Of a stretch of DNA of 64,000 nucleotides, positions 1 to 64,000 are shown in pieces. The notes under the pieces are model-generated. The model searched no databases. It was not told the origin of the DNA and worked only from the letters and a program-made list of their open reading frames with translations. The stretch lies in the NCBI RefSeq assembly GCF_025148285.1, contig NZ_CP102268.1, positions 2,211,001-2,275,000 on the forward strand, written 5' to 3'. The number at the start of each line of letters is the position of its first letter. The stretch's first letter is position 1. The stretch is from Marvinbryantia formatexigens DSM 14469. GTDB lineage: Bacteria > Bacillota > Clostridia > Lachnospirales > Lachnospiraceae. The position numbers were made by a program, and so were the translations under genes.

Positions 1-1
1 C

Positions 2-1120
2 GCAAGCTACAACCTGCAGCTCCGCAACGTAGAGGGCTACTACATTCCGGAATATCCGGTTGGTGACGCAGAGGACTGCGCAGACATGATCGCAGAGTTC
101 GTTCCGATCGCACGCGCATATGTCGCAGTAAAGGATCTGAAGATCATCAGCTTTGGTCCGCGTCCGCTCAACTTCCTTGCATGTAACGCACCGATCAAGC
201 AGCTCTTCAACCTTGGCGTTGAAATCGAGGAAAACTCTGAGCTTGACCTGTTCGAAGCATTCAACAAGCACGCAGGCGACCCGCGTATCCCGGACGTTGT
301 AAAGGATATGGAAGCAGAGCTTGGCGAGGGCAACATGAAGCCGGAAGTTCTTCCGAAGCTGGCTCAGTACGAGATCACGCTGCTTGACTGGATTGAGGCA
401 CACAAGGGCTACCGGAAATATGTTGCACTGACCACAAAATGCTGGCCGGCATTCCAGACACAGTTCGGATTCGTTCCGTGCTACGTAAACAGCCGTCTGA
501 CAGGCCGCGGAATCCCGGTATCCTGCGAGGTTGATATCTACGGAACACTGTCCGAGTTCATCGGTACAGCGGTAAGCGACGACATCGTTACTCTGCTCGA
601 CATCAACAACACTGTTCCGAAGGATATGTACAAAGAATCCATCGAGGGCAAATACAACTACAAGCTGAATGATACTTTCATGGGCTTCCACTGCGGAAAT
701 ACCTGCTCCAAGAAGCTGTCCGCATGCTCCATGAAATATCAGATGATCATGGCAAGAACCCTTCCGGAGGAAGTTACCCAGGGTACGCTTGAAGGCGACA
801 TCCAGCCGGGTGAAATCACCTTCTACCGTCTGCAGAGCACCGCAGACAACAAGCTGCGCGCTTACATCGCAGAGGGCGAGATCCTTCCGGTGGCAACACG
901 CTCCTTCGGCGGCATCGGCGTATTCGCTATCCCGGAAATGGGCAGATTCTACCGTCACGTTCTGCTCCAGGGCGGTTATCCGCATCATGGTGCAGTTGCA
1001 TTCGGACATCATGGAAAAGCACTCTTTGAGGTATTCAAGCTTCTCGGCGTAGACGTAAACGAAATCGGCTACAATCAGCCGGCAGGCGTAAGATATCCGA
1101 CAGAGAATCCGTGGGGATAA
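2..1120 (+). CDS. L-fucose/L-arabinose isomerase family protein (5' end outside window)
   Basis: The reading frame is open from the first complete codon at base 2, so the N-terminus lies left of the window and about 372 C-terminal residues are seen. The text resembles the fucose/arabinose isomerase superfamily, which interconverts aldoses and ketoses with a divalent metal. Likely metal or substrate residues include EVDIYG near the middle and the His-rich GGYPHHGAV and FGHHGK segments near the C-terminus. The gene ends in a strong terminator and a xylulokinase follows 206 bp later, so a pentose-isomerase role (making the ketose that XylB phosphorylates) is a reasonable inference. The substrate cannot be decided from sequence alone: this subfamily differs from classical XylA and AraA. 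An internal Met at base 86 is not the true start because the frame continues upstream. Confidence 0.8.
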   Translation, partial: ASYNLQLRNVEGYYIPEYPVGDAEDCADMIAEFVPIARAYVAVKDLKIISFGPRPLNFLACNAPIKQLFNLGVEIEENSELDLFEAFNKHAGDPRIPDVVKDMEAELGEGNMKPEVLPKLAQYEITLLDWIEAHKGYRKYVALTTKCWPAFQTQFGFVPCYVNSRLTGRGIPVSCEVDIYGTLSEFIGTAVSDDIVTLLDINNTVPKDMYKESIEGKYNYKLNDTFMGFHCGNTCSKKLSACSMKYQMIMARTLPEEVTQGTLEGDIQPGEITFYRLQSTADNKLRAYIAEGEILPVATRSFGGIGVFAIPEMGRFYRHVLLQGGYPHHGAVAFGHHGKALFEVFKLLGVDVNEIGYNQPAGVRYPTENPWG

Positions 1121-1137
1121 AAAGCCGTGCATGAAAA

Positions 1138-1193
1138 AAACAAGAAGAGACCGGGGGAGAGCTTGCTCTCCCAACGGTCGGGTTCTTGTTTTT
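1138..1193 (+). terminator. Rho-independent terminator after the isomerase gene
   Basis: A long hairpin with AACAAGAA at its base and GGAGAGC/GCTCTCC around the loop closes with GTTCTTGTT and runs into a T-rich tail. It separates the isomerase from xylB, so xylB expression depends on read-through or its own promoter. Confidence 0.85.
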
Positions 1194-1196
1194 TGA

Positions 1197-1298
1197 ATAT
1201 AGGGCGCCAGCCCGCGAACGAGCAGACGCAAAGCGGATGCGAGTGCGCAGCACGGCGTAAGGTGCCGTGGCTCACAGCAAATATAGGGCGCCAGCCCG
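1197..1298. repeat. Pair of 18-bp direct repeats upstream of xylB
   Basis: The sequence ATATAGGGCGCCAGCCCG occurs at 1197-1214 and again at 1281-1298, 84 bp apart, just before the xylB ribosome binding site. Each copy contains the self-complementary core GGCGCC. Between them lies a small hairpin, CACGGC/GCCGTG. Function unknown; an operator pair or a duplicated spacer are both possible. Confidence 0.6.
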
Positions 1299-1326
1299 GC
1301 ATGAATAGGTTTTAAGGAGGAAAAAC

Positions 1327-2799
1327 ATGTTATACATTGGCGTTGACCTTGGCACATCCGCAGTGAAGCTTCTTCTGATGGATGGCGAGGGTAAGATTCA
1401 CAATATTGTTTCAAAGGAATACCCGCTGTATTTCCCGCATCCGGGCTGGTCGGAGCAGAAGCCGGAGGACTGGTGGAGCGGCGTTATGGAAGGCTTAAAG
1501 GAGCTGACCGCAGACTGCGACAAGAGCCAGATTGCGGGCATCAGCTTCGGCGGACAGATGCATGGTCTGGTTGCGCTGGATGAAAACGACGACGTAATCC
1601 GTCCTGCAATCCTCTGGAACGACGGACGTACCCAGAAGCAGACCGATTATCTGAATAATGTAATCGGAAAGGACAAGCTGTCCGAGTACACGGCGAACAT
1701 TGCATTTGCAGGATTTACGGCGCCCAAAATTCTCTGGATGAAGGAAGAGGAGCCGGAAAACTTTGCAAAAATCAAAATGATTATGCTGCCGAAGGACTAC
1801 ATCGCATTTAAGCTGTCCGGCGTTTACTGCACGGACGTATCCGATGCTTCCGGTATGCTGATTTTCGATGTAAAGAATAAATGCTGGTCGAAGGAAATGC
1901 TGGAAATCTGCGGCATTACCGAGGCACAGGTGCCGAAGATTTTTGAGAGCTATGAGGCGGTAGGTGACATCCTTCCGGAAATCGCGGACGAGCTTGGCTT
2001 CCCGAAAAATGTAAAAATCGTAGCGGGCGCGGGCGACAACGCGGCGGCGGCAGTCGGAACCGGAACCGTTGGCGACGGTATGTGCAACATATCCCTTGGC
2101 ACCAGCGGAACCATTTTTGTTTCCAGCAAGAGCTTTGGTGTGGATGAAAACAACGCGCTGCACTCTTTTGCACATGCGGACGGACATTACCATCTGATGG
2201 GCTGCATGCTTTCCGCAGCATCCTGCAATAAGTGGTGGATGGATGAAATCATCGGTACAAAGGATTATGCGGCGGAGCAGGCAAAGATTGAAAAGCTTGG
2301 CGAAAATCACGTATTCTTCCTGCCGTATCTGATGGGTGAGCGTTCCCCGCACAACAACCCGAATGCGAGAGGAACCTTCATCGGCATGACGATGGACACT
2401 ACCCGCGCAGATATGACGCAGGCAGTTCTGGAGGGCGTAGCCTTCGCAATCCGTGATTCTTTCGAGGTGGCAAAGTCACTCGGCATTAAGATCGAGCGCA
2501 CCAAAATCTGCGGCGGCGGCGCAAAGAGCCCGCTCTGGAAAAAGATTATCGCAAACGTGCTCGGCATCAAGGTAGATGTGATCGAGAGCGAAGAGGGACC
2601 GGGATACGGCGGAGCCATGCTGGCGGCAGTGGCATGCGGCGAATTTGCATCCGTTGAGGAAGCGGCTGCAAAGCTTGTAAAGGTAGTGGATACTGTAGAG
2701 CCGGATGCGGAGCTGGTAGAAAAATACAACGACCGCTACGCGAAATTCGCAAAGATCTACCCGACAGTCAAAGAGCTGTTTGATACCGTAACAATTTAA
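1327..2799 (+). CDS. xylB: Xylulokinase (FGGY family carbohydrate kinase)
   Basis: Predicted cytosolic kinase of 490 residues, the usual XylB length, transferring phosphate from ATP to D-xylulose to give xylulose-5-phosphate for the pentose phosphate pathway. The N-terminal FGGY signature IGVDLGTSAVKLLLMD covers residues 4-19. QMHGLV (about residue 78) is the substrate-loop motif typical of xylulokinases. Later motifs are GAGDNAAAAVGTG near 235, GTSGTIF, and the C-terminal CGGGAKSPLW nucleotide-binding segment. The start is fixed by AAGGAGG eight bases upstream. It follows an isomerase-family gene, which fits a pentose pathway. Sugar kinases of this family also include L-ribulokinase-like and fuculokinase-like members, so the substrate is probable rather than proven. 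Confidence 0.93.
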   Translation: MLYIGVDLGTSAVKLLLMDGEGKIHNIVSKEYPLYFPHPGWSEQKPEDWWSGVMEGLKELTADCDKSQIAGISFGGQMHGLVALDENDDVIRPAILWNDGRTQKQTDYLNNVIGKDKLSEYTANIAFAGFTAPKILWMKEEEPENFAKIKMIMLPKDYIAFKLSGVYCTDVSDASGMLIFDVKNKCWSKEMLEICGITEAQVPKIFESYEAVGDILPEIADELGFPKNVKIVAGAGDNAAAAVGTGTVGDGMCNISLGTSGTIFVSSKSFGVDENNALHSFAHADGHYHLMGCMLSAASCNKWWMDEIIGTKDYAAEQAKIEKLGENHVFFLPYLMGERSPHNNPNARGTFIGMTMDTTRADMTQAVLEGVAFAIRDSFEVAKSLGIKIERTKICGGGAKSPLWKKIIANVLGIKVDVIESEEGPGYGGAMLAAVACGEFASVEEAAAKLVKVVDTVEPDAELVEKYNDRYAKFAKIYPTVKELFDTVTI

Positions 2800-2809
2800 A
2801 AAGAAACAT

Positions 2810-2835
2810 CCGCCCGGCGCACAAAAGCCGGGCGG
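2810..2835 (+). terminator. GC hairpin after xylB
   Basis: CCGCCCGGC and GCCGGGCGG form a perfect 9-bp stem with an 8-base A-rich loop just past the xylB stop. There is no T-run directly after it, so it may be an RNA-stabilising hairpin or a weak terminator. Confidence 0.5.
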
Positions 2836-2921
2836 CGGAAAGAACACCGGGAGTGTCTGCAGAACAGGCATTTCCGGTACAAATGAAATTTATGCATTCC
2901 TTGCCGCCGGGTAAGGATTTA

Positions 2922-2980
2922 AGCGTCAGTCTTTCTATCGTTAGGCCATTGAAGATAGAAAGCGCTGGCGCTATTTTTTT
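2922..2980 (+). promoter_or_regulatory. Terminator-like attenuator in the MATE leader
   Basis: CTTTCTATC (2931-2939) pairs with GATAGAAAG (2954-2962) and the stem is extended by the flanking AGCGTCAG and GCTGGCGCT. Seven T residues follow and the ribosome binding site begins only a few bases later. A terminator placed directly before a start codon suggests transcription attenuation of the MATE gene rather than simple end-of-operon termination. Upstream, ATTCCTT/AAGGAT forms another small hairpin that could be part of a sensing element. The ligand is unknown. Confidence 0.55.
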
Positions 2981-2998
2981 GTTAAGGAGGTCAGATGT

Positions 2999-4318
2999 AT
3001 GGAAAGAACGTCTTGCGGCGGAGAATTTTTCCGCTATACGTTTTTAAGTGTTTTAGGAACGCTGGGAGTGTCCTGTTATATTTTAGCAGACACATTCTTT
3101 GTTTCGAAAGGGCTTGGGACAAGCGGGCTGGCGGCACTGAATCTTGCGATTCCGGTCTACAATTTTATTCATGGCACAGGTCTGATGACCGGTATGGGAG
3201 GCGCAACAAAATTTTCTGTCTGCAAAGGACAAAATAATCAGAAACTGGTAGATAAAATTTATACAAACACGATATATCTGGGTGTTTTATTTTCAATCGC
3301 GTATATGATTCCCGGATTTTTCTGTTCAGAACAACTGGCATTGATTCTGGGCGCGGATGCGGCGGTATTGGAAATGACGGTTACTTACCTGCGGTGGCTG
3401 TTACTTTTCTCTCCGGCTTTTATTTTAAATGATATACTGCTCTGCTTTGTACGGAATGACGGAAGCCCGCAGCTTGCCATGTGCGCAATGGTTATCGGAA
3501 GCTTTTCTAATGTGATACTGGACTATATTTTTATATTTCCCCTGCGTATGGGGATTTTCGGAGCAATTCTGGCAACAGGAATATCTCCGGTTATCAGCAT
3601 TCTGATGATGCTGCCGCATTGGAGGAGGCATAAAAATACGTTCCATTTTGTGAAAACAGGATTTCATATGGAAATTGTAAAATGGGATTTATCACTGGGC
3701 TTTCCTTCTTTGATTGCGCAGATTTCTTCCGGAATCGTTATGATTACTTTTAACGTGATTATTTTAAAACTGGCAGGAAATACCGGCGTTGCCGCTTATG
3801 GAATTATTGCAAACATTTCTCTTGTCGTTATTGCAATATATACGGGAGTTGCACAGGGGGCGCAGCCGCTTATCAGCCGCTTTTACGGAGAGGGAAACCG
3901 GAAGCAGATTAAATCGGTGCTGCGCTATGCAAATCTTACCGTATTTGCGCTGTCGGCTGTTTTGTATGCAGTGATTTTTATTTTTGCGGCGCCGATTACA
4001 ACTGTTTTTAACAGTGAATGTAATGCGGAGCTTCAGAAGATTGCTGTTACCGGATTGCGGCTATATTTTATATCAGCACCGTTCGCAGGCTATAATATTA
4101 TTCTTGCAACTTTTTTTACTTCCATAGAACAGGCTCTTCCGGCGCATATCCTGTCTGTGCTTCGAGGAATTGTTCTGGTGATTCCGACGGCATTTTTACT
4201 GTCTTTTCTGTGGGGAATGACGGGGGTATGGGTTACGTATCCGGTAACGGAAGCGCTTGCGGCGCTGGCAGGATTTACAATATATAAACAATCAGCAAAG
4301 AAAGGAAAAAACATATGA
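2999..4318 (+). CDS. MATE family efflux transporter
   Basis: A 439-residue membrane protein of the multi antimicrobial extrusion family, which exports cationic drugs or metabolites using H+ or Na+ gradients. The sequence alternates about twelve hydrophobic stretches with short loops, the expected topology. Family features include FVSKGLGTSGLAALNLAIPV in helix 1-2, FVRNDGSPQLAM near residue 145, the pattern that marks the end of helix 4 in DinF/NorM-type members, and a repeat of it, VAQGAQPLISRFYGEG, in the second half. AAGGAGG at 2984-2990 sets the start at 2999; an ATG at 2995 is in another frame. It overlaps the next gene by four bases (ATGA), so the two are translationally coupled. The leader carries an attenuator-like hairpin. 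Confidence 0.9.
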   Translation: MERTSCGGEFFRYTFLSVLGTLGVSCYILADTFFVSKGLGTSGLAALNLAIPVYNFIHGTGLMTGMGGATKFSVCKGQNNQKLVDKIYTNTIYLGVLFSIAYMIPGFFCSEQLALILGADAAVLEMTVTYLRWLLLFSPAFILNDILLCFVRNDGSPQLAMCAMVIGSFSNVILDYIFIFPLRMGIFGAILATGISPVISILMMLPHWRRHKNTFHFVKTGFHMEIVKWDLSLGFPSLIAQISSGIVMITFNVIILKLAGNTGVAAYGIIANISLVVIAIYTGVAQGAQPLISRFYGEGNRKQIKSVLRYANLTVFALSAVLYAVIFIFAAPITTVFNSECNAELQKIAVTGLRLYFISAPFAGYNIILATFFTSIEQALPAHILSVLRGIVLVIPTAFLLSFLWGMTGVWVTYPVTEALAALAGFTIYKQSAKKGKNI

Positions 4319-4890
4319 AAATTGAAGAGAGAAGCGCGCTGCTGGTCATTGACATTCAGCAGGAAGATTTTATGGAAATGAATGAATCGAATATGGATGA
4401 TCCCCGATGGGAATGCATCCGGAACGCAAAAAGAGTACTGGATGTTTTCCGGGCGAGAAAGCTGCCGGTTATCCAGATTAAAGAGGTGCACAGACCGGAT
4501 ATGGTAGATTTCGGGCGGGAGCTGGACGGCTCGGAGGGGATTCACTGCATGGAAAATTCCCCTTATACAGATTACGCAAAACTCACATATCCGGTTGAAG
4601 GAGAATATCTGATTTCCAAACGCAGATACAGCGCATTTTTTGGAACAGACCTGGAAATTTTGCTGAAAGGGCTTCATGTGGATACGCTGTATCTGATTGG
4701 CGGTTTTACAGATGTATGTGTTCATTATACGGCGGTGGACGCACATCAGAATGACTATCACATCCGGGTGGTGAAGGACGCTGTTGCGGGTTCCAGCCGG
4801 GAAGCACATGAGTATGCTTTAAAGGCGATCCAGTATTTACAGAGAGACGCGCTGATTACAACGGCAGATGTAGAAGCGGCAGATTCATAA
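4315..4890 (+). CDS. Isochorismatase-family cysteine hydrolase
   Basis: A 191-residue soluble alpha/beta hydrolase of the isochorismatase/nicotinamidase superfamily. The catalytic triad is visible: Asp in LLVIDIQQEDF (about residue 13), Lys in ISKRRYSAFFGTDL (about 103), and the nucleophilic Cys in GGFTDVCVHYTAVDA (about 139). Members hydrolyse amides or vinyl ethers such as nicotinamide, isochorismate or N-carbamoyl compounds; the sequence does not identify which. Its start codon overlaps the MATE stop, so transporter and hydrolase are co-made and may act on the same small molecule (inference). A hairpin terminator follows. Confidence 0.88.
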   Translation: MKIEERSALLVIDIQQEDFMEMNESNMDDPRWECIRNAKRVLDVFRARKLPVIQIKEVHRPDMVDFGRELDGSEGIHCMENSPYTDYAKLTYPVEGEYLISKRRYSAFFGTDLEILLKGLHVDTLYLIGGFTDVCVHYTAVDAHQNDYHIRVVKDAVAGSSREAHEYALKAIQYLQRDALITTADVEAADS

Positions 4891-4892
4891 AT

Positions 4893-4936
4893 CAGAGGGC
4901 AGTCTGTGTGATTTCCTGCACAGACGCTCTTTTTTT
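4893..4936 (+). terminator. Rho-independent terminator
   Basis: GTCTGTG and CACAGAC form the inner stem with AGAG/CTCT at the base, followed by a run of T residues. It ends the MATE-hydrolase operon. Confidence 0.85.
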
Positions 4937-5028
4937 GTGCTCTTTAAATTGCGTATCCGACACGAACACACCTCATATCCCATCTTTGCTCTTCGCAATT
5001 TTTTCTGAAATAATCAGGTTTTATAATC

Positions 5029-5072
5029 GTTAAGAATCTGTTTAGGAACTGTTAAGGTCGCGGATTGATAAT
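5029..5072 (+). promoter_or_regulatory. Site A: triple 11-bp-spaced GTTNAG repeats plus -10 box
   Basis: GTTAAG at 5029, GTTTAG at 5040 and GTTAAG at 5051 are spaced exactly 11 bp apart, one helical turn. A -10-like GATAAT sits at 5067-5072, ten bases after the third repeat. The same geometry occurs at 6595-6638 and 9684-9727. Direct repeats at this spacing are typical of OmpR/PhoB-type response regulators, and such a regulator is encoded at 9773. This site would drive the lipoprotein gene at 5134. Confidence 0.75.
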
Positions 5073-5133
5073 GTGAATCAGCAAAGGCAAAGAAGCCATT
5101 GCAAATAAGCAAAAGAAAGGATGAATAAAGAAT

Positions 5134-5520
5134 ATGAACAGAACCAAGGAACTTTTAAAAAAGGGTACGCTGGTCTGCATGGCAGGTGTTTTGGCACTCT
5201 CTGTTGCAGCCTGTGGCAGCAGCAAGACAAAGAGCACTGATAAAACGGGAACAAAAACGGAGACATCGGCAGGCAGCAGCGGTGTAAAAAAGAGTGCTTC
5301 CGGCAGCGGAACAACATCACAAAAGAGCACTGAGAAGCAGACTGAAAGGAAAACAGAAAAGCAGACGGAAAAACAGACAGAAAAGAAAACGGAGAAGGCA
5401 ACGGAAAAAAGTACAGAAAAGCCGACTGAGAAAAAGTCGGACAGTTCCGGACAGCAGAACTCCAAAAAGTCGTCTGATACGTCGGATTCTGAAAAAGAAA
5501 CACAAAAAAATATCACCTGA
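5134..5520 (+). CDS. Small Lys/Thr/Glu-rich lipoprotein with TEK repeats
   Basis: A 128-residue predicted lipoprotein. Residues 1-27 form a signal peptide ending in the lipobox LSVAAC, so Cys27 would be lipidated and the rest exposed outside the membrane. The remainder is low complexity, Ser/Thr/Lys rich, with about ten four-residue TEK repeats (KTEK, QTEK, ATEK, STEK, PTEK) around residues 66-100. No enzymatic domain is visible. The composition suggests a disordered, positively charged wall-spanning tether. It lies in the first position of a cluster with a second Thr/Lys-rich secreted protein and an HtrA protease, and its promoter carries the same triple repeat as theirs. An AGAAAGGATG-type ribosome binding site precedes the start. 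Confidence 0.75.
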   Translation: MNRTKELLKKGTLVCMAGVLALSVAACGSSKTKSTDKTGTKTETSAGSSGVKKSASGSGTTSQKSTEKQTERKTEKQTEKQTEKKTEKATEKSTEKPTEKKSDSSGQQNSKKSSDTSDSEKETQKNIT

Positions 5521-5573
5521 AATAATTCTGGCAGTAACAAACAAAAATTATGGAAAAGAAAGGAATGGTTAAT

Positions 5574-6389
5574 ATGATGAACAAAAAATTTATGGCACTT
5601 ATGTTAGGAACAGCAATGACATTATCTTCCGCAAGCGGATTGATGGTAAGCGCAAATACGACGCAGATGGCGGCGCAGAAGACAGCCCAGAAAACAGCCG
5701 GAAAGACGACTGAGAAGACAACTGAGAAGACAACGGAGAAGGAGGCTTCGGGCGATACCCAGAATAAGACGTCCGGTACAGAGAACAAAGCTGCCGATAC
5801 GAAAAAAGAAAATGATGTGATGTGGGGGCGCGTTACAAACGTTGACAAAGAGAGCATTGAAATCGCGGTAGGAACTTTGGAAGATGAGAAGGAAGCCGGT
5901 TCAGACGGGCAGGTCATGAAGCTTACCGGCAAAAATGAAACCATCACGGTTGACAGCAATATGAAACTCCAGAGAGAGAAAACGGAAGAGAAGAAAGCTT
6001 CCGAAGGCAGCGCCGCAAAGTCAGAAGAAAAGACAGCTTCTGATAAGAAAACAGAAACAAAGACCAGCGACACCAAGACCAGCGGCACAAAAACCAGCGA
6101 TACCAAAACAGATGCTTCTAAAACAGATGCTTCCAAAGCAGACGCCTCCAAAACAAATACCTCCGTGCCGGAGCTGGAGACAATTAAGCTGGCAGACATT
6201 AAGGTAGGTGATGTGGTTAAGATAACCTGTGATGCTGATAAAAAGCCGGTGGAAATTACAGTTGTTTCATCTGTAAAAGTTGAAGAAGCAAAAGATTCGG
6301 ATTCCGCGAAGAAAGAGACGACGATGGAAGCCGGAAAAGATACCGGCAGCGCCGGCAAAAGTACAGGCAGTAAGAAAACCAACGGCTAA
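5574..6389 (+). CDS. Secreted Thr/Lys-rich protein with a split beta-rich domain
   Basis: The start is put at 5574, nine bases after AGAAAGGA, rather than at the in-frame ATG at 5550; this gives about 271 residues. A signal peptide ends near VSANTTQ. A KTTEK-repeat linker follows, then a segment starting VMWGRVTNVDKESIEIAVG with ETITVDSNMKL. A long low-complexity insert of KTSDTKT and DASK repeats comes next, and then ADIKVGDVVKITCDADKKP and VEITVVSS. The two ordered parts together look like a small beta-barrel domain of the kind seen in DUF5666-like proteins, interrupted by the linker (inference). It lies 53 bp after the lipoprotein gene with no terminator between, so both are probably one transcript from site A. 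Confidence 0.7.
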   Translation: MMNKKFMALMLGTAMTLSSASGLMVSANTTQMAAQKTAQKTAGKTTEKTTEKTTEKEASGDTQNKTSGTENKAADTKKENDVMWGRVTNVDKESIEIAVGTLEDEKEAGSDGQVMKLTGKNETITVDSNMKLQREKTEEKKASEGSAAKSEEKTASDKKTETKTSDTKTSGTKTSDTKTDASKTDASKADASKTNTSVPELETIKLADIKVGDVVKITCDADKKPVEITVVSSVKVEEAKDSDSAKKETTMEAGKDTGSAGKSTGSKKTNG

Positions 6390-6455
6390 AAAGCAAAACA
6401 GATGGTAAACAGTGTACAGTAAAACTTTTTCATAGAAATCCTCTTTTATTATAAC

Positions 6456-6509
6456 AGAGAGCGTCACTATTGTGGAATCCTTGTTCTGCAGAAAGCGGCG
6501 CTCTCTTTT
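6456..6509 (+). terminator. Hairpin terminator after the secreted-protein gene
   Basis: AGAGAGCG (6456-6463) and CGCTCTCT (6499-6506) form an 8-bp perfect stem with a long loop, followed by TTTT. It lies in the 309-bp gap before htrA, which otherwise holds only the site B promoter. Confidence 0.6.
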
Positions 6510-6594
6510 GCGGTTGTTAAGCAGTATCCGCGATGGGAAAGAGGCACATCGCAATCCGGCAGATATACTGCGAAGCGGATAGAACAGAAGAATT

Positions 6595-6638
6595 GTTCAG
6601 AATTCATTCAGAATCTGTTAAGGTTTGGAACTCATACT
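6595..6638 (+). promoter_or_regulatory. Site B: triple repeat plus -10 box before htrA
   Basis: GTTCAG at 6595, ATTCAG at 6606 and GTTAAG at 6617 keep the 11-bp spacing of sites A and C. A -10-like CATACT lies at 6633-6638, again ten bases after the third repeat. This is the probable activated promoter of the HtrA gene at 6699. Confidence 0.72.
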
Positions 6639-6698
6639 TAAAGCAACAGGAGGATAAATCCTAAAAAAATAAATATAAAACGCAGGAGGTCATTTATA

Positions 6699-7943
6699 AT
6701 GCAGAAGAAAAAATTTGAACTTATGACGATAAGACAGAACAGAATGAACAAAAAGCGGCTTGGATATAGATTGCTCTTAACAGGCGGTATCGTTACCGGA
6801 ATGCTGGGTTCCATGTACATGAATCATGGACAGACTGTGAATGCGGCATCTTCCCAGACCGGGACCGTGAAAGAGGTTCAGCTATTAAGTAAGAAGGACA
6901 GCGGGGGCACAGAAAATAAAGGAAGCCTGGATGTATCTGATATTGTGAAAGCAACCATGCCATCCGTGGTATCCATTACTACCAAAACCGTGCAGGAAGT
7001 ACAGGATTACTTTGGAATGTATTCGTTTGGAGGCAGTTCTACACTGCAGCAGGAAGTGGAAGGCAGCGGTTCCGGTATCATTATCGGACAAAGCGGAGAG
7101 GAGCTTCTGATGGTAACGAATAATCATGTAGTCGAAAATGCGGATACCGTGACGATTACTTTTGCGGATGACAAGTCGTATGAAGCGCAGGTGAAAGGAA
7201 CGGATTCAGACAGTGACCTGGCGGTTGTTTCTGTGAAGCTGGATGATATATCGGATGATACAAAAAAACAGATTTCTGTTGCCACTGTCGGGGATTCAGA
7301 TGAAATAGAAGTGGGCGAGCAGGTTCTGGCAATCGGGAATGCTCTTGGTTACGGACAGTCTGTAACAACCGGAATCGTAAGCGCGAAGAACCGTACGTTG
7401 TCAAAAAGCAACAGCACAGAAGATACGGATGACGGGAACGTAAAGCTGATTCAGACAGATGCCGCCATTAATCCGGGAAACAGCGGCGGACCGCTTCTGA
7501 ACATGGATGGCGAGGTCATTGGTATCAATTCTGTAAAAATGGCATCTTCCGGAATTGAGGGAATGGGATATGCAATCGCCATTTCTGATGTGAAAGATAG
7601 GCTGACGGGGCTTATGAACGAGACAACCAGAGAGAAGGTAGATACGAAGGAGCAGGGAACACTTGGCATCAGGGGAGAAACCGTTTCTAATGATGCGATT
7701 CAGATGTACGGCATACCGGAAGGCGTGTTCGTGTCAGAGGTTACGGATGGCGCTGCCGCGGAAAACGGCGGCATTCAGAAGAACGATATTATTACAGAAT
7801 TTGACGGAAAAAAGATAAAGTCTATCCGCGACCTGAAAAATGTGCTGGAATATTATAAAACCGGGGAAAGTGTTGACATCACATTGAAAAGGTTTGGCGC
7901 TGGAGAATACAGTGAAGTGAATGTCACGGTGACACTGGATTAA
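6699..7943 (+). CDS. htrA: HtrA/DegP-type trypsin-like serine protease with PDZ domain
   Basis: A 414-residue membrane-anchored quality-control protease. One N-terminal membrane segment (residues about 25-45) precedes an extracytoplasmic S1C protease domain. The catalytic triad is His in TNNHVVENADTV, Asp in SDSDLAVVSV and Ser in NPGNSGGPLLN. A C-terminal PDZ domain contains GVFVSEVTDGAAAENGGIQKNDIITEFDG. Such enzymes degrade misfolded or processed exported proteins and are usual outputs of envelope-stress two-component systems. The start follows GGAGG with good spacing. Its promoter has the triple repeat shared with the lipoprotein gene and with the two-component operon at 9773, so regulation by that system is likely. 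The neighbouring Lys-rich secreted proteins could be substrates or partners (speculative). Confidence 0.93.
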   Translation: MQKKKFELMTIRQNRMNKKRLGYRLLLTGGIVTGMLGSMYMNHGQTVNAASSQTGTVKEVQLLSKKDSGGTENKGSLDVSDIVKATMPSVVSITTKTVQEVQDYFGMYSFGGSSTLQQEVEGSGSGIIIGQSGEELLMVTNNHVVENADTVTITFADDKSYEAQVKGTDSDSDLAVVSVKLDDISDDTKKQISVATVGDSDEIEVGEQVLAIGNALGYGQSVTTGIVSAKNRTLSKSNSTEDTDDGNVKLIQTDAAINPGNSGGPLLNMDGEVIGINSVKMASSGIEGMGYAIAISDVKDRLTGLMNETTREKVDTKEQGTLGIRGETVSNDAIQMYGIPEGVFVSEVTDGAAAENGGIQKNDIITEFDGKKIKSIRDLKNVLEYYKTGESVDITLKRFGAGEYSEVNVTVTLD

Positions 7944-7983
7944 AGACGCCAGGGGAATGACAGGAATTTTCTTAAAATAATTC

Positions 7984-8110
7984 TTGACATCTGAATTGTA
8001 TTTTGTATAATAAAGGTGCTTGCTCGGAGGGCAAATCATTCACGGGAAATGATGAGCTGGATAAGGCAACAGACTGAAATGTCTGTGGTTTTTATCCGGC
8101 TCTTTTTTGT
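7984..8110 (+). promoter_or_regulatory. Sigma-A promoter and riboswitch-like terminator leader of a MATE gene
   Basis: TTGACA (7984-7989) and TATAAT (8006-8011) with a 16-bp spacer make a near-perfect promoter. The transcript then has two small hairpins: TTGC/GCAA around a CGGAGG loop (8020-8034) and ATCATT/AATGAT around a CACGGGA loop (8035-8053). A strong terminator follows, GAGCTGGATAA (8054-8064) with TTATCCGGCTC (8092-8102) and a T-run. Two compact hairpins followed by a terminator before a clostridial MATE gene is the arrangement of guanidine-IV (mepA motif) riboswitches; the match is by architecture and context only. Confidence 0.5.
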
Positions 8111-8155
8111 TGCCATGCATCGGAAGCGAAATATGTTGTAAAGGAGATGGAAAGT

Positions 8156-9502
8156 ATGGATTTTCTGAAAGACAAGATTAAACCAATATACTTCAAATAC
8201 CTGGGGGCAGCTTTTGGAAGCGCCCTGATATCGTCGATTTATGGCGTGGTCGATATGGCGATGGTAGGGCAATACCAGGGACCGGAAGGGACAGCGGCTC
8301 TGGCGGTCGTCAGTCCGGTGTGGAACATCATTTACAGCCTGGGCCTGCTGATGGGAATTGGCGGCTCCGTTATGTTCAGCACACTGAGAGGAAAATCGGA
8401 GAAGAACCGCAAAAAGTCGAATGAATATTTTACGGCAGCCCTGATTGGGGTAAGTATATTAGCGGTACTTACATGGTTGTGTGTTATTTTCTTTGATGAC
8501 GAGCTGCTGCGGCTTTTCGGAGCGGAGGAGACGCTGCTGCCGCTGGCAAAGGAATACCTTTTTCCGGTAAAGTTTGTGGTGCCGAGCTTTCTGTTTACCC
8601 AGCTTATGGCGGCGTTTCTGCGCAATGACGGGGAGCCGCAGCTTGCGACAAAGGCTGTTCTGACCGGTGGAATATTCAATGTGTTTGGTGACTGGTTCTT
8701 TGTATTTGCCCTGGACATGGGAATTATGGGAGCAGGTCTTGCCACCGCTATGGGCTCTGTTTTTTCGCTGATTATCATGCTGACGCATTTTGCGGGCAAA
8801 AAGAATACCATCCGGCTGGAAAAACCCGAAAAGCTGTTTTCCATGCTGAAGACTATCAGCGTGACCGGCTTTTCCACATTCTTTATAGATGTGGCGATGG
8901 GAATTCTTACAATGCTGTTTAACCGTCAGATACTGAGATATCTGGGAACAGATGCGCTGTCCGTTTATGGTATTATTATTAACATCAGTACCTTTGTACA
9001 GTGCTGTGCCTACAGCATCGGGCAGGCTTCCCAGCCGATTATTTCCACCAACTATGGGGCGGGAAAGGGAGAGCGGATAAAAGAGACTTTAAAATATGCG
9101 GTGGGCACCGCGGTGGTGTTCGGGGTAATCTGGACAGCCCTGGCAGAGGGCGTTCCGAACCTGTTTGTGCGGATTTTTATGACCCCGACAGAAGAAATAC
9201 TGAGGATTGCGCCGTCTATCATCAGGAGATATGGTCTTTCCTTTTTGCTTCTGCCGCTTAACATCTTTTCGACCTACTACTTCCAGGCAGTGATGAAGCC
9301 TGCTATATCGTTTATTGTATCGGTGGGCAGGGGAGCGGTAATCAGCGGTATATTCATCCTGGCGCTGCCTGCGCTGGCAGGCGGGGATGCGATATGGTTT
9401 TCCATGCCGCTCACAGAGCTGATTGTTGCGGTTTACGTGGTTATTATGATGGTGAGGTGTACCGGGAGGCTCAGGACAGAAAAGCGTTCCTCCGGTCTGT
9501 GA
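8156..9502 (+). CDS. MATE family efflux transporter (MepA-like)
   Basis: A 448-residue multidrug-exporter-type membrane protein with about twelve hydrophobic helices. Characteristic stretches are YGVVDMAMVGQYQGPEG, AFLRNDGEPQLATKAVLTG and, in the second half, SIGQASQPIISTNYGAGK, the paired motifs of the MATE fold. The start is taken at 8156, ten bases after AAGGAG; an in-frame ATG at 8147 directly abuts the ribosome binding site and is unlikely. It differs clearly from the MATE at 2999. It is transcribed from its own strong promoter through a terminator-containing leader, so expression is probably switched by a small molecule, possibly guanidinium or a related cation. A terminator follows. 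Confidence 0.9.
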   Translation: MDFLKDKIKPIYFKYLGAAFGSALISSIYGVVDMAMVGQYQGPEGTAALAVVSPVWNIIYSLGLLMGIGGSVMFSTLRGKSEKNRKKSNEYFTAALIGVSILAVLTWLCVIFFDDELLRLFGAEETLLPLAKEYLFPVKFVVPSFLFTQLMAAFLRNDGEPQLATKAVLTGGIFNVFGDWFFVFALDMGIMGAGLATAMGSVFSLIIMLTHFAGKKNTIRLEKPEKLFSMLKTISVTGFSTFFIDVAMGILTMLFNRQILRYLGTDALSVYGIIINISTFVQCCAYSIGQASQPIISTNYGAGKGERIKETLKYAVGTAVVFGVIWTALAEGVPNLFVRIFMTPTEEILRIAPSIIRRYGLSFLLLPLNIFSTYYFQAVMKPAISFIVSVGRGAVISGIFILALPALAGGDAIWFSMPLTELIVAVYVVIMMVRCTGRLRTEKRSSGL

Positions 9503-9576
9503 GGAAGAAATCAAATAGGATGTCATCGGAGGACGCATCATCGCAATGATTGACAGTCGAACGGAAGATGTCGGGT

Positions 9577-9614
9577 GCGCCCGGTTATTGTAACAGATAA
9601 CCGGGCGCTTTTTT
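9577..9614 (+). terminator. Rho-independent terminator after the second MATE gene
   Basis: GCGCCCGGTTAT and ATAACCGGGCGC form a perfect 12-bp stem followed by six T residues. Confidence 0.9.
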
Positions 9615-9656
9615 GTTGCCATGCATACGACAAAAACGTCCGGTGGACGTTTTTTA
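9609..9656. repeat. Dispersed post-terminator repeat with GTCC-GGAC hairpin
   Basis: Directly after the terminator T-run comes GTTGCCATGCATACGAC and then a small palindrome, AAAACGTCC/GGACGTTTT. A near-identical copy follows the pst operon terminator at 35675-35721, and shorter or diverged copies lie at 8103-8125, 45685-45730 and 48610-48655. Confidence 0.7.
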
Positions 9657-9683
9657 GTTCAAAAATAAGAGAAAATCAGATTT

Positions 9684-9727
9684 GTTAAGAATTTTATCAG
9701 AATCGGTTAAGCATTTGGCGATAGAAT
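9684..9727 (+). promoter_or_regulatory. Site C: triple repeat plus -10 box before the two-component operon
   Basis: GTTAAG at 9684, TATCAG at 9695 and GTTAAG at 9706 keep the 11-bp spacing; TAGAAT at 9722-9727 lies ten bases after the third repeat. This makes autoregulation of the response regulator at 9773 likely. Confidence 0.72.
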
Positions 9728-9772
9728 CAGAAGAAAGTAATGGAGCAGGAATATCCTGGATGAGGTGACAGA

Positions 9773-10486
9773 ATGAAAAAAGAAAGTATTTTAATTATTG
9801 AGGATGACCCGGATATCCGGGAGGGAGTCCGGATTCTTCTGGAAGGCGAAGATTATACGGTCACGGAAGCAGAAAATGGCAGGAAAGGTCTGGAGCTTCT
9901 GAATGCAGAAACGGACCTGGTGATTCTGGATGTGATGATGCCTGGAATGTCGGGAATCCGCACATGCGAAGAAATCCGGAAGGTATCCAATGTTCCGGTG
10001 CTGTTCTTAACGGCAAAATCACAGGAATCAGGTAAACTGATTGGTCTGATGGCAGGGGGAGACGACTATCTGCCGAAGCCATTTTCGTATTCCGAGTTAC
10101 TGGGCAGAGTAAAAGCGCTGCTTCGGAGATACAGGGTTTACCGCGGAAAAAAAGAGGATGATGAAGACGCGGATGCATGTCTGGAAATGGCGGGAGTCCG
10201 GGTGCATAAAGTGTTTAACGATGTGGAGGTACGCGGGAAAAAGGTGGATTTGTCAGATATTGAATATCAGATGCTGCTTCTTATGATGAAGTATCCGGGG
10301 AAGATTTTTTCGGCACAGAACCTGTATGAAAGTGTCTGGGATGAACCTTATTTTTACACCTGCAACAGTACCGTTATGGTGCATATACGAAAACTGAGAG
10401 TAAAGATAGAAGAGAACCCGCAGGAACCCAGACTGATACAGACGGTATGGGGGAAAGGTTACCGGTTTGGAGTGGACGATGAATAA
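9773..10486 (+). CDS. OmpR/PhoB-family response regulator
   Basis: A 237-residue cytosolic regulator. The receiver domain (1-120) has the acidic pair in IIEDDPD, the phosphoacceptor Asp in LVILDVMMPGMSG (about residue 52), the Thr/Ser switch in LFLTAKS and the Lys in YLPKPFS. The C-terminal winged-helix DNA-binding domain contains LSDIEYQMLLLMMKYPGKIFS and the recognition region VMVHIRKLRVKIEENP with the terminal KGYRFG. It overlaps the histidine kinase gene by eight bases. The matching triple repeats at 5029, 6595 and 9684 are good candidates for its binding sites because OmpR-type dimers bind direct repeats with 11-bp spacing. The inferred regulon is the lipoprotein operon, htrA and its own operon. 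Confidence 0.92.
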   Translation: MKKESILIIEDDPDIREGVRILLEGEDYTVTEAENGRKGLELLNAETDLVILDVMMPGMSGIRTCEEIRKVSNVPVLFLTAKSQESGKLIGLMAGGDDYLPKPFSYSELLGRVKALLRRYRVYRGKKEDDEDADACLEMAGVRVHKVFNDVEVRGKKVDLSDIEYQMLLLMMKYPGKIFSAQNLYESVWDEPYFYTCNSTVMVHIRKLRVKIEENPQEPRLIQTVWGKGYRFGVDDE

Positions 10487-11813
10487 ACGAAATTCTATTT
10501 ATTTCAGGCTTTTAAAATTGCTGGTCATTGCCATGACCTGTACGGTAATCGTATACTCCGGCATGGAGGCGGTCAGTGCAAAATTGCTGGAATATTATTT
10601 TGAGCACTCGGATTATACTTCCAGACAGAATGATAAGCGGATAAACAACCTCCAGGAGTATATCCGTGATAACCAGATTAAAGCGTCCGATGCAGAGGAA
10701 CTGACCAGATGGGTAAAGAAACAGTCTGTGGTATCGATTCAGGTATATCGCAGCGGGATGCTGGTTTATGATTCAAATTATCCGGAAGAAGAAGCCATTC
10801 AGGAAACGCCGTCCGGAAGGGAATTTTACGACTGGGAAACTTATTATATTCTGGAGTTTGAGGACGGGCAGGCGGAAGTAATTCTGTCGGGGTTTTATGA
10901 TTATCAGATATACTGGTACGTAACACTTATCGGGCTTCTGATTAGTTTTGCTCTTTTTCTTGTCATTGTCATGCTGGGAATCAGAAAAACGATGAAATAT
11001 ATCCGTACCCTGAGCACGGAAATCGGGATTCTGGAAGGCGGCGACCTGAATTATGAAATCACGGTAAAGGGAAAGGATGAGCTGGCTGTGCTCGCACAGA
11101 GCCTGAACAGTATGCGGGAGTCATTTAAGGCTCAGATAGAACAGGATGCTTATCTGACACAGGCAAGCAGGAAGATGATTACGGAGATGTCCCATGATCT
11201 ACGTACACCGCTGACCTCTATCATGCTGTATACTGAAATTTTATTGAAAAATAAATGCAGGGATGAGGAACAGAAGATATCTTATATCCAGAAAATTAAT
11301 CATAAGGCCAGGCGGCTGAAGAAGCTGTCAGACCATTTGTTTGAATATGCATTGATTACAGGAGAGACGGAAGTAAAGCTGGAAGGACCGTACCCTGTCA
11401 AGGCGGTTTTTTATGATTTGCTCTCGGAAACAGTTTCTTATCTGGAACAGGAGCAGTTTCATGTTGCTTTGACCTTTACATGGGAATCATATTTTATCCG
11501 GATTAATCAAGGCTATGTTGCCCGGATTTTTGACAATCTGACGTCAAATATAGTGAAATATGCGGACAGGGAAGCTCCGGTTCTGATTCAATCTGTCAGC
11601 TCACAATATAGTGTGGGAATCGCAATGAAAAACAGAAAAAAGATTCCGGACGGAAAAAATGAGAGTAATAAAATCGGTCTTCAGAATGTTCAGAAGATGA
11701 TGGAAAAGATGGGAGGACGGTTTGTTTTAGAGAATGATGAGAAGGATTTTGCAGTGACGCTTTTATTTCCAATAGCTGCCTCAAAATGTAACAAAACTCT
11801 TTCAGTGTCATAA
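10479..11813 (+). CDS. Membrane sensor histidine kinase
   Basis: About 444 residues when started at 10479 (MNKRNS), inside the end of the regulator gene; a slightly upstream ATG at 10467 is less likely. Two membrane helices near residues 12-32 and 145-170 enclose an extracytoplasmic domain of about 115 residues, the probable sensor. A HAMP linker follows (ILEGGDLNYEITVKGKDELA), then the dimerisation domain with phospho-acceptor His in MSHDLRTPLTSIML. The ATPase domain has the N-box DNLTSNIVKYA and KIGLQNVQKMMEKMGG, while the usual DxGxGI G1 box is poorly recognisable. It should phosphorylate the response regulator at 9773. Its placement with htrA and secreted Lys-rich proteins suggests sensing of envelope or peptide stress (inference). 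Confidence 0.9.
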   Translation: MNKRNSIYFRLLKLLVIAMTCTVIVYSGMEAVSAKLLEYYFEHSDYTSRQNDKRINNLQEYIRDNQIKASDAEELTRWVKKQSVVSIQVYRSGMLVYDSNYPEEEAIQETPSGREFYDWETYYILEFEDGQAEVILSGFYDYQIYWYVTLIGLLISFALFLVIVMLGIRKTMKYIRTLSTEIGILEGGDLNYEITVKGKDELAVLAQSLNSMRESFKAQIEQDAYLTQASRKMITEMSHDLRTPLTSIMLYTEILLKNKCRDEEQKISYIQKINHKARRLKKLSDHLFEYALITGETEVKLEGPYPVKAVFYDLLSETVSYLEQEQFHVALTFTWESYFIRINQGYVARIFDNLTSNIVKYADREAPVLIQSVSSQYSVGIAMKNRKKIPDGKNESNKIGLQNVQKMMEKMGGRFVLENDEKDFAVTLLFPIAASKCNKTLSVS

Positions 11814-11899
11814 TTTCGGACAGATGTTTTTGCGTGTCTGATGACTTTGCTGGTTTGATTTTCTATAATGGAAACAAACAAAAGAACGGAGGAATTCCT

Positions 11900-12682
11900 A
11901 TGATAGAAAAAGTAAACCCCAGCCATCCTGATAAACTGGCGGACAGAATTGCCGGCGCGATTGTGGATCTGGCGTATGAAATCGAAGCTGACCCCCGGAT
12001 AGCTACAGAGGTGCTGATTGGACATGGACAATGCCATGTGATTATGGAAACATCTGTACAGATAGACCGGGATGCCATTCATAAGGCAATTTATCGTATT
12101 GGCGGGGACATAAAACCGGATATCTTGGTTGTTCCACAGGATACTTATTTATCAAAAAACCAGCAGGGAAAGCTGCGCTGCGGCGATAACGGTATTTTCA
12201 AAGGAACACCACTTACACAGGAGCAGAAAAAGCTCTCTGAGATTGCCCGCAAAATTTACCGGGAATATCCTGCCGATGGCAAGTACATTCTGGACGGGGA
12301 CAGGCTGATTATCTGTCAGAGCAATGCCGGCTCGGAAGCACTCCGCGCAGAGTATCCCCATGCAGAGATTAATCCGCTGGGAGACTGGACGGGAGGAACA
12401 GACGTAGATACGGGCGCTACAAACCGCAAACTCGGTTCTGATATGGCGGACTCTGTCACCGGAGGCGGACTTCACGGAAAGGATTTGTCAAAAGCGGATG
12501 TTTCTGTGAATATCCATGCGTTTCTGAAAGCGCAGCAGACAGGGAAACCCGTACAGCTTTGCTGTGCTATCGGCGATGAAGAGATTGACGGTATGCCGTA
12601 TTCGGAAATTGTAGAGGAAGCGAAAGAATATATCCGGCACATCGGCGGTTTTGAAAAACTGGCAGAGTGGGGACTGTTTTGA
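11900..12682 (+). CDS. Shortened S-adenosylmethionine synthetase-like protein
   Basis: The start is set at 11900 behind CGGAGGAATTCCT, giving 260 residues against about 390 for normal MetK. Recognisable MetK motifs are retained: NPSHPDKLADRIAGAIVD (normally GHPDK with the catalytic His), RIATEVLIGHGQCHVIME, CGDNGIFKG (the GDQG loop), DWTGGTDVDTGATNRKLGSD and TGGGLHGKDLSKAD (the GGGAFSGKDPTKVD P-loop-like segment). What is missing is mainly the middle domain and the C-terminal 70 residues. MetK makes SAM from methionine and ATP; whether this compact version does so is unknown. A separate full-length metK would be expected elsewhere in the genome. A TATAAT at 11864 could serve as its own -10. 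Confidence 0.75.
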   Translation: MIEKVNPSHPDKLADRIAGAIVDLAYEIEADPRIATEVLIGHGQCHVIMETSVQIDRDAIHKAIYRIGGDIKPDILVVPQDTYLSKNQQGKLRCGDNGIFKGTPLTQEQKKLSEIARKIYREYPADGKYILDGDRLIICQSNAGSEALRAEYPHAEINPLGDWTGGTDVDTGATNRKLGSDMADSVTGGGLHGKDLSKADVSVNIHAFLKAQQTGKPVQLCCAIGDEEIDGMPYSEIVEEAKEYIRHIGGFEKLAEWGLF

Positions 12683-12709
12683 TACAGACAATAACAGAGG
12701 AGAGCAGCT

Positions 12710-13243
12710 ATGAGTAAAATCAATCGCAATACCGGAAATCTTCTGACCTGTATTCTGGAAATTCTGATAGGAATTCTTCTTTTGGTTGACCCTGTTGGAT
12801 TCACGTCCGGAATTATTATTATCTTTGGTATCGTCCTCGTGGTCGGTGGAATTATAAGCACGTTCGGATATTTCCGGGCAGATGCTGAGACCGCCTCGCA
12901 GGGAAACGGTCTGGTAAAGGGAATCCTGTTTGTTATGCTGGGACTTTTCTGCATTACAAAATCAGAGTGGTTTCTTGTCACATTCCCGGTGCTTACTGTT
13001 TTTTACGGAATACTGACTTTAGTCAGTGGTGTAAGCAAAGTGCAGTGGGCGGTAGATATGCTTCGTACCAGACAGAAATACTGGTTTGTTGAAGTTATTG
13101 GCGCGGTTCTGACGATTGTCTGCGCTGTTTTGATACTGACAAATCCGTTCGCATCAACGGATGTTCTGTGGACCTTTATAGGAATCACAATGATTGCCGA
13201 GGCAGTTGTGGATGTGGCGGCGTTTGTCCTAGGTCGCAAATAA
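12710..13243 (+). CDS. DUF308 (HdeD-like) membrane protein
   Basis: A 177-residue integral membrane protein with six predicted helices arranged as three hairpins, such as LTCILEILIGILLLVDPVGF and GIIIIFGIVLVVGGIISTFG. The repeating pattern of a helix ending in NPF or DPVGF followed by a glycine-rich helix is typical of DUF308/HdeD proteins, whose biochemical role in Firmicutes is not established. It starts 27 bp after the MetK-like gene behind GGAGAG, so the two are probably co-transcribed. A terminator follows at once. Confidence 0.8.
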   Translation: MSKINRNTGNLLTCILEILIGILLLVDPVGFTSGIIIIFGIVLVVGGIISTFGYFRADAETASQGNGLVKGILFVMLGLFCITKSEWFLVTFPVLTVFYGILTLVSGVSKVQWAVDMLRTRQKYWFVEVIGAVLTIVCAVLILTNPFASTDVLWTFIGITMIAEAVVDVAAFVLGRK

Positions 13244-13264
13244 TGTGTAATGTGTAAAATCTGG

Positions 13265-13295
13265 GCTGCCGGGTATTTTATCCGGCAGCTTTTTT
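13265..13295 (+). terminator. Rho-independent terminator
   Basis: GCTGCCGG and CCGGCAGC form an 8-bp stem followed by six T residues, ending the MetK-like/DUF308 unit. Confidence 0.9.
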
Positions 13296-13411
13296 AAAGT
13301 GCTATGTCCCGTGTGTGCCACGTATTCTTTTTCCTGTTCAGCAAAAATCACTTTTAGTTTTTTATCCCACCCCCCCCGGACTCCTTTCGTAATTTGAAGA
13401 ATTATTTTGTA

Positions 13412-14245
13412 TTATTTGTTTTTATAGTATTTTTTCCTATATTGTGCCGGAGATATCCCATATTTTTTCTTAAATAAAAGATAGAAGTTTTGTCTTGAAT
13501 GAATGCCGACCAGTTCATCAATGTTACCTATTGGAATATTTAGTTCTGTAAGATAATAAAGAGATTTTTCTATACGTATGTTGTTCAGGTAAGTCCAGAC
13601 ACTCATCCCGGTTTCCTGCTTGAAAAGGCGCTCCATATATATTTTATTAAGAGAAAGATGATTCGCAATTTCATCAAGACTATTAATTTCAAAATAATGA
13701 TAATGGATATAGTTTTTAACTTGTTCTGTATAGGTACGGGAGGGCACCTGATAATATGCTGCATTCATGATATCAATTATAAATTTGTTTATCAATAGAT
13801 TTAAATGCCAAAGAGGTTCATTTGCCTGAAACGTATCGTTAATTTCCCGGACAGAGGAAAACAGGTGCCCGGCATTTTTTAGAACGATGCCTGAATCCAG
13901 GCGATTAAAGAAGCTCTGCATATAAGGAAAAACGCTGAGAATGTTCTGGAAGGAGCCGGAATTTGGCTCCAGTGCTTCCTGCATACATAGAATACTCATG
14001 TTCAGACAGGATTCGGGAACGTCATAGTCGTGAGGATTATATCCGTTGTGAATAAATAAAGAACGACGGTTTAAATGGACGGAATGATTACAAAAATGAT
14101 AGGTGCATGAACCATCTACAATATAATCAATTTCTATGCATCCTTTGCTATGCTGGTGAAAGTCCTGATGATACTTTTTCCAATTTACGTAGTAAATTTC
14201 TTTTGGAATCAGACAAAAATCCGGATTTAAAATATCAAAGCTCAC
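13412..14245 (-). CDS. AraC-family transcriptional regulator
   Basis: A 277-residue regulator. The N-terminal half is a cupin-like sensing domain with HQHSKGCIEIDYIVDG, the His-containing pattern of the AraC-binding fold. The C-terminal 100 residues carry two helix-turn-helix motifs: SLDEIANHLSLNKIYMERLF and the second ending NFYLLFKKKYGISPAQYRKKY, the standard AraC signature. It is divergent from the sugar ABC operon at 14479 with a 233-bp shared control region, so it is the probable local activator, responding to a galactoside given the alpha-galactosidase in the operon. Confidence 0.9.
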   Translation of the reverse strand: MSFDILNPDFCLIPKEIYYVNWKKYHQDFHQHSKGCIEIDYIVDGSCTYHFCNHSVHLNRRSLFIHNGYNPHDYDVPESCLNMSILCMQEALEPNSGSFQNILSVFPYMQSFFNRLDSGIVLKNAGHLFSSVREINDTFQANEPLWHLNLLINKFIIDIMNAAYYQVPSRTYTEQVKNYIHYHYFEINSLDEIANHLSLNKIYMERLFKQETGMSVWTYLNNIRIEKSLYYLTELNIPIGNIDELVGIHSRQNFYLLFKKKYGISPAQYRKKYYKNK

Positions 14246-14329
14246 GTTGTATCCTCCATTTCTGAAATATGCTGGTCAAAAATGTAATAAATATAAACTA
14301 TATAATACATCCATTGTGTTTCTTTTGCA

Positions 14330-14434
14330 AATAGTATTTTGGAAAAAAGAATAGTATACTTTTACCGTGGTTAAGAAAAATGCACAAATTACATGGATTA
14401 CAAATGAAAAGCGGATATATTATTTTGTGCATTT
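14330..14434 (+). promoter_or_regulatory. Candidate AraC operator and inverted repeat before the ABC operon
   Basis: AATAGTAT occurs at 14330-14337 and 14350-14357, 20 bp apart or about two helical turns, as in AraC half-site pairs. Downstream, AAATGCACAAA (14378-14388) has an exact reverse complement, TTTGTGCATTT (14424-14434), which could form a leader hairpin or a second operator. No good -35 box is present, consistent with activator dependence. Confidence 0.5.
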
Positions 14435-14478
14435 GTGCGTAATTCTTTAATAAAAAACTGGAAAGGAGCTAAAGAAAA

Positions 14479-15735
14479 ATGAAAAGGAAATTAAACAAAG
14501 TAATGGTCGGAATGATTGTGACAGCAGCGGCGGTAACATGCATGGCACCGATGGCATATGCAGATGACGAGGTGACATTAACATATTGTACCTGGAATGA
14601 AAACCAGAGGGATTCTATCCAGGCTACGATTGATGGTTTTGAAGCAGAAAATCCCGATATTAAGGTTGAGCTTCAGATTACACCCTGGGGCGAGTATTGG
14701 ACAAAACTGGAAGCTGCGGCAACCAGCGGAAACATGCCGGATATTGTGACCATGCATACAAATCAGATTGAGAGATATGTAAATGGTGGTGTTATGGCTG
14801 CTATGGACGACCTTGCAGATTATGATGAAACATTCAGCTATGACAATTATGATGAAGGAATTACTGACCTTTATGTTTATGATGGTGTACATTATGGCGT
14901 TCCCAAGGATAAGGACTGTGTTGTTCTGGTATATAATAAAAAGCTGTTCGATAATGCCGGGGTAGAATATCCGACTGCTGACTGGACCTGGGATGATCTG
15001 GATGATGCAGCGGCAAAGCTTACGGACAAGGAAAACGGTATTTATGGATTTAATGCTTACAATAATGACCAGGAGGCATGGGGCAACTTTATTTATGCAA
15101 ATGGCGGTGATTTTTTGAATGAAGATGGAACAGCGTCTGGATTGGATACACCGGAAGCGATGGATGCTATGAATTTCTTTATGGAATTAAATGAAAAGTA
15201 TTCTCCTTCCAAAGAAATGCAGGCGGAAGTTGATGCTGTATCGATGTTTGCGACAGGAACGGTGGCGATGCAGACGATTGGAAACTGGCAGCTTAGCTAT
15301 TTTATAGATAATGAGACAATCAAAGATGATTTTGCAATCGCAATGCTTCCTTCGACCCCGGATGGAAAACGTTCTACAATAAGTAATGGACTGGCACTTT
15401 CCATTCCGGCAGACTGCAAAAATATGGATGCGGCAAAGAAATTCGTGGCATATGCAAGCTCACAGAAGGGAATGGAAGAGGCAGCAGAAGGACCGGCAAT
15501 ACCGTGCTATAATGGCGTGGATGAGGTATGGGCGGAAGCGCATAAGGATATGTACGACACACAGGTGATTCTGGACAGCCTGCAGTTTGGAAAGCAGCTC
15601 CGCGGAAGTGAAAAGAAAAATGAGTGGGGCGAGATTATGTATAGTTATGTAGGGAAGATTTTTGACGGAACTATGAATGTAGAAGACGCATTTACGCAGG
15701 CATCTGAGGAAATGAATGAAGTGCTTACACAGTAA
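14479..15735 (+). CDS. Sugar ABC transporter substrate-binding protein
   Basis: A 418-residue exported binding protein of the extracellular solute-binding family 1 (maltose/oligosaccharide type). A signal peptide covers residues 1 to about 28 (AAAVTCMAPMAYADDE). Family features are LTYCTWNENQRDSIQATIDG at the mature N-terminus, NMPDIVTMHTNQIERYVNGG and YGVPKDKDCVVLVYNKKLFD. It delivers the sugar to the two permeases that follow. The adjacent alpha-galactosidase makes a raffinose- or melibiose-type galactoside the likely ligand. GGAGCTAAAGAAAA precedes the start. No ATPase gene is in the operon, so a shared MsmK-like ATPase encoded elsewhere is expected. Confidence 0.9.
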   Translation: MKRKLNKVMVGMIVTAAAVTCMAPMAYADDEVTLTYCTWNENQRDSIQATIDGFEAENPDIKVELQITPWGEYWTKLEAAATSGNMPDIVTMHTNQIERYVNGGVMAAMDDLADYDETFSYDNYDEGITDLYVYDGVHYGVPKDKDCVVLVYNKKLFDNAGVEYPTADWTWDDLDDAAAKLTDKENGIYGFNAYNNDQEAWGNFIYANGGDFLNEDGTASGLDTPEAMDAMNFFMELNEKYSPSKEMQAEVDAVSMFATGTVAMQTIGNWQLSYFIDNETIKDDFAIAMLPSTPDGKRSTISNGLALSIPADCKNMDAAKKFVAYASSQKGMEEAAEGPAIPCYNGVDEVWAEAHKDMYDTQVILDSLQFGKQLRGSEKKNEWGEIMYSYVGKIFDGTMNVEDAFTQASEEMNEVLTQ

Positions 15736-15765
15736 CAGCTCAAGATATTCTGAGAGGGGATAGAT

Positions 15766-16650
15766 GTGAAGAAGAAAGTAAAGCACTGGGCATGGGGCTA
15801 CATGTTTGTAGCCCCGACCATCATAGGATTGATTATATTAAATATCTGGCCAATAATAGAAACCTTTATTTTAAGCTTTCAGAAAAGTCTTGGTTTTAAC
15901 CGGTATGAATTTTCCGGTCTGACAAATTACATAAAAGTGTTTTCTGACCCTGAAGTATGGACAAGCCTGAAAAATACGTTTGTTTTCGCTTTGATATCGG
16001 TTCCGGTTGGTATATTTATCAGCCTTCTGGTAGCATGGCTTTTATGTAAGCCGATTCGGGGGACATCTGTTTACCGCATGCTTTTCTTTCTGCCGATGGT
16101 AGCGGCACCGGCTGCTGTGACAATGGTATGGACATGGATTTTTAATACGGAGTTCGGGGTGCTGAATTATTTACTTGGCTTCCTTGGAGTGCAAAAGATA
16201 TCCTGGCTGAATGACCCCCGTTACACCATGTTTTCTATTATTCTGATTGCAATCTGGAGCAGTATGGGGCAGCAGATTATTATTTTGATTGTAGCGATAA
16301 AAAATGTTCCGAAGGTATATTATGAAGCAGCAGAACTGGATGGAGCCAATGAAAGAGCAAAGTTTTTCAGGATTATGATGCCGCTTGTTTCACCAAATAT
16401 TTTTTTCCTGACAGTAACCGGAATCATCGGAGCACTCAGTCAGTTTGATATTGTGTATATGATTTATGGAACAGGTAATTCATCGGCGCTGGATTCCGTG
16501 AAAACAATCATGTATCAATACTATCGGGCAGCTTTTGTATCACAGGACAAGCCGTATGCGTCTGCCATTGCAGTTGTGACACTGGTCATTATTTTTGCAC
16601 TGACGGTAGTTCAGATGAAGCTTCAGAAGAAGATTGTATTTTATGAATAG
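15766..16650 (+). CDS. Sugar ABC transporter permease (MalF type)
   Basis: A 294-residue inner permease with six predicted helices. The binding-protein-dependent transport signature EAAELDGANERAKFFRIMMPLVSP (seen from about residue 187) contacts the ATPase. The start codon is GTG at 15766, placed seven bases after GAGGGGA; the ATG two bases earlier is followed at once by TGA and cannot be used. It pairs with the permease at 16666, only 15 bp downstream, to form the membrane channel of the putative galactoside importer. Confidence 0.9.
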   Translation: MKKKVKHWAWGYMFVAPTIIGLIILNIWPIIETFILSFQKSLGFNRYEFSGLTNYIKVFSDPEVWTSLKNTFVFALISVPVGIFISLLVAWLLCKPIRGTSVYRMLFFLPMVAAPAAVTMVWTWIFNTEFGVLNYLLGFLGVQKISWLNDPRYTMFSIILIAIWSSMGQQIIILIVAIKNVPKVYYEAAELDGANERAKFFRIMMPLVSPNIFFLTVTGIIGALSQFDIVYMIYGTGNSSALDSVKTIMYQYYRAAFVSQDKPYASAIAVVTLVIIFALTVVQMKLQKKIVFYE

Positions 16651-16665
16651 GAAGGGAGTGCTGTT

Positions 16666-17490
16666 ATGAAATCGAAAAAAAGATATCCGGCAGTGCATCT
16701 GATTCTTATCCTTTTGGGTATGGTAATGGTTTTTCCATTTATCTGGATGATTTTGTCTTCTTTTAAAACTGTTGGTGAGCAAATGTCCCTGCCAATTAAA
16801 ATTTTTCCGTCGAGCTTCACCTATACGGAAAATTATAAGCAGGCTCTGGAAGCGGTACCTTTTGTGAAGCTGTATATAAATACTCTGTTAATGATTGCCG
16901 GAAGATGTATCTGTGCAATTCTGTTTTCAAGTATGGCTGGATATGGATTTGCAAGATTTCAGTTTCCGGGAAAAAATCTGTTATTTATGCTGGTATTAAT
17001 TCAGATGATGGTGCCGGGACAGGTATTTATTATTCCACAATACCAGATGCTGTCAAAACTGGGGATGCTGAACACCATATTTGCATTGATTTTCCCAGGG
17101 CTGGTCAGCGCTTATGGAACGTTTCTGCTCAGACAGCAGTATATGTCTTTGCCCAAAGAGCTGGAAGAAGCTGCCGTATTAGATGGATGCAATCCCTGGC
17201 AGACCTTTACAAAAATTATGCTCCCGGTTACACGTTCCAGCATTTCGGCTTTAGGTGTTTTTACTGCACTTTTTGCATGGAAGGATTTGATGTGGCCGTT
17301 AATTGCAAATAATGACATCGACAAAATGTCTCTTGCTCCTGGTCTTTCTGTCCTGCAGGGTGTTTGTATGACAAATAAAGGTGCTCTGATGGCAGGAAGT
17401 GTAATTGCCACAGTTCCGATGGTTATTTTGTATTTTGTTTTTCAGAAACAATTTATGGAAGGAGTTGCCCAGTCGGGCATTAAGGGATAA
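16666..17490 (+). CDS. Sugar ABC transporter permease (MalG type)
   Basis: A 274-residue permease with six predicted helices. It begins YPAVHLILILLGMVMVFPFIWM, typical of MalG-type proteins, and has the coupling-helix motif ELEEAAVLDGCNPWQTFTKI in its second half. It ends six bases before the alpha-galactosidase gene, so uptake and hydrolysis are encoded in one operon. Confidence 0.9.
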   Translation: MKSKKRYPAVHLILILLGMVMVFPFIWMILSSFKTVGEQMSLPIKIFPSSFTYTENYKQALEAVPFVKLYINTLLMIAGRCICAILFSSMAGYGFARFQFPGKNLLFMLVLIQMMVPGQVFIIPQYQMLSKLGMLNTIFALIFPGLVSAYGTFLLRQQYMSLPKELEEAAVLDGCNPWQTFTKIMLPVTRSSISALGVFTALFAWKDLMWPLIANNDIDKMSLAPGLSVLQGVCMTNKGALMAGSVIATVPMVILYFVFQKQFMEGVAQSGIKG

Positions 17491-17495
17491 TACAG

Positions 17496-18803
17496 ATGAA
17501 TAAAAACAAATTTGCGGTTACGCCGCCGAGGGGATGGAACAGCTTCGATTATTATGATGCCAATGTCAGGGAACAGGAAATTCGGGCGAATGCAGAATAT
17601 ATGGCTGACAATTTAAAACAGTATGGCTGGGAATACGTGGTTGTTGATATTCAATGGTATGCGTATGACACGGGTACACAGAGGGAAAAATATGAATATA
17701 TTCCATTTAGCCGTGTTGAAATGGATGAATATGGACGACTTCTGCCATGTCCGGAACGTTTTCCTTCCTCAGTGGGAGGAAGAGGTTTCGCTCCGCTTGC
17801 AGAATATGTACATAGTCTGGGATTAAAATTCGGGATACATATTATGAGAGGAATTCCACGGACTGCTGCGGAACGCCATCTGCAAATAAAAGGAACTGCC
17901 AGAACAGCGGATGAGATTGCAGACCCCGGTTCGGTATGTTTATGGAACCCGGATATGTATGGGCTTCGGGATATGGAAGAGAGTCAGAGCTATTATGATT
18001 CGCTGATGGAGCTTTATGCTTCCTGGGGAGTGGATTTTGTGAAATGCGATGATATCTGTAATTCCCGTATGCTTTCGGGAAAAAGTGATGCGCAGCAGTC
18101 AGAAATCCGGATGCTTTATCATGCAATTCAAAAATGCGGCAGACCGATTGTACTGAGTCTTTCGCCGGGACCGGCGCTTTTGGAGCGCGGAAGTTTTTAT
18201 TCTGAATATGCGAACATGTGGCGGCTGACGGGGGATTTCTGGGATAATTGGACTCAATTAAGGGATATGTTTGAGCGCTGCGAAAAATGGGCATCTTATG
18301 TGAAAAAAGGCTGCTATCCGGATTGTGATATGCTGCCGCTGGGATGGATTGGAAAAGGTTTTCTTGAGGAACGAAAAACCAGATTCACGCAGGCTGAGCA
18401 GAAAACGATGATGACGTTATGGAGCATTTGTCATTCTCCATTATTTTTAGGGGCAGAATTAACCAGGCTGGACAAAGAGACACTGGAGCTGATTACACAG
18501 CAGGAGGTACTCGCATTGAATTCTGCGATGGATAATGAAGTGCTCCAGTTGATGAAAAATGAGGATGAGGCTATCTGGGTTAGCAGAAATCCGGGTGGTC
18601 AGAAATTATATGTGGCAATGTTCAATTTTAAAAATCAGACAGCAAATATAATTCTTCCGAAAGGGCTTTTGGCCGATAAAGATGTACAGTTTGAGACATA
18701 TCACAGAGTGACAGATGTATGGGATGATTGTGAAATACCGGAGGTTCCGGATGCGTATATGGCAGAGGCGCATGGAGTCCGGTTATTACGATTTGAACAG
18801 TAG
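17496..18803 (+). CDS. Alpha-galactosidase (glycoside hydrolase family 27)
   Basis: A 435-residue cytosolic enzyme with no signal peptide, expected to release galactose from alpha-galactosides. The GH27 pattern is clear: TPPRGWNSFDYYDANV at the N-terminus, VVDIQWYAYD, and the catalytic nucleophile Asp in VDFVKCDDICNS (about residue 187). The acid/base Asp lies in RLTGDFWDNW (about 244). The TIM barrel ends near residue 350 and a small beta domain follows. Lack of a signal peptide together with the upstream importer indicates that intact oligosaccharides are taken up and cleaved inside. Some GH27 members act on beta-L-arabinopyranosides, so that alternative is open. Confidence 0.88.
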   Translation: MNKNKFAVTPPRGWNSFDYYDANVREQEIRANAEYMADNLKQYGWEYVVVDIQWYAYDTGTQREKYEYIPFSRVEMDEYGRLLPCPERFPSSVGGRGFAPLAEYVHSLGLKFGIHIMRGIPRTAAERHLQIKGTARTADEIADPGSVCLWNPDMYGLRDMEESQSYYDSLMELYASWGVDFVKCDDICNSRMLSGKSDAQQSEIRMLYHAIQKCGRPIVLSLSPGPALLERGSFYSEYANMWRLTGDFWDNWTQLRDMFERCEKWASYVKKGCYPDCDMLPLGWIGKGFLEERKTRFTQAEQKTMMTLWSICHSPLFLGAELTRLDKETLELITQQEVLALNSAMDNEVLQLMKNEDEAIWVSRNPGGQKLYVAMFNFKNQTANIILPKGLLADKDVQFETYHRVTDVWDDCEIPEVPDAYMAEAHGVRLLRFEQ

Positions 18804-18827
18804 ATTTACACTAAATAAATTGATTAT

Positions 18828-18870
18828 CGCCCCAAGCCCCTGATTTATGCGGGTTTGCGGGCGCTTTTTT
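18828..18870 (+). terminator. Rho-independent terminator after the alpha-galactosidase
   Basis: CGCCC with CAAGCCC on the left pairs with GGGTTTG and GGGCG on the right, followed by six T residues. Confidence 0.75.
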
Positions 18871-18951
18871 AAGCGGTTAAAGGATTTATACCATTTATAC
18901 CTTTCCCTCAAAGCCGCGTTTCTATTGCGTAACAAATCAACAGCAAAGGAG

Positions 18952-19303
18952 CTATGACTTATCTTTTTTGTGCCATTCGTTCAAGACTGCTTCCACTTGT
19001 GCGATTAACTGCTCTTTGTTCGGGATATAGGAAACATAACGGGAAGCAAAGATTGTATTTGACAGACCGCCGAGAGCATATTCAGCGGTCACACTGTCCT
19101 TCTGACAATAACAGCCGTTCATAGAGTGATGTGGAAATCTGGCGTTTCAGTTCCCGTATCGACCACCCGGAATTGATTGACTCCTTTTCGTAAAAGCTGC
19201 GCTTATCTGCGTCGGAAATAGTCAAAAGCTCACAGTAATGTGACCACGACAATTTAACAGACACTGTCTGTTGAATTTGATAGGTCTGATAAAAACGTCG
19301 CAT
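18952..19303 (-). pseudogene. Remnant of a DUF1016/YhcG-type nuclease gene
   Basis: Read on the minus strand, the text NLQFMRRFYQTY followed by LSWSHYCELLTISDADKR and WSIRELKRQISTSLYERLL is the N-terminal DUF1016 (PDDEXK-nuclease N) domain. That frame stops at 19082. Shifting by one base, the next codons read EYALGGLSNTIFASRYVSYI and PNKEQLIAQVEAVLNEW, which is the C-terminal end of the same family, stopping at 18952. The central nuclease part is therefore deleted with a frameshift, and the true N-terminus is also missing. It lies in a 649-bp gap that otherwise holds a terminator, an 18-bp repeat pair and a promoter. Confidence 0.75.
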
Positions 19304-19334
19304 AAATTGGAGATTAAAAACAGAAAAATGCTAA

Positions 19335-19436
19335 AAGTTGCAAAAATCTTTTCTAAACCTGCGCAAAGATATTGAACAGGCGATTGCTTTATGATAATAT
19401 AGAACAGAAAACGGTATCAAGTTGCAAAAATCTTTT
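19335..19436. repeat. 18-bp direct repeats beside the ATPase gene
   Basis: AAGTTGCAAAAATCTTTT is found at 19335-19352 and 19419-19436. The copies bracket the promoter of the ATPase gene (TTGAAC at 19372, TAATAT at 19395, 17-bp spacer). They could be an operator pair or a scar of an insertion next to the DUF1016 remnant. Confidence 0.6.
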
Positions 19437-19452
19437 GAAATGAGGTTATTGA

Positions 19453-20748
19453 ATGGAGATTCGCAGAGATTTCTACCTGGATAAATTGATAAAAAGAAAG
19501 AACAACGGACTAATTAAGGTTATTACTGGTATTCGCAGATGTGGTAAGTCCTATCTGCTTAATAACCTTTTCTATCATCATTTATTGGATAGTGGCGTGG
19601 ACACCAGCCATATTATACGTTTTGCTTTTGATTCAGCGGACGATTTGTATTTGATTGGCGAAAGCCTTATCGGGATTGAAAAAGAAAAGCGTGGGGTGGA
19701 CCCTGAAAAATTCATGGCTTATGTCCGGACCAAAGTTGTTGACGATGAAATGTATTATTTGCTGCTGGATGAAATACAGATGCTGGACTGCTTTGAAGCT
19801 GTACTGAACGGTTATCTGCGCAAGGATAACATGGATGTATTCGTGACAGGAAGTAATGCAAAACTCCTGTCCAAAGATATTGCTACCGAGTTTGCTGGTC
19901 GTGGTGATGAAGTTCATATGTATCCTCTGAGCTTTGCAGAGTTTATGTCTGTGTATGAAGGCGACAAGTATATGGGATTGTCCGAGTATATGCTTTATGG
20001 CGGCATTCCTTTGGTCGTTCTGCGCGATGGGGCAAATGATAAAGCTGCGGCATTGCAGAACCTGTTCAGCGAAATTTATATCCAGGATATATTCAGGCGG
20101 AACCGTGTCAGGAACATCGGTGAAATGGAGGATTTGCTGAATATTCTTTCTTCTGCGATAGGTTCGCTGACTAATCCGGAGAAGCTTAAAAATACTTTCA
20201 GGACCGTAAAGAAATCAAAAATAACTTCCAATACCATTAAAAAGTATTTAGATTATTTTGAAGATTCATTTCTGATTGAGTCTGCGCAGCGCTATGATAT
20301 CAAGGGAAAGGCATATATTGAGACTCCTAAAAAATATTATTTTTCTGACCTTGGACTTCGGAATGCAAGAATTAACTTTCGTCAGTTTGAGCAGACCCAT
20401 TCTATGGAAAATGTGATTTACAATGAACTTCGTATGCGTGGTTACAGAGTGGATGTGGGCGTTGTACCTATCGCTGAAAAAGACCAGAACGGGAAAGTAA
20501 CACGCAAGCAGTTGGAAGTTGATTTTGTGTGTAATCTTGGCTCTTCCAGATACTATATTCAATCAGCATACACACTGCCTGATGAAGCAAAGCGCACTCA
20601 GGAGATCAGACCATTCAGAAAGATTGATGATTCTTTCAGGAAAATCATTATTACCAGAGACATCGTGCCGATGCATTATGATGAATATGGTATCCTGACT
20701 GTAAATATTTATGATTTTCTGCTTGACCCGAAATGCCTTGAAAAATAA
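19453..20748 (+). CDS. AAA-family ATPase with DUF4143 domain
   Basis: A 431-residue protein. The N-terminal ATPase core has Walker A in TGIRRCGKSYLL (about residue 25) and Walker B in YYLLLDEIQML (about 108), followed by the sensor-like VTGSNAKLLS. The C-terminal third carries the DUF4143 pattern: KSKITSNTIKKYLDYFEDSF, then KYYFSDLGLRNARINF and a nuclease-like VDFVCNLGSSRYYIQ. This family is widespread and often present in many copies in gut anaerobes; its role is unknown, with suggestions of defence or plasmid-addiction functions. The region is AT-richer than its neighbours and lies next to a broken DUF1016 gene, which points to an accessory island. A hairpin follows. Confidence 0.88.
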   Translation: MEIRRDFYLDKLIKRKNNGLIKVITGIRRCGKSYLLNNLFYHHLLDSGVDTSHIIRFAFDSADDLYLIGESLIGIEKEKRGVDPEKFMAYVRTKVVDDEMYYLLLDEIQMLDCFEAVLNGYLRKDNMDVFVTGSNAKLLSKDIATEFAGRGDEVHMYPLSFAEFMSVYEGDKYMGLSEYMLYGGIPLVVLRDGANDKAAALQNLFSEIYIQDIFRRNRVRNIGEMEDLLNILSSAIGSLTNPEKLKNTFRTVKKSKITSNTIKKYLDYFEDSFLIESAQRYDIKGKAYIETPKKYYFSDLGLRNARINFRQFEQTHSMENVIYNELRMRGYRVDVGVVPIAEKDQNGKVTRKQLEVDFVCNLGSSRYYIQSAYTLPDEAKRTQEIRPFRKIDDSFRKIIITRDIVPMHYDEYGILTVNIYDFLLDPKCLEK

Positions 20749-20821
20749 AGATGTAACAAAATCTGATGGTATTTGCTGATTTTAGCAATACCGGCGATGT
20801 TTATCGTTCCGGACGGAAAAG

Positions 20822-20853
20822 AGCGGGGCTGTCAGTAAGGCAGTCCCGCTTTT
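20822..20853. terminator. Bidirectional hairpin between convergent genes
   Basis: AGCGGG/CCCGCT with CTG/CAG inside forms a stem between the ATPase gene and the convergent esterase gene, with a short T-run on the plus strand. Confidence 0.6.
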
Positions 20854-20859
20854 CATACG

Positions 20860-21795
20860 TCATGCATACAGGGCAAGCCAGGAACGAAACAGATACATGC
20901 TCTGCCGGGAGTGTGTATGTACATTGTGCTCCAGATAGGTGTACTGCCGGGTTCCGGGAAGCTTCTGAAACAGTGCTTCCACAGAAGCCGGGGAGCAGAC
21001 ATCATCCTGCCCGCCGGCGGACAGCATAACGGGCTGCCGGAGCCGGTGCGCGTGAGAGAATGTGTCGATGTAACCAAGGCGGTTCCAGAACTGTGCGGAA
21101 GGAACTTCACCATACGCCTTCTGCAGAATGCCGTAAGCATTTCCGGAGAGACCGGATAACGGAAAAGCGGTCAGAAAAGGGAGGTCAGCGCATACGCAGC
21201 GTACCTGTCCGCCCAGGATGGAGGCGAGAAGCAGACTTGCGCCGCCGCCCTGGCTGGTCCCGAACAGGGAAAGCCTGTCGGGCAGTACGCAGAGCTGACG
21301 CTGTATCCAGTGAATCGCCGCCAGACAGTCAAGAAGCCAGTCTTCATATCCGCCGGGCAGTCCACGGGCTGTGCGATCGAGCACTGGCCAGTTACCATCG
21401 TCCATCAGCAGCTCTTCCCGGCTGCCGGACGGCGTAACGTATCCCAGCGGCGAAATATGGAGAATATGGTATCCGTCATCATTGATTTGCGGATGCATAC
21501 TGATATAGCCTCCGTAGCCGGGAAGATTTATCAGGAGAGGAGCCGGTTCCTTCATCGCTGGCTGCCAGTACCCGTAAAATGTGTGGTCCGGCATGTCAAA
21601 ACGGATAAACTTATTAATCAGTGCATTTGGACCGTTTCCAAAGCAATGCCGGACTGGCATATCATCGGTAAAAGTGCCGGAGACAGAAATTTCCCGGCTT
21701 TTTGCGAGGAGCGCATCGCACCAGGCGTCAATCGAATTTTCTGACGGATAGCAGGAAAATGCGGCGTCACGGTCATAACAGATAGCTTCATACAT
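20860..21795 (-). CDS. Acetyl-xylan-esterase-like alpha/beta hydrolase (AXE1/CE7 type)
   Basis: A 311-residue hydrolase without a signal peptide. The nucleophile elbow is GTSQGGGASLLLAS (Ser near residue 186). The acid is the Asp in SAGGQDDVCSPAS and the His lies in LEHNVHTHS near the C-terminus, completing the triad in the order and spacing of the AXE1/cephalosporin-C deacetylase family. The oxyanion-side motif LLINLPGYGGYIS is also present. It would remove acetyl groups from imported xylo-oligosaccharides or other acetylated sugars. It is divergent from the AraC gene at 21988, sharing its control region, so it may belong to the same regulon as the second ABC operon. Confidence 0.82.
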   Translation of the reverse strand: MYEAICYDRDAAFSCYPSENSIDAWCDALLAKSREISVSGTFTDDMPVRHCFGNGPNALINKFIRFDMPDHTFYGYWQPAMKEPAPLLINLPGYGGYISMHPQINDDGYHILHISPLGYVTPSGSREELLMDDGNWPVLDRTARGLPGGYEDWLLDCLAAIHWIQRQLCVLPDRLSLFGTSQGGGASLLLASILGGQVRCVCADLPFLTAFPLSGLSGNAYGILQKAYGEVPSAQFWNRLGYIDTFSHAHRLRQPVMLSAGGQDDVCSPASVEALFQKLPGTRQYTYLEHNVHTHSRQSMYLFRSWLALYA

Positions 21796-21987
21796 TAGCG
21801 GTACCTCCTTATACGATGTTTTTTCTGAAAGCTTTTTTACAGTTTAGCAGATTTGCAGAAAAAAGATACAGCAAAAACTGCCCATTGCTATAAATATTCG
21901 ATTGTATTATGATTGATTTATTATGAAGACACAGTGCGTTTTGTTATGGCAGAAACAGATTGCTGTCTGTTGGAAGGAGAAAGAACG

Positions 21988-22875
21988 ATGGATGCAATTT
22001 ACAGTAATTATGCGCCCACTTTTTTATACGTGGACAAGTACCGGTTTGCGGAGAGCTGGATTTACCGGGAGAGCAGGATTCCCTATTGTATGCTCCGCTA
22101 TATCTGCTCCGGGAGAGCAAAATTTATAGTGGACGGAAAAGAGTATATTGTAAAAGAAAATGATGTATTTTATATCCCGCAGGGGAGTACCCTTGCCTGC
22201 AGCGCGCTGGAGAAGATAGTTTTTATCAGTGTGCGTTTTGTCGATTCCATACAGATACCGGGAGAGGATATGCTGCTGAAGCTCTGGAACATCCGGCAGC
22301 AGTATTACTGCGGAGCCGGTACCGAGATGCGGGAATGGTTTGAAAAGATGTATCAGTCGGCAATATCGCGGGCAATGTATAAACGGCTGGAAACGTGCGG
22401 ATACCTGAATCTGATATGCGCCGGGCTTGCCAGACGGTCGGGAGCCAGTGAGGAGCCGGAGGAGACTGTTCAGAGCGAGCGTATTACAATGGAGTCCATG
22501 ATTAACATGAAATATATCCGCAAGCGTGTCCTGGCTTCACAGAAGGATACCGACCCGCGGGTCCAGATGGTGGTGGATTACATTACGCTGCATCCGGAAG
22601 AAAATCTGACACGGGAAAAACTATGCACAATGACCGGAGTCAGCGAGAGCACGCTGAGACGTTTGTTTAAGGCGGAAATGGGGAAGAGCATTTATGAGTT
22701 TACCAAAGATACCAAAATGATGTATGCCGCGCATTTGCTGATGACGACGATGGAGTCGATTTCGGAAATCGGCTACCGGCTGGGCTACGAATCGCCCAGT
22801 TATTTTACCAGACGTTTCCGGGAAAATTTTGGGGTCAGCCCACAGACATACCGGAAAAATTCCAGAGAAGCATAA
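21988..22875 (+). CDS. AraC-family transcriptional regulator
   Basis: A 295-residue protein with the start chosen at 21988, directly after GGAGAAAGAACG; in-frame ATGs upstream at 21913 and 21943 lack ribosome binding sites. The N-terminal cupin part contains YICSGRAKFIVDGKEYIVKENDVF. The C-terminal DNA-binding domain includes LTREKLCTMTGVSESTLRRLFK and YRLGYESPSYFTRRFRENFG. It lies between the esterase (divergent) and a sugar ABC operon 276 bp downstream and probably activates one or both. Confidence 0.9.
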   Translation: MDAIYSNYAPTFLYVDKYRFAESWIYRESRIPYCMLRYICSGRAKFIVDGKEYIVKENDVFYIPQGSTLACSALEKIVFISVRFVDSIQIPGEDMLLKLWNIRQQYYCGAGTEMREWFEKMYQSAISRAMYKRLETCGYLNLICAGLARRSGASEEPEETVQSERITMESMINMKYIRKRVLASQKDTDPRVQMVVDYITLHPEENLTREKLCTMTGVSESTLRRLFKAEMGKSIYEFTKDTKMMYAAHLLMTTMESISEIGYRLGYESPSYFTRRFRENFGVSPQTYRKNSREA

Positions 22876-23007
22876 ATTGTGCAATCTGCACAAAAAACAA
22901 GGGCTAAATTTGACATGCAGAAAGAGAAATAAAAATAAACATTTATAAAATGAGCGGATATTTATAGTATTTCCTATAAAATGCATAGCGAGCCTTCTGA
23001 AATACTG

Positions 23008-23126
23008 TTATACTCTAAATAACTTAAAAACACGGGAGAGCGGAAAATAAGCAACGGTTCAGCCGGTACGACGCATTATTTCTGATACTTGAACAAGGCT
23101 GAATGGCTGCAAAAATAAGGCTCCCG
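23008..23126 (+). promoter_or_regulatory. Promoter and nested-stem leader of the second ABC operon
   Basis: A -10-like TATACT lies near 23010. The following leader can form two nested stems: CGGGAG (23033-23038) with CTCCCG (23121-23126), and GGTTCAGCC (23056-23064) with GGCTGAAT (23097-23104). The closing arm ends about 14 bases before the AAAAGGAGG of the binding-protein gene. It could stabilise the mRNA or act as a sensor; there is no T-run. Confidence 0.4.
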
Positions 23127-23151
23127 CACGAAAAGTCAAAAGGAGGTTTCT

Positions 23152-24480
23152 ATGAAAGGAAAAAAAGTTTTAGGTCTGATGCTTGCAGCGGCGCTTTCGG
23201 CGGCATGTGCGGTGCCGGTCGGAGCAGAGGAAACAGGGGACAATCTCAGCGGTGAAATTACATTCTGGCACTCATTCACCCAGGGCGTCCGCATGGAGGC
23301 TGTGCAGGATGCGGCAGCCAAATTTATGGAATTGCATCCGGATGTTAAAATTAACATTGAAACAATGTCGTGGAGCGATTTCAAGACAAAATGGAATGCG
23401 GGCATTACCACGGGCGATTTGCCGGACATGAGCACGACCTGCGGAACTGCCGAGGTTGCGGAGCTTGTCAATGCGGGAATCATCCAGCCGATGGATGAAA
23501 CGATAGATGCTGTCGGACGCGACCGCTTCTCCGATACGGTGCTTGACGAGCTGAGCTATGAGGGCGCTACTTACGGTCTGCCGTACTATTCTCACGCGCA
23601 GGTGATGTGGTACCGTTCCGATTTGCTGGAAGCGGCGGGACTGGAGGTGCCGACCACCTGGGATGAGCTTTACGATGCCGCTGTTGCGCTTACGGATGCG
23701 GAAAACGGGCAGTACGGCTGTGCGGTTTCCCTGAGCACGGAGGACTTTATCGGAACGCGTTATCTGAACTTCTATGTCCGTTCGGGCGGCGGCAGCCTGC
23801 TGAACGACGACCTAACAGCGAACTTTACAAGCGACCTTGCCATCGAGGGAATCAAATACTGGGTAAAGATGTTTGAAAACTGCTCTCCGGCGGAGGCAAT
23901 CAACTACGGTATCAATGACCACGCAATGCTGTATTACCAGGGCATCACGGCGTTTGACTTTAATTCGGGCTTCCAGATTGGCGGGGTGCAGACAAACCGT
24001 GAGGACCTCACAGAATACATTTCCTGCGCAGATTTGCCGAAAATCAATGCGGATGACGAATATTACAGTGCGGAGGCATCCCATATCCCGCTTGTAATTT
24101 ATAACAGTACGGAGCATACGGACATCTGCGAGGCGTTTATCGAATTTTTGCTGGAGGAAGATAATTATCTGGAATTCCTCAGCGCGGTTCCGGTAGGAAT
24201 GCTGCCCTCCATCAGCGGTATTGCGGATACGGAAGCATACAAGGCGGATGCGACGCGCCAGCAGTTCGCGGAGGAAGAGGCAGTCATCACCAAAGCAATG
24301 CAGAACGGCACGGCGATTGGATTTGAGCACGGACTGAGCGCGCAGGCGGGACTTCTGACCAGCAACGGTATTATAGAGACGATGTTCCAGGATATTATTG
24401 TAAACGGAACGGATGTTGAGACAGCCGCGCAGAATGCAGAAGACCAGATGAATGAGCTGTTTGAAACTATGATAGGATAA
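23152..24480 (+). CDS. Sugar ABC transporter substrate-binding protein
   Basis: A 442-residue exported solute-binding family 1 protein. The leader MKGKKVLGLMLAAALSAACA ends in a possible lipobox LSAAC, or alternatively is cut after VGA. Mature features include GEITFWHSFTQGVRMEAVQD, DLPDMSTTCGTAEVAELVNAG and YGLPYYSHAQVMWYRSDLLE, as in oligosaccharide and sugar-acid binding proteins. It is separated from its permeases by a terminator-like hairpin, which would give the binding protein a higher transcript level. The ligand is unknown; the neighbouring dehydrogenase and esterase suggest a plant-derived sugar or sugar derivative. Confidence 0.9.
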   Translation: MKGKKVLGLMLAAALSAACAVPVGAEETGDNLSGEITFWHSFTQGVRMEAVQDAAAKFMELHPDVKINIETMSWSDFKTKWNAGITTGDLPDMSTTCGTAEVAELVNAGIIQPMDETIDAVGRDRFSDTVLDELSYEGATYGLPYYSHAQVMWYRSDLLEAAGLEVPTTWDELYDAAVALTDAENGQYGCAVSLSTEDFIGTRYLNFYVRSGGGSLLNDDLTANFTSDLAIEGIKYWVKMFENCSPAEAINYGINDHAMLYYQGITAFDFNSGFQIGGVQTNREDLTEYISCADLPKINADDEYYSAEASHIPLVIYNSTEHTDICEAFIEFLLEEDNYLEFLSAVPVGMLPSISGIADTEAYKADATRQQFAEEEAVITKAMQNGTAIGFEHGLSAQAGLLTSNGIIETMFQDIIVNGTDVETAAQNAEDQMNELFETMIG

Positions 24481-24516
24481 GAAATCTGATTTCATCAGAC
24501 GGGAAGTATTTACAGC

Positions 24517-24548
24517 GGACAGGGCAGTTGTGTCTCCTGTCCGTTTTT
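24517..24548 (+). terminator. Intra-operon attenuating terminator
   Basis: GGACAGG and CCTGTCC form a 7-bp stem followed by GTTTTTG. It sits between the binding-protein gene and its permease genes, where partial termination is a common way to set stoichiometry. Confidence 0.75.
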
Positions 24549-24623
24549 GCACTCAAATTTACTGGTTTTCATGCATAGTGGCGCCTGTACAGGCAGGCGT
24601 GTTTACAAGGAGGGAGAAGCTAT

Positions 24624-25538
24624 ATGAATTTGGCACCCGGAAAAAGAAGAAAAAGGGCGGGAGGGCAGCTTACACGGTGGCTGTTTGTGCTTCCGGCTAT
24701 GGCGGTCGTTGTCTGCCTGCTGATATACCCTGTTCTTTCCACCGTGTTTTACAGCTTTACCAACCGGACCATGATTCGCACGACCTATTCGATGGTCGGT
24801 CTGAAAAATTATATCAATATTTTAACGGATAAAAACTTCTACAATGCGTTTCTTCATTCGCTCATCTGGACAGTCGGAAGCGTTGCCGGACAGCTTGTCG
24901 TGGGCTTTATCGGCGCTCTGTGTCTCAACCGGGTGAAAAACCATATTGCAAGAAATGTATTTCGGGTTATCTGCATTATTCCGTGGGCGTTTCCCGCGAT
25001 TGCGACCGCTATGACGTGGAAGTGGATGCTGAACGGAATTTACGGTTTTGTTCCGACCATGCTGATGGAGCTTGGACTGACGGATGGTCTGGCGCAGTTT
25101 CTCAGCAGCAATCTGGCTATGCCGACGCTTATTTTTATCAATATCTGGTTCGGCGCACCGCTGATTATGGTGAATGTGTACGCTGCCCTGCAGACCATTC
25201 CCCGTGACCAGTATGAGGCGGCACAGATTGACGGAGCGAGCGGACTGCAGTCGTTTATTTATATTACGGTACCGCATATCCGTTCCGTAGTAGGACTTCT
25301 CGTGGTGCTGAGGACAGTCTGGGTATTCAATAATTTCGATTTGATTTATATGATTACCGCCGGCGGACCTGCGGGCTCCACGACCACGATGCCGTTATAT
25401 ATCTATGATACGGGCTGGACAGGAAGGATGGTCGGCAAAGCTTCCGCCGCCTCTGTTCTGCTGCTGTTGTTCCTGGTTATTATAACGCTGCTTTACTTTA
25501 AGGTGATTGGGAGATGGGAAAAGGAGGAGAAGCGATGA
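24624..25538 (+). CDS. Sugar ABC transporter permease (MalF type)
   Basis: A 304-residue permease with six predicted helices. The conserved cytoplasmic coupling motif is YEAAQIDGASGLQSFIYITVPHI in the second half. The N-terminus has a Lys/Arg cluster (GKRRKRAGG) before the first helix. GGAGGGAGAAGC precedes the start. It overlaps the next permease gene by four bases, so the pair is translationally coupled. No ATPase gene is nearby. Confidence 0.9.
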   Translation: MNLAPGKRRKRAGGQLTRWLFVLPAMAVVVCLLIYPVLSTVFYSFTNRTMIRTTYSMVGLKNYINILTDKNFYNAFLHSLIWTVGSVAGQLVVGFIGALCLNRVKNHIARNVFRVICIIPWAFPAIATAMTWKWMLNGIYGFVPTMLMELGLTDGLAQFLSSNLAMPTLIFINIWFGAPLIMVNVYAALQTIPRDQYEAAQIDGASGLQSFIYITVPHIRSVVGLLVVLRTVWVFNNFDLIYMITAGGPAGSTTTMPLYIYDTGWTGRMVGKASAASVLLLLFLVIITLLYFKVIGRWEKEEKR

Positions 25539-26371
25539 GAAAGAGCAGAAAATTTTCCGTAAGCGGCGGATTATCCTATCTTTATTTAACCATTCTTGCC
25601 ATTGTTTCGGTTTTTCCGCTGCTGTGGCTGCTGGTATCCGCTTTTAAATCCAGCAATGAAATGCTGGGAAATCCGACCTCCTTCTGGCCGAAGGAATGGA
25701 CGCTGGAGAATTTTAAGACCGTTCTGGTTACGCTGAATTTTACGGTGAATATCAAAAACAGCCTGATTGTGGCGCTGTCCACGACGCTTATCTGTACCGT
25801 GATTGCGGCGCTGGCAGCTTACGGTATCATCCGTTTTTTCCCGAAGCTGGGAAACATCATGACAAAGATGCTGATTACATCGTACATGTTCCCGGCAATC
25901 ATGCTGGTGATTCCTTACGCGGTCGTCATGGGAAAAATAGGACTGACGAATACGCGCGGCGGACTGGTACTGGTTTATCTGTCTTTCAGCGTACCGTATG
26001 CCGTCTGGATGCTGATAGGATTTTTTAAAACGGTTCCCGTGGAGATTGAGGAGGCGGCGCGAATCGACGGCGCCAACCGCATCCAGGTTTTTGCAAGAGT
26101 TGTGGTGCCCCTCGTGCGTCCGGGTATTGTATCTACAGCAATCTATACATTTATCAACGCATGGAATGAATTTTTGTATGCAATGCTGCTGGTCAGCAGC
26201 TCCAGCAAATCTGCACTGTCGGTGGCGGTCAAAACGCTGTCAGCCGCCGATATTGTGGACTGGGGAGCACTGATGGCAGCCAGCGCGCTGGTCGTTCTGC
26301 CGTCAATCGTATTCTTCTGTCTTATTCAGAATAAGCTTGCCGGAGGACTTTCGGACGGTGCGGTGAAGTAG
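25535..26371 (+). CDS. Sugar ABC transporter permease (MalG type)
   Basis: About 278 residues when started at 25535, which lies behind AAAGGAGGAGAAGCG; an upstream in-frame ATG at 25514 lacks a site. Six helices are predicted and the coupling motif EIEEAARIDGANRIQVFARV is clear. It completes the importer with the proteins at 23152 and 24624. Confidence 0.9.
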   Translation: MRKSRKFSVSGGLSYLYLTILAIVSVFPLLWLLVSAFKSSNEMLGNPTSFWPKEWTLENFKTVLVTLNFTVNIKNSLIVALSTTLICTVIAALAAYGIIRFFPKLGNIMTKMLITSYMFPAIMLVIPYAVVMGKIGLTNTRGGLVLVYLSFSVPYAVWMLIGFFKTVPVEIEEAARIDGANRIQVFARVVVPLVRPGIVSTAIYTFINAWNEFLYAMLLVSSSSKSALSVAVKTLSAADIVDWGALMAASALVVLPSIVFFCLIQNKLAGGLSDGAVK

Positions 26372-26374
26372 AAA

Positions 26375-26450
26375 TGATGTTGGGGTTCCAGGGGCTTACA
26401 CTCACTATAGAGCTGGCTCATGTGGGTTCAGACCTTTTGACCCTGGCATC
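26375..26450 (+). promoter_or_regulatory. Inter-cistronic hairpin before the dehydrogenase
   Basis: GATG plus CCAGGG (26375-26393) can pair with CCCTGGCATC (26441-26450), forming a stem across a 47-base loop between the permease and dehydrogenase genes. It may protect the upstream mRNA. Confidence 0.35.
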
Positions 26451-26484
26451 AAAAAATATAAATATCGAAAGGATGAGAAAGATT

Positions 26485-27615
26485 ATGCAGACAATCGGTT
26501 ATGCAGTGGTTGGTACAGGATATTTTGGAGCTGAGCTGGGAAGAATCATGGCAGGACAGGAGGGAGCGAAAATCGTGGCGGTCCTCGACCCGGAGAATGG
26601 ACGTGCAATCGCAGAGGAATACGGATGTGATCTGGAGACAGACCTTGATACGCTCTGCGCGCGTGAGGACGTGGATGCGGTAATCGTCGCAACACCCAAT
26701 TATCAGCATAAGGAGCCGGTGCTGGCGGCGGCGCGGCACGGGAAAAATGTTTTTTGTGAAAAGCCAATCGCACTGAGCTATGCGGACTGTGACGAGATGG
26801 TCAGAGCCTGCCAGGAGGCGGGGGTAATCTTTATGGCGGGACACGTCATGAATTTTTTCCGGAGCGTGCATCATGCGAAGCAGTTAATCAATGAGGGAAA
26901 GATAGGAAAAGTGCTGTACTGTCATTCGGCGCGCAACGGCTGGGAGGAGCCGCAGCCTTCGGTCAGCTGGAAAAAGGTGCGGGCAAAATCGGGCGGCCAT
27001 CTTTATCACCACATTCACGAGCTGGACTGTATCCAGTTTATCATGGGACCGGCGGCGCAGGTCACTATGACCGGCGGAAATGTGGCGCACCGGGGACCGC
27101 AGTTCGGGGACGAGGATGATATGCTGTTTTTGTCTCTGGAGTTTGGCAACAATACCTATGCGATTTGCGAGTATGGCTCCGCCTTCCGTTACCCGGAGCA
27201 TTACGTTCTGATTCAGGGAACAAAGGGAGCTATCCGGATTGACATGTGCAACGTGGGAATGACGGTACATACGGAAGAAGGTGATGAGCATTATCTGACG
27301 CATGAGACAAAGGAGGAGGACGACGACCGCACCCGGATTTATCACAGCACGCAGATGGACGGGGCGATTATGTACGGAAAGCCCGGAAAGCTGCCGCCGA
27401 TGTGGCTGCACAGCATCATGAAAAAGGAAATGGCGTATTTTAACGGTCTGATGCACGGGGAAAAGCCGGATGACGAATTCAGGGATTTGCTTAACGGAAA
27501 AGCTGCCCGCGCGGCGATTGCCACGGCGGACGCAGCGACCCTCTCCCTGCGGGAAAATAGAAAGGTCTGCGTCTCGGAGATTACGGAGGGCTGCCGGAGG
27601 CAGACAACAATATAA
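26485..27615 (+). CDS. Gfo/Idh/MocA-family oxidoreductase
   Basis: A 376-residue NAD(P)-dependent sugar dehydrogenase-type enzyme. The Rossmann fingerprint VVGTGYFGAELGRIMAG is at the N-terminus. CEKPIALSYADCDEMVRA contains the EKP signature with the catalytic Lys, and YHHIHELDCIQFIMG carries the His/Asp residues of the active site. The start is put at 26485, 12 bases after AAAGGA; ATGs further up overlap the binding site or lack one. Members oxidise or reduce cyclitols, sugars and sugar acids. Its place after the permease genes suggests that it acts first on the imported compound, such as an inositol or a modified hexose (inference). Confidence 0.88.
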   Translation: MQTIGYAVVGTGYFGAELGRIMAGQEGAKIVAVLDPENGRAIAEEYGCDLETDLDTLCAREDVDAVIVATPNYQHKEPVLAAARHGKNVFCEKPIALSYADCDEMVRACQEAGVIFMAGHVMNFFRSVHHAKQLINEGKIGKVLYCHSARNGWEEPQPSVSWKKVRAKSGGHLYHHIHELDCIQFIMGPAAQVTMTGGNVAHRGPQFGDEDDMLFLSLEFGNNTYAICEYGSAFRYPEHYVLIQGTKGAIRIDMCNVGMTVHTEEGDEHYLTHETKEEDDDRTRIYHSTQMDGAIMYGKPGKLPPMWLHSIMKKEMAYFNGLMHGEKPDDEFRDLLNGKAARAAIATADAATLSLRENRKVCVSEITEGCRRQTTI

Positions 27616-27757
27616 GGAAACGGATGGAAAGGGGAACGGAGGCGTTCCTCTTTCGTTTACCATTTTATAGCACAAATCTGCTGCAAAATAATGCTACTCT
27701 AAAGCTCTTGTTGTTAAAATCAAACAAAATAATGCGGTCGAATCCTGCTATTGTCTA

Positions 27758-27787
27758 GTGACAGATAGCGCCTATCTGTGGTATAGT
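27758..27787 (+). promoter_or_regulatory. Promoter with a palindromic operator in its spacer
   Basis: ACAGATAG and CTATCTGT are perfect 8-bp inverted arms separated by three bases (27761-27779). They fill the spacer between a -35-like GTGACA (27758-27763) and TATAGT (27782-27787). A dimeric repressor bound here would block RNA polymerase at the monosaccharide ABC operon. Confidence 0.65.
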
Positions 27788-27833
27788 CAAAATACCGAAA
27801 ACGGAATAAAATTGTAAACGGAGGAAATGCAAA

Positions 27834-28886
27834 ATGAACAAAAAAATTTTAACAGCAGCTCTCGCAGCTACGATGCTGGCAGGTCTTGGACTTACCGCTG
27901 GTGCAGAAGGTGAAACGATTGGCGTTGCAATGCCGACACAGGACCTTCAGAGATGGAACCAGGACGGCGAAAACATGAAGGCTCAGCTGGAAGAGAAAGG
28001 CTACGTAGTAGACCTTCAGTATGCAGGAAATGATTCCGCTACACAGGCTTCCCAGATCGAGAACATGATCGCTAACGGCGACCAGCTTCTGGTTGTTGCT
28101 TCCATCGACGGCGACTCCCTTGGAACCGTTCTTGCGCAGGCAAAAGAAGCAGGCATCCCGGTTATCGCATATGACCGTCTGATCATGAACACGGATGCAG
28201 TTTCCTACTATGCAACCTTCGATAACTACCTGGTAGGTAAGACACAGGGTGAATTCCTTGTAGACGCTCTGGATCTGGAGAACCAGGATGGACCGTTCAA
28301 CCTGGAAATGGTAACAGGCGATCCGGGCGACAACAACGTAAACTTCTTCTTCGGCGGCGCTATGGACGTTCTTCAGCCGTACATCGATGCAGGCAAGCTG
28401 GTTGTTCCGTCTGGTCAGATGACAAAAGATGAAGTAGCTACCCTTAACTGGGCAACCGACGCTGCACAGTCCAGATTCGAGAACATCCTGTCCTCCAACT
28501 ATGCAGACGGCACGACTCTTCATGCAGTGCTTGCTTCCAACGACTCCACAGCACTTGGCGTTGTGAATGCTCTGGCAGCTAACTACACTGGCGAGTACCC
28601 GATCATTACCGGTCAGGACTGCGATATCGCAAACGTTCCGCACATCGTTGATGGCACACAGGCTATGTCCGTATTCAAGGATACCCGTGCTCTGGCATCC
28701 AAGGTTGTTGAAATGGTTGACGCTATCATCACAGGAGCTGAGGTTCCGGTAAATGATACTGAGACATATGACAACGGCACAGGCGTTATCCCGTCATTCC
28801 TTTGCGAACCGACAGCAGTTACCGCTGATAATTACAAAGAGATTCTGATTGATTCCGGTTACTACACAGAGGATCAGATTCAGTAA
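27834..28886 (+). CDS. Monosaccharide ABC transporter binding protein (ChvE type)
   Basis: A 350-residue exported protein of the periplasmic binding protein type 1 (ribose/xylose) fold. The signal peptide ends near LTAGAEGE. The ligand-site pattern is IGVAMPTQDLQRWNQDGENM at the mature N-terminus, VIAYDRLIMNTDAVSYYATF near residue 110, and ASNDSTALGVVNAL and TGQDCDIANV later. It is most like the multiple-sugar binding proteins ChvE and XylF, which bind xylose, arabinose, glucose or galactose. The dense use of a few codons suggests very high expression. It is followed by a hairpin and then by its ATPase and permease. Confidence 0.92.
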   Translation: MNKKILTAALAATMLAGLGLTAGAEGETIGVAMPTQDLQRWNQDGENMKAQLEEKGYVVDLQYAGNDSATQASQIENMIANGDQLLVVASIDGDSLGTVLAQAKEAGIPVIAYDRLIMNTDAVSYYATFDNYLVGKTQGEFLVDALDLENQDGPFNLEMVTGDPGDNNVNFFFGGAMDVLQPYIDAGKLVVPSGQMTKDEVATLNWATDAAQSRFENILSSNYADGTTLHAVLASNDSTALGVVNALAANYTGEYPIITGQDCDIANVPHIVDGTQAMSVFKDTRALASKVVEMVDAIITGAEVPVNDTETYDNGTGVIPSFLCEPTAVTADNYKEILIDSGYYTEDQIQ

Positions 28887-28911
28887 GAAACAGGCAGCAA
28901 TAGAGTTTTAT

Positions 28912-28941
28912 ACAGGCGGGCTTTGCGTCCGCCTGTTCTTG
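28912..28941 (+). terminator. Attenuating hairpin between binding protein and ATPase genes
   Basis: ACAGGCGG and CCGCCTGT form an 8-bp stem followed by a short T-rich tail, probably lowering downstream transcript relative to the binding-protein gene. Confidence 0.65.
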
Positions 28942-29023
28942 ATGATACCCGTGCCGGAGGGGGCATGTGCAGACAGCTCCTGCGGGCGCGCAAATATTAT
29001 CTGAAAGTTTGGAGGGAGCAATT

Positions 29024-30562
29024 TTGGCAAAAATACTGCTGGAAATGAAAAATATTACCAAAACATTCCCCGGTGTAAAGGCACTTGACAACGTAAATCT
29101 TCAGGTGGAGGAGGGCGAGATCCACGCGCTTGTCGGCGAGAACGGAGCGGGCAAATCCACACTGATGAACGTGCTGTCCGGCGTCTATCCTTTCGGCTCT
29201 TATGAGGGCGATATCATCTACGACGGCGAGGTGTGTAAATTCCATCATATTAAAGAGAGCGAAGAGAAAGGGATTGTTATTATTCACCAGGAGCTTGCGC
29301 TGATTCCGTACATGTCGATCGGCGAGAACATGTTCCTGGGAAATGAACGCGGAAAAAAAGCTTCTATCAACTGGGACGAGACCTATGGGGAAGCTGAAAA
29401 ATATATGAGACAGGTGGGACTGACGGAATCCTCCCGCACACTGATCAAGGACATCGGCGTTGGCAAGCAGCAGCTTGTGGAAATCGCAAAGGCGCTTGCG
29501 AAGAATGCGAAGCTTCTGATCCTGGACGAGCCGACGTCTTCCCTGAATGAGACGGATTCCAAGGCGCTGCTCGACCTGCTTCTGAAATTTAAAAAAGAGG
29601 GAATGACCTGTATCATTATCACGCACAAGCTGAACGAGGTTTCCTATGTAGCGGATAAGATTACCGTCATTCGCGATGGCTCCACGATTGAGACGCTGGT
29701 GAAGGGCGTGGACGAATTTACCGAGGACCGCATCATCAAGGGCATGGTCGGACGTGAGATCGCAGACCGTTTCCCGAAACGCCACGGTGTGAAAATCGGC
29801 GATGTAAATATGGAAGTGAAAAACTGGACGGTTTACCACCCTGTTTACAGCGAGCGCAAGGTGGTGGATAACGTTTCCATCAAGGTGCGCAAGGGCGAGG
29901 TGGTCGGAATCTCCGGTCTGATGGGCGCAGGACGTACCGAGCTTGCAAAGAGTGTTTTTGGAAAGAGCTATGGAAGCAATATCAGCGGAACGCTGCTTCT
30001 GAACGGACAGGAAGTACATTTAAAGAATGCGCGCGACGCCATTCATCACAAGCTTGCATATGTGACGGAGGACCGCAAGGGCGATGGACTGATCCTTTCC
30101 AATTCCATTAAGACCAACACGACGCTGGCAAACCTGGAGGGCGTCAGCGACGGCATGGTGATTGATAAGGACAAGGAATACGCCGTGGCTGTGGAATATA
30201 AGGAAAAGCTGAAAACAAAGTGTCCGACAGTGGAACAGAACGTCGGAAACCTGAGCGGTGGAAACCAGCAGAAGGTGCTGCTGGCAAAATGGATGTTTGC
30301 AGATCCGGATATTCTGATTCTGGACGAACCGACCAGAGGTATCGATGTCGGTGCAAAATACGAGATTTACTGTATCATCAATGATCTGGTAGCGGCTGGA
30401 AAATCAGTGATCATGATTTCCTCCGAGCTTCCGGAGGTATTGGGAATGTCAGACAGAATCTATGTCATGAACGAGGGAAGGATCGCCGGCGAGCTGACGC
30501 AGGCGGAGGCGACGCAGGAGAAGATTATGGCATGTATTCTGAAGTCGAGTAAAGGAGAGTAA
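29024..30562 (+). CDS. mmsA: Monosaccharide ABC transporter ATPase (MmsA/XylG type)
   Basis: A TTG start at 29024 is chosen because GGAGGG lies eight bases upstream and the resulting 512 residues match the family length; the next ATG is at 29048. It has two tandem ATPase domains. The first has Walker [17 protein letters not shown], signature-region [16 protein letters not shown] and Walker [14 protein letters not shown]. The second has a degenerate Walker A ([14 protein letters not shown]), signature [14 protein letters not shown] and Walker [15 protein letters not shown]. This asymmetry is normal for sugar ABC ATPases of the CUT2 class. It energises import with the neighbouring permease and ChvE-like binding protein. 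Confidence 0.92.
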
Positions 30563-30565
30563 GAG

Positions 30566-31741
30566 ATGAATAGCGCAAAAGTAAGAGATTTTATCACAAA
30601 ATATACCATGATAATTGTATTGGTGCTGGTAACACTGTTCTTCACCTGGGGCACACAGGGAAAGATTCTGTTCCCGCAGAATATTACAAACCTCATTTCA
30701 CAGAATGCTTACGTGTTCGTTCTGGCAACCGGTATGCTGCTCTGTATCTTAACCGGCGGTAACATCGACCTTTCCGTTGGTTCCGTTGTCTGCTTCGTCG
30801 GTGCGGTAGGCGGTGTTCTTATGGAAAACATGGGCGTTCCGGTTTTCGTTGCAGTCATTCTGATGCTGCTCCTCGGCGCTCTGATCGGCGCATGGCAGGC
30901 GTTCTGGATCGCGTTCTTCCGCATCCCGCCATTCATCACCACACTGTCCGGTATGCTTGTGTTCCGCGGACTTTCCAACGTCGTGCTCGGCGGTAAGACG
31001 CTTCCGATTAAATCGGAGACCTTCACGGTTCTGTTCGGCGGCGGCGCAAACTGCTACGTTCCGGATTTCCTCGGAGGCGGAGAGGGACTGAACCGCGTAG
31101 CGATGGCGGCAGGTATTATCGCATGTCTGATTTACATATTCGTGACGGTGCGCGGTCATATGAACCGTAAGAAAAAAGGCTACGAGACAGGAAACGTGGC
31201 GGCAATGTATATCAAGATGATCATCATCTGCGCAGTGATTATGTTCCTCACTGTGAAGCTGGCGCAGCACAAGGGTATCCCGACTTCTCTGGTATGGGTT
31301 CTGATTGTAGTGCTGATTTACGGTTATATTACAAGCAAGACGACTATCGGACGTTATTTCTATGCGGTCGGCGGCAATGAGAAAGCGACAAAGCTTTCCG
31401 GTATCAATACCGACATGGTTTACTTTATCGCGTACACCAACATGGGCTTTCTTTCAGCGCTGGCAGGTATGCTCACCATCGCGCGTCTGACCTCCGCACA
31501 GCCCACCTACGGGCAGAACTATGAAATGGACGCTATCGGCTCCTGCTTTATCGGCGGTGCTTCCGCATACGGCGGAATCGGTACTGTGCCGGGCGTTATC
31601 GTCGGCGCGCTGCTCATGGGTATCATCAACCAGGGTATGTCCATCATGGGTACTGACCAGAACATGCAGAAGGTTGTAAAAGGTCTTGTACTTCTGGCGG
31701 CGGTTATCTTCGACGTTGTATCAAAGAAGAAATCTTCATAA
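30566..31741 (+). CDS. mmsB: Monosaccharide ABC transporter permease (MmsB/XylH type)
   Basis: A 391-residue CUT2-class permease with around ten hydrophobic stretches. Family marks are LCILTGGNIDLSVGSVVCFV near residue 65, RIPPFITTLSGMLVFRGL, and the coupling region YFYAVGGNEKATKLSGINTD. The final segment GGASAYGGIGTVPGVIVGAL is also typical. It starts three bases after the ATPase stop, behind AAAGGAGAGTAAG, so the two are coupled. A terminator follows. Confidence 0.92.
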   Translation: MNSAKVRDFITKYTMIIVLVLVTLFFTWGTQGKILFPQNITNLISQNAYVFVLATGMLLCILTGGNIDLSVGSVVCFVGAVGGVLMENMGVPVFVAVILMLLLGALIGAWQAFWIAFFRIPPFITTLSGMLVFRGLSNVVLGGKTLPIKSETFTVLFGGGANCYVPDFLGGGEGLNRVAMAAGIIACLIYIFVTVRGHMNRKKKGYETGNVAAMYIKMIIICAVIMFLTVKLAQHKGIPTSLVWVLIVVLIYGYITSKTTIGRYFYAVGGNEKATKLSGINTDMVYFIAYTNMGFLSALAGMLTIARLTSAQPTYGQNYEMDAIGSCFIGGASAYGGIGTVPGVIVGALLMGIINQGMSIMGTDQNMQKVVKGLVLLAAVIFDVVSKKKSS

Positions 31742-31788
31742 CCTCATAACTGTCCACTGCGGACAGGCTTCTTATGGGCTCCCCCATA

Positions 31789-31830
31789 TTCCCGGAACGC
31801 GGCTTTGCGGCTGCGCTCCGGGATTTTTTT
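31789..31830 (+). terminator. Rho-independent terminator
   Basis: TCCCGGA and TCCGGGA with GCG/CGC inside form a stem followed by seven T residues. A shorter hairpin, CTGTCC/GGACAG, lies just upstream at 31750-31766. Confidence 0.85.
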
Positions 31831-31840
31831 CACATGAATC

Positions 31841-31897
31841 TTACCCGTATTTTACATTTCTGTGATAACGGACTTTACATTTACCTGTTAATCTATA
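31841..31897 (+). promoter_or_regulatory. Candidate Pho box before pstS
   Basis: TTTACATTT occurs at 31851 and 31874. Each copy is followed by a TGT-TAA-like half (TGTGATAAC and TGTTAATC), so a unit of about 23 bp is repeated. Repeats on the same helix face before a phosphate transporter are the expected layout of PhoP/PhoB binding sites. A weak -10 (CTATAC) follows. Confidence 0.55.
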
Positions 31898-31962
31898 CGT
31901 GCAGGGCGGGAAAGAAGCCCTGGTAAAACTAAATTTCGTGATAAGACGAGGAGAAGAAAACG

Positions 31963-32829
31963 ATGAGAAAGATGACAGGTACTATTTTAGCAGCAGGTAT
32001 GGCAGCAGCTCTGGCAGCAGCTCCGGTAATGGCAGCAGATATCAACGAGGCAAATATTTCCGTAATTTCCCGTGAGGATGGTTCGGGTACAAGAGGAGCA
32101 TTCATCGAGCTGTTTGGCGTAGAAGAGAAGAATGACGCAGGCGAGAAGGTAGATAACACCACCGTAGATGCAAGCGTTACAAACAACACCGCAGTTATGA
32201 TGTCTACCGTAGCAGGAAATACCTACGCAATCGGATATATTTCCCTTGGTTCTCTGAACGACACCGTAAAGGCAGTAAAGATCGACGGCGCAGAAGCAAC
32301 TGTAGAAAACATCAAATCGGGCGAATACAAGGTTTCCAGACCGTTCAACATCGCAACGAAGGATGAAGTAAGCGAAGTAGCACAGGATTTCATCAACTAT
32401 ATTCTCAGCCCGGAAGGACAGGCAGTTGTTGAAGAAAACGGTTATATCGCAATCGACGACGTAGCAGATTATACCAGCACAGGAGCAGAGGGCAAGGTAG
32501 TTGTTGCAGGTTCCTCTTCCGTAACACCGGTAATGGAGAAGCTGAAAGAAGCATATGCGGAAGTAAACCCGAACGCAGAGGTTGAAATCCAGACAAGCGA
32601 TTCTACAACAGGTATGACCTCCACAATCGACGGTATCTGCGATATCGGTATGGCATCCAGAGAACTGAAAGACAGCGAAACGGAAGCAGGTCTGACATCT
32701 ACCCAGATTGCAATCGATGGTATTGCGGTAATTGTAAACAACGAAAATCCGGTTGAGGATCTGACCTCTGAGCAGGTAAAGAGCATCTACACAGGCGAGA
32801 CAACTGTATGGGGCGACGTACTTCAGTAA
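31963..32829 (+). CDS. pstS: Phosphate-binding protein PstS with permuted domain order
   Basis: A 288-residue exported binding protein with a signal peptide ending near APVMAADI. The first half reads NISVISREDGSGTRGAFIEL, TNNTAVMMSTVAGNTYAIGY and VSRPFNIATKDEV, ending with FINYILSPEGQAVVEENGYI; in ordinary PstS these belong to the second half. The second half reads KVVVAGSSSVTPVMEKLKEAYAEV, then the Ser/Thr-rich DSTTGMTSTIDGICDIGMASREL and AIDGIAVIVNNENPVEDLT, normally the N-terminal half. The protein therefore looks circularly permuted, with both phosphate-contacting loops (SREDGSGTR and GSSSVTPVM) retained. It is the first gene of the pst operon. Confidence 0.87.
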   Translation: MRKMTGTILAAGMAAALAAAPVMAADINEANISVISREDGSGTRGAFIELFGVEEKNDAGEKVDNTTVDASVTNNTAVMMSTVAGNTYAIGYISLGSLNDTVKAVKIDGAEATVENIKSGEYKVSRPFNIATKDEVSEVAQDFINYILSPEGQAVVEENGYIAIDDVADYTSTGAEGKVVVAGSSSVTPVMEKLKEAYAEVNPNAEVEIQTSDSTTGMTSTIDGICDIGMASRELKDSETEAGLTSTQIAIDGIAVIVNNENPVEDLTSEQVKSIYTGETTVWGDVLQ

Positions 32830-32938
32830 AGTAAGGAACGGACGGTTACTGCGGGCAAAGTAAGCAGTAACACCGGACGGGGTACTGCAAGGCAGGCTGC
32901 ATACGGTGCCCCCGAAGAAAAAGGTCGGGAGAACGATT

Positions 32939-33802
32939 ATGAAGCAAGGCTTACTTAAAGAAAAAATTATGCAGGCGGTGTTTTTTGTAGCCGCCTGCGC
33001 CTCCATCCTGGCGGTGGCGCTGATTTGTATTTTCCTGTTCGCGAATGGCGTCCCGGCGATGGCAAAAATTGGTTTATTTGATTTTCTGACAGGACAGACA
33101 TGGAAGCCGGGCAACAACATTTACGGTATCCTGCCGATGATTCTCGGCAGTATTTATGTGACAGCAGGAGCCGCGCTTATCGGTGTGCCGATCGGCATTC
33201 TGACGGCGGTCTTTATGGCGGAGTATTGCCCGAAGCAGATTTATAAACCGCTGAAAACCGCGACGGAGCTTCTTGCGGGAATCCCCTCGATTGTATATGG
33301 CTTTTTTGGACTGGTTGTGCTGGTCCCGGCTATACGGGCGCTGTTTCCGACGAAAACGGACGGCATGAGTATACTGACTGCGGCAATTCTGCTTGGCATG
33401 ATGATTCTTCCGACGATTATCGGTGTAAGCGAGGCGGCGCTCCGCGCAGTGCCGCGCAGCTACTATGAGGGTGCTCTGGCGCTTGGCGCCACAAAAGAAA
33501 GATGTATCTTTTCCGTAATGCTTCCGGCGGCAAAATCCGGTGTTATCGCAGCGGTAGTGCTCGGAATCGGACGTGCGGTCGGCGAGACGATGGCGGTTAT
33601 GATGATTGCCGGAAACCAGCCGCGTATGCCAAAAGGCGTTCTGCAGGGCGTGCGTACGCTGACGACAAACATTGTGCTGGAAATGGGCTATGCTACCGAT
33701 TTGCACAGAGAGGCGCTGATTGCTACGGCTGTGGTGCTGTTCGTGTTCATATTAATTATCAACTTTACGGTAGCGTTTTTAAACCGGAAGGCAGAAAATT
33801 AG
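32939..33802 (+). CDS. pstC: Phosphate ABC transporter permease PstC
   Basis: A 287-residue permease started at 32939 behind GGGAGAACG; an upstream frame extension is not supported by a site. Six helices are predicted. Typical PstC segments are FDFLTGQTWKPGNNIYGILP, AGIPSIVYGFFGLVVLVP and, in the coupling region, ALGATKERCIFSVMLPAAKSG. With PstA it forms the phosphate channel. The 129-bp gap to pstA is filled by a 15-bp tandem repeat. Confidence 0.93.
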   Translation: MKQGLLKEKIMQAVFFVAACASILAVALICIFLFANGVPAMAKIGLFDFLTGQTWKPGNNIYGILPMILGSIYVTAGAALIGVPIGILTAVFMAEYCPKQIYKPLKTATELLAGIPSIVYGFFGLVVLVPAIRALFPTKTDGMSILTAAILLGMMILPTIIGVSEAALRAVPRSYYEGALALGATKERCIFSVMLPAAKSGVIAAVVLGIGRAVGETMAVMMIAGNQPRMPKGVLQGVRTLTTNIVLEMGYATDLHREALIATAVVLFVFILIINFTVAFLNRKAEN

Positions 33803-33808
33803 GCGAGC

Positions 33809-33922
33809 ATGACCAGGATGAACACGGACGATGTGAGCATGAATGGTGTGAGCACGGATGATGTGAGCATGACCAGGATGAGCGCGAATGATGTGAGCAC
33901 GGACAAGGCGAGTGTGGATTAG
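33809..33922 (+). CDS. Possible 37-residue ORF made of five-residue repeats between pstC and pstA
   Basis: A reading frame from ATG 33809 to TAG 33922 spans the whole pstC-pstA spacer and is built from seven five-codon units: MTRMN, TDDVS, MNGVS, TDDVS, MTRMS, ANDVS, TDKAS, then VD. The underlying DNA is a degenerate 15-bp tandem repeat (GATGTGAGCA core). Its stop codon overlaps the AGGAGAG ribosome binding site of pstA, which would allow translational coupling. The upstream site is weak (AGGCGAG only two bases before the ATG), so translation is uncertain and the array may simply be a spacer minisatellite. Confidence 0.35.
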   Translation: MTRMNTDDVSMNGVSTDDVSMTRMSANDVSTDKASVD

Positions 33923-33931
33923 GAGAGTATA

Positions 33932-34747
33932 ATGAAGAGTAAGATACAGAAATTTTTTGTGATGCTGTCGGCGGGAATTACATTTGCGGTGCTTCTGTTT
34001 CTGATAGCATACATATTAATAAAGGGCATTCCGAATCTGAAGCCATCACTTTTTGCATGGAACTATACCTCGGAAAATGTATCGATGCTGCCGGCGATTA
34101 TCAATACAATTTATATGACGGCGCTGGCGCTTCTGATTGCAGTGCCGCTGGGCATCTTTTCCGCGATTTATCTGGTGGAATACGCCAGCAAAAAAAATCC
34201 GTTTATCAATGTTATCCGTCTGACGACGGAAACGCTGTCCGGTATTCCTTCTATCGTATACGGATTGTTCGGTATGCTGTTTTTCGTAACAGCGCTGAAA
34301 TGGGGACTGTCTCTTCTTTCGGGCGCGTTTACCCTTTCCATTATGGTGCTCCCCTCTATTATGAGAACGACGGAGGAGGCGCTGAAGGCGGTGCCGGATT
34401 CCTACCGGGAGGGCAGCTTCGGACTGGGCGCCGGAAAGCTGCGCACCGTATTTCGTATTGTGCTTCCGGCAGCGGTGCCGGGTATCCTGTCCGGTGTCAT
34501 TCTGGCAATCGGAAGAATCGTCGGGGAAACGGCGGCGCTTATTTATACGGCAGGAACCGTGGCGGATGTGGCGGACAGCATTTTTGATTCCGGGCGTACC
34601 CTTGCCGTACATATGTACAATCTCTCCAGCGAGGGACTGCATGTGAACGAATCCTATGCGACGGCGGTCGTGCTGCTGGTACTGGTAGTTGCTATCAACA
34701 TGCTGTCGAACTTTGTTGCAAGACGCCTTGGCAGTCCGACAAAATAA
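33932..34747 (+). CDS. pstA: Phosphate ABC transporter permease PstA
   Basis: A 271-residue permease with six predicted helices. PstA features are YTSENVSMLPAIINTIYMTA, TETLSGIPSIVYGLFGMLFF and the coupling motif ALKAVPDSYREGSFGLGAGK. It starts behind AGGAGAGTATA. A 33-bp-unit repeat array separates it from pstB. Confidence 0.93.
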   Translation: MKSKIQKFFVMLSAGITFAVLLFLIAYILIKGIPNLKPSLFAWNYTSENVSMLPAIINTIYMTALALLIAVPLGIFSAIYLVEYASKKNPFINVIRLTTETLSGIPSIVYGLFGMLFFVTALKWGLSLLSGAFTLSIMVLPSIMRTTEEALKAVPDSYREGSFGLGAGKLRTVFRIVLPAAVPGILSGVILAIGRIVGETAALIYTAGTVADVADSIFDSGRTLAVHMYNLSSEGLHVNESYATAVVLLVLVVAINMLSNFVARRLGSPTK

Positions 34748-34873
34748 AAAGCTGCGGTGCCGGTGCATCGTAATAAATAGATGCGATGCGGCAGGTTGTA
34801 TCATAATAAAAAGCTGCGGTGCCGGTGAATGCATCATATCAAAAAGTTGCGGCGCGGCAGAAGGCATCATATT
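34746..34873. repeat. Degenerate 33-bp tandem repeat between pstA and pstB
   Basis: Four units beginning AAAAAGCTGCGGTGCCGGTG or a diverged form run from the pstA stop to the pstB ribosome binding site. Units three and four are 33 bp and align best; unit one is 29 bp. One frame stays open through the array and reads as 11-residue repeats (IKSCGAGECII, SKSCGAAEGII), but it has no recognisable start site of its own. Confidence 0.75.
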
Positions 34874-34894
34874 AAAATGTGTGAGGAGTAACAT

Positions 34895-35650
34895 ATGAAC
34901 GCAATTATAGAATCCAGAGATTTGAAATTATGGTACGGAGACCATCAGGTACTGAAATCCATCACGATGGATATACCGGAGCATGAAATCACAGCGCTGA
35001 TTGGACCATCCGGCTGCGGAAAATCGACTTTTTTAAAGACGCTGAACCGCATGAATGATTTGGTCGGAAATGTGCGCATTACCGGCGAAGTGAATTATAA
35101 CGGAAAAAATATCTATGCTCCCGACGTGGACGTGACAAAGCTGCGCAAGGACATCGGCATGGTTTTCCAGAAGCCCAATCCCTTCCCGATGAGCATTTAT
35201 GAAAATGTTGCATACGGACCGAAAACGCATGGAATCCGCTCCAAGGCAAAGCTGGATGAAATTGTGGAGGAATCCCTGAAGGCATCGGCGCTCTGGGAGG
35301 AGGTAAAGGACCGTCTGAAAACCTCAGCCCTGGGACTGTCCGGCGGACAGCAGCAGCGTCTCTGTATTGCCCGCGCAATCAGCGTGCAGCCGAGCGTGAT
35401 TCTGATGGATGAGAGTACCGCGTCCCTCGACCCGATAAGTACCGGAAAAATCGAGGATCTGGTAATGGAGCTGAAATCGCAGTACACAGTCATCATGGTT
35501 ACACATAATATGCAGCAGGCGGTGCGTATTTCCGATTACTGCGCGTTCTTCCTGCTGGGCGAGCTGGTGGAATTCGGCAAAACAAAGGAAATGTTTGCAA
35601 AACCGCAGAACAAAAAGACAGAGGAATACATCACCGGAAGATTCGGCTGA
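34895..35650 (+). CDS. pstB: Phosphate ABC transporter ATPase PstB
   Basis: A 251-residue ABC ATPase. Walker A is [20 protein letters not shown], typical of PstB, the signature is [17 protein letters not shown], and Walker B is [16 protein letters not shown]. The motif [20 protein letters not shown] is a PstB hallmark. GAGGAGTAAC precedes the start. No phoU follows: the next plus-strand element is a terminator and the next gene is convergent. Confidence 0.95.
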
Positions 35651-35656
35651 AGAAGG

Positions 35657-35721
35657 GAAGCGCGCAGAGCGCTTCTTTTTGTTGCCATACGTACGACAAA
35701 AACGTCCAGTGGACGTTTTTT
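35657..35721 (+). terminator. pst operon terminator and dispersed repeat
   Basis: GAAGCGC/GCGCTTC with a T-run ends the operon at 35680. The dispersed repeat follows immediately (GTTGCCATACGTACGAC, then AACGTCC/GGACGTT and six T), which could itself work as a terminator in both directions for the convergent kinase gene. Confidence 0.85.
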
Positions 35722-35772
35722 CGTTTTCGCAAAAGCATTTCAACGGTCTGCACGAAGCGGCAGGAAAGCTTC

Positions 35773-36843
35773 CTACCGCTCAGGCTGATGCTTTGGCAGA
35801 CGGACGGTAAAGGTGGTTCTTTTGTTCTCGCTTGTCACATAAATATCCCCGTTGTGCAGCTCAGCAACCTTTTTCACGATAGCCAGTCCGATGCCGTTTC
35901 CCTCCGAGGAATGCGATTCGTCCGCCTGGTAGAATTTGTTGAAAATCCGGTTGAGGCTTTCCTCCGGGATTTCTGTGCCGCGGTTGGAGATTGAAACAAA
36001 AAGGTCATCTGCTTTTTCTGTGATGTGAAAGGAAATCAGATTGCCCGGCTCTGAGAACTTCACGGCATTATCAATGAGATTTACCCATATCTGTTTTAAA
36101 AGCTCTTCATTTGCCTCTATCGTATATTCCTGGAAATCGAGGTCCGGCTCCAGGTCCTTCTGCGTCCATTTCTCCGCCAGCAGAAGAACGGTCGAGCGTA
36201 TCTGCTCCGATAAATTATAAGATGTAACATTTGTCAGAATCGTCTGGTTTTCCACTTTTGTCAGATTTAACATATTGGTCGCCATTTCGGAAAGGCGCAG
36301 CGCTTCCTCCTCGATGACGGCGAGATACTCCTCTTTTTGCGCCTCCGAAAGATTTCCGCGCCGCAGAAGCTTTGCAAAACCGGCGATGGAGACGATGGGC
36401 GTCTTAAATTCATGAGAAAAATTGTTGATAAAATCGCCGCGCAGCATTTCGGTGTGTTCAAGTTCTTCTGCTGCGGAATTAAAGCTCTTTTCAATCTCCC
36501 GGAAAACAGAATGCCTGGATATGGGGCGCGAAAAATGAATCCGGGTGTGGAAATCTCCGCTTGCCAGCCGGTTGAGCTGATTGATGAGCTGATAAAATGG
36601 CCGCAGGGAAATCCTTCCGGTCAGCAGGGTAAACAGGACGCCAATAAGGGTGCTGGCTATCGGGAGCAGCAGGAATATGGTGCCGGCTTCCGGGCGTCCG
36701 CCGACGGTTTTGATGATGCCGAGCCGAATCATGAGGTACACGAGCAGGCCGGCAAGGATTCCGGCAACGGCTATAATGATAAATACAAACAGGGAGACCA
36801 GTACGGTGAGAGCAAAGCGCCGTCTGCGCTCTTCTTTTTTCAT
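35773..36843 (-). CDS. Sensor histidine kinase with short extracellular loop
   Basis: A 356-residue kinase. Two membrane helices near residues 10-45 and 50-75 are joined by a short loop only, indicating sensing within the membrane or through a partner such as an ABC transporter. A HAMP segment (LASGDFHTRIHFSRP) precedes the phospho-acceptor His in FSHEFKTPIVSIAGFAKLL. The ATPase domain has the N-box NLIDNAVKFSEPG and GNGIGLAIVKKVAELHNG. Its start overlaps the response regulator stop by four bases. The divergent ABC gene at 37739 is the likely target or sensing partner, as in antibiotic-peptide resistance modules; a role in phosphate sensing is possible because pst is adjacent, but the genes are convergent. 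Confidence 0.9.
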   Translation of the reverse strand: MKKEERRRRFALTVLVSLFVFIIIAVAGILAGLLVYLMIRLGIIKTVGGRPEAGTIFLLLPIASTLIGVLFTLLTGRISLRPFYQLINQLNRLASGDFHTRIHFSRPISRHSVFREIEKSFNSAAEELEHTEMLRGDFINNFSHEFKTPIVSIAGFAKLLRRGNLSEAQKEEYLAVIEEEALRLSEMATNMLNLTKVENQTILTNVTSYNLSEQIRSTVLLLAEKWTQKDLEPDLDFQEYTIEANEELLKQIWVNLIDNAVKFSEPGNLISFHITEKADDLFVSISNRGTEIPEESLNRIFNKFYQADESHSSEGNGIGLAIVKKVAELHNGDIYVTSENKRTTFTVRLPKHQPER

Positions 36844-37514
36844 ACCTTTTTCACCGCCTTATATCCAAGACCACGCACGGACTTTATTTCAAATTCTTCC
36901 CATCCCTCAAAACGCCGGCGGAGCCTGCCGACATGGACGGTCACGGTCTCCCAGCCCGTTTCGCTGTCCGAACCCCATATTTCGTCCATGAGCTGGATGC
37001 GCGTGAAAATCTGCCCCGGATAGGAGAGCAGCTTGTACAGCAGCAGAAATTCCTTTTGGGGAAGCACCTGCGTTTCGCCTTTTCTGGACACCGTAAAAGA
37101 ATTGTAATCCAGCGTCACGTCTCCGATCACGATTTTGCGCTCGCTGACGATCTGTGCCCGGCGCAGCAGCGCTTTGATGCGCAGCAGCATTTTTTCCTCG
37201 TCAATCGGCTTGGTGATATAATCGTCGGTTCCCACAAGAAAGCCCTGCTTTTCATCTGCAGCATCCTGCTTTGCCGTCACCATAAGGATGGGGAGCGCAT
37301 CGTTCGTCTCCCGGATAGTCTTTGTAAATTCGTAGCCGTCCATCTTAGGCATCATAATATCCAGCACGACAAGGTCAATATGCTCCTTATCCAGCACATC
37401 GAGCGCCGTCTCTCCGTTATCCGCCGTCGTTACCGTATAGCCCGCTTCCTCCAGAATCGCCTGCAGAAGCATCCGGGTATGCTTATCATCATCAACCACA
37501 AGAATATGAAACAT
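36840..37514 (-). CDS. OmpR-family response regulator
   Basis: A 224-residue regulator. The receiver domain has VVDDDKHTR, phosphoacceptor Asp in LVVLDIMMPKMDG (about residue 53) and Lys in YITKPIDE. The winged-helix output domain contains LPQKEFLLLYKLLSYPGQIF and TVTVHVGRLRRRFEGW. It is the first gene of a two-gene operon with the kinase and is divergent from the MacB-like ABC gene. A near-perfect inverted repeat at 37650-37679 in the shared region may be its binding site. Confidence 0.92.
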   Translation of the reverse strand: MFHILVVDDDKHTRMLLQAILEEAGYTVTTADNGETALDVLDKEHIDLVVLDIMMPKMDGYEFTKTIRETNDALPILMVTAKQDAADEKQGFLVGTDDYITKPIDEEKMLLRIKALLRRAQIVSERKIVIGDVTLDYNSFTVSRKGETQVLPQKEFLLLYKLLSYPGQIFTRIQLMDEIWGSDSETGWETVTVHVGRLRRRFEGWEEFEIKSVRGLGYKAVKKV

Positions 37515-37649
37515 AAAAATCCTCCTGAATACTTTCCGGTTTTTTAATATTTATTTTAGACCTTTTCCGGCAGAATCGCAACCGGAGTTTCGTTTCAGTT
37601 TAGAAAAGTGGATTAAAACAGATATTGTTCGAACGGTTCACAGCAACCT

Positions 37650-37679
37650 CCGCAAATCCATTTAAAATCTGATTCGCGG
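37650..37679. promoter_or_regulatory. Inverted repeat in the divergent control region
   Basis: CCGCAAATC (37650-37658) and GATTCGCGG (37671-37679) are inverted arms with one mismatch, 12 bases apart. They lie between the response regulator and ABC transporter genes. Confidence 0.5.
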
Positions 37680-37738
37680 ATGGGATTTGACCACACATTT
37701 TAATAAGTAAATTATCCATAGGGAAAGGAGAAGCATAT

Positions 37739-40700
37739 ATGCTGGAGCTTAAAAACATAAAGAAAGATTATCCGGCGGGCAACGAAACGGTCCATGCGCT
37801 GAAGGGAATCAGCCTGCAGTTCCGGGAAAACGAATTTGTCTCAATTCTGGGTCCCTCTGGATGCGGCAAAACCACGATGCTGAATATCATCGGCGGACTG
37901 GATAAGTACACAGACGGCGACCTCATCATTAACGGCAGGTCTACAAAGAGCTATAAGGACCGCGACTGGGATACCTACCGGAACCATTCCATCGGCTTTG
38001 TATTCCAGAGCTACAATCTGATTCCGCACCAGACGGTGCTGCAGAACGTGGAGCTGGCGCTGACGCTTTCCGGCGTGTCGAAATCCGAGCGCAGGGAGCG
38101 TGCGAAAAAGGCGCTGGAGGAGGTCGGACTGGGAAACCAGCTCCGCAAAAAGCCCTCCGAGATGTCCGGCGGTCAGATGCAGCGTGTGGCAATCGCCCGT
38201 GCGCTGGTAAATAACCCCGACATTATTCTGGCGGATGAGCCGACCGGTGCGCTGGACACAGAGACGAGCGTGCAGGTCATGGAGATTCTGAAAAAGGTAG
38301 CGTCCGACCGCCTTGTCATCATGGTTACGCACAATCCGGAGCTTGCGATGCGCTATTCCACCAGAATTATCCGTATGCTGGACGGAAACATTACCGATGA
38401 TTCCGCGCCGCTGACAAAGGAAGAGGTTGCCGCGGAGACGAAAAAGCAGGCGGAAAAAGCAGATGGCGGAAAAACGAAGAAAAAGCACAGAAAGCCGTCC
38501 ATGTCGATGGGAACCGCGTTTAGTCTTTCGCTGAAAAACCTTTTCACGAAAAAGGGACGCACCATGCTGACGTCTTTTGCGGGCAGCATCGGTATCATCG
38601 GAATCGCTCTGATTTACGCTGTATCCCAGGGCATGACGACGTACATTGACACCCTGCAGGAGGATACACTTTCCTCTTACCCGCTGACGATCGAGGCGCA
38701 GCATCTGGATACCGGCAGCCTGCTGGAAACCTTTATAGGAAGCGCAACTTCCGGAGGCGAGCACGAAAATGACGCTGTTTATGAAAAGGGTATGCTCTAC
38801 AAAATGATAAATTCCCTGAACACGATGGAGACAGATGAAAACGATCTGAAGGCATTCAAGGAGTACATCGAGACGGAACGCGCGAAGGGGGACGACGGCA
38901 GCGGGGATGGCGAAACCAGCCTGGCGGAGGCTTTAAGCGGCGTACAGTACACATATGATATGGATATGCAGATTTACACCGAGAGCGTGGACGGCACGAT
39001 TATCCAGTCGGATACGCAGGAGCTTCTGCAGGAGCTGATGCTGGAATACTTCGGGCTGGATATGTCGTCCATGACGAGCCTTGGCGATTCCTACGGAATG
39101 TCTGATATGATGGAATCCATGTCCGGCATGTCCGGTATGTCCGGTACCTCCGCTGTTTTGTGGCAGGAAATGCTGCCGGGCAACGACGGCGAGCTGATAA
39201 GCCCGCTGCTGGAAAAGCAGTACGACGTGATTTACGGCTCCTGGCCGTCGGCGTACAACGAGGTCGTCCTGGTGGTGGATGAAAATAATGAGATTGACGA
39301 TATGACGCTCTATGCACTGGGGCTGAAGTCAAAGGATGATATCGACGAGCTGGCGCAGGCGGCAATCGACCAGACGGAGATAGCGGAACCGGAGGAAAAA
39401 TGGACCTACGAGGATATCTGCAATATGGAATTCCGCACCATTTTTGCATCCGACTGCTATACCTACGACGAGCAGACCGGGCTTTACACCGACCTGCGGG
39501 ACAGCCAGGCGGGGATGAAATACCTCTATGACAACGGCGTGCCGCTGAAGGTATCCGGTATCATCCGCCCGAATGAGGATTCTGTTTCCAGTATGCTGAG
39601 CGGAACCATTGGGTATACCAGCGCACTGACAGAATATGTGATTGAAAATGCCAAAGGTTCCGAGGCGGTCAATGCGCAGCTTGCAGACCCGTCCACTGAT
39701 ATTTTCACCGGGCTTCCGTTCAGCGAGAACACCGGAAACCTTACGGATGAGGAGAAGGCGCAGGAATTTGAGGATTATATCGCCCAGCTTGACGAAGAAG
39801 GAAAAGCCGGAGCGTATGTGGAAATGATGAGCATTCCATCTGAGGAAGAGCTGGAAGGCATGGTGACGGATGCTGTCGGCTCCAAAACGCGGGCAGATAT
39901 AGAAAGTGATATGACGCAGGCGCTTGTTCAGCAGATGGGCATGGCGGAGAACGAGGTGGCGGATTATCTTGCGGATATGTCCGACGAGGATCTTAACGAC
40001 CTCTACACGCAGATGGTGGAGGAACAGGTAAAGGCACAGTACGCGCAGCAGGTGTCCGAAGAGCTTGGCAGCATGGACACGGCGCAGCTTGCGGCGGCGC
40101 TGGATGCAGCTATGCCGGAGTATTCCACGCAGCAGCTTGCCGTATATCACGACGAGATACTGGAGTTTTCCGATTCTTCGTATGAAAACAACCTGCGTGA
40201 GCTGGGTGTGGTCGATATTGACAGCCCGTCGTCCATCAACCTCTATGCGTCGACCTTTGAAAACAAAGATGTGATTGAGGATGCGATTGACGCCTACAAC
40301 GAAGGCGCCGACGAGCTGGAGCAGATTACGTACACGGATTACGTCGGTCTGATGATGTCCTCCGTGACGGCGATTATCAATGCGATTACTTATGTACTGA
40401 TTGCATTTGTGGCAATATCACTGATTGTTTCTTCGATTATGATTGGTGTAATCACGCTGATTTCGGTACAGGAAAGAACGAAGGAAATCGGTATCCTGCG
40501 CGCGATTGGCGCTTCGAAGAAGAATGTGTCTCATATGTTTAATGCGGAGACCGTGATTATCGGCTTTGCATCCGGCACACTGGGCGTGATTATTACCGAT
40601 TTGCTGTGTATCCCGGTAAATGCGCTGCTGCATCATCTGACGGGCATTAATAACCTGAATGCGTATCTGCCGTGGCAGGTGGCTCTGATACTGATTGGCA

Positions 40701-40789
40701 TCAGCGTTCTGCTGACACTGATTTCCGGTATCATCCCGTCCAGAAGCGCGGCAAAGAAAGACCCGGTAGTAGCACTGCGCAGCGAGTAA
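37739..40789 (+). CDS. Fused ABC ATPase-FtsX/MacB-type permease
   Basis: A 1016-residue fusion. Residues 1-225 are a MacB-like ATPase with Walker A LGPSGCGKTTMLNIIGGL, signature EMSGGQMQRVAIARALV and Walker B IILADEPTGALDTE. After a Lys-rich linker, one helix (about 280-300) leads into an extracellular region of some 550 residues, rich in Asp, Glu and Met (the DMMESMSGMSGMSGTS segment lies in it). Three C-terminal helices with the FtsX pattern ISVQERTKEIGILRAIGASKKN end the protein. Such proteins do mechanotransmission or peptide/lipoprotein export rather than classical import. The divergent two-component pair suggests inducible expression, for example by antimicrobial peptides (inference). 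Confidence 0.9.
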   Translation: MLELKNIKKDYPAGNETVHALKGISLQFRENEFVSILGPSGCGKTTMLNIIGGLDKYTDGDLIINGRSTKSYKDRDWDTYRNHSIGFVFQSYNLIPHQTVLQNVELALTLSGVSKSERRERAKKALEEVGLGNQLRKKPSEMSGGQMQRVAIARALVNNPDIILADEPTGALDTETSVQVMEILKKVASDRLVIMVTHNPELAMRYSTRIIRMLDGNITDDSAPLTKEEVAAETKKQAEKADGGKTKKKHRKPSMSMGTAFSLSLKNLFTKKGRTMLTSFAGSIGIIGIALIYAVSQGMTTYIDTLQEDTLSSYPLTIEAQHLDTGSLLETFIGSATSGGEHENDAVYEKGMLYKMINSLNTMETDENDLKAFKEYIETERAKGDDGSGDGETSLAEALSGVQYTYDMDMQIYTESVDGTIIQSDTQELLQELMLEYFGLDMSSMTSLGDSYGMSDMMESMSGMSGMSGTSAVLWQEMLPGNDGELISPLLEKQYDVIYGSWPSAYNEVVLVVDENNEIDDMTLYALGLKSKDDIDELAQAAIDQTEIAEPEEKWTYEDICNMEFRTIFASDCYTYDEQTGLYTDLRDSQAGMKYLYDNGVPLKVSGIIRPNEDSVSSMLSGTIGYTSALTEYVIENAKGSEAVNAQLADPSTDIFTGLPFSENTGNLTDEEKAQEFEDYIAQLDEEGKAGAYVEMMSIPSEEELEGMVTDAVGSKTRADIESDMTQALVQQMGMAENEVADYLADMSDEDLNDLYTQMVEEQVKAQYAQQVSEELGSMDTAQLAAALDAAMPEYSTQQLAVYHDEILEFSDSSYENNLRELGVVDIDSPSSINLYASTFENKDVIEDAIDAYNEGADELEQITYTDYVGLMMSSVTAIINAITYVLIAFVAISLIVSSIMIGVITLISVQERTKEIGILRAIGASKKNVSHMFNAETVIIGFASGTLGVIITDLLCIPVNALLHHLTGINNLNAYLPWQVALILIGISVLLTLISGIIPSRSAAKKDPVVALRSE

Positions 40790-40913
40790 AACGGATTTTG
40801 AACAGATTTTTGCAGATAACAGGTCAGCCTGGCTGGACTGTTACGGTTCCAAGGCAGGCTTTCGTGCAGAAAGCCTGTCTGGAATGTTATAAAACAAAAA
40901 GGGAGGTCAGAGT

Positions 40914-42674
40914 ATGCTGAAACTTTTTAAAAAGATGCACAGCAGGGAGTGGAAAATGGCAGGAATCTGCGCTCTGCTGATTATTGGACAGATTTATTTT
41001 GAGCTGCGGCTGCCGGATTATATGAGTAATCTGACGGTGCTCATTGAAACGCCGGGGAGCAGCATGAGTGAGGTTTACCGCACGGGCGCGGAAATGCTTG
41101 CCTGCACGCTTGCGAGCGCGGCGCTGAGTATCCTGTGCGGATACCTAGTTTCCAGGATCGCCGGTGGCTTCAGCTATACCATCCGCGAGCTGGTATTTAA
41201 TAAAGTGGCGGATTTCGGGCAGAAGGAGATGCACGCGTTTTCCGTGCCCAGTCTGATTAACCGTACCACAAACGATATTACCCAGATACAGATGTTTGTG
41301 GCAATGGGACTGCAGATTATGGTAAAATCGCCGGTCATGGCGGTCTGGGCGGTTCTGAAGATTATAAACAAGAGCTGGACGCTTTCTGTGATTACAGCCG
41401 GTTTTGTAGTGGCACTGCTGTGTATCATGGTACTTATTATTGTGATAATCCTGCCTCGTGTGAGACGTGTGCAGAAAATGCTGGATGATATTAACCTGAT
41501 ATCACGGGAAAACTTGAACGGCATCAATGTGGTACACGCCTACAATGCTGAGGAATATCAGGCAGAAAAGTTTGAAAAGGCAAACGACAGGCTCACAAGG
41601 ACACAGCTTTTCAACCAGCGCGCACTGGCGTTTCTGATGCCGGTGGTGTCCTTCGCCATGAATGCGCTGGCGCTGATCATCTACTGGGTGGGGGCGGCGA
41701 TTATCAACGACGTCCCGCTGACGGATATGACGGGAAGAATCGCGCAGTTCGGCGATATCGTAGTATTCGGGACATACGCGACTTATGTGATTATGTCCAT
41801 CATGATGATGGTCATGATCATTATGCTGCTGCCGTCCGCACAGGTTTCCGCAGGACGAATCAACGAGGTTCTTGATACGGAAATAAAGCTCTGCGAAGGC
41901 GACAGGACAGAGGCGGCGGAAACAGGAACAGTGGAATTTAAGAATGTATCGTTCCGGTACCCGTCTTCCGGCAAAAATGTGCTGGAGAATATCAGCTTTA
42001 AAGCAAATAAGGGCGAGACCATTGCCTTTATCGGAGCGACTGGAAGCGGCAAGACCACGCTGGTCAGCCTGGCGGCGCGCTTCTACGACGCCACGGAGGG
42101 CGAGGTGCTGATAGACGGCGAGGATGTGCGGTCTTATTCCTTCGACGCGCTGTATAACCGCATCGGTTATGTGACGCAGAAGGCGGTACTTTTTGCAGGA
42201 GATATCAAAAACAATGTGTTGTTTGGAGAGAGCAGCGCACCGCAGACGGATGAGAACGTGCAGGAGGCGCTGGATATCGCGCAGGCGACGGAGTTTGTCA
42301 GCAAGCTTTCCAAAGGCACGGAAAGCCCCATCGTCCAGGGCGGAACCAATGTATCCGGCGGACAGAAGCAGAGACTTTCCATCGCCAGGGCGCTGGCGCG
42401 GAAGCCGGAAATCCTTATATTCGATGATTCCTTCTCCGCGCTGGATTACCGGACGGATGCAAAGCTGCGCCGGGCGCTGAATGAAAAGCTGAAGGGAACC
42501 ACCTGCCTGATTGTGGCGCAGCGTATTGGAACCATCCGCAATGCGGATAAGATTGTCGTGCTGGAGGATGGTAAGGCGGCAGGCATCGGAACCCATGAGG
42601 AACTGATGAAGACCTGCAAGGTATACCAGGAAATTGCGATGTCCCAGCTCTCGAAGGAAGAGCTTGAGGCGTAG
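40914..42674 (+). CDS. ABC exporter half-transporter (subunit 1 of a heterodimer)
   Basis: A 586-residue type IV ABC exporter. The N-terminal six-helix domain is followed by an ATPase domain with Walker A FIGATGSGKTTLVSLAARFY, signature NVSGGQKQRLSIARALA and Walker B ILIFDDSFSALDYRTD. The residue after Walker B is Asp-Ser instead of Glu (IFDDS), the usual sign of the degenerate site in heterodimeric exporters. The start follows GGGAGGTCAGAGT. The partner gene starts 12 bp downstream. Substrates of such pairs are often drugs or peptides. Confidence 0.92.
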   Translation: MLKLFKKMHSREWKMAGICALLIIGQIYFELRLPDYMSNLTVLIETPGSSMSEVYRTGAEMLACTLASAALSILCGYLVSRIAGGFSYTIRELVFNKVADFGQKEMHAFSVPSLINRTTNDITQIQMFVAMGLQIMVKSPVMAVWAVLKIINKSWTLSVITAGFVVALLCIMVLIIVIILPRVRRVQKMLDDINLISRENLNGINVVHAYNAEEYQAEKFEKANDRLTRTQLFNQRALAFLMPVVSFAMNALALIIYWVGAAIINDVPLTDMTGRIAQFGDIVVFGTYATYVIMSIMMMVMIIMLLPSAQVSAGRINEVLDTEIKLCEGDRTEAAETGTVEFKNVSFRYPSSGKNVLENISFKANKGETIAFIGATGSGKTTLVSLAARFYDATEGEVLIDGEDVRSYSFDALYNRIGYVTQKAVLFAGDIKNNVLFGESSAPQTDENVQEALDIAQATEFVSKLSKGTESPIVQGGTNVSGGQKQRLSIARALARKPEILIFDDSFSALDYRTDAKLRRALNEKLKGTTCLIVAQRIGTIRNADKIVVLEDGKAAGIGTHEELMKTCKVYQEIAMSQLSKEELEA

Positions 42675-42686
42675 GGAGGTGTCTGA

Positions 42687-44477
42687 ATGAACAGAAATCA
42701 AATGACGGTACCGTCGAAAAGCAAAAGGGGAATTGTGGGCGTCCTGAAGGAGCTGTTTTCGTATGCCGGAAACATAAAGGCGCCGATGGCAGTCGCTATG
42801 CTGCTGGCGATTGCCGGAGCGGTTCTGACGATTATCGGACCGAACCAGATGAGCAGAATCACGGATCTGATATCCGAAGGTCTGATGGGAGAAATCGACC
42901 TGGAGGCAATCGGAAAAATTGCCGCCCTGCTCCTTGGCATATATATTGTGAGCGCTGTGTGCACCTACGTGGAGCACTACATTATGGCAACTATCACACT
43001 TAATCTGGCGAAGAAAATGCGCCGCGATTTATCCTATAAGATTAATCACGTGCCGATGAAATGCTTCGGAAAGCTGCCCTTCGGTGATATTTTAAGCCGT
43101 GTCACAAATGATGTGAGCACTCTGCAGCAGGCGCTTTCCAACAGTCTTCCCACGATGGTCAGCGCTACGGCACAGTTTGTGGGCTGTCTGGTGATGATGT
43201 TTGCAACAGAATGGCGGATGGCGCTGGCGGCAGTTTGTGTGACATTGCTCGGCTTCGTGCTGATGGCGTTGATCATGAGCAGGTCACAGAAATACTTTGT
43301 TGCAAGACAGGAAAGCCTTGGCGCTTTAAACGGATACGTGGAGGAGATTTATTCCGGTCATGATGTTGTACGTATCTCGCGGGCAAACCGCAAGGTAAAG
43401 GCGCGCTTTGATGAAATGAACAAGGCGGTGTATAATGCAAACTGCATGAGCCAGTTTCTTTCCGGTATCATGCAGCCGCTGATGAATGTCATCGGCAACC
43501 TCAGCTATGTGGTGGTCTGCGTGCTCGGCGCAGTATTTGTGATGGACGACCAGATTACGTTTGGTGTAATCACAGCGTTTATTATGTATGTGCGGCTGTT
43601 TACATCGCCGCTTGGACAGCTTGCCCAGGGCATGACGCAGATGCAGACGGCAGCGGCGGCGGGAGACCGTGTCTTTGACTTCCTGCAGGAGGAGGAGCTT
43701 CCGGAGGACCGCGGCATAGAAATCGCGCCGGAGCAGGTGCACGGCAGTGTGAAATTTGAGCATGTGCGCTTCAGCTACCCGAATAACCCGGATAAGATTA
43801 TCATCAAAGATTTTTCCGCAAAGGTGAAGCCGGGGCAGAAGGTGGCGATTGTCGGACCGACCGGCGCCGGAAAGACCACGATGGTCAACCTGCTGATGCG
43901 GTTTTACGAGATTAACGGCGGGGATATTTCCATCGACGGCATTTCCACCTTTGACATGAAGCGGGAATCGCTGCACAATCTGTTTGGAATGGTTCTGCAG
44001 GACACCTGGATTTTTAAAGGAACCGTGCGCGAAAACCTTGTGTATAACAAGGAGGGCGTGAGCGACGAGAAGCTTGCAGAGGCGTGCAAAGCCTGCGGTA
44101 TTTATCATTTTATTGAGACGCTGCCGGAGGGCTTTGATACGATTCTGGATGAAAACGTCACGATTTCCTCCGGTCAGAAGCAGCTTCTGACCATCGCCAG
44201 GGCGATGATTCAGGACAGTCCGATGCTGATTCTGGATGAGGCGACCTCGTCAGTTGATACCAGAACAGAGCTGATCACGCAGCGGGCAATGGATAAGCTG
44301 ACCGAGAACCGCACGAGCTTTGTGATTGCGCACAGACTTTCTACGATTAAGAACGCCGACCTGATTCTGGTCATGAAGGACGGCGACATTATCGAGCAGG
44401 GAGACCATGAGACGCTGCTGAAGAAGGGCGGATTCTATGCGGAGCTGTACAACAGTCAATTTGAAAAGGCGTCATAG
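42687..44477 (+). CDS. ABC exporter half-transporter (subunit 2 of a heterodimer)
   Basis: A 596-residue partner with six predicted helices and an ATPase domain: Walker A IVGPTGAGKTTMVNLLMRFY, signature TISSGQKQLLTIARAMI and Walker B MLILDEATSSVDTRTE, with the catalytic Glu present. Having the Glu here while the first subunit has Asp-Ser fits the asymmetric two-site mechanism of BmrCD/LmrCD-type exporters. It is preceded by AGGGAGGTGTCTG. Confidence 0.92.
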   Translation: MNRNQMTVPSKSKRGIVGVLKELFSYAGNIKAPMAVAMLLAIAGAVLTIIGPNQMSRITDLISEGLMGEIDLEAIGKIAALLLGIYIVSAVCTYVEHYIMATITLNLAKKMRRDLSYKINHVPMKCFGKLPFGDILSRVTNDVSTLQQALSNSLPTMVSATAQFVGCLVMMFATEWRMALAAVCVTLLGFVLMALIMSRSQKYFVARQESLGALNGYVEEIYSGHDVVRISRANRKVKARFDEMNKAVYNANCMSQFLSGIMQPLMNVIGNLSYVVVCVLGAVFVMDDQITFGVITAFIMYVRLFTSPLGQLAQGMTQMQTAAAAGDRVFDFLQEEELPEDRGIEIAPEQVHGSVKFEHVRFSYPNNPDKIIIKDFSAKVKPGQKVAIVGPTGAGKTTMVNLLMRFYEINGGDISIDGISTFDMKRESLHNLFGMVLQDTWIFKGTVRENLVYNKEGVSDEKLAEACKACGIYHFIETLPEGFDTILDENVTISSGQKQLLTIARAMIQDSPMLILDEATSSVDTRTELITQRAMDKLTENRTSFVIAHRLSTIKNADLILVMKDGDIIEQGDHETLLKKGGFYAELYNSQFEKAS

Positions 44478-44524
44478 TTGGGGCTTTTACCCCAACGTCT
44501 TTATACAGGAGAGGATGTGTTTTT

Positions 44525-45118
44525 ATGAAAATACTGGCGATTGAAAGGGAATTTGGAAGCGGCGGCAGAGAAATCGGCATGAAGGTGGCACAGGAAGCCG
44601 GCATACCGTACTACGATACGAATCTGCTGATCGAAGCGGCAAAGCGGTATGATATTTCCATCGGAGACCTTGAGGATTATGATGAGAAGGGCTGCGGCAG
44701 CCTCATTTATAATCTTGTGATGGCGGCGAACTGCCTCCAGGGAGAGGAGGCGTCGGAGGTTTATAAAATCCAGAGCGGCGTCAAGGAGACGATACGGAAG
44801 CTGGGCGCAGAAGGGCCGGCAGTGTTCATCGGACGCTGCGCGACAGAAATTTTCAAGTATCATGAAAACGTTGTCCGGGTTTATATTTATTCTTCCAATG
44901 TCCAGAAAAAAGTCAACCGGATTATGCAGACTGAGCATGTCTCCGAGGAAGATGCCAGAAGGCTGATGGATAAAAAGGACCGCTGCCGCCGGAACTATTT
45001 CCATTTCTTCACGGGAAGCGACTGGCGCGACCGGAAAAACTACGACCTGGAATTGAACACGGGAATGCTCCCGACCGGGGAGTGCGTGCGTATACTGCTG
45101 GATATGATACAGCAGTAG
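44525..45118 (+). CDS. Cytidylate-kinase-like protein
   Basis: A 197-residue P-loop protein of the cytidylate kinase-like family. The modified Walker A is IEREFGSGGREIGMKVA at the N-terminus. The Arg-rich lid KKDRCRRNYFHFFTGSDWRD lies near 155-175, and the C-terminal pattern YDLELNTG is also typical. Members are common in clostridia and often several per genome; the physiological substrate is not settled. It lies 48 bp after the ABC exporter, behind AGGAGAGGATG. The last 11 codons and stop codon are tandemly repeated downstream in DNA. Confidence 0.85.
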   Translation: MKILAIEREFGSGGREIGMKVAQEAGIPYYDTNLLIEAAKRYDISIGDLEDYDEKGCGSLIYNLVMAANCLQGEEASEVYKIQSGVKETIRKLGAEGPAVFIGRCATEIFKYHENVVRVYIYSSNVQKKVNRIMQTEHVSEEDARRLMDKKDRCRRNYFHFFTGSDWRDRKNYDLELNTGMLPTGECVRILLDMIQQ

Positions 45119-45275
45119 TGCGATGGCAGCATCCCGGCAGCGCGTGCGTGTATTGTTGGATATGATACGGCAGTAGTGGGACGGCAGCATTCCGGCAGCG
45201 CGTGCGCGTATTGTTGGATATGATACGGCAGTAGTGGGACGGCAGCATCCCGGCAGCGCGTGTGTGTATTGCCGT
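45060..45275. repeat. 58-bp tandem duplication of the gene 3' end
   Basis: The final segment of the cytidylate-kinase-like gene, including its TAG stop at 45116, is repeated with stops at 45174-45176 and 45232-45234 and a fourth partial copy. The period is exactly 58 bp, so later copies are out of frame with the gene. The 463-bp gap to the tRNA holds this array, GC-rich sequence without visible genes and the tRNA promoter. Confidence 0.85.
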
Positions 45276-45527
45276 ACATGGCGCGGCGCCAGCATGAAGC
45301 GCACGCCGGATTGGCGCGCCGGGATGCGGCGCGTGGTACCAGTACCGGAGCGGGAATGAACCAGGACGATCTGGTGGACGATTCCGGCGGGATTGTCCGC
45401 CTGAATCGCCCGGAACGCTTTTGTTGCCGGAGAATAACGAAGCTGTAACAGAGCTGTCCGTCAGACGGCGACAGAAGCTATAAAAAAATGGCCTATAAAA
45501 AAATGTGCAAAAAAATGAAAAAAACAC

Positions 45528-45556
45528 TTGATTTTATAAGAAGAAAATGCTATACT
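45528..45556 (+). promoter_or_regulatory. tRNA promoter
   Basis: TTGATT (45528-45533) and TATACT (45551-45556) with a 17-bp spacer lie 26 bp upstream of the tRNA. Confidence 0.75.
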
Positions 45557-45581
45557 AACAAAGCTTGATTGAGAAAGCAAT

Positions 45582-45655
45582 CGATGCGTGGCTCAGCTTG
45601 GTAGAGCGCTGCGTTCGGGACGCAGAGGTCGCAGGTTCAAATCCTGTCGCATCGA
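45582..45655 (+). tRNA. tRNA-Pro (anticodon CGG)
   Basis: A complete cloverleaf of 74 nt: acceptor CGATGCG/CGCATCG, D arm GCTC/GAGC, anticodon stem CTGCG/CGCAG with loop TTCGGGA giving anticodon CGG, and T arm GCAGG/CCTGT with loop TTCAAAT. CCA is not encoded. A terminator follows. Its 3' part is duplicated twice downstream, marking it as an integration target. Confidence 0.93.
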
Positions 45656-45657
45656 CT

Positions 45658-45802
45658 ACAGAAAAATGGGTACCGGAGGTATCCATTTTTTATTGCCGTG
45701 CATTCGAAGGAAGCAGCCAGTGGCAGCTCCTGTAGGTAATTAAAACACAGAAAACAATACCGAAGTGTCAGCAGGAGAGAAGGCAGGCGTTCGGGCGCAG
45801 AG
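45658..45802. repeat. Segment A: duplicated tRNA downstream region
   Basis: About 145 bp after the tRNA, from the terminator to GTTCGGGCGCAGAG, recurs nearly unchanged at 48584-48729 on the other side of the mobile remnant. It contains a diverged copy of the dispersed TTGCC-TGCAT-CGA motif. Confidence 0.8.
45662..45692 (+). terminator. tRNA terminator
   Basis: AAAAATGGGTACC and GGTATCCATTTTT form a stem with a T-run. The same terminator is duplicated at 48586-48618. Confidence 0.85.
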
Positions 45803-45883
45803 GGTGCGGCACGCCAGTGGCGCGCGTTTCGCACGGACCGGAGCGAAGCGGAGACCGCAGGTTCAAATCCTGTCGCATCGACT
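45789..45883. repeat. Segment B (left): att-like copy of the tRNA 3' end
   Basis: A 95-bp block starts like a tRNA-Pro anticodon arm (GTTCGGGCGCAGAG). It continues with a GC-rich insert and ends with the exact 27-bp 3' end of the tRNA, at 45857-45883. The same block occurs at 48488-48583. Together they flank the integrase remnant like attL and attR. Confidence 0.75.
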
Positions 45884-45896
45884 CTTGGCAGGGGCG

Positions 45897-45937
45897 CCGG
45901 GAATACTGATAAATACAGTATTTCCGGTATTTTTTTG
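45897..45937. terminator. Hairpin terminator at the left end of the element
   Basis: CCGGGAATACTG and CAGTATTTCCGG form a strong stem followed by seven T residues, just inside the left repeat. Confidence 0.75.
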
Positions 45938-46043
45938 TTTTTAACAAATGCTTCTGAGAGGAGCGCCAGGTTCCAATTTTTCGTTTGTTCTAACACTTGT
46001 TCTAACACCTGCTTCCAGGAAGGAAAATGTCCCATTTAAGCTT

Positions 46044-46475
46044 TCAGCTTTTTCGCTCCTGTGTACGTTCTAAATGGGTGTAAATATTCATAGTTGTATA
46101 AAAGTCTGCGTGTCCAAGCCACTCTTGGATATCCTTCGGGTGCCATCCTTTTTCATAGAGCATGGATGCTGTGGAGTGACGAAGATTATGGAACGTGAAT
46201 CCCGGTTTTCCATATTTCTTTATCAGTCTGGTAAAATGATGATAAACAAAATCTGGTGCAAAAGGTTTCCCGTCTTCCCATGTAAATAAAAAGGTATTCT
46301 CATGGTAGGTATTCCCATAATATTTTCCGTTAGCCTCTTTCTTTTCGATTACCCTCATGAAAAAAGATTCCATCTCTTCTGTCAGTGGATAAGAGCGGCA
46401 GGAGTCAGGTGCCTTAGTTTCATTTTTGCCCTGGAGTGTCAGAAGCTTTACGATCGTTCTATTTATGTGGAGCAA
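46044..46475 (-). pseudogene. Tyrosine recombinase (integrase) C-terminal fragment
   Basis: A frame of 143 residues carries the catalytic C-terminal part of a phage-type integrase: FHNLRHSTASMLYEKGW with Arg and His, LGHADFYTTMNIYTHL with the second His and the nucleophilic Tyr. The N-terminal core-binding domain and the first catalytic Arg are missing, and the sequence upstream turns into transposase-derived DNA. It ends about 160 bp from the left att-like repeat, the normal place for the integrase of a tRNA-integrated element. It is probably inactive. Confidence 0.85.
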
Positions 46476-46547
46476 ATGGTTTTTGAAATTTTGCTAGTAT
46501 TTATAAGCCTTTAAGAGTTTTGAGATTATATACCTATATTGATGTGC

Positions 46548-47640
46548 CTATATGAAAATCTTTATCCCTGTTTTGATACTTTTTAATTCTGACTGCTGGT
46601 ACAGTTGGGCAGGTATATTTATGTCAAAGGAATCAAGAATCAGTTTCAAATCCGGATCGTCCACGTCCATAAATCGGTACAGTTCTCCGGGCAGAAGATC
46701 GACTTTCCATTTAAGGAGGACCTGCTGTATCCTGTGTCCGTTAAGGCCGGTGCTCCAATAGGCGTCCGGATCTACAGCTACCTTTCCGGAAGAAATGATC
46801 CTCTTCTGGATAATACGTAGCAGGATCAGCGCAATCATACAGATCAGCAGATGCGTCGTCACATGCTCTGGTGTACGTACAAAGATCGGCCGGGGCTCAA
46901 GGTCTCCCTTCATAACACGGAACTGGTCTTCGATCTGTGTCAGTCCATGATATTTGTCAATGAATAGAAATTGGTTACATCATAATAGATGATTTCCGGG
47001 GAACGGCCCGCTTTTTTGACGAGGCTGGTATTGATCCTGCGGATAATCTTATCTTTATTGGAGCAGATGAAATCCAGGGTGTCGTAAACATTGTCCGGGT
47101 TATGCTCGTCAAGGACCGGCTCATAGTAATCATCATTCTGGCGGATGGTGGCACATTTGGAAGAAGGGCTGAGCAGTCTGCCGAAAATAAGAAGCCTGGC
47201 AAAGCCATAAACATCGAACCGGATCTTTGTAAACCCCTTGTAGGAAGAGCAAAAGGTATTTAACCCCAGTTCCTCCAAGATCCGTTCAAGGAGGATATGA
47301 GAAAAGATTTTTGGGTGGCCAAAACAATCCGGGCTGCCTTCGTTTATAGAAAAGCGATAGTTTTGTGCAGGTTTTGAGGAAGAGCAGAAAGGTTCCAGGG
47401 CAGGGATAAGAGGAACCCCGGTCTTAAAGGATTTTTTAGCCGTCCCAGGTAATCAGGGAGACCATCGTCAAGTCGGTCAAGAGGTCCGATATTAAGGAGG
47501 ACATGTTTCGCAGATACCATGTCTCCGTTTTTGTTAGGTTTTCTGATGGCATGTACAAGGCGGAGATAATCCTTGCCGTTATTTTTGATTTTTCTATAAG
47601 CTCAAGTGGCAAACTCGGTGGGAATATATTTGGAGATATG
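46548..47640 (-). pseudogene. IS1634-type transposase pseudogene
   Basis: Read on the minus strand, pieces in different frames match one transposase in order. YIPTEFAT, then an in-frame TGA, then AYRKIKNNGKDYLRLVHAIR and LLNIGPLDRLDDGLPDYLGR form the N-terminus. After a frameshift near 47430 comes LEELGLNTFCSSYKGFTKIR to FYSLTNI. After a gap near 46930 the conserved C-terminal block EPRPIFVRTPEHVTTHLLIC and DPDLKLILDSF appears. Frameshifts, a stop and an internal deletion make it non-functional. It probably truncated the integrase. Exact ends and terminal repeats were not resolved; the 5' limit is approximate. Confidence 0.78.
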
Positions 47641-47740
47641 AGAAAATGAGATGCTGAAATGTTGATAAAGGAAATGTTTTATGTTAATATATAAATATAA
47701 AAAGAAATATGTTGAGAATGAAAGGCAATGGTTGCTTAAG

Positions 47741-48145
47741 ATGAATAAAACGATATCTTTTGCATTGGGAGACATGCTTTTTGAATATGATGAGGAAAAG
47801 AATGAGAAGAATATTAAAAAGCATGGGATATCATTTAAACAGGCGGCGCGTGTATTTTTTGATTATGACCGTATAGAATTTTATGATGAAGATAATAGCA
47901 TGGAAGAAGAACGTTATAATACCATAGGCGATATATCGGCGGGACATATATCATCGGGCTGCGGGAATATGACGATTGGAAATGTCAATCAGTTTATAGG
48001 AGCAGTGAATGATATTTTATTCGTTGTATATACTGAAAGGATACGGATGGAGAAAGATGGTTCTAAAAGAGATGTAACAAGATTAATTTCAGCAAGGTTT
48101 GCAACGAGCTTTGAGAGGGGGCTTTATTATGGTAAATGTGAATGA
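47741..48145 (+). CDS. BrnT-family toxin with an internal insert
   Basis: About 134 residues from ATG 47741; an in-frame ATG at 47681 would add 20 residues, and neither has a strong ribosome binding site. The BrnT ribonuclease pattern is visible: FEYDEEKNEKNIKKHGISFK, AARVFFDYDRIEFYDED, EERYNTIG and then DILFVVYTERIRM, TRLISARFATSFERGLYY. Between RYNTIG and DILFVVY, where BrnT is normally continuous, lie some 28 extra residues (DISAGHISSGCGNMTI and following). They may disturb the fold, so toxicity is uncertain. It overlaps the putative antitoxin gene by 17 bases. The pair sits inside the tRNA-integrated remnant, a typical stabilising cargo. Confidence 0.75.
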   Translation: MNKTISFALGDMLFEYDEEKNEKNIKKHGISFKQAARVFFDYDRIEFYDEDNSMEEERYNTIGDISAGHISSGCGNMTIGNVNQFIGAVNDILFVVYTERIRMEKDGSKRDVTRLISARFATSFERGLYYGKCE

Positions 48146-48326
48146 TTTGTCACCAGAACAGAAAAAAGAATTGGCATTTACGCAGGAAGACAGAGAGGCT
48201 TTGGAAAGGGCAAGGAACATGCCGATAACCTTTGATATAGATTGCCCGGAAACCACTCCGGAGAGAGCAATAAAATTTAGGCGTGTTAATCCTCCGCGTA
48301 AAACAAAAACGGCTAATCCGGCATAG
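48129..48326 (+). CDS. BrnA-like antitoxin
   Basis: A 65-residue protein starting inside the toxin gene, behind GAGAGGGGG. The segment ITFDIDCPETTPERAIKFRR resembles the C-terminal half of BrnA antitoxins (DPDCPP followed by a Glu/Lys-rich helix and Arg). It has an unusual acidic N-terminus and lacks a clear ribbon-helix-helix, so identification rests mainly on gene order and overlap with the BrnT-like gene. Confidence 0.6.
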   Translation: MVNVNDLSPEQKKELAFTQEDREALERARNMPITFDIDCPETTPERAIKFRRVNPPRKTKTANPA

Positions 48327-48487
48327 TAAAGATTGCTGCTATGGTTTGCCGTTCTAACACTTTAATAATTTTTTAAACTCCGTCAATAACGCGATTCTCG
48401 ATCAAGCATGCTAAAAACCTTGAATTTAAAAGTATTTCAGACGATTAGAATATCAAAGAATCCATTTTGGATTTAAGGTAAACTATT
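48327..48487. other. Short gene-free stretch at the right end of the element
   Basis: This AT-rich stretch between the antitoxin gene and the right repeat shows no coding frame with a ribosome binding site and no clear RNA structure. Confidence 0.5.
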
Positions 48488-48729
48488 GTTCGGGACGCAG
48501 AGGGTGCGGCGCGCCAGTGGCGCGCGTTTCGCACGGACCGGAGCGAAGCGGAGACCGCAGGTTCAAATCCTGTCGCATCGACTATAAAAAAATGGGTACC
48601 AGAGGTATCCATTTTTTATTGCCGTGCATTCGAAGGAAGCAGCCAGTGGCAGCTCCTGTAGGTAGTCAAAAACACAGAAAATAGTACCGAAGTGTCAGCA
48701 GGAGAGAAGGCAGGCGTTCGGGCGCAGAG
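48488..48729. repeat. Segment B' plus A' (right att-like block)
   Basis: The right copy of B (48488-48583) begins GTTCGGGACGCAGAG, matching the true tRNA anticodon arm better than the left copy, and ends with the 27-bp tRNA 3' end (48557-48583). Segment A' with the tRNA terminator follows directly to about 48729. Confidence 0.75.
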
Positions 48730-48730
48730 A

Positions 48731-49276
48731 CTATTTTATTAATTCCGAAATCGTTATCCTCAGATTTTTGTATATTCCGACCTGGATTGACTGCTCAAAT
48801 GGGATAATAGTTGGTGCGGCATCTTCCTCATAACGGTAGACAGTGGTACAGGACTTTTTGGGGTCAACAATCCAGTATTCGCGTACACCGGCATCGGAGT
48901 AAAGAGCGTTTTTGGTAGAATAATCTGTTTTGCGGCTTCCAGGCGACACCACTTCAATAATGAAATCGGGAGCGCCCTCACATCCGCGGTCAGAAAGTTT
49001 TTTCCTGTCACAGATAATGCTGATATCAGGTTCCAGCCATTTTTGGTTATCAGCATTAAGGTTTACAGCAAATGGAGCCGGATAAATTTTACATTCTCCG
49101 TGATTGGATTCAATAAAATTTCCGATGATACGGCTGAGCTGGAAAACAAGCTCCTGATGCATTCTGTCTGGCAGAGCCATATTATAAAGCTTTCCGTCGA
49201 TGAGTTCGGCGCGCTGTCCTTCCGGGAGATTCCAATAGTCTTCGGATGTATAATATTTTTCTTCTGATAATGGCAT
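48731..49276 (-). CDS. Uma2-family (DUF820) putative endonuclease
   Basis: A 181-residue protein of the PD-(D/E)XK superfamily. WLEPDISIICDRKKL contains the acidic residues and APDFIIEVVSPGSRKTDYSTK the E-x-V-S-P catalytic core, followed by GVREYWIVDPKKSC. Such proteins are extremely abundant in cyanobacteria and present in some gut Firmicutes; their biological role is unknown. The 3' end abuts the right repeat of the mobile remnant, so it may have been the chromosomal neighbour or an element passenger. Confidence 0.88.
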   Translation of the reverse strand: MPLSEEKYYTSEDYWNLPEGQRAELIDGKLYNMALPDRMHQELVFQLSRIIGNFIESNHGECKIYPAPFAVNLNADNQKWLEPDISIICDRKKLSDRGCEGAPDFIIEVVSPGSRKTDYSTKNALYSDAGVREYWIVDPKKSCTTVYRYEEDAAPTIIPFEQSIQVGIYKNLRITISELIK

Positions 49277-49489
49277 AATGTCACGTTCTTTCTAATAAAA
49301 GTATAGGCTGTTTTGCAGCAGATATTCGTGCAGACAGTCCGGCGGTAACACAGATATAAACGTTTGCTTAACCAGACTATAACATGGGAAAGAAGAAAAA
49401 GCAACAGACAGTGGGTTATTTACACGCTTCCGGAATTGTGCTAAAACAAAGATAATACAGCAGAAATCATGATTCGGGGAGGGAAAAGC

Positions 49490-50158
49490 ATGTTAAAAGG
49501 AAATGGAAAAGAGTACGGATTTGTTCACATTAAACCGCTGGAAAACAGTCCGCTGGCAGGACAGGATATCTGCATTCTGGGGTCGTCTGTAGTATACGGG
49601 GAGGCGTCCGGGCAGGAGGCGGTCGGGGAATACCTGGCTGCCAGACTGTCGGCGAAGCTCACGAAAGAGGCAGTGAGCGGAACCACTCTGGTGGATGACG
49701 GCTCCGATTCTTACATTCAGAGAATGCAACATAAGATTGATTCACGGAAGCATTTTTCACTTTTTATCTGTCAGTTATCCACAAATGATGCCACTGCCGG
49801 GAAGCCGCTGGGGGAAATCAGTGAAGGCAGGGAGCTGAAGGATTTCGATACGTCCACAGTTACCGGGGCAGTGGAATACATCATCTGTTATGCAAAGCAG
49901 ACATGGGGCTGTCCGGTAGTCTTTTTTACGGAAAGCCGTTATGACAGTGCGCAGTATGATGCGATGGTCGGCAGACTCCGGGAGCTTCGGGATAAATGGG
50001 ATATCGGGATTCTGGATTTGTGGGACAATGCTGATTTTAACAACATCACCGACGGGGAGCGCAGGCTCTATATGGCGGACGATGTCCATCCGACAAAAGC
50101 GGGATACCGGGACTGGTGGGGACCGGAAATAGAAAAACAACTGCTCGCATTCATTTGA
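49490..50158 (+). CDS. SGNH/GDSL-family hydrolase
   Basis: A 222-residue esterase-type protein started at 49490 behind GGGGAGGGAAAAGC. The SGNH blocks are DICILGSSVVYGEAS (nucleophile Ser), a Gly in AVSGTTLVDD, Asn in CQLSTNDATAG and the Asp/His pair in MADDVHPTKAGY. No signal peptide is present, so it acts in the cytosol. Substrates of this superfamily include acyl and acetyl esters of sugars and lipids. It is followed by an AraC regulator in the same direction, 70 bp on. Confidence 0.85.
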   Translation: MLKGNGKEYGFVHIKPLENSPLAGQDICILGSSVVYGEASGQEAVGEYLAARLSAKLTKEAVSGTTLVDDGSDSYIQRMQHKIDSRKHFSLFICQLSTNDATAGKPLGEISEGRELKDFDTSTVTGAVEYIICYAKQTWGCPVVFFTESRYDSAQYDAMVGRLRELRDKWDIGILDLWDNADFNNITDGERRLYMADDVHPTKAGYRDWWGPEIEKQLLAFI

Positions 50159-50228
50159 AGATATTTTACAAGACCACTGAAGTCCCGGATGATACAATAT
50201 ATGACATCGGGCACAGGAGGAAATGTAA

Positions 50229-51068
50229 ATGAAGAAAGAAACGAGAACCGTTGTCTATGACGATGCGCTGCGCGTAGAAGCCTATCATTTTGAAGGAATC
50301 GTGCAGCCCTTCCCCAATCATTTTCATGAATATTATGTGATAGGATTCGTTGAGAAGGGGCAGCGCGTCCTTTCCTGCAAAAACCGGGAGTACGTTATAA
50401 GACCGGGAAATATTGTTCTGTTTAATCCGGGAGATAATCACGCCTGCGTCCAGAGTGACGACGGTGCGTTCGATTACCGGGGTTTTAATATCACAAAAGA
50501 AATTATGCTGGAGCTGGCGGAGGAAATTACGGGAAGACACATGTTGCCGGGATTTTCTGAAAATGTGATCCAGGATGAGGAAGCGGTCTGCTATCTGCGT
50601 CCGCTGCACGAGCTGGTAATGGAGGGCTCCGGCGAGTTTGGGAAAGAAGAAAATCTGCTTCTTCTGATGTCACTGCTTATCCAGAAGTACGGGCAGCCCT
50701 TTGAGAGCTGTATTCCGGAATGTCCGGAGGAAATCGAAAAAGCCTGCGCTTTTATGGAACAGCATTATGCGGAGCGCATCTGTCTGGATCAGATATGCCG
50801 GTGCGCCGGTTTAAGCAAATCTGCATTGCTGCGGGCATTTACTGTATCTAAAGGCGTTACGCCGTATCGCTATCTGGAAAATATACGCATCGGTAAAGCG
50901 AAAAAGCTGCTGGAGCAGGGCGTGCTGCCCATTGATGCGGCGCTGAAAACCGGCTTTTCAGACCAGAGCCATTTCACAAATTATTTCAGCCGTTTTATCG
51001 GACTGGCTCCCGGCGTTTACCGGGAAATCTTTCACATGAAATTCGAGGAAGCATTGTATGAAAAATAA
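50229..51068 (+). CDS. AraC-family transcriptional regulator
   Basis: A 279-residue regulator with an N-terminal cupin part (PFPNHFHEYYVIGFVEKGQR, RPGNIVLFNPGDNHAC) and a C-terminal AraC domain (CLDQICRCAGLSKSALLRAF, FSDQSHFTNYFSRFIGLAPG). It overlaps the EamA transporter gene by 11 bases, so the two are co-expressed. This arrangement, AraC plus a DMT-family exporter, is common, and the regulator probably senses a substrate of the exporter. Confidence 0.9.
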   Translation: MKKETRTVVYDDALRVEAYHFEGIVQPFPNHFHEYYVIGFVEKGQRVLSCKNREYVIRPGNIVLFNPGDNHACVQSDDGAFDYRGFNITKEIMLELAEEITGRHMLPGFSENVIQDEEAVCYLRPLHELVMEGSGEFGKEENLLLLMSLLIQKYGQPFESCIPECPEEIEKACAFMEQHYAERICLDQICRCAGLSKSALLRAFTVSKGVTPYRYLENIRIGKAKKLLEQGVLPIDAALKTGFSDQSHFTNYFSRFIGLAPGVYREIFHMKFEEALYEK

Positions 51069-51933
51069 GAACACGGCGGGACATTTAGCTGCGCTGCTTA
51101 CCATTATCATCTGGGGAACCACCTTCATTTCCACAAAAATTCTGCTTGCGGATTTCCAGCCGGTGGAGATTCTGTTTTATCGTTTTATAATCGGACTGCT
51201 TGCGCTGCTGGTCGTTTATCCGCACCGTCTGAGGGGAACTACCCGCGGGCAGGAGCTTACCTTTGCCGCGGCGGGGCTGTGCGGAATCTGCCTTTATTAT
51301 CTGCTGGAAAACATTGCGCTGACTTACACGCTGGCGTCCAATGTAGGCGTGATTATTTCTGTGGCGCCGTTTTTTACAGCGCTTTTGTCACATATTGTTA
51401 TGAAAGAAGAAAAGCTGCGGGCAAATTTCTTTGCCGGGTTTGCGGTGGCAATGGCTGGAATATTTCTGATTGGCTTCAACGGCTCCAGACTGGAGCTGAA
51501 TCCGGCGGGCGATTTGCTTGCGCTTCTGGCTGCCTTTGTCTGGGCGTGCTATTCGGTGCTGACAAAGAAAATCAGCGGCTATGGCTATCATACCATCCTC
51601 ACCACCAGACGGGTCTTTTGTTATGGCATTCTGTTTATGCTGCCGGCGCTGCTGTTGTCTGATTTTAAGCTGGAGCCTGGCAGGCTTGCGCAGCCGGTTT
51701 ATCTGTTTAATATGTTGTATCTGGGGCTTGGGGCTTCCGCTCTGTGCTTTGTCACCTGGAATTTTGCGGTGAAGGTGCTGGGCGCGGTAAAGACAAGCGT
51801 TTATATTTATATGGTACCTGTTATTACGGTTGTGACCTCGGCATTTGTTCTGCATGAGCAGATAACGGTGCTGGCAGGCGCCGGGACAGTATTAACGCTG
51901 GCGGGACTGTTTCTGTCAGAAGGAAAACGGTAA
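51058..51933 (+). CDS. EamA/DMT-superfamily transporter
   Basis: A 291-residue protein with ten predicted helices made of two EamA repeats. The first starts HLAALLTIIIWGTTFISTKI and the second GDLLALLAAFVWACYSVLTK. Family members export amino acids, nucleosides or related metabolites. The start lies inside the AraC gene. The last ten codons and the stop are duplicated in tandem just downstream. Confidence 0.9.
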   Translation: MKNKNTAGHLAALLTIIIWGTTFISTKILLADFQPVEILFYRFIIGLLALLVVYPHRLRGTTRGQELTFAAAGLCGICLYYLLENIALTYTLASNVGVIISVAPFFTALLSHIVMKEEKLRANFFAGFAVAMAGIFLIGFNGSRLELNPAGDLLALLAAFVWACYSVLTKKISGYGYHTILTTRRVFCYGILFMLPALLLSDFKLEPGRLAQPVYLFNMLYLGLGASALCFVTWNFAVKVLGAVKTSVYIYMVPVITVVTSAFVLHEQITVLAGAGTVLTLAGLFLSEGKR

Positions 51934-51972
51934 CGGGACTGTTTCTGCCAGAAGGGAAACGATAACGGGGCG
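51903..51972. repeat. 32-bp tandem duplication of the EamA gene 3' end
   Basis: GGGACTGTTTCTGTCAGAAG at 51903 recurs with small changes at 51935. Both copies end in a TAAC that holds the stop, and a third copy is begun at 51967. The period is 32 bp, as the second case of a 3'-end duplication in this window (compare 45060). Confidence 0.8.
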
Positions 51973-52066
51973 GCGTATCTGAATGGCTGGCTACTGTGAA
52001 CAGAGAAAACAGCAACAATGGTTGTGAAAATGGCTGCGAAAAAAGGATTAACCGACCGGAAAGCAC

Positions 52067-52096
52067 TTGACAGGGGAGCGGTGCACAGGTTATAGT
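52067..52096 (+). promoter_or_regulatory. Sigma-A promoter before the DUF454 gene
   Basis: TTGACA (52067-52072) and TATAGT (52091-52096) are separated by 18 bp. Further down, CTAATA/TATTAG could form an operator or hairpin in the leader. Confidence 0.55.
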
Positions 52097-52207
52097 AATG
52101 AAGTTAGCGGCGACTAATAGCGTGGGATTTTATTAGCACCGACACGGGGCTTTTATCAGTGCCAGTTAAAAAGCCGGCTAAAATCAGTGCATCCGGGAGG
52201 AAAGAAA

Positions 52208-52597
52208 ATGAAAAAAATGTTGTATATTATTCTGGGCTGCGTCGGAGTGGCGCTTGGTGCGGTGGGAGCTGTTCTGCCGCTTATTCCGACATTTCCGTTT
52301 CTTCTGCTTGCGGCGTATTGCTTCGCCCGAAGCTCTGAGCGCCTGCATAACTGGTTTATCGGAACGAAGCTGTACCGGGACAATCTGGAGAGTTATGTGG
52401 CAGGAAAAGGAATGACACGGAAAACAAAAATCCGGATTATCAGTACCGTTACGGTGCTGATGCTGATTGGATTTCTTATGATGAGCCGGGTTCCGGTGGG
52501 AAGAGTTGTGCTTGCCTGCGTGTGGGTGTTCCATATTGTATATTTTGCAGTGGCGGTAAAAACTATTCCGGAACCGGCAGAGGGAGAATGCCAGTAG
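52208..52597 (+). CDS. DUF454 (YbaN-family) membrane protein
   Basis: A 129-residue protein started at 52208 behind GGGAGGAAAG. The typical block is LGCVGVALGAVGAVLPLIPT followed by FPFLLLAAYCFARSSERLH and W; two further helices lie at the C-terminus. DUF454 proteins are small inner-membrane proteins of unknown function. It is preceded by its own promoter. Confidence 0.88.
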   Translation: MKKMLYIILGCVGVALGAVGAVLPLIPTFPFLLLAAYCFARSSERLHNWFIGTKLYRDNLESYVAGKGMTRKTKIRIISTVTVLMLIGFLMMSRVPVGRVVLACVWVFHIVYFAVAVKTIPEPAEGECQ

Positions 52598-52726
52598 CAG
52601 GCTGGCGCGGTTACTGGAACGGAGTGAGCAGTAACCGGATGGTTTTTCAAACAAAGTAACATAATACCTTGTGATTTTTCCGGAAATATCTTAAAATAGA
52701 AAAAAACGGGAAAGAGGGTATAAGTT

Positions 52727-53599
52727 ATGAAATATGTGAAAAGATGGATAGGGTGTCTGTGTATGGTATTTGCGCTGGCGATGATTTTGCCGGCGGTATT
52801 GCCGGCAGACACCTTTGCTGTACGTGTGGAAGCGGCTTCCGTAAAGCTGTCTGCGTCGAAGGCGACACTGGCGGTTGGACAGAAGTATTCCCTGAGTGTG
52901 AAGGGAACAAAGGCAAAGGTCACATGGAGCTCTGGAAATACAAAGGTGGCGACAGTATCGAATGGAACCGTTAAGGCGAAAAAAGAAGGAACGGCGGTAA
53001 TTACCGCTAAGGTTGGGAAGAAAAAGCTCACCTGCAAGGTGACGGTTAAGGGGAATTATAAGACGCTTTACAAGTCGCTTCTGACGAAGGGAACGGTGTC
53101 ATACAGCGATAAAAATGGAAAAGGGACAGATAAAGCGAGGTCTTTTGCGCTGCTTGATATCGACCAGAACGGCGTGCCGGAGCTGATTGTAAACAACGCG
53201 GAGACTTCGGGATTTTTCAGCACAAGATATATTTATACGGTAAAATCGGGAAAGATAGTTTACTGCGGACGCTATTATGTCCGGGGCGAAAATTATCTTT
53301 ATTATAACCAGAAGTATAAAGCAGTGTATACCTGGTGGTGGACGAACGGTGTGGGCGGTCAGGGAAGCCAGCTTTTCCGCCTGTCGGGAAGTACACTCAG
53401 CTCTTACAAATATATCTGGGAGGGAAGCGATCGTCCGGGTTCCTCCAAAAAGGTTTACTATTACGGAACTTCGGGCGAAAAAAACAAAAAGGTATCGAAG
53501 AGCACCTATCTCTCCGCGGCGAAGAAGTATTTTAAAGGACAGAAAAAGTACAGCTTTGTAAACAATACTGCGGCAAACAGAAAAAAGAAGCTGGGATAA
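52727..53599 (+). CDS. Secreted protein with bacterial Ig-like (Big_2) domain
   Basis: A 290-residue exported protein. The signal peptide ends near VEAAS. A Big_2 domain follows at about 40-110 (LSASKATLAVGQKYSLSVKG, VTWSSGNTKVATVSNGTVKA). The C-terminal part contains ARSFALLDIDQNGVPELIVN, an EF-hand-like calcium loop or FG-GAP-like strand, and a Tyr-rich region. It probably sits at the cell surface. Ligands are unknown. It is transcribed in the same direction as the Fic gene 21 bp downstream. Confidence 0.82.
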   Translation: MKYVKRWIGCLCMVFALAMILPAVLPADTFAVRVEAASVKLSASKATLAVGQKYSLSVKGTKAKVTWSSGNTKVATVSNGTVKAKKEGTAVITAKVGKKKLTCKVTVKGNYKTLYKSLLTKGTVSYSDKNGKGTDKARSFALLDIDQNGVPELIVNNAETSGFFSTRYIYTVKSGKIVYCGRYYVRGENYLYYNQKYKAVYTWWWTNGVGGQGSQLFRLSGSTLSSYKYIWEGSDRPGSSKKVYYYGTSGEKNKKVSKSTYLSAAKKYFKGQKKYSFVNNTAANRKKKLG

Positions 53600-53620
53600 A
53601 GCGGGAAGTACGCCGGTAAT

Positions 53621-54910
53621 ATGATGAAAAGAGGCGAAGAAGTGGAAAAAGATTTTTTTAAGGAATATCTGAAAGAGACTGAACCGGATAAAGCCGGTAA
53701 AGGATACGTCTGGAGTACAGCGATTGGCTTGCAGGCTGTAGACGGGCTCAGACCATCCAGATATCTGATAGATACCGCGATTCAGAATATTGAGGGCGAA
53801 ATCACGCTGAAAGAAGCACAGAGACTTATTGATACTTATTATGAAGAAAAACCGGCACATTCAGATGATGAACGGACAGAAGAGGCTGACCGGGTATCTG
53901 CACGGATAGCTGGAATATTGTCAGAAATGGCGTTTTCATTTTCGCCTAACGAATATATCTCCATTCATCGCAAATTGTTTCGGGGGATATATGAACATGC
54001 CGGAAAGATAAGAGACTATAACATTACAAAAAGAGAATGGGTTTTAAATGGAGAAACTGTTATTTATGGAAGCGCGTCGGAGCTGAAAGCTACTCTTGAA
54101 TATGATTTTTCCCAGGAAAAGAGCTTTAGTTATAAAGGGCTGACGATAGATGAGACGATTCACCACCTTGCAGTATTTGTTGCAAATCTGTGGCAGATTC
54201 ATATTTTCGAAGAGGGGAATACAAGAACGACAGCGGTATTTTTTATTAAATATCTGAGAACGCTCGGATTTTCTGTGACAAATGATATCTTTGCGGAGAA
54301 TGCCTGGTATTTCAGAAACGCTCTTGTACGTGCCAATTATACCAATCTGCAGAAAGGTATTCATGAAACGACAGAGTACCTTGAATTGTTTTTGAGAAAT
54401 CTGCTCCTGCATGAAAAGAATGAGCTGCATAACCGGGAACTTCATGTAAGTGGAATTATAGGAATGGGAAAAGTAGATATTGGAGAAGAAAAAGTAGACA
54501 TTCAAGAAGAAAAAGCAGATATTGGAGAGGAAAAAGTAGACATTCAAGAAGAAAAAGCAGACATTCGGAAAAGAAAAGTAGACATTCAGGAACAGGAAAG
54601 TGACTGCCGAGAGGAAGAAGCAGATATTACGGAAGAGGAAACGGATGTCTGGAATAAACAAAAAGATGCCGAATGTCTGCTGGCGGGAGAGACAGGGAAT
54701 TTTTCCGCTAAGACTTCTGCGCATATCCAGGCGATATTTGAGCAGTTTGGCTATGATGAGATATTTGGCAGAAGCGCAATTACCGGAATTCTGGGACTTC
54801 AAAATTCAAGTGCCTCCAGACTTTTGTCCAGACTGGTCCGGACCGGAATTATCGAGCCGGTATCCGGTCATGGAAAAGGAAAGTACAGATTCCGGAAAAA
54901 TGGAGACTGA
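53621..54910 (+). CDS. Fic-domain protein with nine heptad repeats
   Basis: A 429-residue Fic protein. The catalytic motif HIFEEGNTRTTAVFF (about residues 197-211) keeps the His and the GN-R core of the HPFxxGNGR signature with Thr in place of the second Gly. Such proteins transfer AMP or related groups onto hydroxyls of target proteins. A helix with IQNIEG at about 52-57 resembles but does not match the inhibitory motif. Residues about 284-346 are nine seven-residue repeats (KVDIGEE, KVDIQEE, KADIRKR and so on), likely a charged coiled or extended linker. A winged-helix domain follows (SAITGILGLQNSSASRLLSR). The start could also be the GTG at 53642. Confidence 0.88.
   Translation: MMKRGEEVEKDFFKEYLKETEPDKAGKGYVWSTAIGLQAVDGLRPSRYLIDTAIQNIEGEITLKEAQRLIDTYYEEKPAHSDDERTEEADRVSARIAGILSEMAFSFSPNEYISIHRKLFRGIYEHAGKIRDYNITKREWVLNGETVIYGSASELKATLEYDFSQEKSFSYKGLTIDETIHHLAVFVANLWQIHIFEEGNTRTTAVFFIKYLRTLGFSVTNDIFAENAWYFRNALVRANYTNLQKGIHETTEYLELFLRNLLLHEKNELHNRELHVSGIIGMGKVDIGEEKVDIQEEKADIGEEKVDIQEEKADIRKRKVDIQEQESDCREEEADITEEETDVWNKQKDAECLLAGETGNFSAKTSAHIQAIFEQFGYDEIFGRSAITGILGLQNSSASRLLSRLVRTGIIEPVSGHGKGKYRFRKNGD
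54470..54658. repeat. 21-bp tandem repeats inside the Fic gene
   Basis: Nine in-frame 21-bp units encode heptads of the pattern K/E-x-D-x-x-E-E. The first six are nearly identical at DNA level, showing recent expansion. Confidence 0.85.
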
Positions 54911-54957
54911 TTGGCAGATTCATCTGTTGCGGACAGCACGGAAGGGAAGGATACTTT

Positions 54958-56109
54958 ATGAACAATATGAGAGGTGTATGTCACAAATTAAAAAATCTGC
55001 TTTTGATAATTGCCCTTGTTCTGCTGGCAGCAGCACCGGTGAGGGGCGCGGAGGATACGGCGCCGTTTGCATTTCATATGCTGGACGTAGGGCAGGGGGC
55101 AAGCGTGCTGGTGGAGGCGGACGGACATTATATGCTGATTGACGGCGGCGGACGGTCGTCGTCTTCCTATGTGGTGAGCTATCTGCAGCAGCAGGGTGTG
55201 GAAAAACTGGATTATATTGTGGTATCTCATTATGATGAGGACCATATCAGCGGAATTGTCGGCGCGCTGCATGTTTTTGGGTGCAACACAATACTGGCGC
55301 CGGACTATCATGCGGATACCGATATCTATGCGTCGTATCTGGAAGCGGCGGAGGCTTCCGGCGCGGAGATTATTTATCCACGGCAGGGAGACACTTATGC
55401 ACTTGGCGGGGCGGTCATCACGGTAGTCGGTCCGGCATCTTATGAGAACAATCTGGAAAATGACTGCTCTGTGGCAGTGCGCATCACTTACGGTATCACA
55501 AGCTATCTTGTCTGCGGGGATGCGCAGGCGCAGGAGGAAGCGGATATCATGGATTCCGGAGTGGAGCTGGAATCGGATGTGTATGTGGTTAATCATCATG
55601 GGAGCGCGGATTCCAGCGGCTTCTATTTTCTGAGCGCAGTAAGACCGGTTTATGCGCTGATTAGCTGTTCCGCTGATAATTCCTACGGACATCCGGCAGC
55701 AGAGACGATGCAGCGGCTGGACAATGAGGGCGTTTCCCTGTACCGCACGGACAGGCAGGGAACGGTGACAGCGTACTCAGACGGTACCGGGCTGTGGTTT
55801 GACCAGGAGCCGTGCGACGATTTCTCCGCAGGAGATACCGCGGGCGAGCGGGATAATTCGGGAGCGGCTGGACAGAGTGAGGACGGCTATCTGATGCCGG
55901 AGGACGCAGACGGACAGGGCGGAACCGGGCAGGGAGCCTCAGAAAATACAGACGCAGTATATGTCTGCAATCTGAATACGAAGAAGTTTCATTATGCTTA
56001 CTGCGACAGTGTGAACAAAATGAAAGAATCAAACAGGAAATATACGGATGAGAGCCGCGAAAGTCTGATTGCACAGGGCTATGAGCCGTGCCAGAACTGC
56101 AATCCATAA
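54958..56109 (+). CDS. Secreted ComEC-like metallo-beta-lactamase-fold hydrolase
   Basis: A 383-residue exported protein. A signal peptide (residues about 8-29) precedes the metallo-hydrolase domain of the ComEC/Rec2 C-terminal type: FHMLDVGQGASVLVEADG, metal motif VVSHYDEDHISG (HxxxDH), CGDAQAQEEAD and VNHHGSADSS. An acidic Gly-rich linker follows (about 290-335). The C-terminal domain, YVCNLNTKKFHYAYCDSVNK to GYEPCQNCNP, is a small Cys-rich zinc-ribbon/Ada-like module often attached to secreted nucleases. This suggests extracellular nucleic acid or phosphodiester processing without the membrane channel of ComEC. GGAAGGATAC precedes the start. Confidence 0.85.
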   Translation: MNNMRGVCHKLKNLLLIIALVLLAAAPVRGAEDTAPFAFHMLDVGQGASVLVEADGHYMLIDGGGRSSSSYVVSYLQQQGVEKLDYIVVSHYDEDHISGIVGALHVFGCNTILAPDYHADTDIYASYLEAAEASGAEIIYPRQGDTYALGGAVITVVGPASYENNLENDCSVAVRITYGITSYLVCGDAQAQEEADIMDSGVELESDVYVVNHHGSADSSGFYFLSAVRPVYALISCSADNSYGHPAAETMQRLDNEGVSLYRTDRQGTVTAYSDGTGLWFDQEPCDDFSAGDTAGERDNSGAAGQSEDGYLMPEDADGQGGTGQGASENTDAVYVCNLNTKKFHYAYCDSVNKMKESNRKYTDESRESLIAQGYEPCQNCNP

Positions 56110-56573
56110 CAGCTGCAGTGCGGTGCAGAACCATGCCCGTACCGGAACATTGCAAACTATAACGGCTGCGGTGCGGCTTCAAGTTCCGCATTTGCGAGGG
56201 TTGCGGCGAACGGAGAGAACAGTAAGCGTGTAATATTTTGTCCATATTCACAATGATATGGTGTATGGACGGTATTTTAAATATCATAATATAATAATGC
56301 CAGGATTTCCGGGTGCGGAACCTGCCGGGTCAGACGGCGGGCGCGGACACTCAGAAATCCTGGCATTGTATTTTGCATCCGTAATTATATGTGATACGGA
56401 TACTGAAAATAGTGTACATAAAAATTCATCACATATTTCATATAGTGCATAAGCTTCTTCATGTGAATACCTCCTTTCTCTCGCTTACAGAGATATCATA
56501 AAACATATGTGAAGAAATTACGCGCCAGATAGAAACGAAATATAGTCAAAAATTGCAGTGGGGAGATGAAAAA
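56110..56573. other. 464-bp intergenic stretch with a long hairpin
   Basis: No gene is seen. The stretch contains GC-rich spacer sequence directly after the hydrolase gene and a 14-bp perfect inverted repeat at 56296-56367. A CTCC-rich segment near 56467 precedes the next gene. Confidence 0.5.
56296..56367. terminator. Long-stem hairpin (terminator or small RNA)
   Basis: AATGCCAGGATTTC (56296-56309) and GAAATCCTGGCATT (56354-56367) are exact reverse complements over 14 bases. The 44-base GC-rich apex has further pairing potential. An A/T-rich flank on both sides would allow termination in either direction; a stable RNA is the alternative. Confidence 0.55.
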
Positions 56574-57383
56574 ATGATTCCTTCTTATGAAAAGCAGACG
56601 ACCGGTCTTTATATGCTTCACAGGGCATCCCGTCATGTTCCGCCGCATCTGCACAGCGCGGCGGAGTTTATATATGTTACCGGAGGCGGGCTGGAATTTG
56701 GAATGGGGCAGGAGCTTTACCATATGGAAAAGGGCGATTTTGCGATTGCGTTCCCGGAAGTGATTCATCATTACCAGGTGATGCAGCCCGGAAACAACCG
56801 GGCATATTATCTGATAGCGGCGCCAGCGCTCTGCGGTCAGTTCTGCGGCGTGATGCAGAAATATTGTCCGGAAAATCCGGTAATAAAAAAGGAGCGGGTG
56901 CATCCGGAAATCGTTCATGCATTGCACGCGCTGCTTGCACTGGCGGAGGCGGGAGAGCCGGAACCGGCGGTTGCGCAGGCGTATATGCAGATTATTATGG
57001 CGAGGAGTATGCCCTGCTTTCATATGATAGAAAAAAGCAGGGTTGCCAGCGGAGATATCATTTATCAGACGGTATCTTATGTGGCACGCAACTTTCGCAA
57101 TGAGTTGTCGCTGGAGACGATGGCGCGGGAGCTGGGCGTGAGCAAATATGCTCTTTCCCGTGTGTTTTCCGGCACGTTTCACAGAAATTTTAATAAATAT
57201 GTCAATGAGCAGCGGTTGGAATACGTAAGCACGCTGCTCGAATGCTCGGACCGGAGCATTACGGATATCTGTATGGATGCCGGATTTGAGAGCCAGCGGA
57301 CCTTCAACCGTGCGTTCCGGGAAAAATACCGGATGACGCCGCGCCAGTACCGCAGCATGTGCCGGAGCAGATATCTGCCGTAA
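56574..57383 (+). CDS. AraC-family transcriptional regulator
   Basis: About 269 residues when started at 56574 behind GGGGAGATGAAAAA. The cupin part includes PPHLHSAAEFIYVTGGGLEF and MEKGDFAIAFPEVIHHYQVM. The DNA-binding part has LSLETMARELGVSKYALSRV and AGFESQRTFNRAFREKYRMT. No operon partner follows: the next gene is convergent, so its targets are elsewhere or divergent upstream. Confidence 0.9.
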   Translation: MIPSYEKQTTGLYMLHRASRHVPPHLHSAAEFIYVTGGGLEFGMGQELYHMEKGDFAIAFPEVIHHYQVMQPGNNRAYYLIAAPALCGQFCGVMQKYCPENPVIKKERVHPEIVHALHALLALAEAGEPEPAVAQAYMQIIMARSMPCFHMIEKSRVASGDIIYQTVSYVARNFRNELSLETMARELGVSKYALSRVFSGTFHRNFNKYVNEQRLEYVSTLLECSDRSITDICMDAGFESQRTFNRAFREKYRMTPRQYRSMCRSRYLP

Positions 57384-57508
57384 GAAGAGATGGACATGCG
57401 CACAATACTGGCTGCGGACGGATGCGGGACGGCTGATTTTTAAAAATCAGCAGAACAGGGCGGCCATATTTTTCGTATCCGCGCAAAAGAATATGCAGCC
57501 AGTCCTCT

Positions 57509-58384
57509 TCACGGAACGGGGGACACGGCATTCTCCTGCAGCCGCTTCCGGAATTCGGAGGGGGACATTCCGCACTGCTTCTTAAAAATCCGGCTGAAGT
57601 AGAGCGGATTTTCATAGCCGATGATGTCCGACACCTCCGAGATATTGCAGGAGGTTGTTTCCAGAAGCGTCCGGGCGTTGGAGATACGAAGCGACAGGAT
57701 ATACTGCGCGGGTGTAATGCCGGTATATTCTTTAAAATTCCGTATGAACCAGCTCACGCTCATATGCTGCGAGGCGGCGTATTCCTCAATGCTGATTTTT
57801 TTGTTGTAATTTGCATGAAAATACTGGACAGCCGCATTCATTTCATTGCCAAGCTGCAGGCTCTGTCCTTTGGGCTTACGGAGAATCAGACGATGCAGCA
57901 TAATGAGAAGCTCATATAAGTAATGCACAAGAAGCTCTTCGTAATCCTCTCTGCACAGCTTCATTTCCTGAATCATGGCGAGAAACAGATTCTTATATTC
58001 CAGGGAAGTTCCGGTGTGAATGACATGAACGGAATCCTCAATGCCGTGCTGGCGCAGGATATTCTTCACGTTGCTGCCGGTAAAATGAACCCAGTACACC
58101 TCCGTCTTATCTTTTCCGTAATAATAATACCGCTGTTCTTCTTTGGGACGGTAAAGAACCATGTTCCCGGCGGGGATAACCTCTTCCACACCATGAAAAT
58201 AAAAGTGCGCCTTACCGGAGGCGATATATAAAATCTGATAGTCGAGCCTTCCGCGCGGACGGTGCGTCGGCAGCCGCGGTCTGGTAAACAGATGGTAGGT
58301 GCCGCAGCTTCCGACAAAAAGAGGATGCTTTTTATCCTTAAAGTCAACCAGACTGTTGTGCCAGTATGCAGAATCCATATACAT
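57509..58384 (-). CDS. AraC-family transcriptional regulator of the beta-galactosidase operon
   Basis: A 291-residue regulator. The cupin part reads LDYQILYIASGKAHFYFHGV and EVIPAGNMVLYRPKEEQRYY. The C-terminal domain has SIEEYAASQHMSVSWFIRNF and IGYENPLYFSRIFKKQCGMS. It is divergent from the beta-galactosidase/symporter operon at 58627 over a 242-bp region and is its likely activator. Confidence 0.9.
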   Translation of the reverse strand: MYMDSAYWHNSLVDFKDKKHPLFVGSCGTYHLFTRPRLPTHRPRGRLDYQILYIASGKAHFYFHGVEEVIPAGNMVLYRPKEEQRYYYYGKDKTEVYWVHFTGSNVKNILRQHGIEDSVHVIHTGTSLEYKNLFLAMIQEMKLCREDYEELLVHYLYELLIMLHRLILRKPKGQSLQLGNEMNAAVQYFHANYNKKISIEEYAASQHMSVSWFIRNFKEYTGITPAQYILSLRISNARTLLETTSCNISEVSDIIGYENPLYFSRIFKKQCGMSPSEFRKRLQENAVSPVP

Positions 58385-58493
58385 GCGTCGTCACTTCCTT
58401 CCGATACGTGTAATGTCATGTTATATGTAAAAGTATATCATTTCGTGCATGTTTTGTCTAATGCAGTTTATGGGCTTTCCGGGCGGGGAAAGC

Positions 58494-58581
58494 TATAATG
58501 TGGACAGCCTGGACAGAGCGCCCCTGCTGCAATTTATTTGCATATCAGTCATATTCCGGCACCATAAACAGCAGGGCTTTT
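58494..58581 (+). promoter_or_regulatory. Promoter and terminator-like leader of the beta-galactosidase gene
   Basis: TATAAT at 58494-58499 lacks a good -35, consistent with AraC-dependent activation. The leader then has CCCTGCTG (58522-58529) and CAGCAGGG (58569-58576) as a stem with a 39-base loop, followed by CTTTTTG. This would be a terminator 45 bp before the start codon, so antitermination or read-through may regulate the operon. Confidence 0.55.
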
Positions 58582-58605
58582 TGTTGGCGTGAACGTTATA
58601 AATGA

Positions 58606-61950
<3,345 letters not shown>

Positions 61951-61951
61951 A

Positions 61952-63325
61952 ATGGAAGAGAAAAAATATTTAAAGTGGTACAACAAGGTGGGCTATGGCT
62001 CCGGAGATATTGCAGGCAATGTAGTGTATGCGTTTCTGTCGTCGTTTGTGATGATATATCTCACAAATACTGTGGGACTGAACGCCGGTATTGTCGGCAC
62101 GCTGATTGCCGTGTCAAAGCTGTTTGACGGCGTGACGGATGTATTTTTCGGCTCGATGATAGATAAGACAAAGAGCAGAATGGGGAAAGCGCGTCCGTGG
62201 ATGCTGTACGGCTATATCGGATGCGCGGTGACGCTGGCGGCAATCTTTGCCATCCCGGTGAATATGGGGAAAACCGCGCAGTACGCATGGTTTTTTATCG
62301 CTTACACACTGCTGAACGCGGTGTTTTACACAGCAAATAATATCGCATATTCTGCTTTGACGGCGCTGGTGACAAAAAACAGCCGCGAGCGTGTGGAAAT
62401 GGGGTCGTACCGCTTTATTTTTGCTTTCTCCACCAGCCTGCTGATTCAGTCAGTTACCATAAAGTTTGTGGCAATGCTGGGCGGCGGCGCAGCCGGATGG
62501 AGAACAGCGGCGGTTATTTATGCAATTATCGGTCTGGTTGTAAATACGATTTCCGTGTTATCCGTGAAGGAGCTGCCGGAGGAGGAATTAAATGAAGACC
62601 ACGGGGAGACGGATGAAAAGTACAGTCTGCTGACGGCGGCAAAGCTCCTTGTTTCCAACAAATTTTATCTTATAATCTGTGTGACCTATATTCTCCAGCA
62701 GATTTATACGGCGATGCTTAATATGGGAATTTACTATATGACTTATGTGCTGTTGAATGAAAACCTGTATCCGCTGTTTTCCTGGGCGATTAATATTCCG
62801 CTGATTATTGCACTTATTATTACGCCGGCGCTGGTGGAAAAGTGGAAGGGGATATACCGGCTGAACCTCTGCGGTTATGTGATTGGTACGCTGGGCAGGG
62901 CGCTGGTCGTTGTGGCGGCGTATCTGGGCAGCGTCCCGCTGATGCTGGTGTTTACCGGAATCGCTGCTTTCGGGATGGGACCGTGGCAGGGCGACATGAA
63001 CGCCGTGATAGCTAACTGCTCGGAGTATACTTACCTCACAAAGCAGAAACGTGTGGATGGAACCATGTATTCCTGCACGTCCCTGGGGATAAAGCTCGGC
63101 GGCGGTCTGGGAATTGCAATCACCGGCTGGCTCCTGGAATTCAGCGGCTTTGACGGGACTGCGGCGGTGCAGTCCGCCTCCTGCATGAATATGCTTCACA
63201 TAATGTATTTGTGGATTCCGGTAGCAATTTCTCTTATTATTACGTTTCTGATGTCGAAGATGAATGTGGAAAAAGCAAACGCCGGGCTGAGAAATCGTCT
63301 GGAGGAGCATACCGTGCAGAAGTAA
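61952..63325 (+). CDS. GPH-family sugar:cation symporter
   Basis: A 457-residue twelve-helix transporter of the glycoside-pentoside-hexuronide family within MFS. Key motifs are KVGYGSGDIAGNVVYAFLSS at the N-terminus, LFDGVTDVFFGSMIDKTKSR (the loop 2-3 motif) and GKARPWMLYGYIG. It imports a glycoside with Na+ or H+. The start codon is one base after the lacZ stop, with the ribosome binding site AAGGAAAAG inside lacZ, so the symporter and beta-galactosidase form a minimal lactose-type operon under the AraC protein at 57509. Confidence 0.92.
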   Translation: MEEKKYLKWYNKVGYGSGDIAGNVVYAFLSSFVMIYLTNTVGLNAGIVGTLIAVSKLFDGVTDVFFGSMIDKTKSRMGKARPWMLYGYIGCAVTLAAIFAIPVNMGKTAQYAWFFIAYTLLNAVFYTANNIAYSALTALVTKNSRERVEMGSYRFIFAFSTSLLIQSVTIKFVAMLGGGAAGWRTAAVIYAIIGLVVNTISVLSVKELPEEELNEDHGETDEKYSLLTAAKLLVSNKFYLIICVTYILQQIYTAMLNMGIYYMTYVLLNENLYPLFSWAINIPLIIALIITPALVEKWKGIYRLNLCGYVIGTLGRALVVVAAYLGSVPLMLVFTGIAAFGMGPWQGDMNAVIANCSEYTYLTKQKRVDGTMYSCTSLGIKLGGGLGIAITGWLLEFSGFDGTAAVQSASCMNMLHIMYLWIPVAISLIITFLMSKMNVEKANAGLRNRLEEHTVQK

Positions 63326-63349
63326 ACGCCGCGGACCGGGAACGTCAAA

Positions 63350-63976
63350 TCAGAACGTTTTCAGGATTGCCAGAAGCAGAAAAAGGATACCGCCCGCCCA
63401 GGACAAGTCCTTTGGGAAATGGCTGCTGATTTTATGTCCCATGAAAAGACCGAGATAGCTGAACGCTTCGCCTGTTAAAAAAGCGGCGGACACGGTGAGC
63501 ATTACCGGGATTTTCAGAAAGGCAGCCATTGTCCCGGCAATCAGGCTGTCCGCTGACATGGCAAGGGAGAAAAAGATGATTTCTCTCCAGGAAAGCTGGT
63601 GATTGCGGTCCGAATCCGCCGTCAGCGGGTCACTGTATATATCAATTACGAAATGCAGATGCGAAAGGCAGAAACCAATATTTTTGTGCAGCGGTCTGTG
63701 ACGGCGCAGCCAGCCGCGGATGGAGGAACCGGCAAGCTTAAAAATGCCGAGAAGCATCAGACTGAAGCAACAGATTGTTTTTGTGAACGTCTCCGGAATC
63801 AGACTGTCCAGCGAGGCGCCGAACAGCAGGGAAAAGCCGAGGCAAAGACTGCAGATGGCGTTTACTGTGAGGATTTTACCGTGGGAGACATCTATATTTC
63901 CGGCGCCGTAGGCGGCAAAGGCAGCGAATGTATCCAGACAGAGCGCGGATACCAGCATAAAAATATGAAGCAGCAT
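63350..63976 (-). CDS. ytaF: YtaF-like sporulation membrane protein (MntP superfamily)
   Basis: A 208-residue membrane protein with six predicted helices in two triplets: VSALCLDTFAAFAAYGAGNI in the first and FSLAMSADSLIAGTMAAFLK in the second, each with the Asp-containing D-x-F/L motif of the MntP/YtaF family. YtaF is found in spore-forming Firmicutes and is of uncertain function; MntP relatives export manganese. It is convergent with the symporter gene. Its start is 24 bases from the right edge, with an AAAAGG site upstream. Confidence 0.85.
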   Translation of the reverse strand: MLLHIFMLVSALCLDTFAAFAAYGAGNIDVSHGKILTVNAICSLCLGFSLLFGASLDSLIPETFTKTICCFSLMLLGIFKLAGSSIRGWLRRHRPLHKNIGFCLSHLHFVIDIYSDPLTADSDRNHQLSWREIIFFSLAMSADSLIAGTMAAFLKIPVMLTVSAAFLTGEAFSYLGLFMGHKISSHFPKDLSWAGGILFLLLAILKTF

Positions 63977-64000
63977 AGGGATAGATAACCTTTTTCACCA

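Follow-up and report, generated by a model that had tools for sequence, protein, structure and literature searches.

The window, a stretch of 64,000 nucleotides of Marvinbryantia formatexigens DSM 14469 DNA, holds on its forward strand, at 31963–32829, an open reading frame that starts with ATG and encodes a PstS of 288 amino acids plus stop, recognized from the reading frame together with profile and PDB sequence matches as a circularly permuted phosphate-binding protein. It opens with a signal peptide (residues 1–24, 31963–32034) that ends in AAAPVMA, is followed by AD and lacks a lipobox cysteine, with the cleavage site placed by eye and the N-termini of related proteins compared. Profile, PDB sequence and half-domain matches place the C-half of canonical PstS first (residues 30–166, 32050–32460) and the N-half second (residues 175–286, 32485–32820), and the gap between the half-domain matches marks the new linker between the former C- and N-termini at about residues 167–174 (32461–32484). 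Each half carries a loop motif, SREDGSGTR in the first (residues 36–44, 32068–32094) and GSSSVTP in the second (residues 183–189, 32509–32529), which we take to serve in phosphate binding. Both motifs, whose retention had been claimed on first inspection, have an invariant core in 60 aligned permuted proteins, comprising R37, E38, G40, S41, G42, T43 and R44 in the first and G183, S184, S185, S186 and P189 in the second; a divergent permuted PstS (L091) differs at some core loop residues.

Permuted pstS is followed on the same strand by pstC (permease, 32906–33802), pstA (permease, 33932–34747) and pstB (ATPase, 34895–35650), which score above the cut-offs of TIGR02138, TIGR00974 and TIGR00972, respectively, so that the genes of a Pst phosphate importer adjoin it in the normal pst operon context that the initial annotation had described. 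Convergent to these, on the reverse strand, lie a sensor histidine kinase (35773–36843; PnpS best-scoring, below cut-off) and a response regulator (36840–37514; MtrA and PhoB best-scoring, below cut-offs). A phoU match above cut-off sits away from the pst operon, and a scan for promoters and terminators returned matches at chance level. The genome contains one match to permuted PstS, and its two TIGR02136 matches are the two halves of this one gene. The operon arrangement recurs elsewhere: pstC lies at most 600 nucleotides downstream in 78 of the 80 named loci with a frame in C–N order (the best 80 of 469).

The swapped order is seen first in the family profiles, as Pfam PBP_like_2 (PF12849) and NCBIfam TIGR02136 each match the protein in two stretches. 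PBP_like_2 scores 117.5 against a gathering threshold of 27. TIGR02136 reaches E 1.3e-56 over both stretches, indicating homology of both halves, and a whole-protein score of 191.9 bits against a cut-off of 206.6, a shortfall such as the swapped order would cause. In its top stretch, protein residues 172–286 correspond to profile positions 32–155 of 295; the first PstS half thus comes second, and the order of N-half before C-half is absent. Searching PDB sequences with phmmer gave the same picture among the five alignments shown: 4q8r, 4gd5, 1twy and 4exl each match as two pieces in exchanged order (with 4q8r, residues 178–285 of the protein pair with chain residues 5–112 and 28–162 with 116–243), and 4h1x alone is colinear (30–285 with 9–263, E 2.5e-63). 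The initial annotation had read the second PstS half as coming first and the first half second, naming the strings SREDGSGTRGAF (residues 36–47), SPEGQAVV, GKVVVAGSSSVTPVMEKL and AVIVNN; these are present in the translation and, together with the swapped two-piece matches, confirm that the 288-residue PstS is a circular permutation, with the C-half (residues ~30–166) before the N-half (~175–286). Compared to canonical PstS (for example 4q8r, which is Clostridium perfringens PBP-1, and 4gd5; TIGR02136), the halves are 42–46% identical in structure alignments and share the same loops and operon, but stand in the opposite order, and the N-terminus, on lobe 1 in the canonical protein, would lie on lobe 2 in the permuted one.

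PDB entry 4H1X, released in 2012, is SP_2084 of Streptococcus pneumoniae TIGR4, named "PstS 2". An AlphaFold2 model of residues 26–288 of the M. formatexigens protein, computed from an alignment of 60 permuted proteins (diverse among the best-scoring, 58–74% identical to the query), is confident and two-lobed (mean pLDDT 95.4, pTM 0.87), and 4h1x is its best PDB match by far, with Foldseek TM values of 0.95/0.97 and, in VIA-align, Z 36.4 and an rmsd of 1.1 Å over 256 residues at 44% identity. The fold prediction suggested as a check therefore returns a fold near-identical to a solved one, and the full-length colinear sequence match, together with the same fold and connectivity in the predicted model, makes this a PstS of the 4H1X type. 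The two share the permuted order, colinear over residues 30–285, but S. pneumoniae also has a canonical-order PstS 1 (4exl), whereas in M. formatexigens the permuted protein is the only match. The canonical phosphate-binding chains among the listed structure matches align with the model over 116–138 residues, one half each (1twy_A with model residues 1–139, Z 12.5 over 138 residues; 9l8j_B with 148–263, Z 9.0 over 116 residues). Compared half by half with PstS structures, as had likewise been proposed, each half of the protein thus finds its canonical counterpart, with 4q8r matched in swapped pieces.

It had further been proposed that the permutation rewires the hinge strands that join the two lobes. 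Residues 126–259 (32338–32739), predicted alone, form a compact unit (pLDDT 94.3, pTM 0.88), and from this fragment prediction and its structure matches the stretch would make up lobe 1 by itself: its alignment with 4h1x spans 133 residues (Z 23.4, rmsd 2.5), and 76 of its residues (53–128 of the fragment model) lie on 4q8r residues 5–80 at 0.6 Å. Because this stretch is compact and superposes on 4q8r, the cut would fall inside lobe 2, with the old termini joined within lobe 1. Lobes and crossovers were placed using what we take to be the domain limits of canonical PstS; on these limits the model supports, but does not prove, that lobe 1 is continuous in permuted PstS and split in the canonical form, and that the reverse holds for lobe 2. 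The interlobe crossovers (about residues 122–132 and 245–260) are then probably the same two strands as in canonical PstS. Rewiring of the hinge hence finds no support, the outcome favoring an unchanged pair of crossovers, and the permutation appears instead to exchange the continuous and the split lobe and to shift the N-terminus from lobe 1 to lobe 2.

Permuted PstS recurs well beyond the window. Full-length copies in three congeners are 83–88% identical, which places the permuted order beyond chance. In a set of 40 genomes (own, 7 of the genus, 16 of the family and 16 of the order) 26 have a match, near-full-length and colinear in 8, own genome included. Within the genus, three genomes (G002, G005, G006) carry the permuted and one (G007) the canonical type, so that the type of PstS varies within the genus; the remaining three (G001, G003, G004) gave no match. 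Near-full-length colinear C–N matches are present in at least 127 of 392 genomes sampled from the order (E limit 1e-20), in 73 of 391 from the class (E limit 1e-30; four further genomes with partial or broken matches only are left uncounted) and in 14 of 398 from the phylum (E limit 1e-30), where 2 more genomes carry a fused form; these three samples overlap, and the genome of the window is in all of them. The C–N frame is present in all 80 stretches from named genomes that rank highest, by likeness to the permuted query, among 469 related ones. Titles among these 80 include Roseburia inulinivorans, R. hominis, Clostridium aminobutyricum, Thermoclostridium caenicola and Streptococcus hillyeri, as well as metagenome-assembled genomes titled Phascolarctobacterium, Desulfovibrionaceae (two) and Bacteroides (one, the title possibly wrong). 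The suggestion that such proteins occur widely in Lachnospiraceae is thus borne out by many records labeled with that family, and the order, class and phylum samples extend it.

Several variants were encountered along the way. In five genomes two permuted pstS genes stand adjacent in tandem, each with a signal-peptide-like start (L238, L239, L240, L241, L242), and at L227:962-2329 a permuted PstS has a Cu_amine_oxidN1 domain at its N-terminus and a linker rich in proline, with no lipobox seen. The permuted PstS of the two Desulfovibrionaceae-titled metagenome-assembled genomes (L136, L168) are sisters in the quick tree described below and are without a lipobox, an absence that would fit a diderm; if the bins are clean, horizontal transfer is likely for these two.

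Half-domain profiles run over 249 loci classified 202 frames as C–N, 52 as N–C, 2 as N–C–N–C and 1 as N-half only, counts that are not frequencies, as most loci were fetched with the permuted query and some genes appear twice (176 distinct C–N proteins). The cut lies 4 or 5 residues past the last tryptophan in 167 of the 202 C–N frames, and the gap between the two half-domain matches measures 8–16 residues in 200 of them; the position of the permutation cut hardly varies.

The two N–C–N–C frames (L089 and L090, at L312:2632-4224 and L311:3850-5481) lie upstream of pstC in two genomes of one genus, G1126 and G1085, and encode proteins of 531 and 544 amino acids. They resemble permuted PstS in having an in-frame junction of a C-half with an N-half inside a pst operon, and differ from it in that a single chain holds two full canonical units, with about two residues between them. 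The units share 74–75% identity inside each gene and 78% across the two genomes when compared unit by unit, which dates the duplication before the split of G1126 and G1085. Such genes document that pst operons do undergo the fusion on which a duplication route depends. As direct ancestors of the permuted type they are unsupported: neither tree places them as sister to the permuted clade, and in the careful tree their four units form a clade of their own, apart from it. The fused proteins may be double-headed binding proteins.

For phylogeny the halves were aligned separately and joined in one order, and no root was inferred. A quick tree took 117 of 215 candidate rows, near-duplicates omitted, and a careful tree 85 of 256 rows, with divergent forms added and near-duplicates (by shared 4-mers) and the long branches L009 and L015 omitted; two of the 257 classified frames had been set aside ahead of the careful tree because their halves were short or single. 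The quick tree gathers 67 of 68 permuted rows on one branch with support 98, and the branch that joins all 68 has support 27, caused by the long row L091. The permutation could accordingly have arisen repeatedly, with divergent forms such as L091 permuted independently at a shared natural break point: L091 stands on a very long branch outside the 67-row clade, either half used alone gives a tree, with few resolved forks, that needs two changes of label rather than one, and the fused N–C–N–C genes document in-frame tandem fusion in another lineage. We hold repeated origin to be unlikely, as once intermediates are added the careful tree places all 42 of 42 permuted rows, L091 included, in one clade beside canonical rows with support 97/97, a clade present in 96% of 200 bootstrap trees. 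The phylogeny asked for in the initial annotation is therefore best read as one origin of permuted PstS from a canonical ancestor, a direction that we infer as the trees are unrooted, with later spread that appears to include transfer between lineages. The permuted gene probably arose through in-frame fusion of tandem pstS copies and subsequent loss of the outer halves.

By homology to ordinary PstS in both halves, the protein is best explained as the substrate-binding component of the Pst phosphate ABC importer. The mature chain runs from the strand before the SREDGSGTR loop to the old C-terminus, through the short linker to the old N-terminus, and on to the old midpoint, and the protein would close its lobes on phosphate and deliver it to PstCA as other PstS do. 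With the new termini on lobe 2, an N-terminal tether, if any, would hold lobe 2 instead of lobe 1. In S. pneumoniae D39 at 1 mM phosphate, according to PMC4913102, single deletion of pst1-phoU1 or pst2-phoU2 leaves phosphate uptake equal to that of the parent and double deletion, in an unencapsulated strain, lowers it by about 50%, and Pst1 is the more important at low phosphate; the string "permut" has no occurrence in the main text of that paper. With SP_2084 equated to PstS2 from the PDB names, the role of pneumococcal Pst2 in phosphate uptake supports this function for the permuted type. A change of function, toward another oxyanion or mainly toward sensing and accompanied by the shift of termini, appears very improbable: 13 genomes in the three samples have more than one permuted copy, five of these pairs adjacent, and copies may specialize, but the genome has no second match to the protein, whose gene is the first of a full pstSCAB set, the core of both loops does not vary among 60 aligned proteins, and pneumococcal Pst2 is active in phosphate uptake (PMC4913102). 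That the order is an artefact of faulty assembly, of a tandem array that was broken or of misreading, or simply the order of standard PstS, is ruled out by its recurrence in many independent assemblies, including single-contig genomes and named isolates, by the crystal structure 4H1X, and by 52 frames of the same locus set in canonical N–C order. We are highly confident in reading permuted PstS as a phosphate-binding protein of the Pst importer, with a probable single origin and probably unchanged hinge crossovers.

No lipobox cysteine was found after the signal peptide of the M. formatexigens protein or in those of L002–L004. A lipobox is present in 162 of the 176 distinct permuted proteins by a crude pattern, and in 164 after misses were read by eye; here and in the sets below, visual inspection separated misses from false hits, and a readable start was lacking at some loci. 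A tie between lipobox loss and permutation is ruled out, as most permuted proteins have a lipobox; the loss seems instead to characterize the binding proteins of the genus. Binding proteins of the genus, those at 27834–28886, 23152–24480 and 31963–32829 of the window among them, mostly have signal peptides of the ordinary kind in which no clear lipobox is seen. Of the 40 SBP_bac_8 matches in the own genome, 30 were retrieved (L251–L280), 27 with starts readable by eye; the pattern is found in 5 of the 30, L253 and L265 are lipoproteins beyond doubt and a few are ambiguous, such as L259, L272 and L268, the last being the window protein at 23152. L277 of this set is a 733-residue frame that matches SBP_bac_8 and by eye starts like a LacI-type regulator. 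For congener G002, 20 of 21 matches were fetched (within L281–L310), six with the pattern and one clear by eye (L307), and for G012, of the same family, 10 of 10 (within the same range), five with readable starts and all five of these with a lipobox. The genome of M. formatexigens, presumably a monoderm, encodes Lgt.

Natural circular permutation has precedents among binding proteins of ABC importers. TpMglB-2 (Tp0684), a glucose-binding protein for which a "Type Ic / Cluster Bc" is proposed, is likewise a natural permutant, whose homologs come chiefly from treponemes and Gram-positive bacteria, according to PMC4990184, where its authors also raise a link to membrane anchoring. It differs in having a Type I sugar-binding fold to which permutation adds a fourth hinge crossover (PMC4990184), whereas permuted PstS appears to add none. 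Natural circular permutation is also described, in PMC2395249, for a family with glycine-betaine-binding proteins of ABC importers; OpuAC and its relatives there share the general fold and have permuted members, and OpuAC entries align with the predicted PstS model over 203–216 residues (Z 9.1–9.7), but at 11–13% identity, with another ligand and in another family. The initial annotation knew of no description of permuted PstS. Our search of one open-access library, with most matches judged from their listed entries, found no text that calls PstS permuted, but a crystal structure of this very type, 4H1X, already exists. Permuted PstS is therefore a genuine form, common across its order, with a structural precedent and apparently no description in the open-access library searched.

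PstS is a textbook two-lobed binding protein, and its permuted form is present in about one-third of the sampled genomes of the order and about one-fifth of those of the class. The standard PstS model splits this form in two, and the M. formatexigens protein scores below its cut-off. With an apparently single-origin clade beside canonical relatives, and with fused tandem genes elsewhere as a possible intermediate, the duplication route can be tested directly. It is conceivable, if rather unlikely, that the permutation became fixed because transfer of the tether from lobe 1 to lobe 2 alters docking on PstC/PstA or lobe opening, in which case permuted PstS would define a distinct and spreading importer type and the fused N–C–N–C genes would be its living first step. 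Permuted PstS raises the question whether tethering one lobe rather than the other makes a difference to ABC import.
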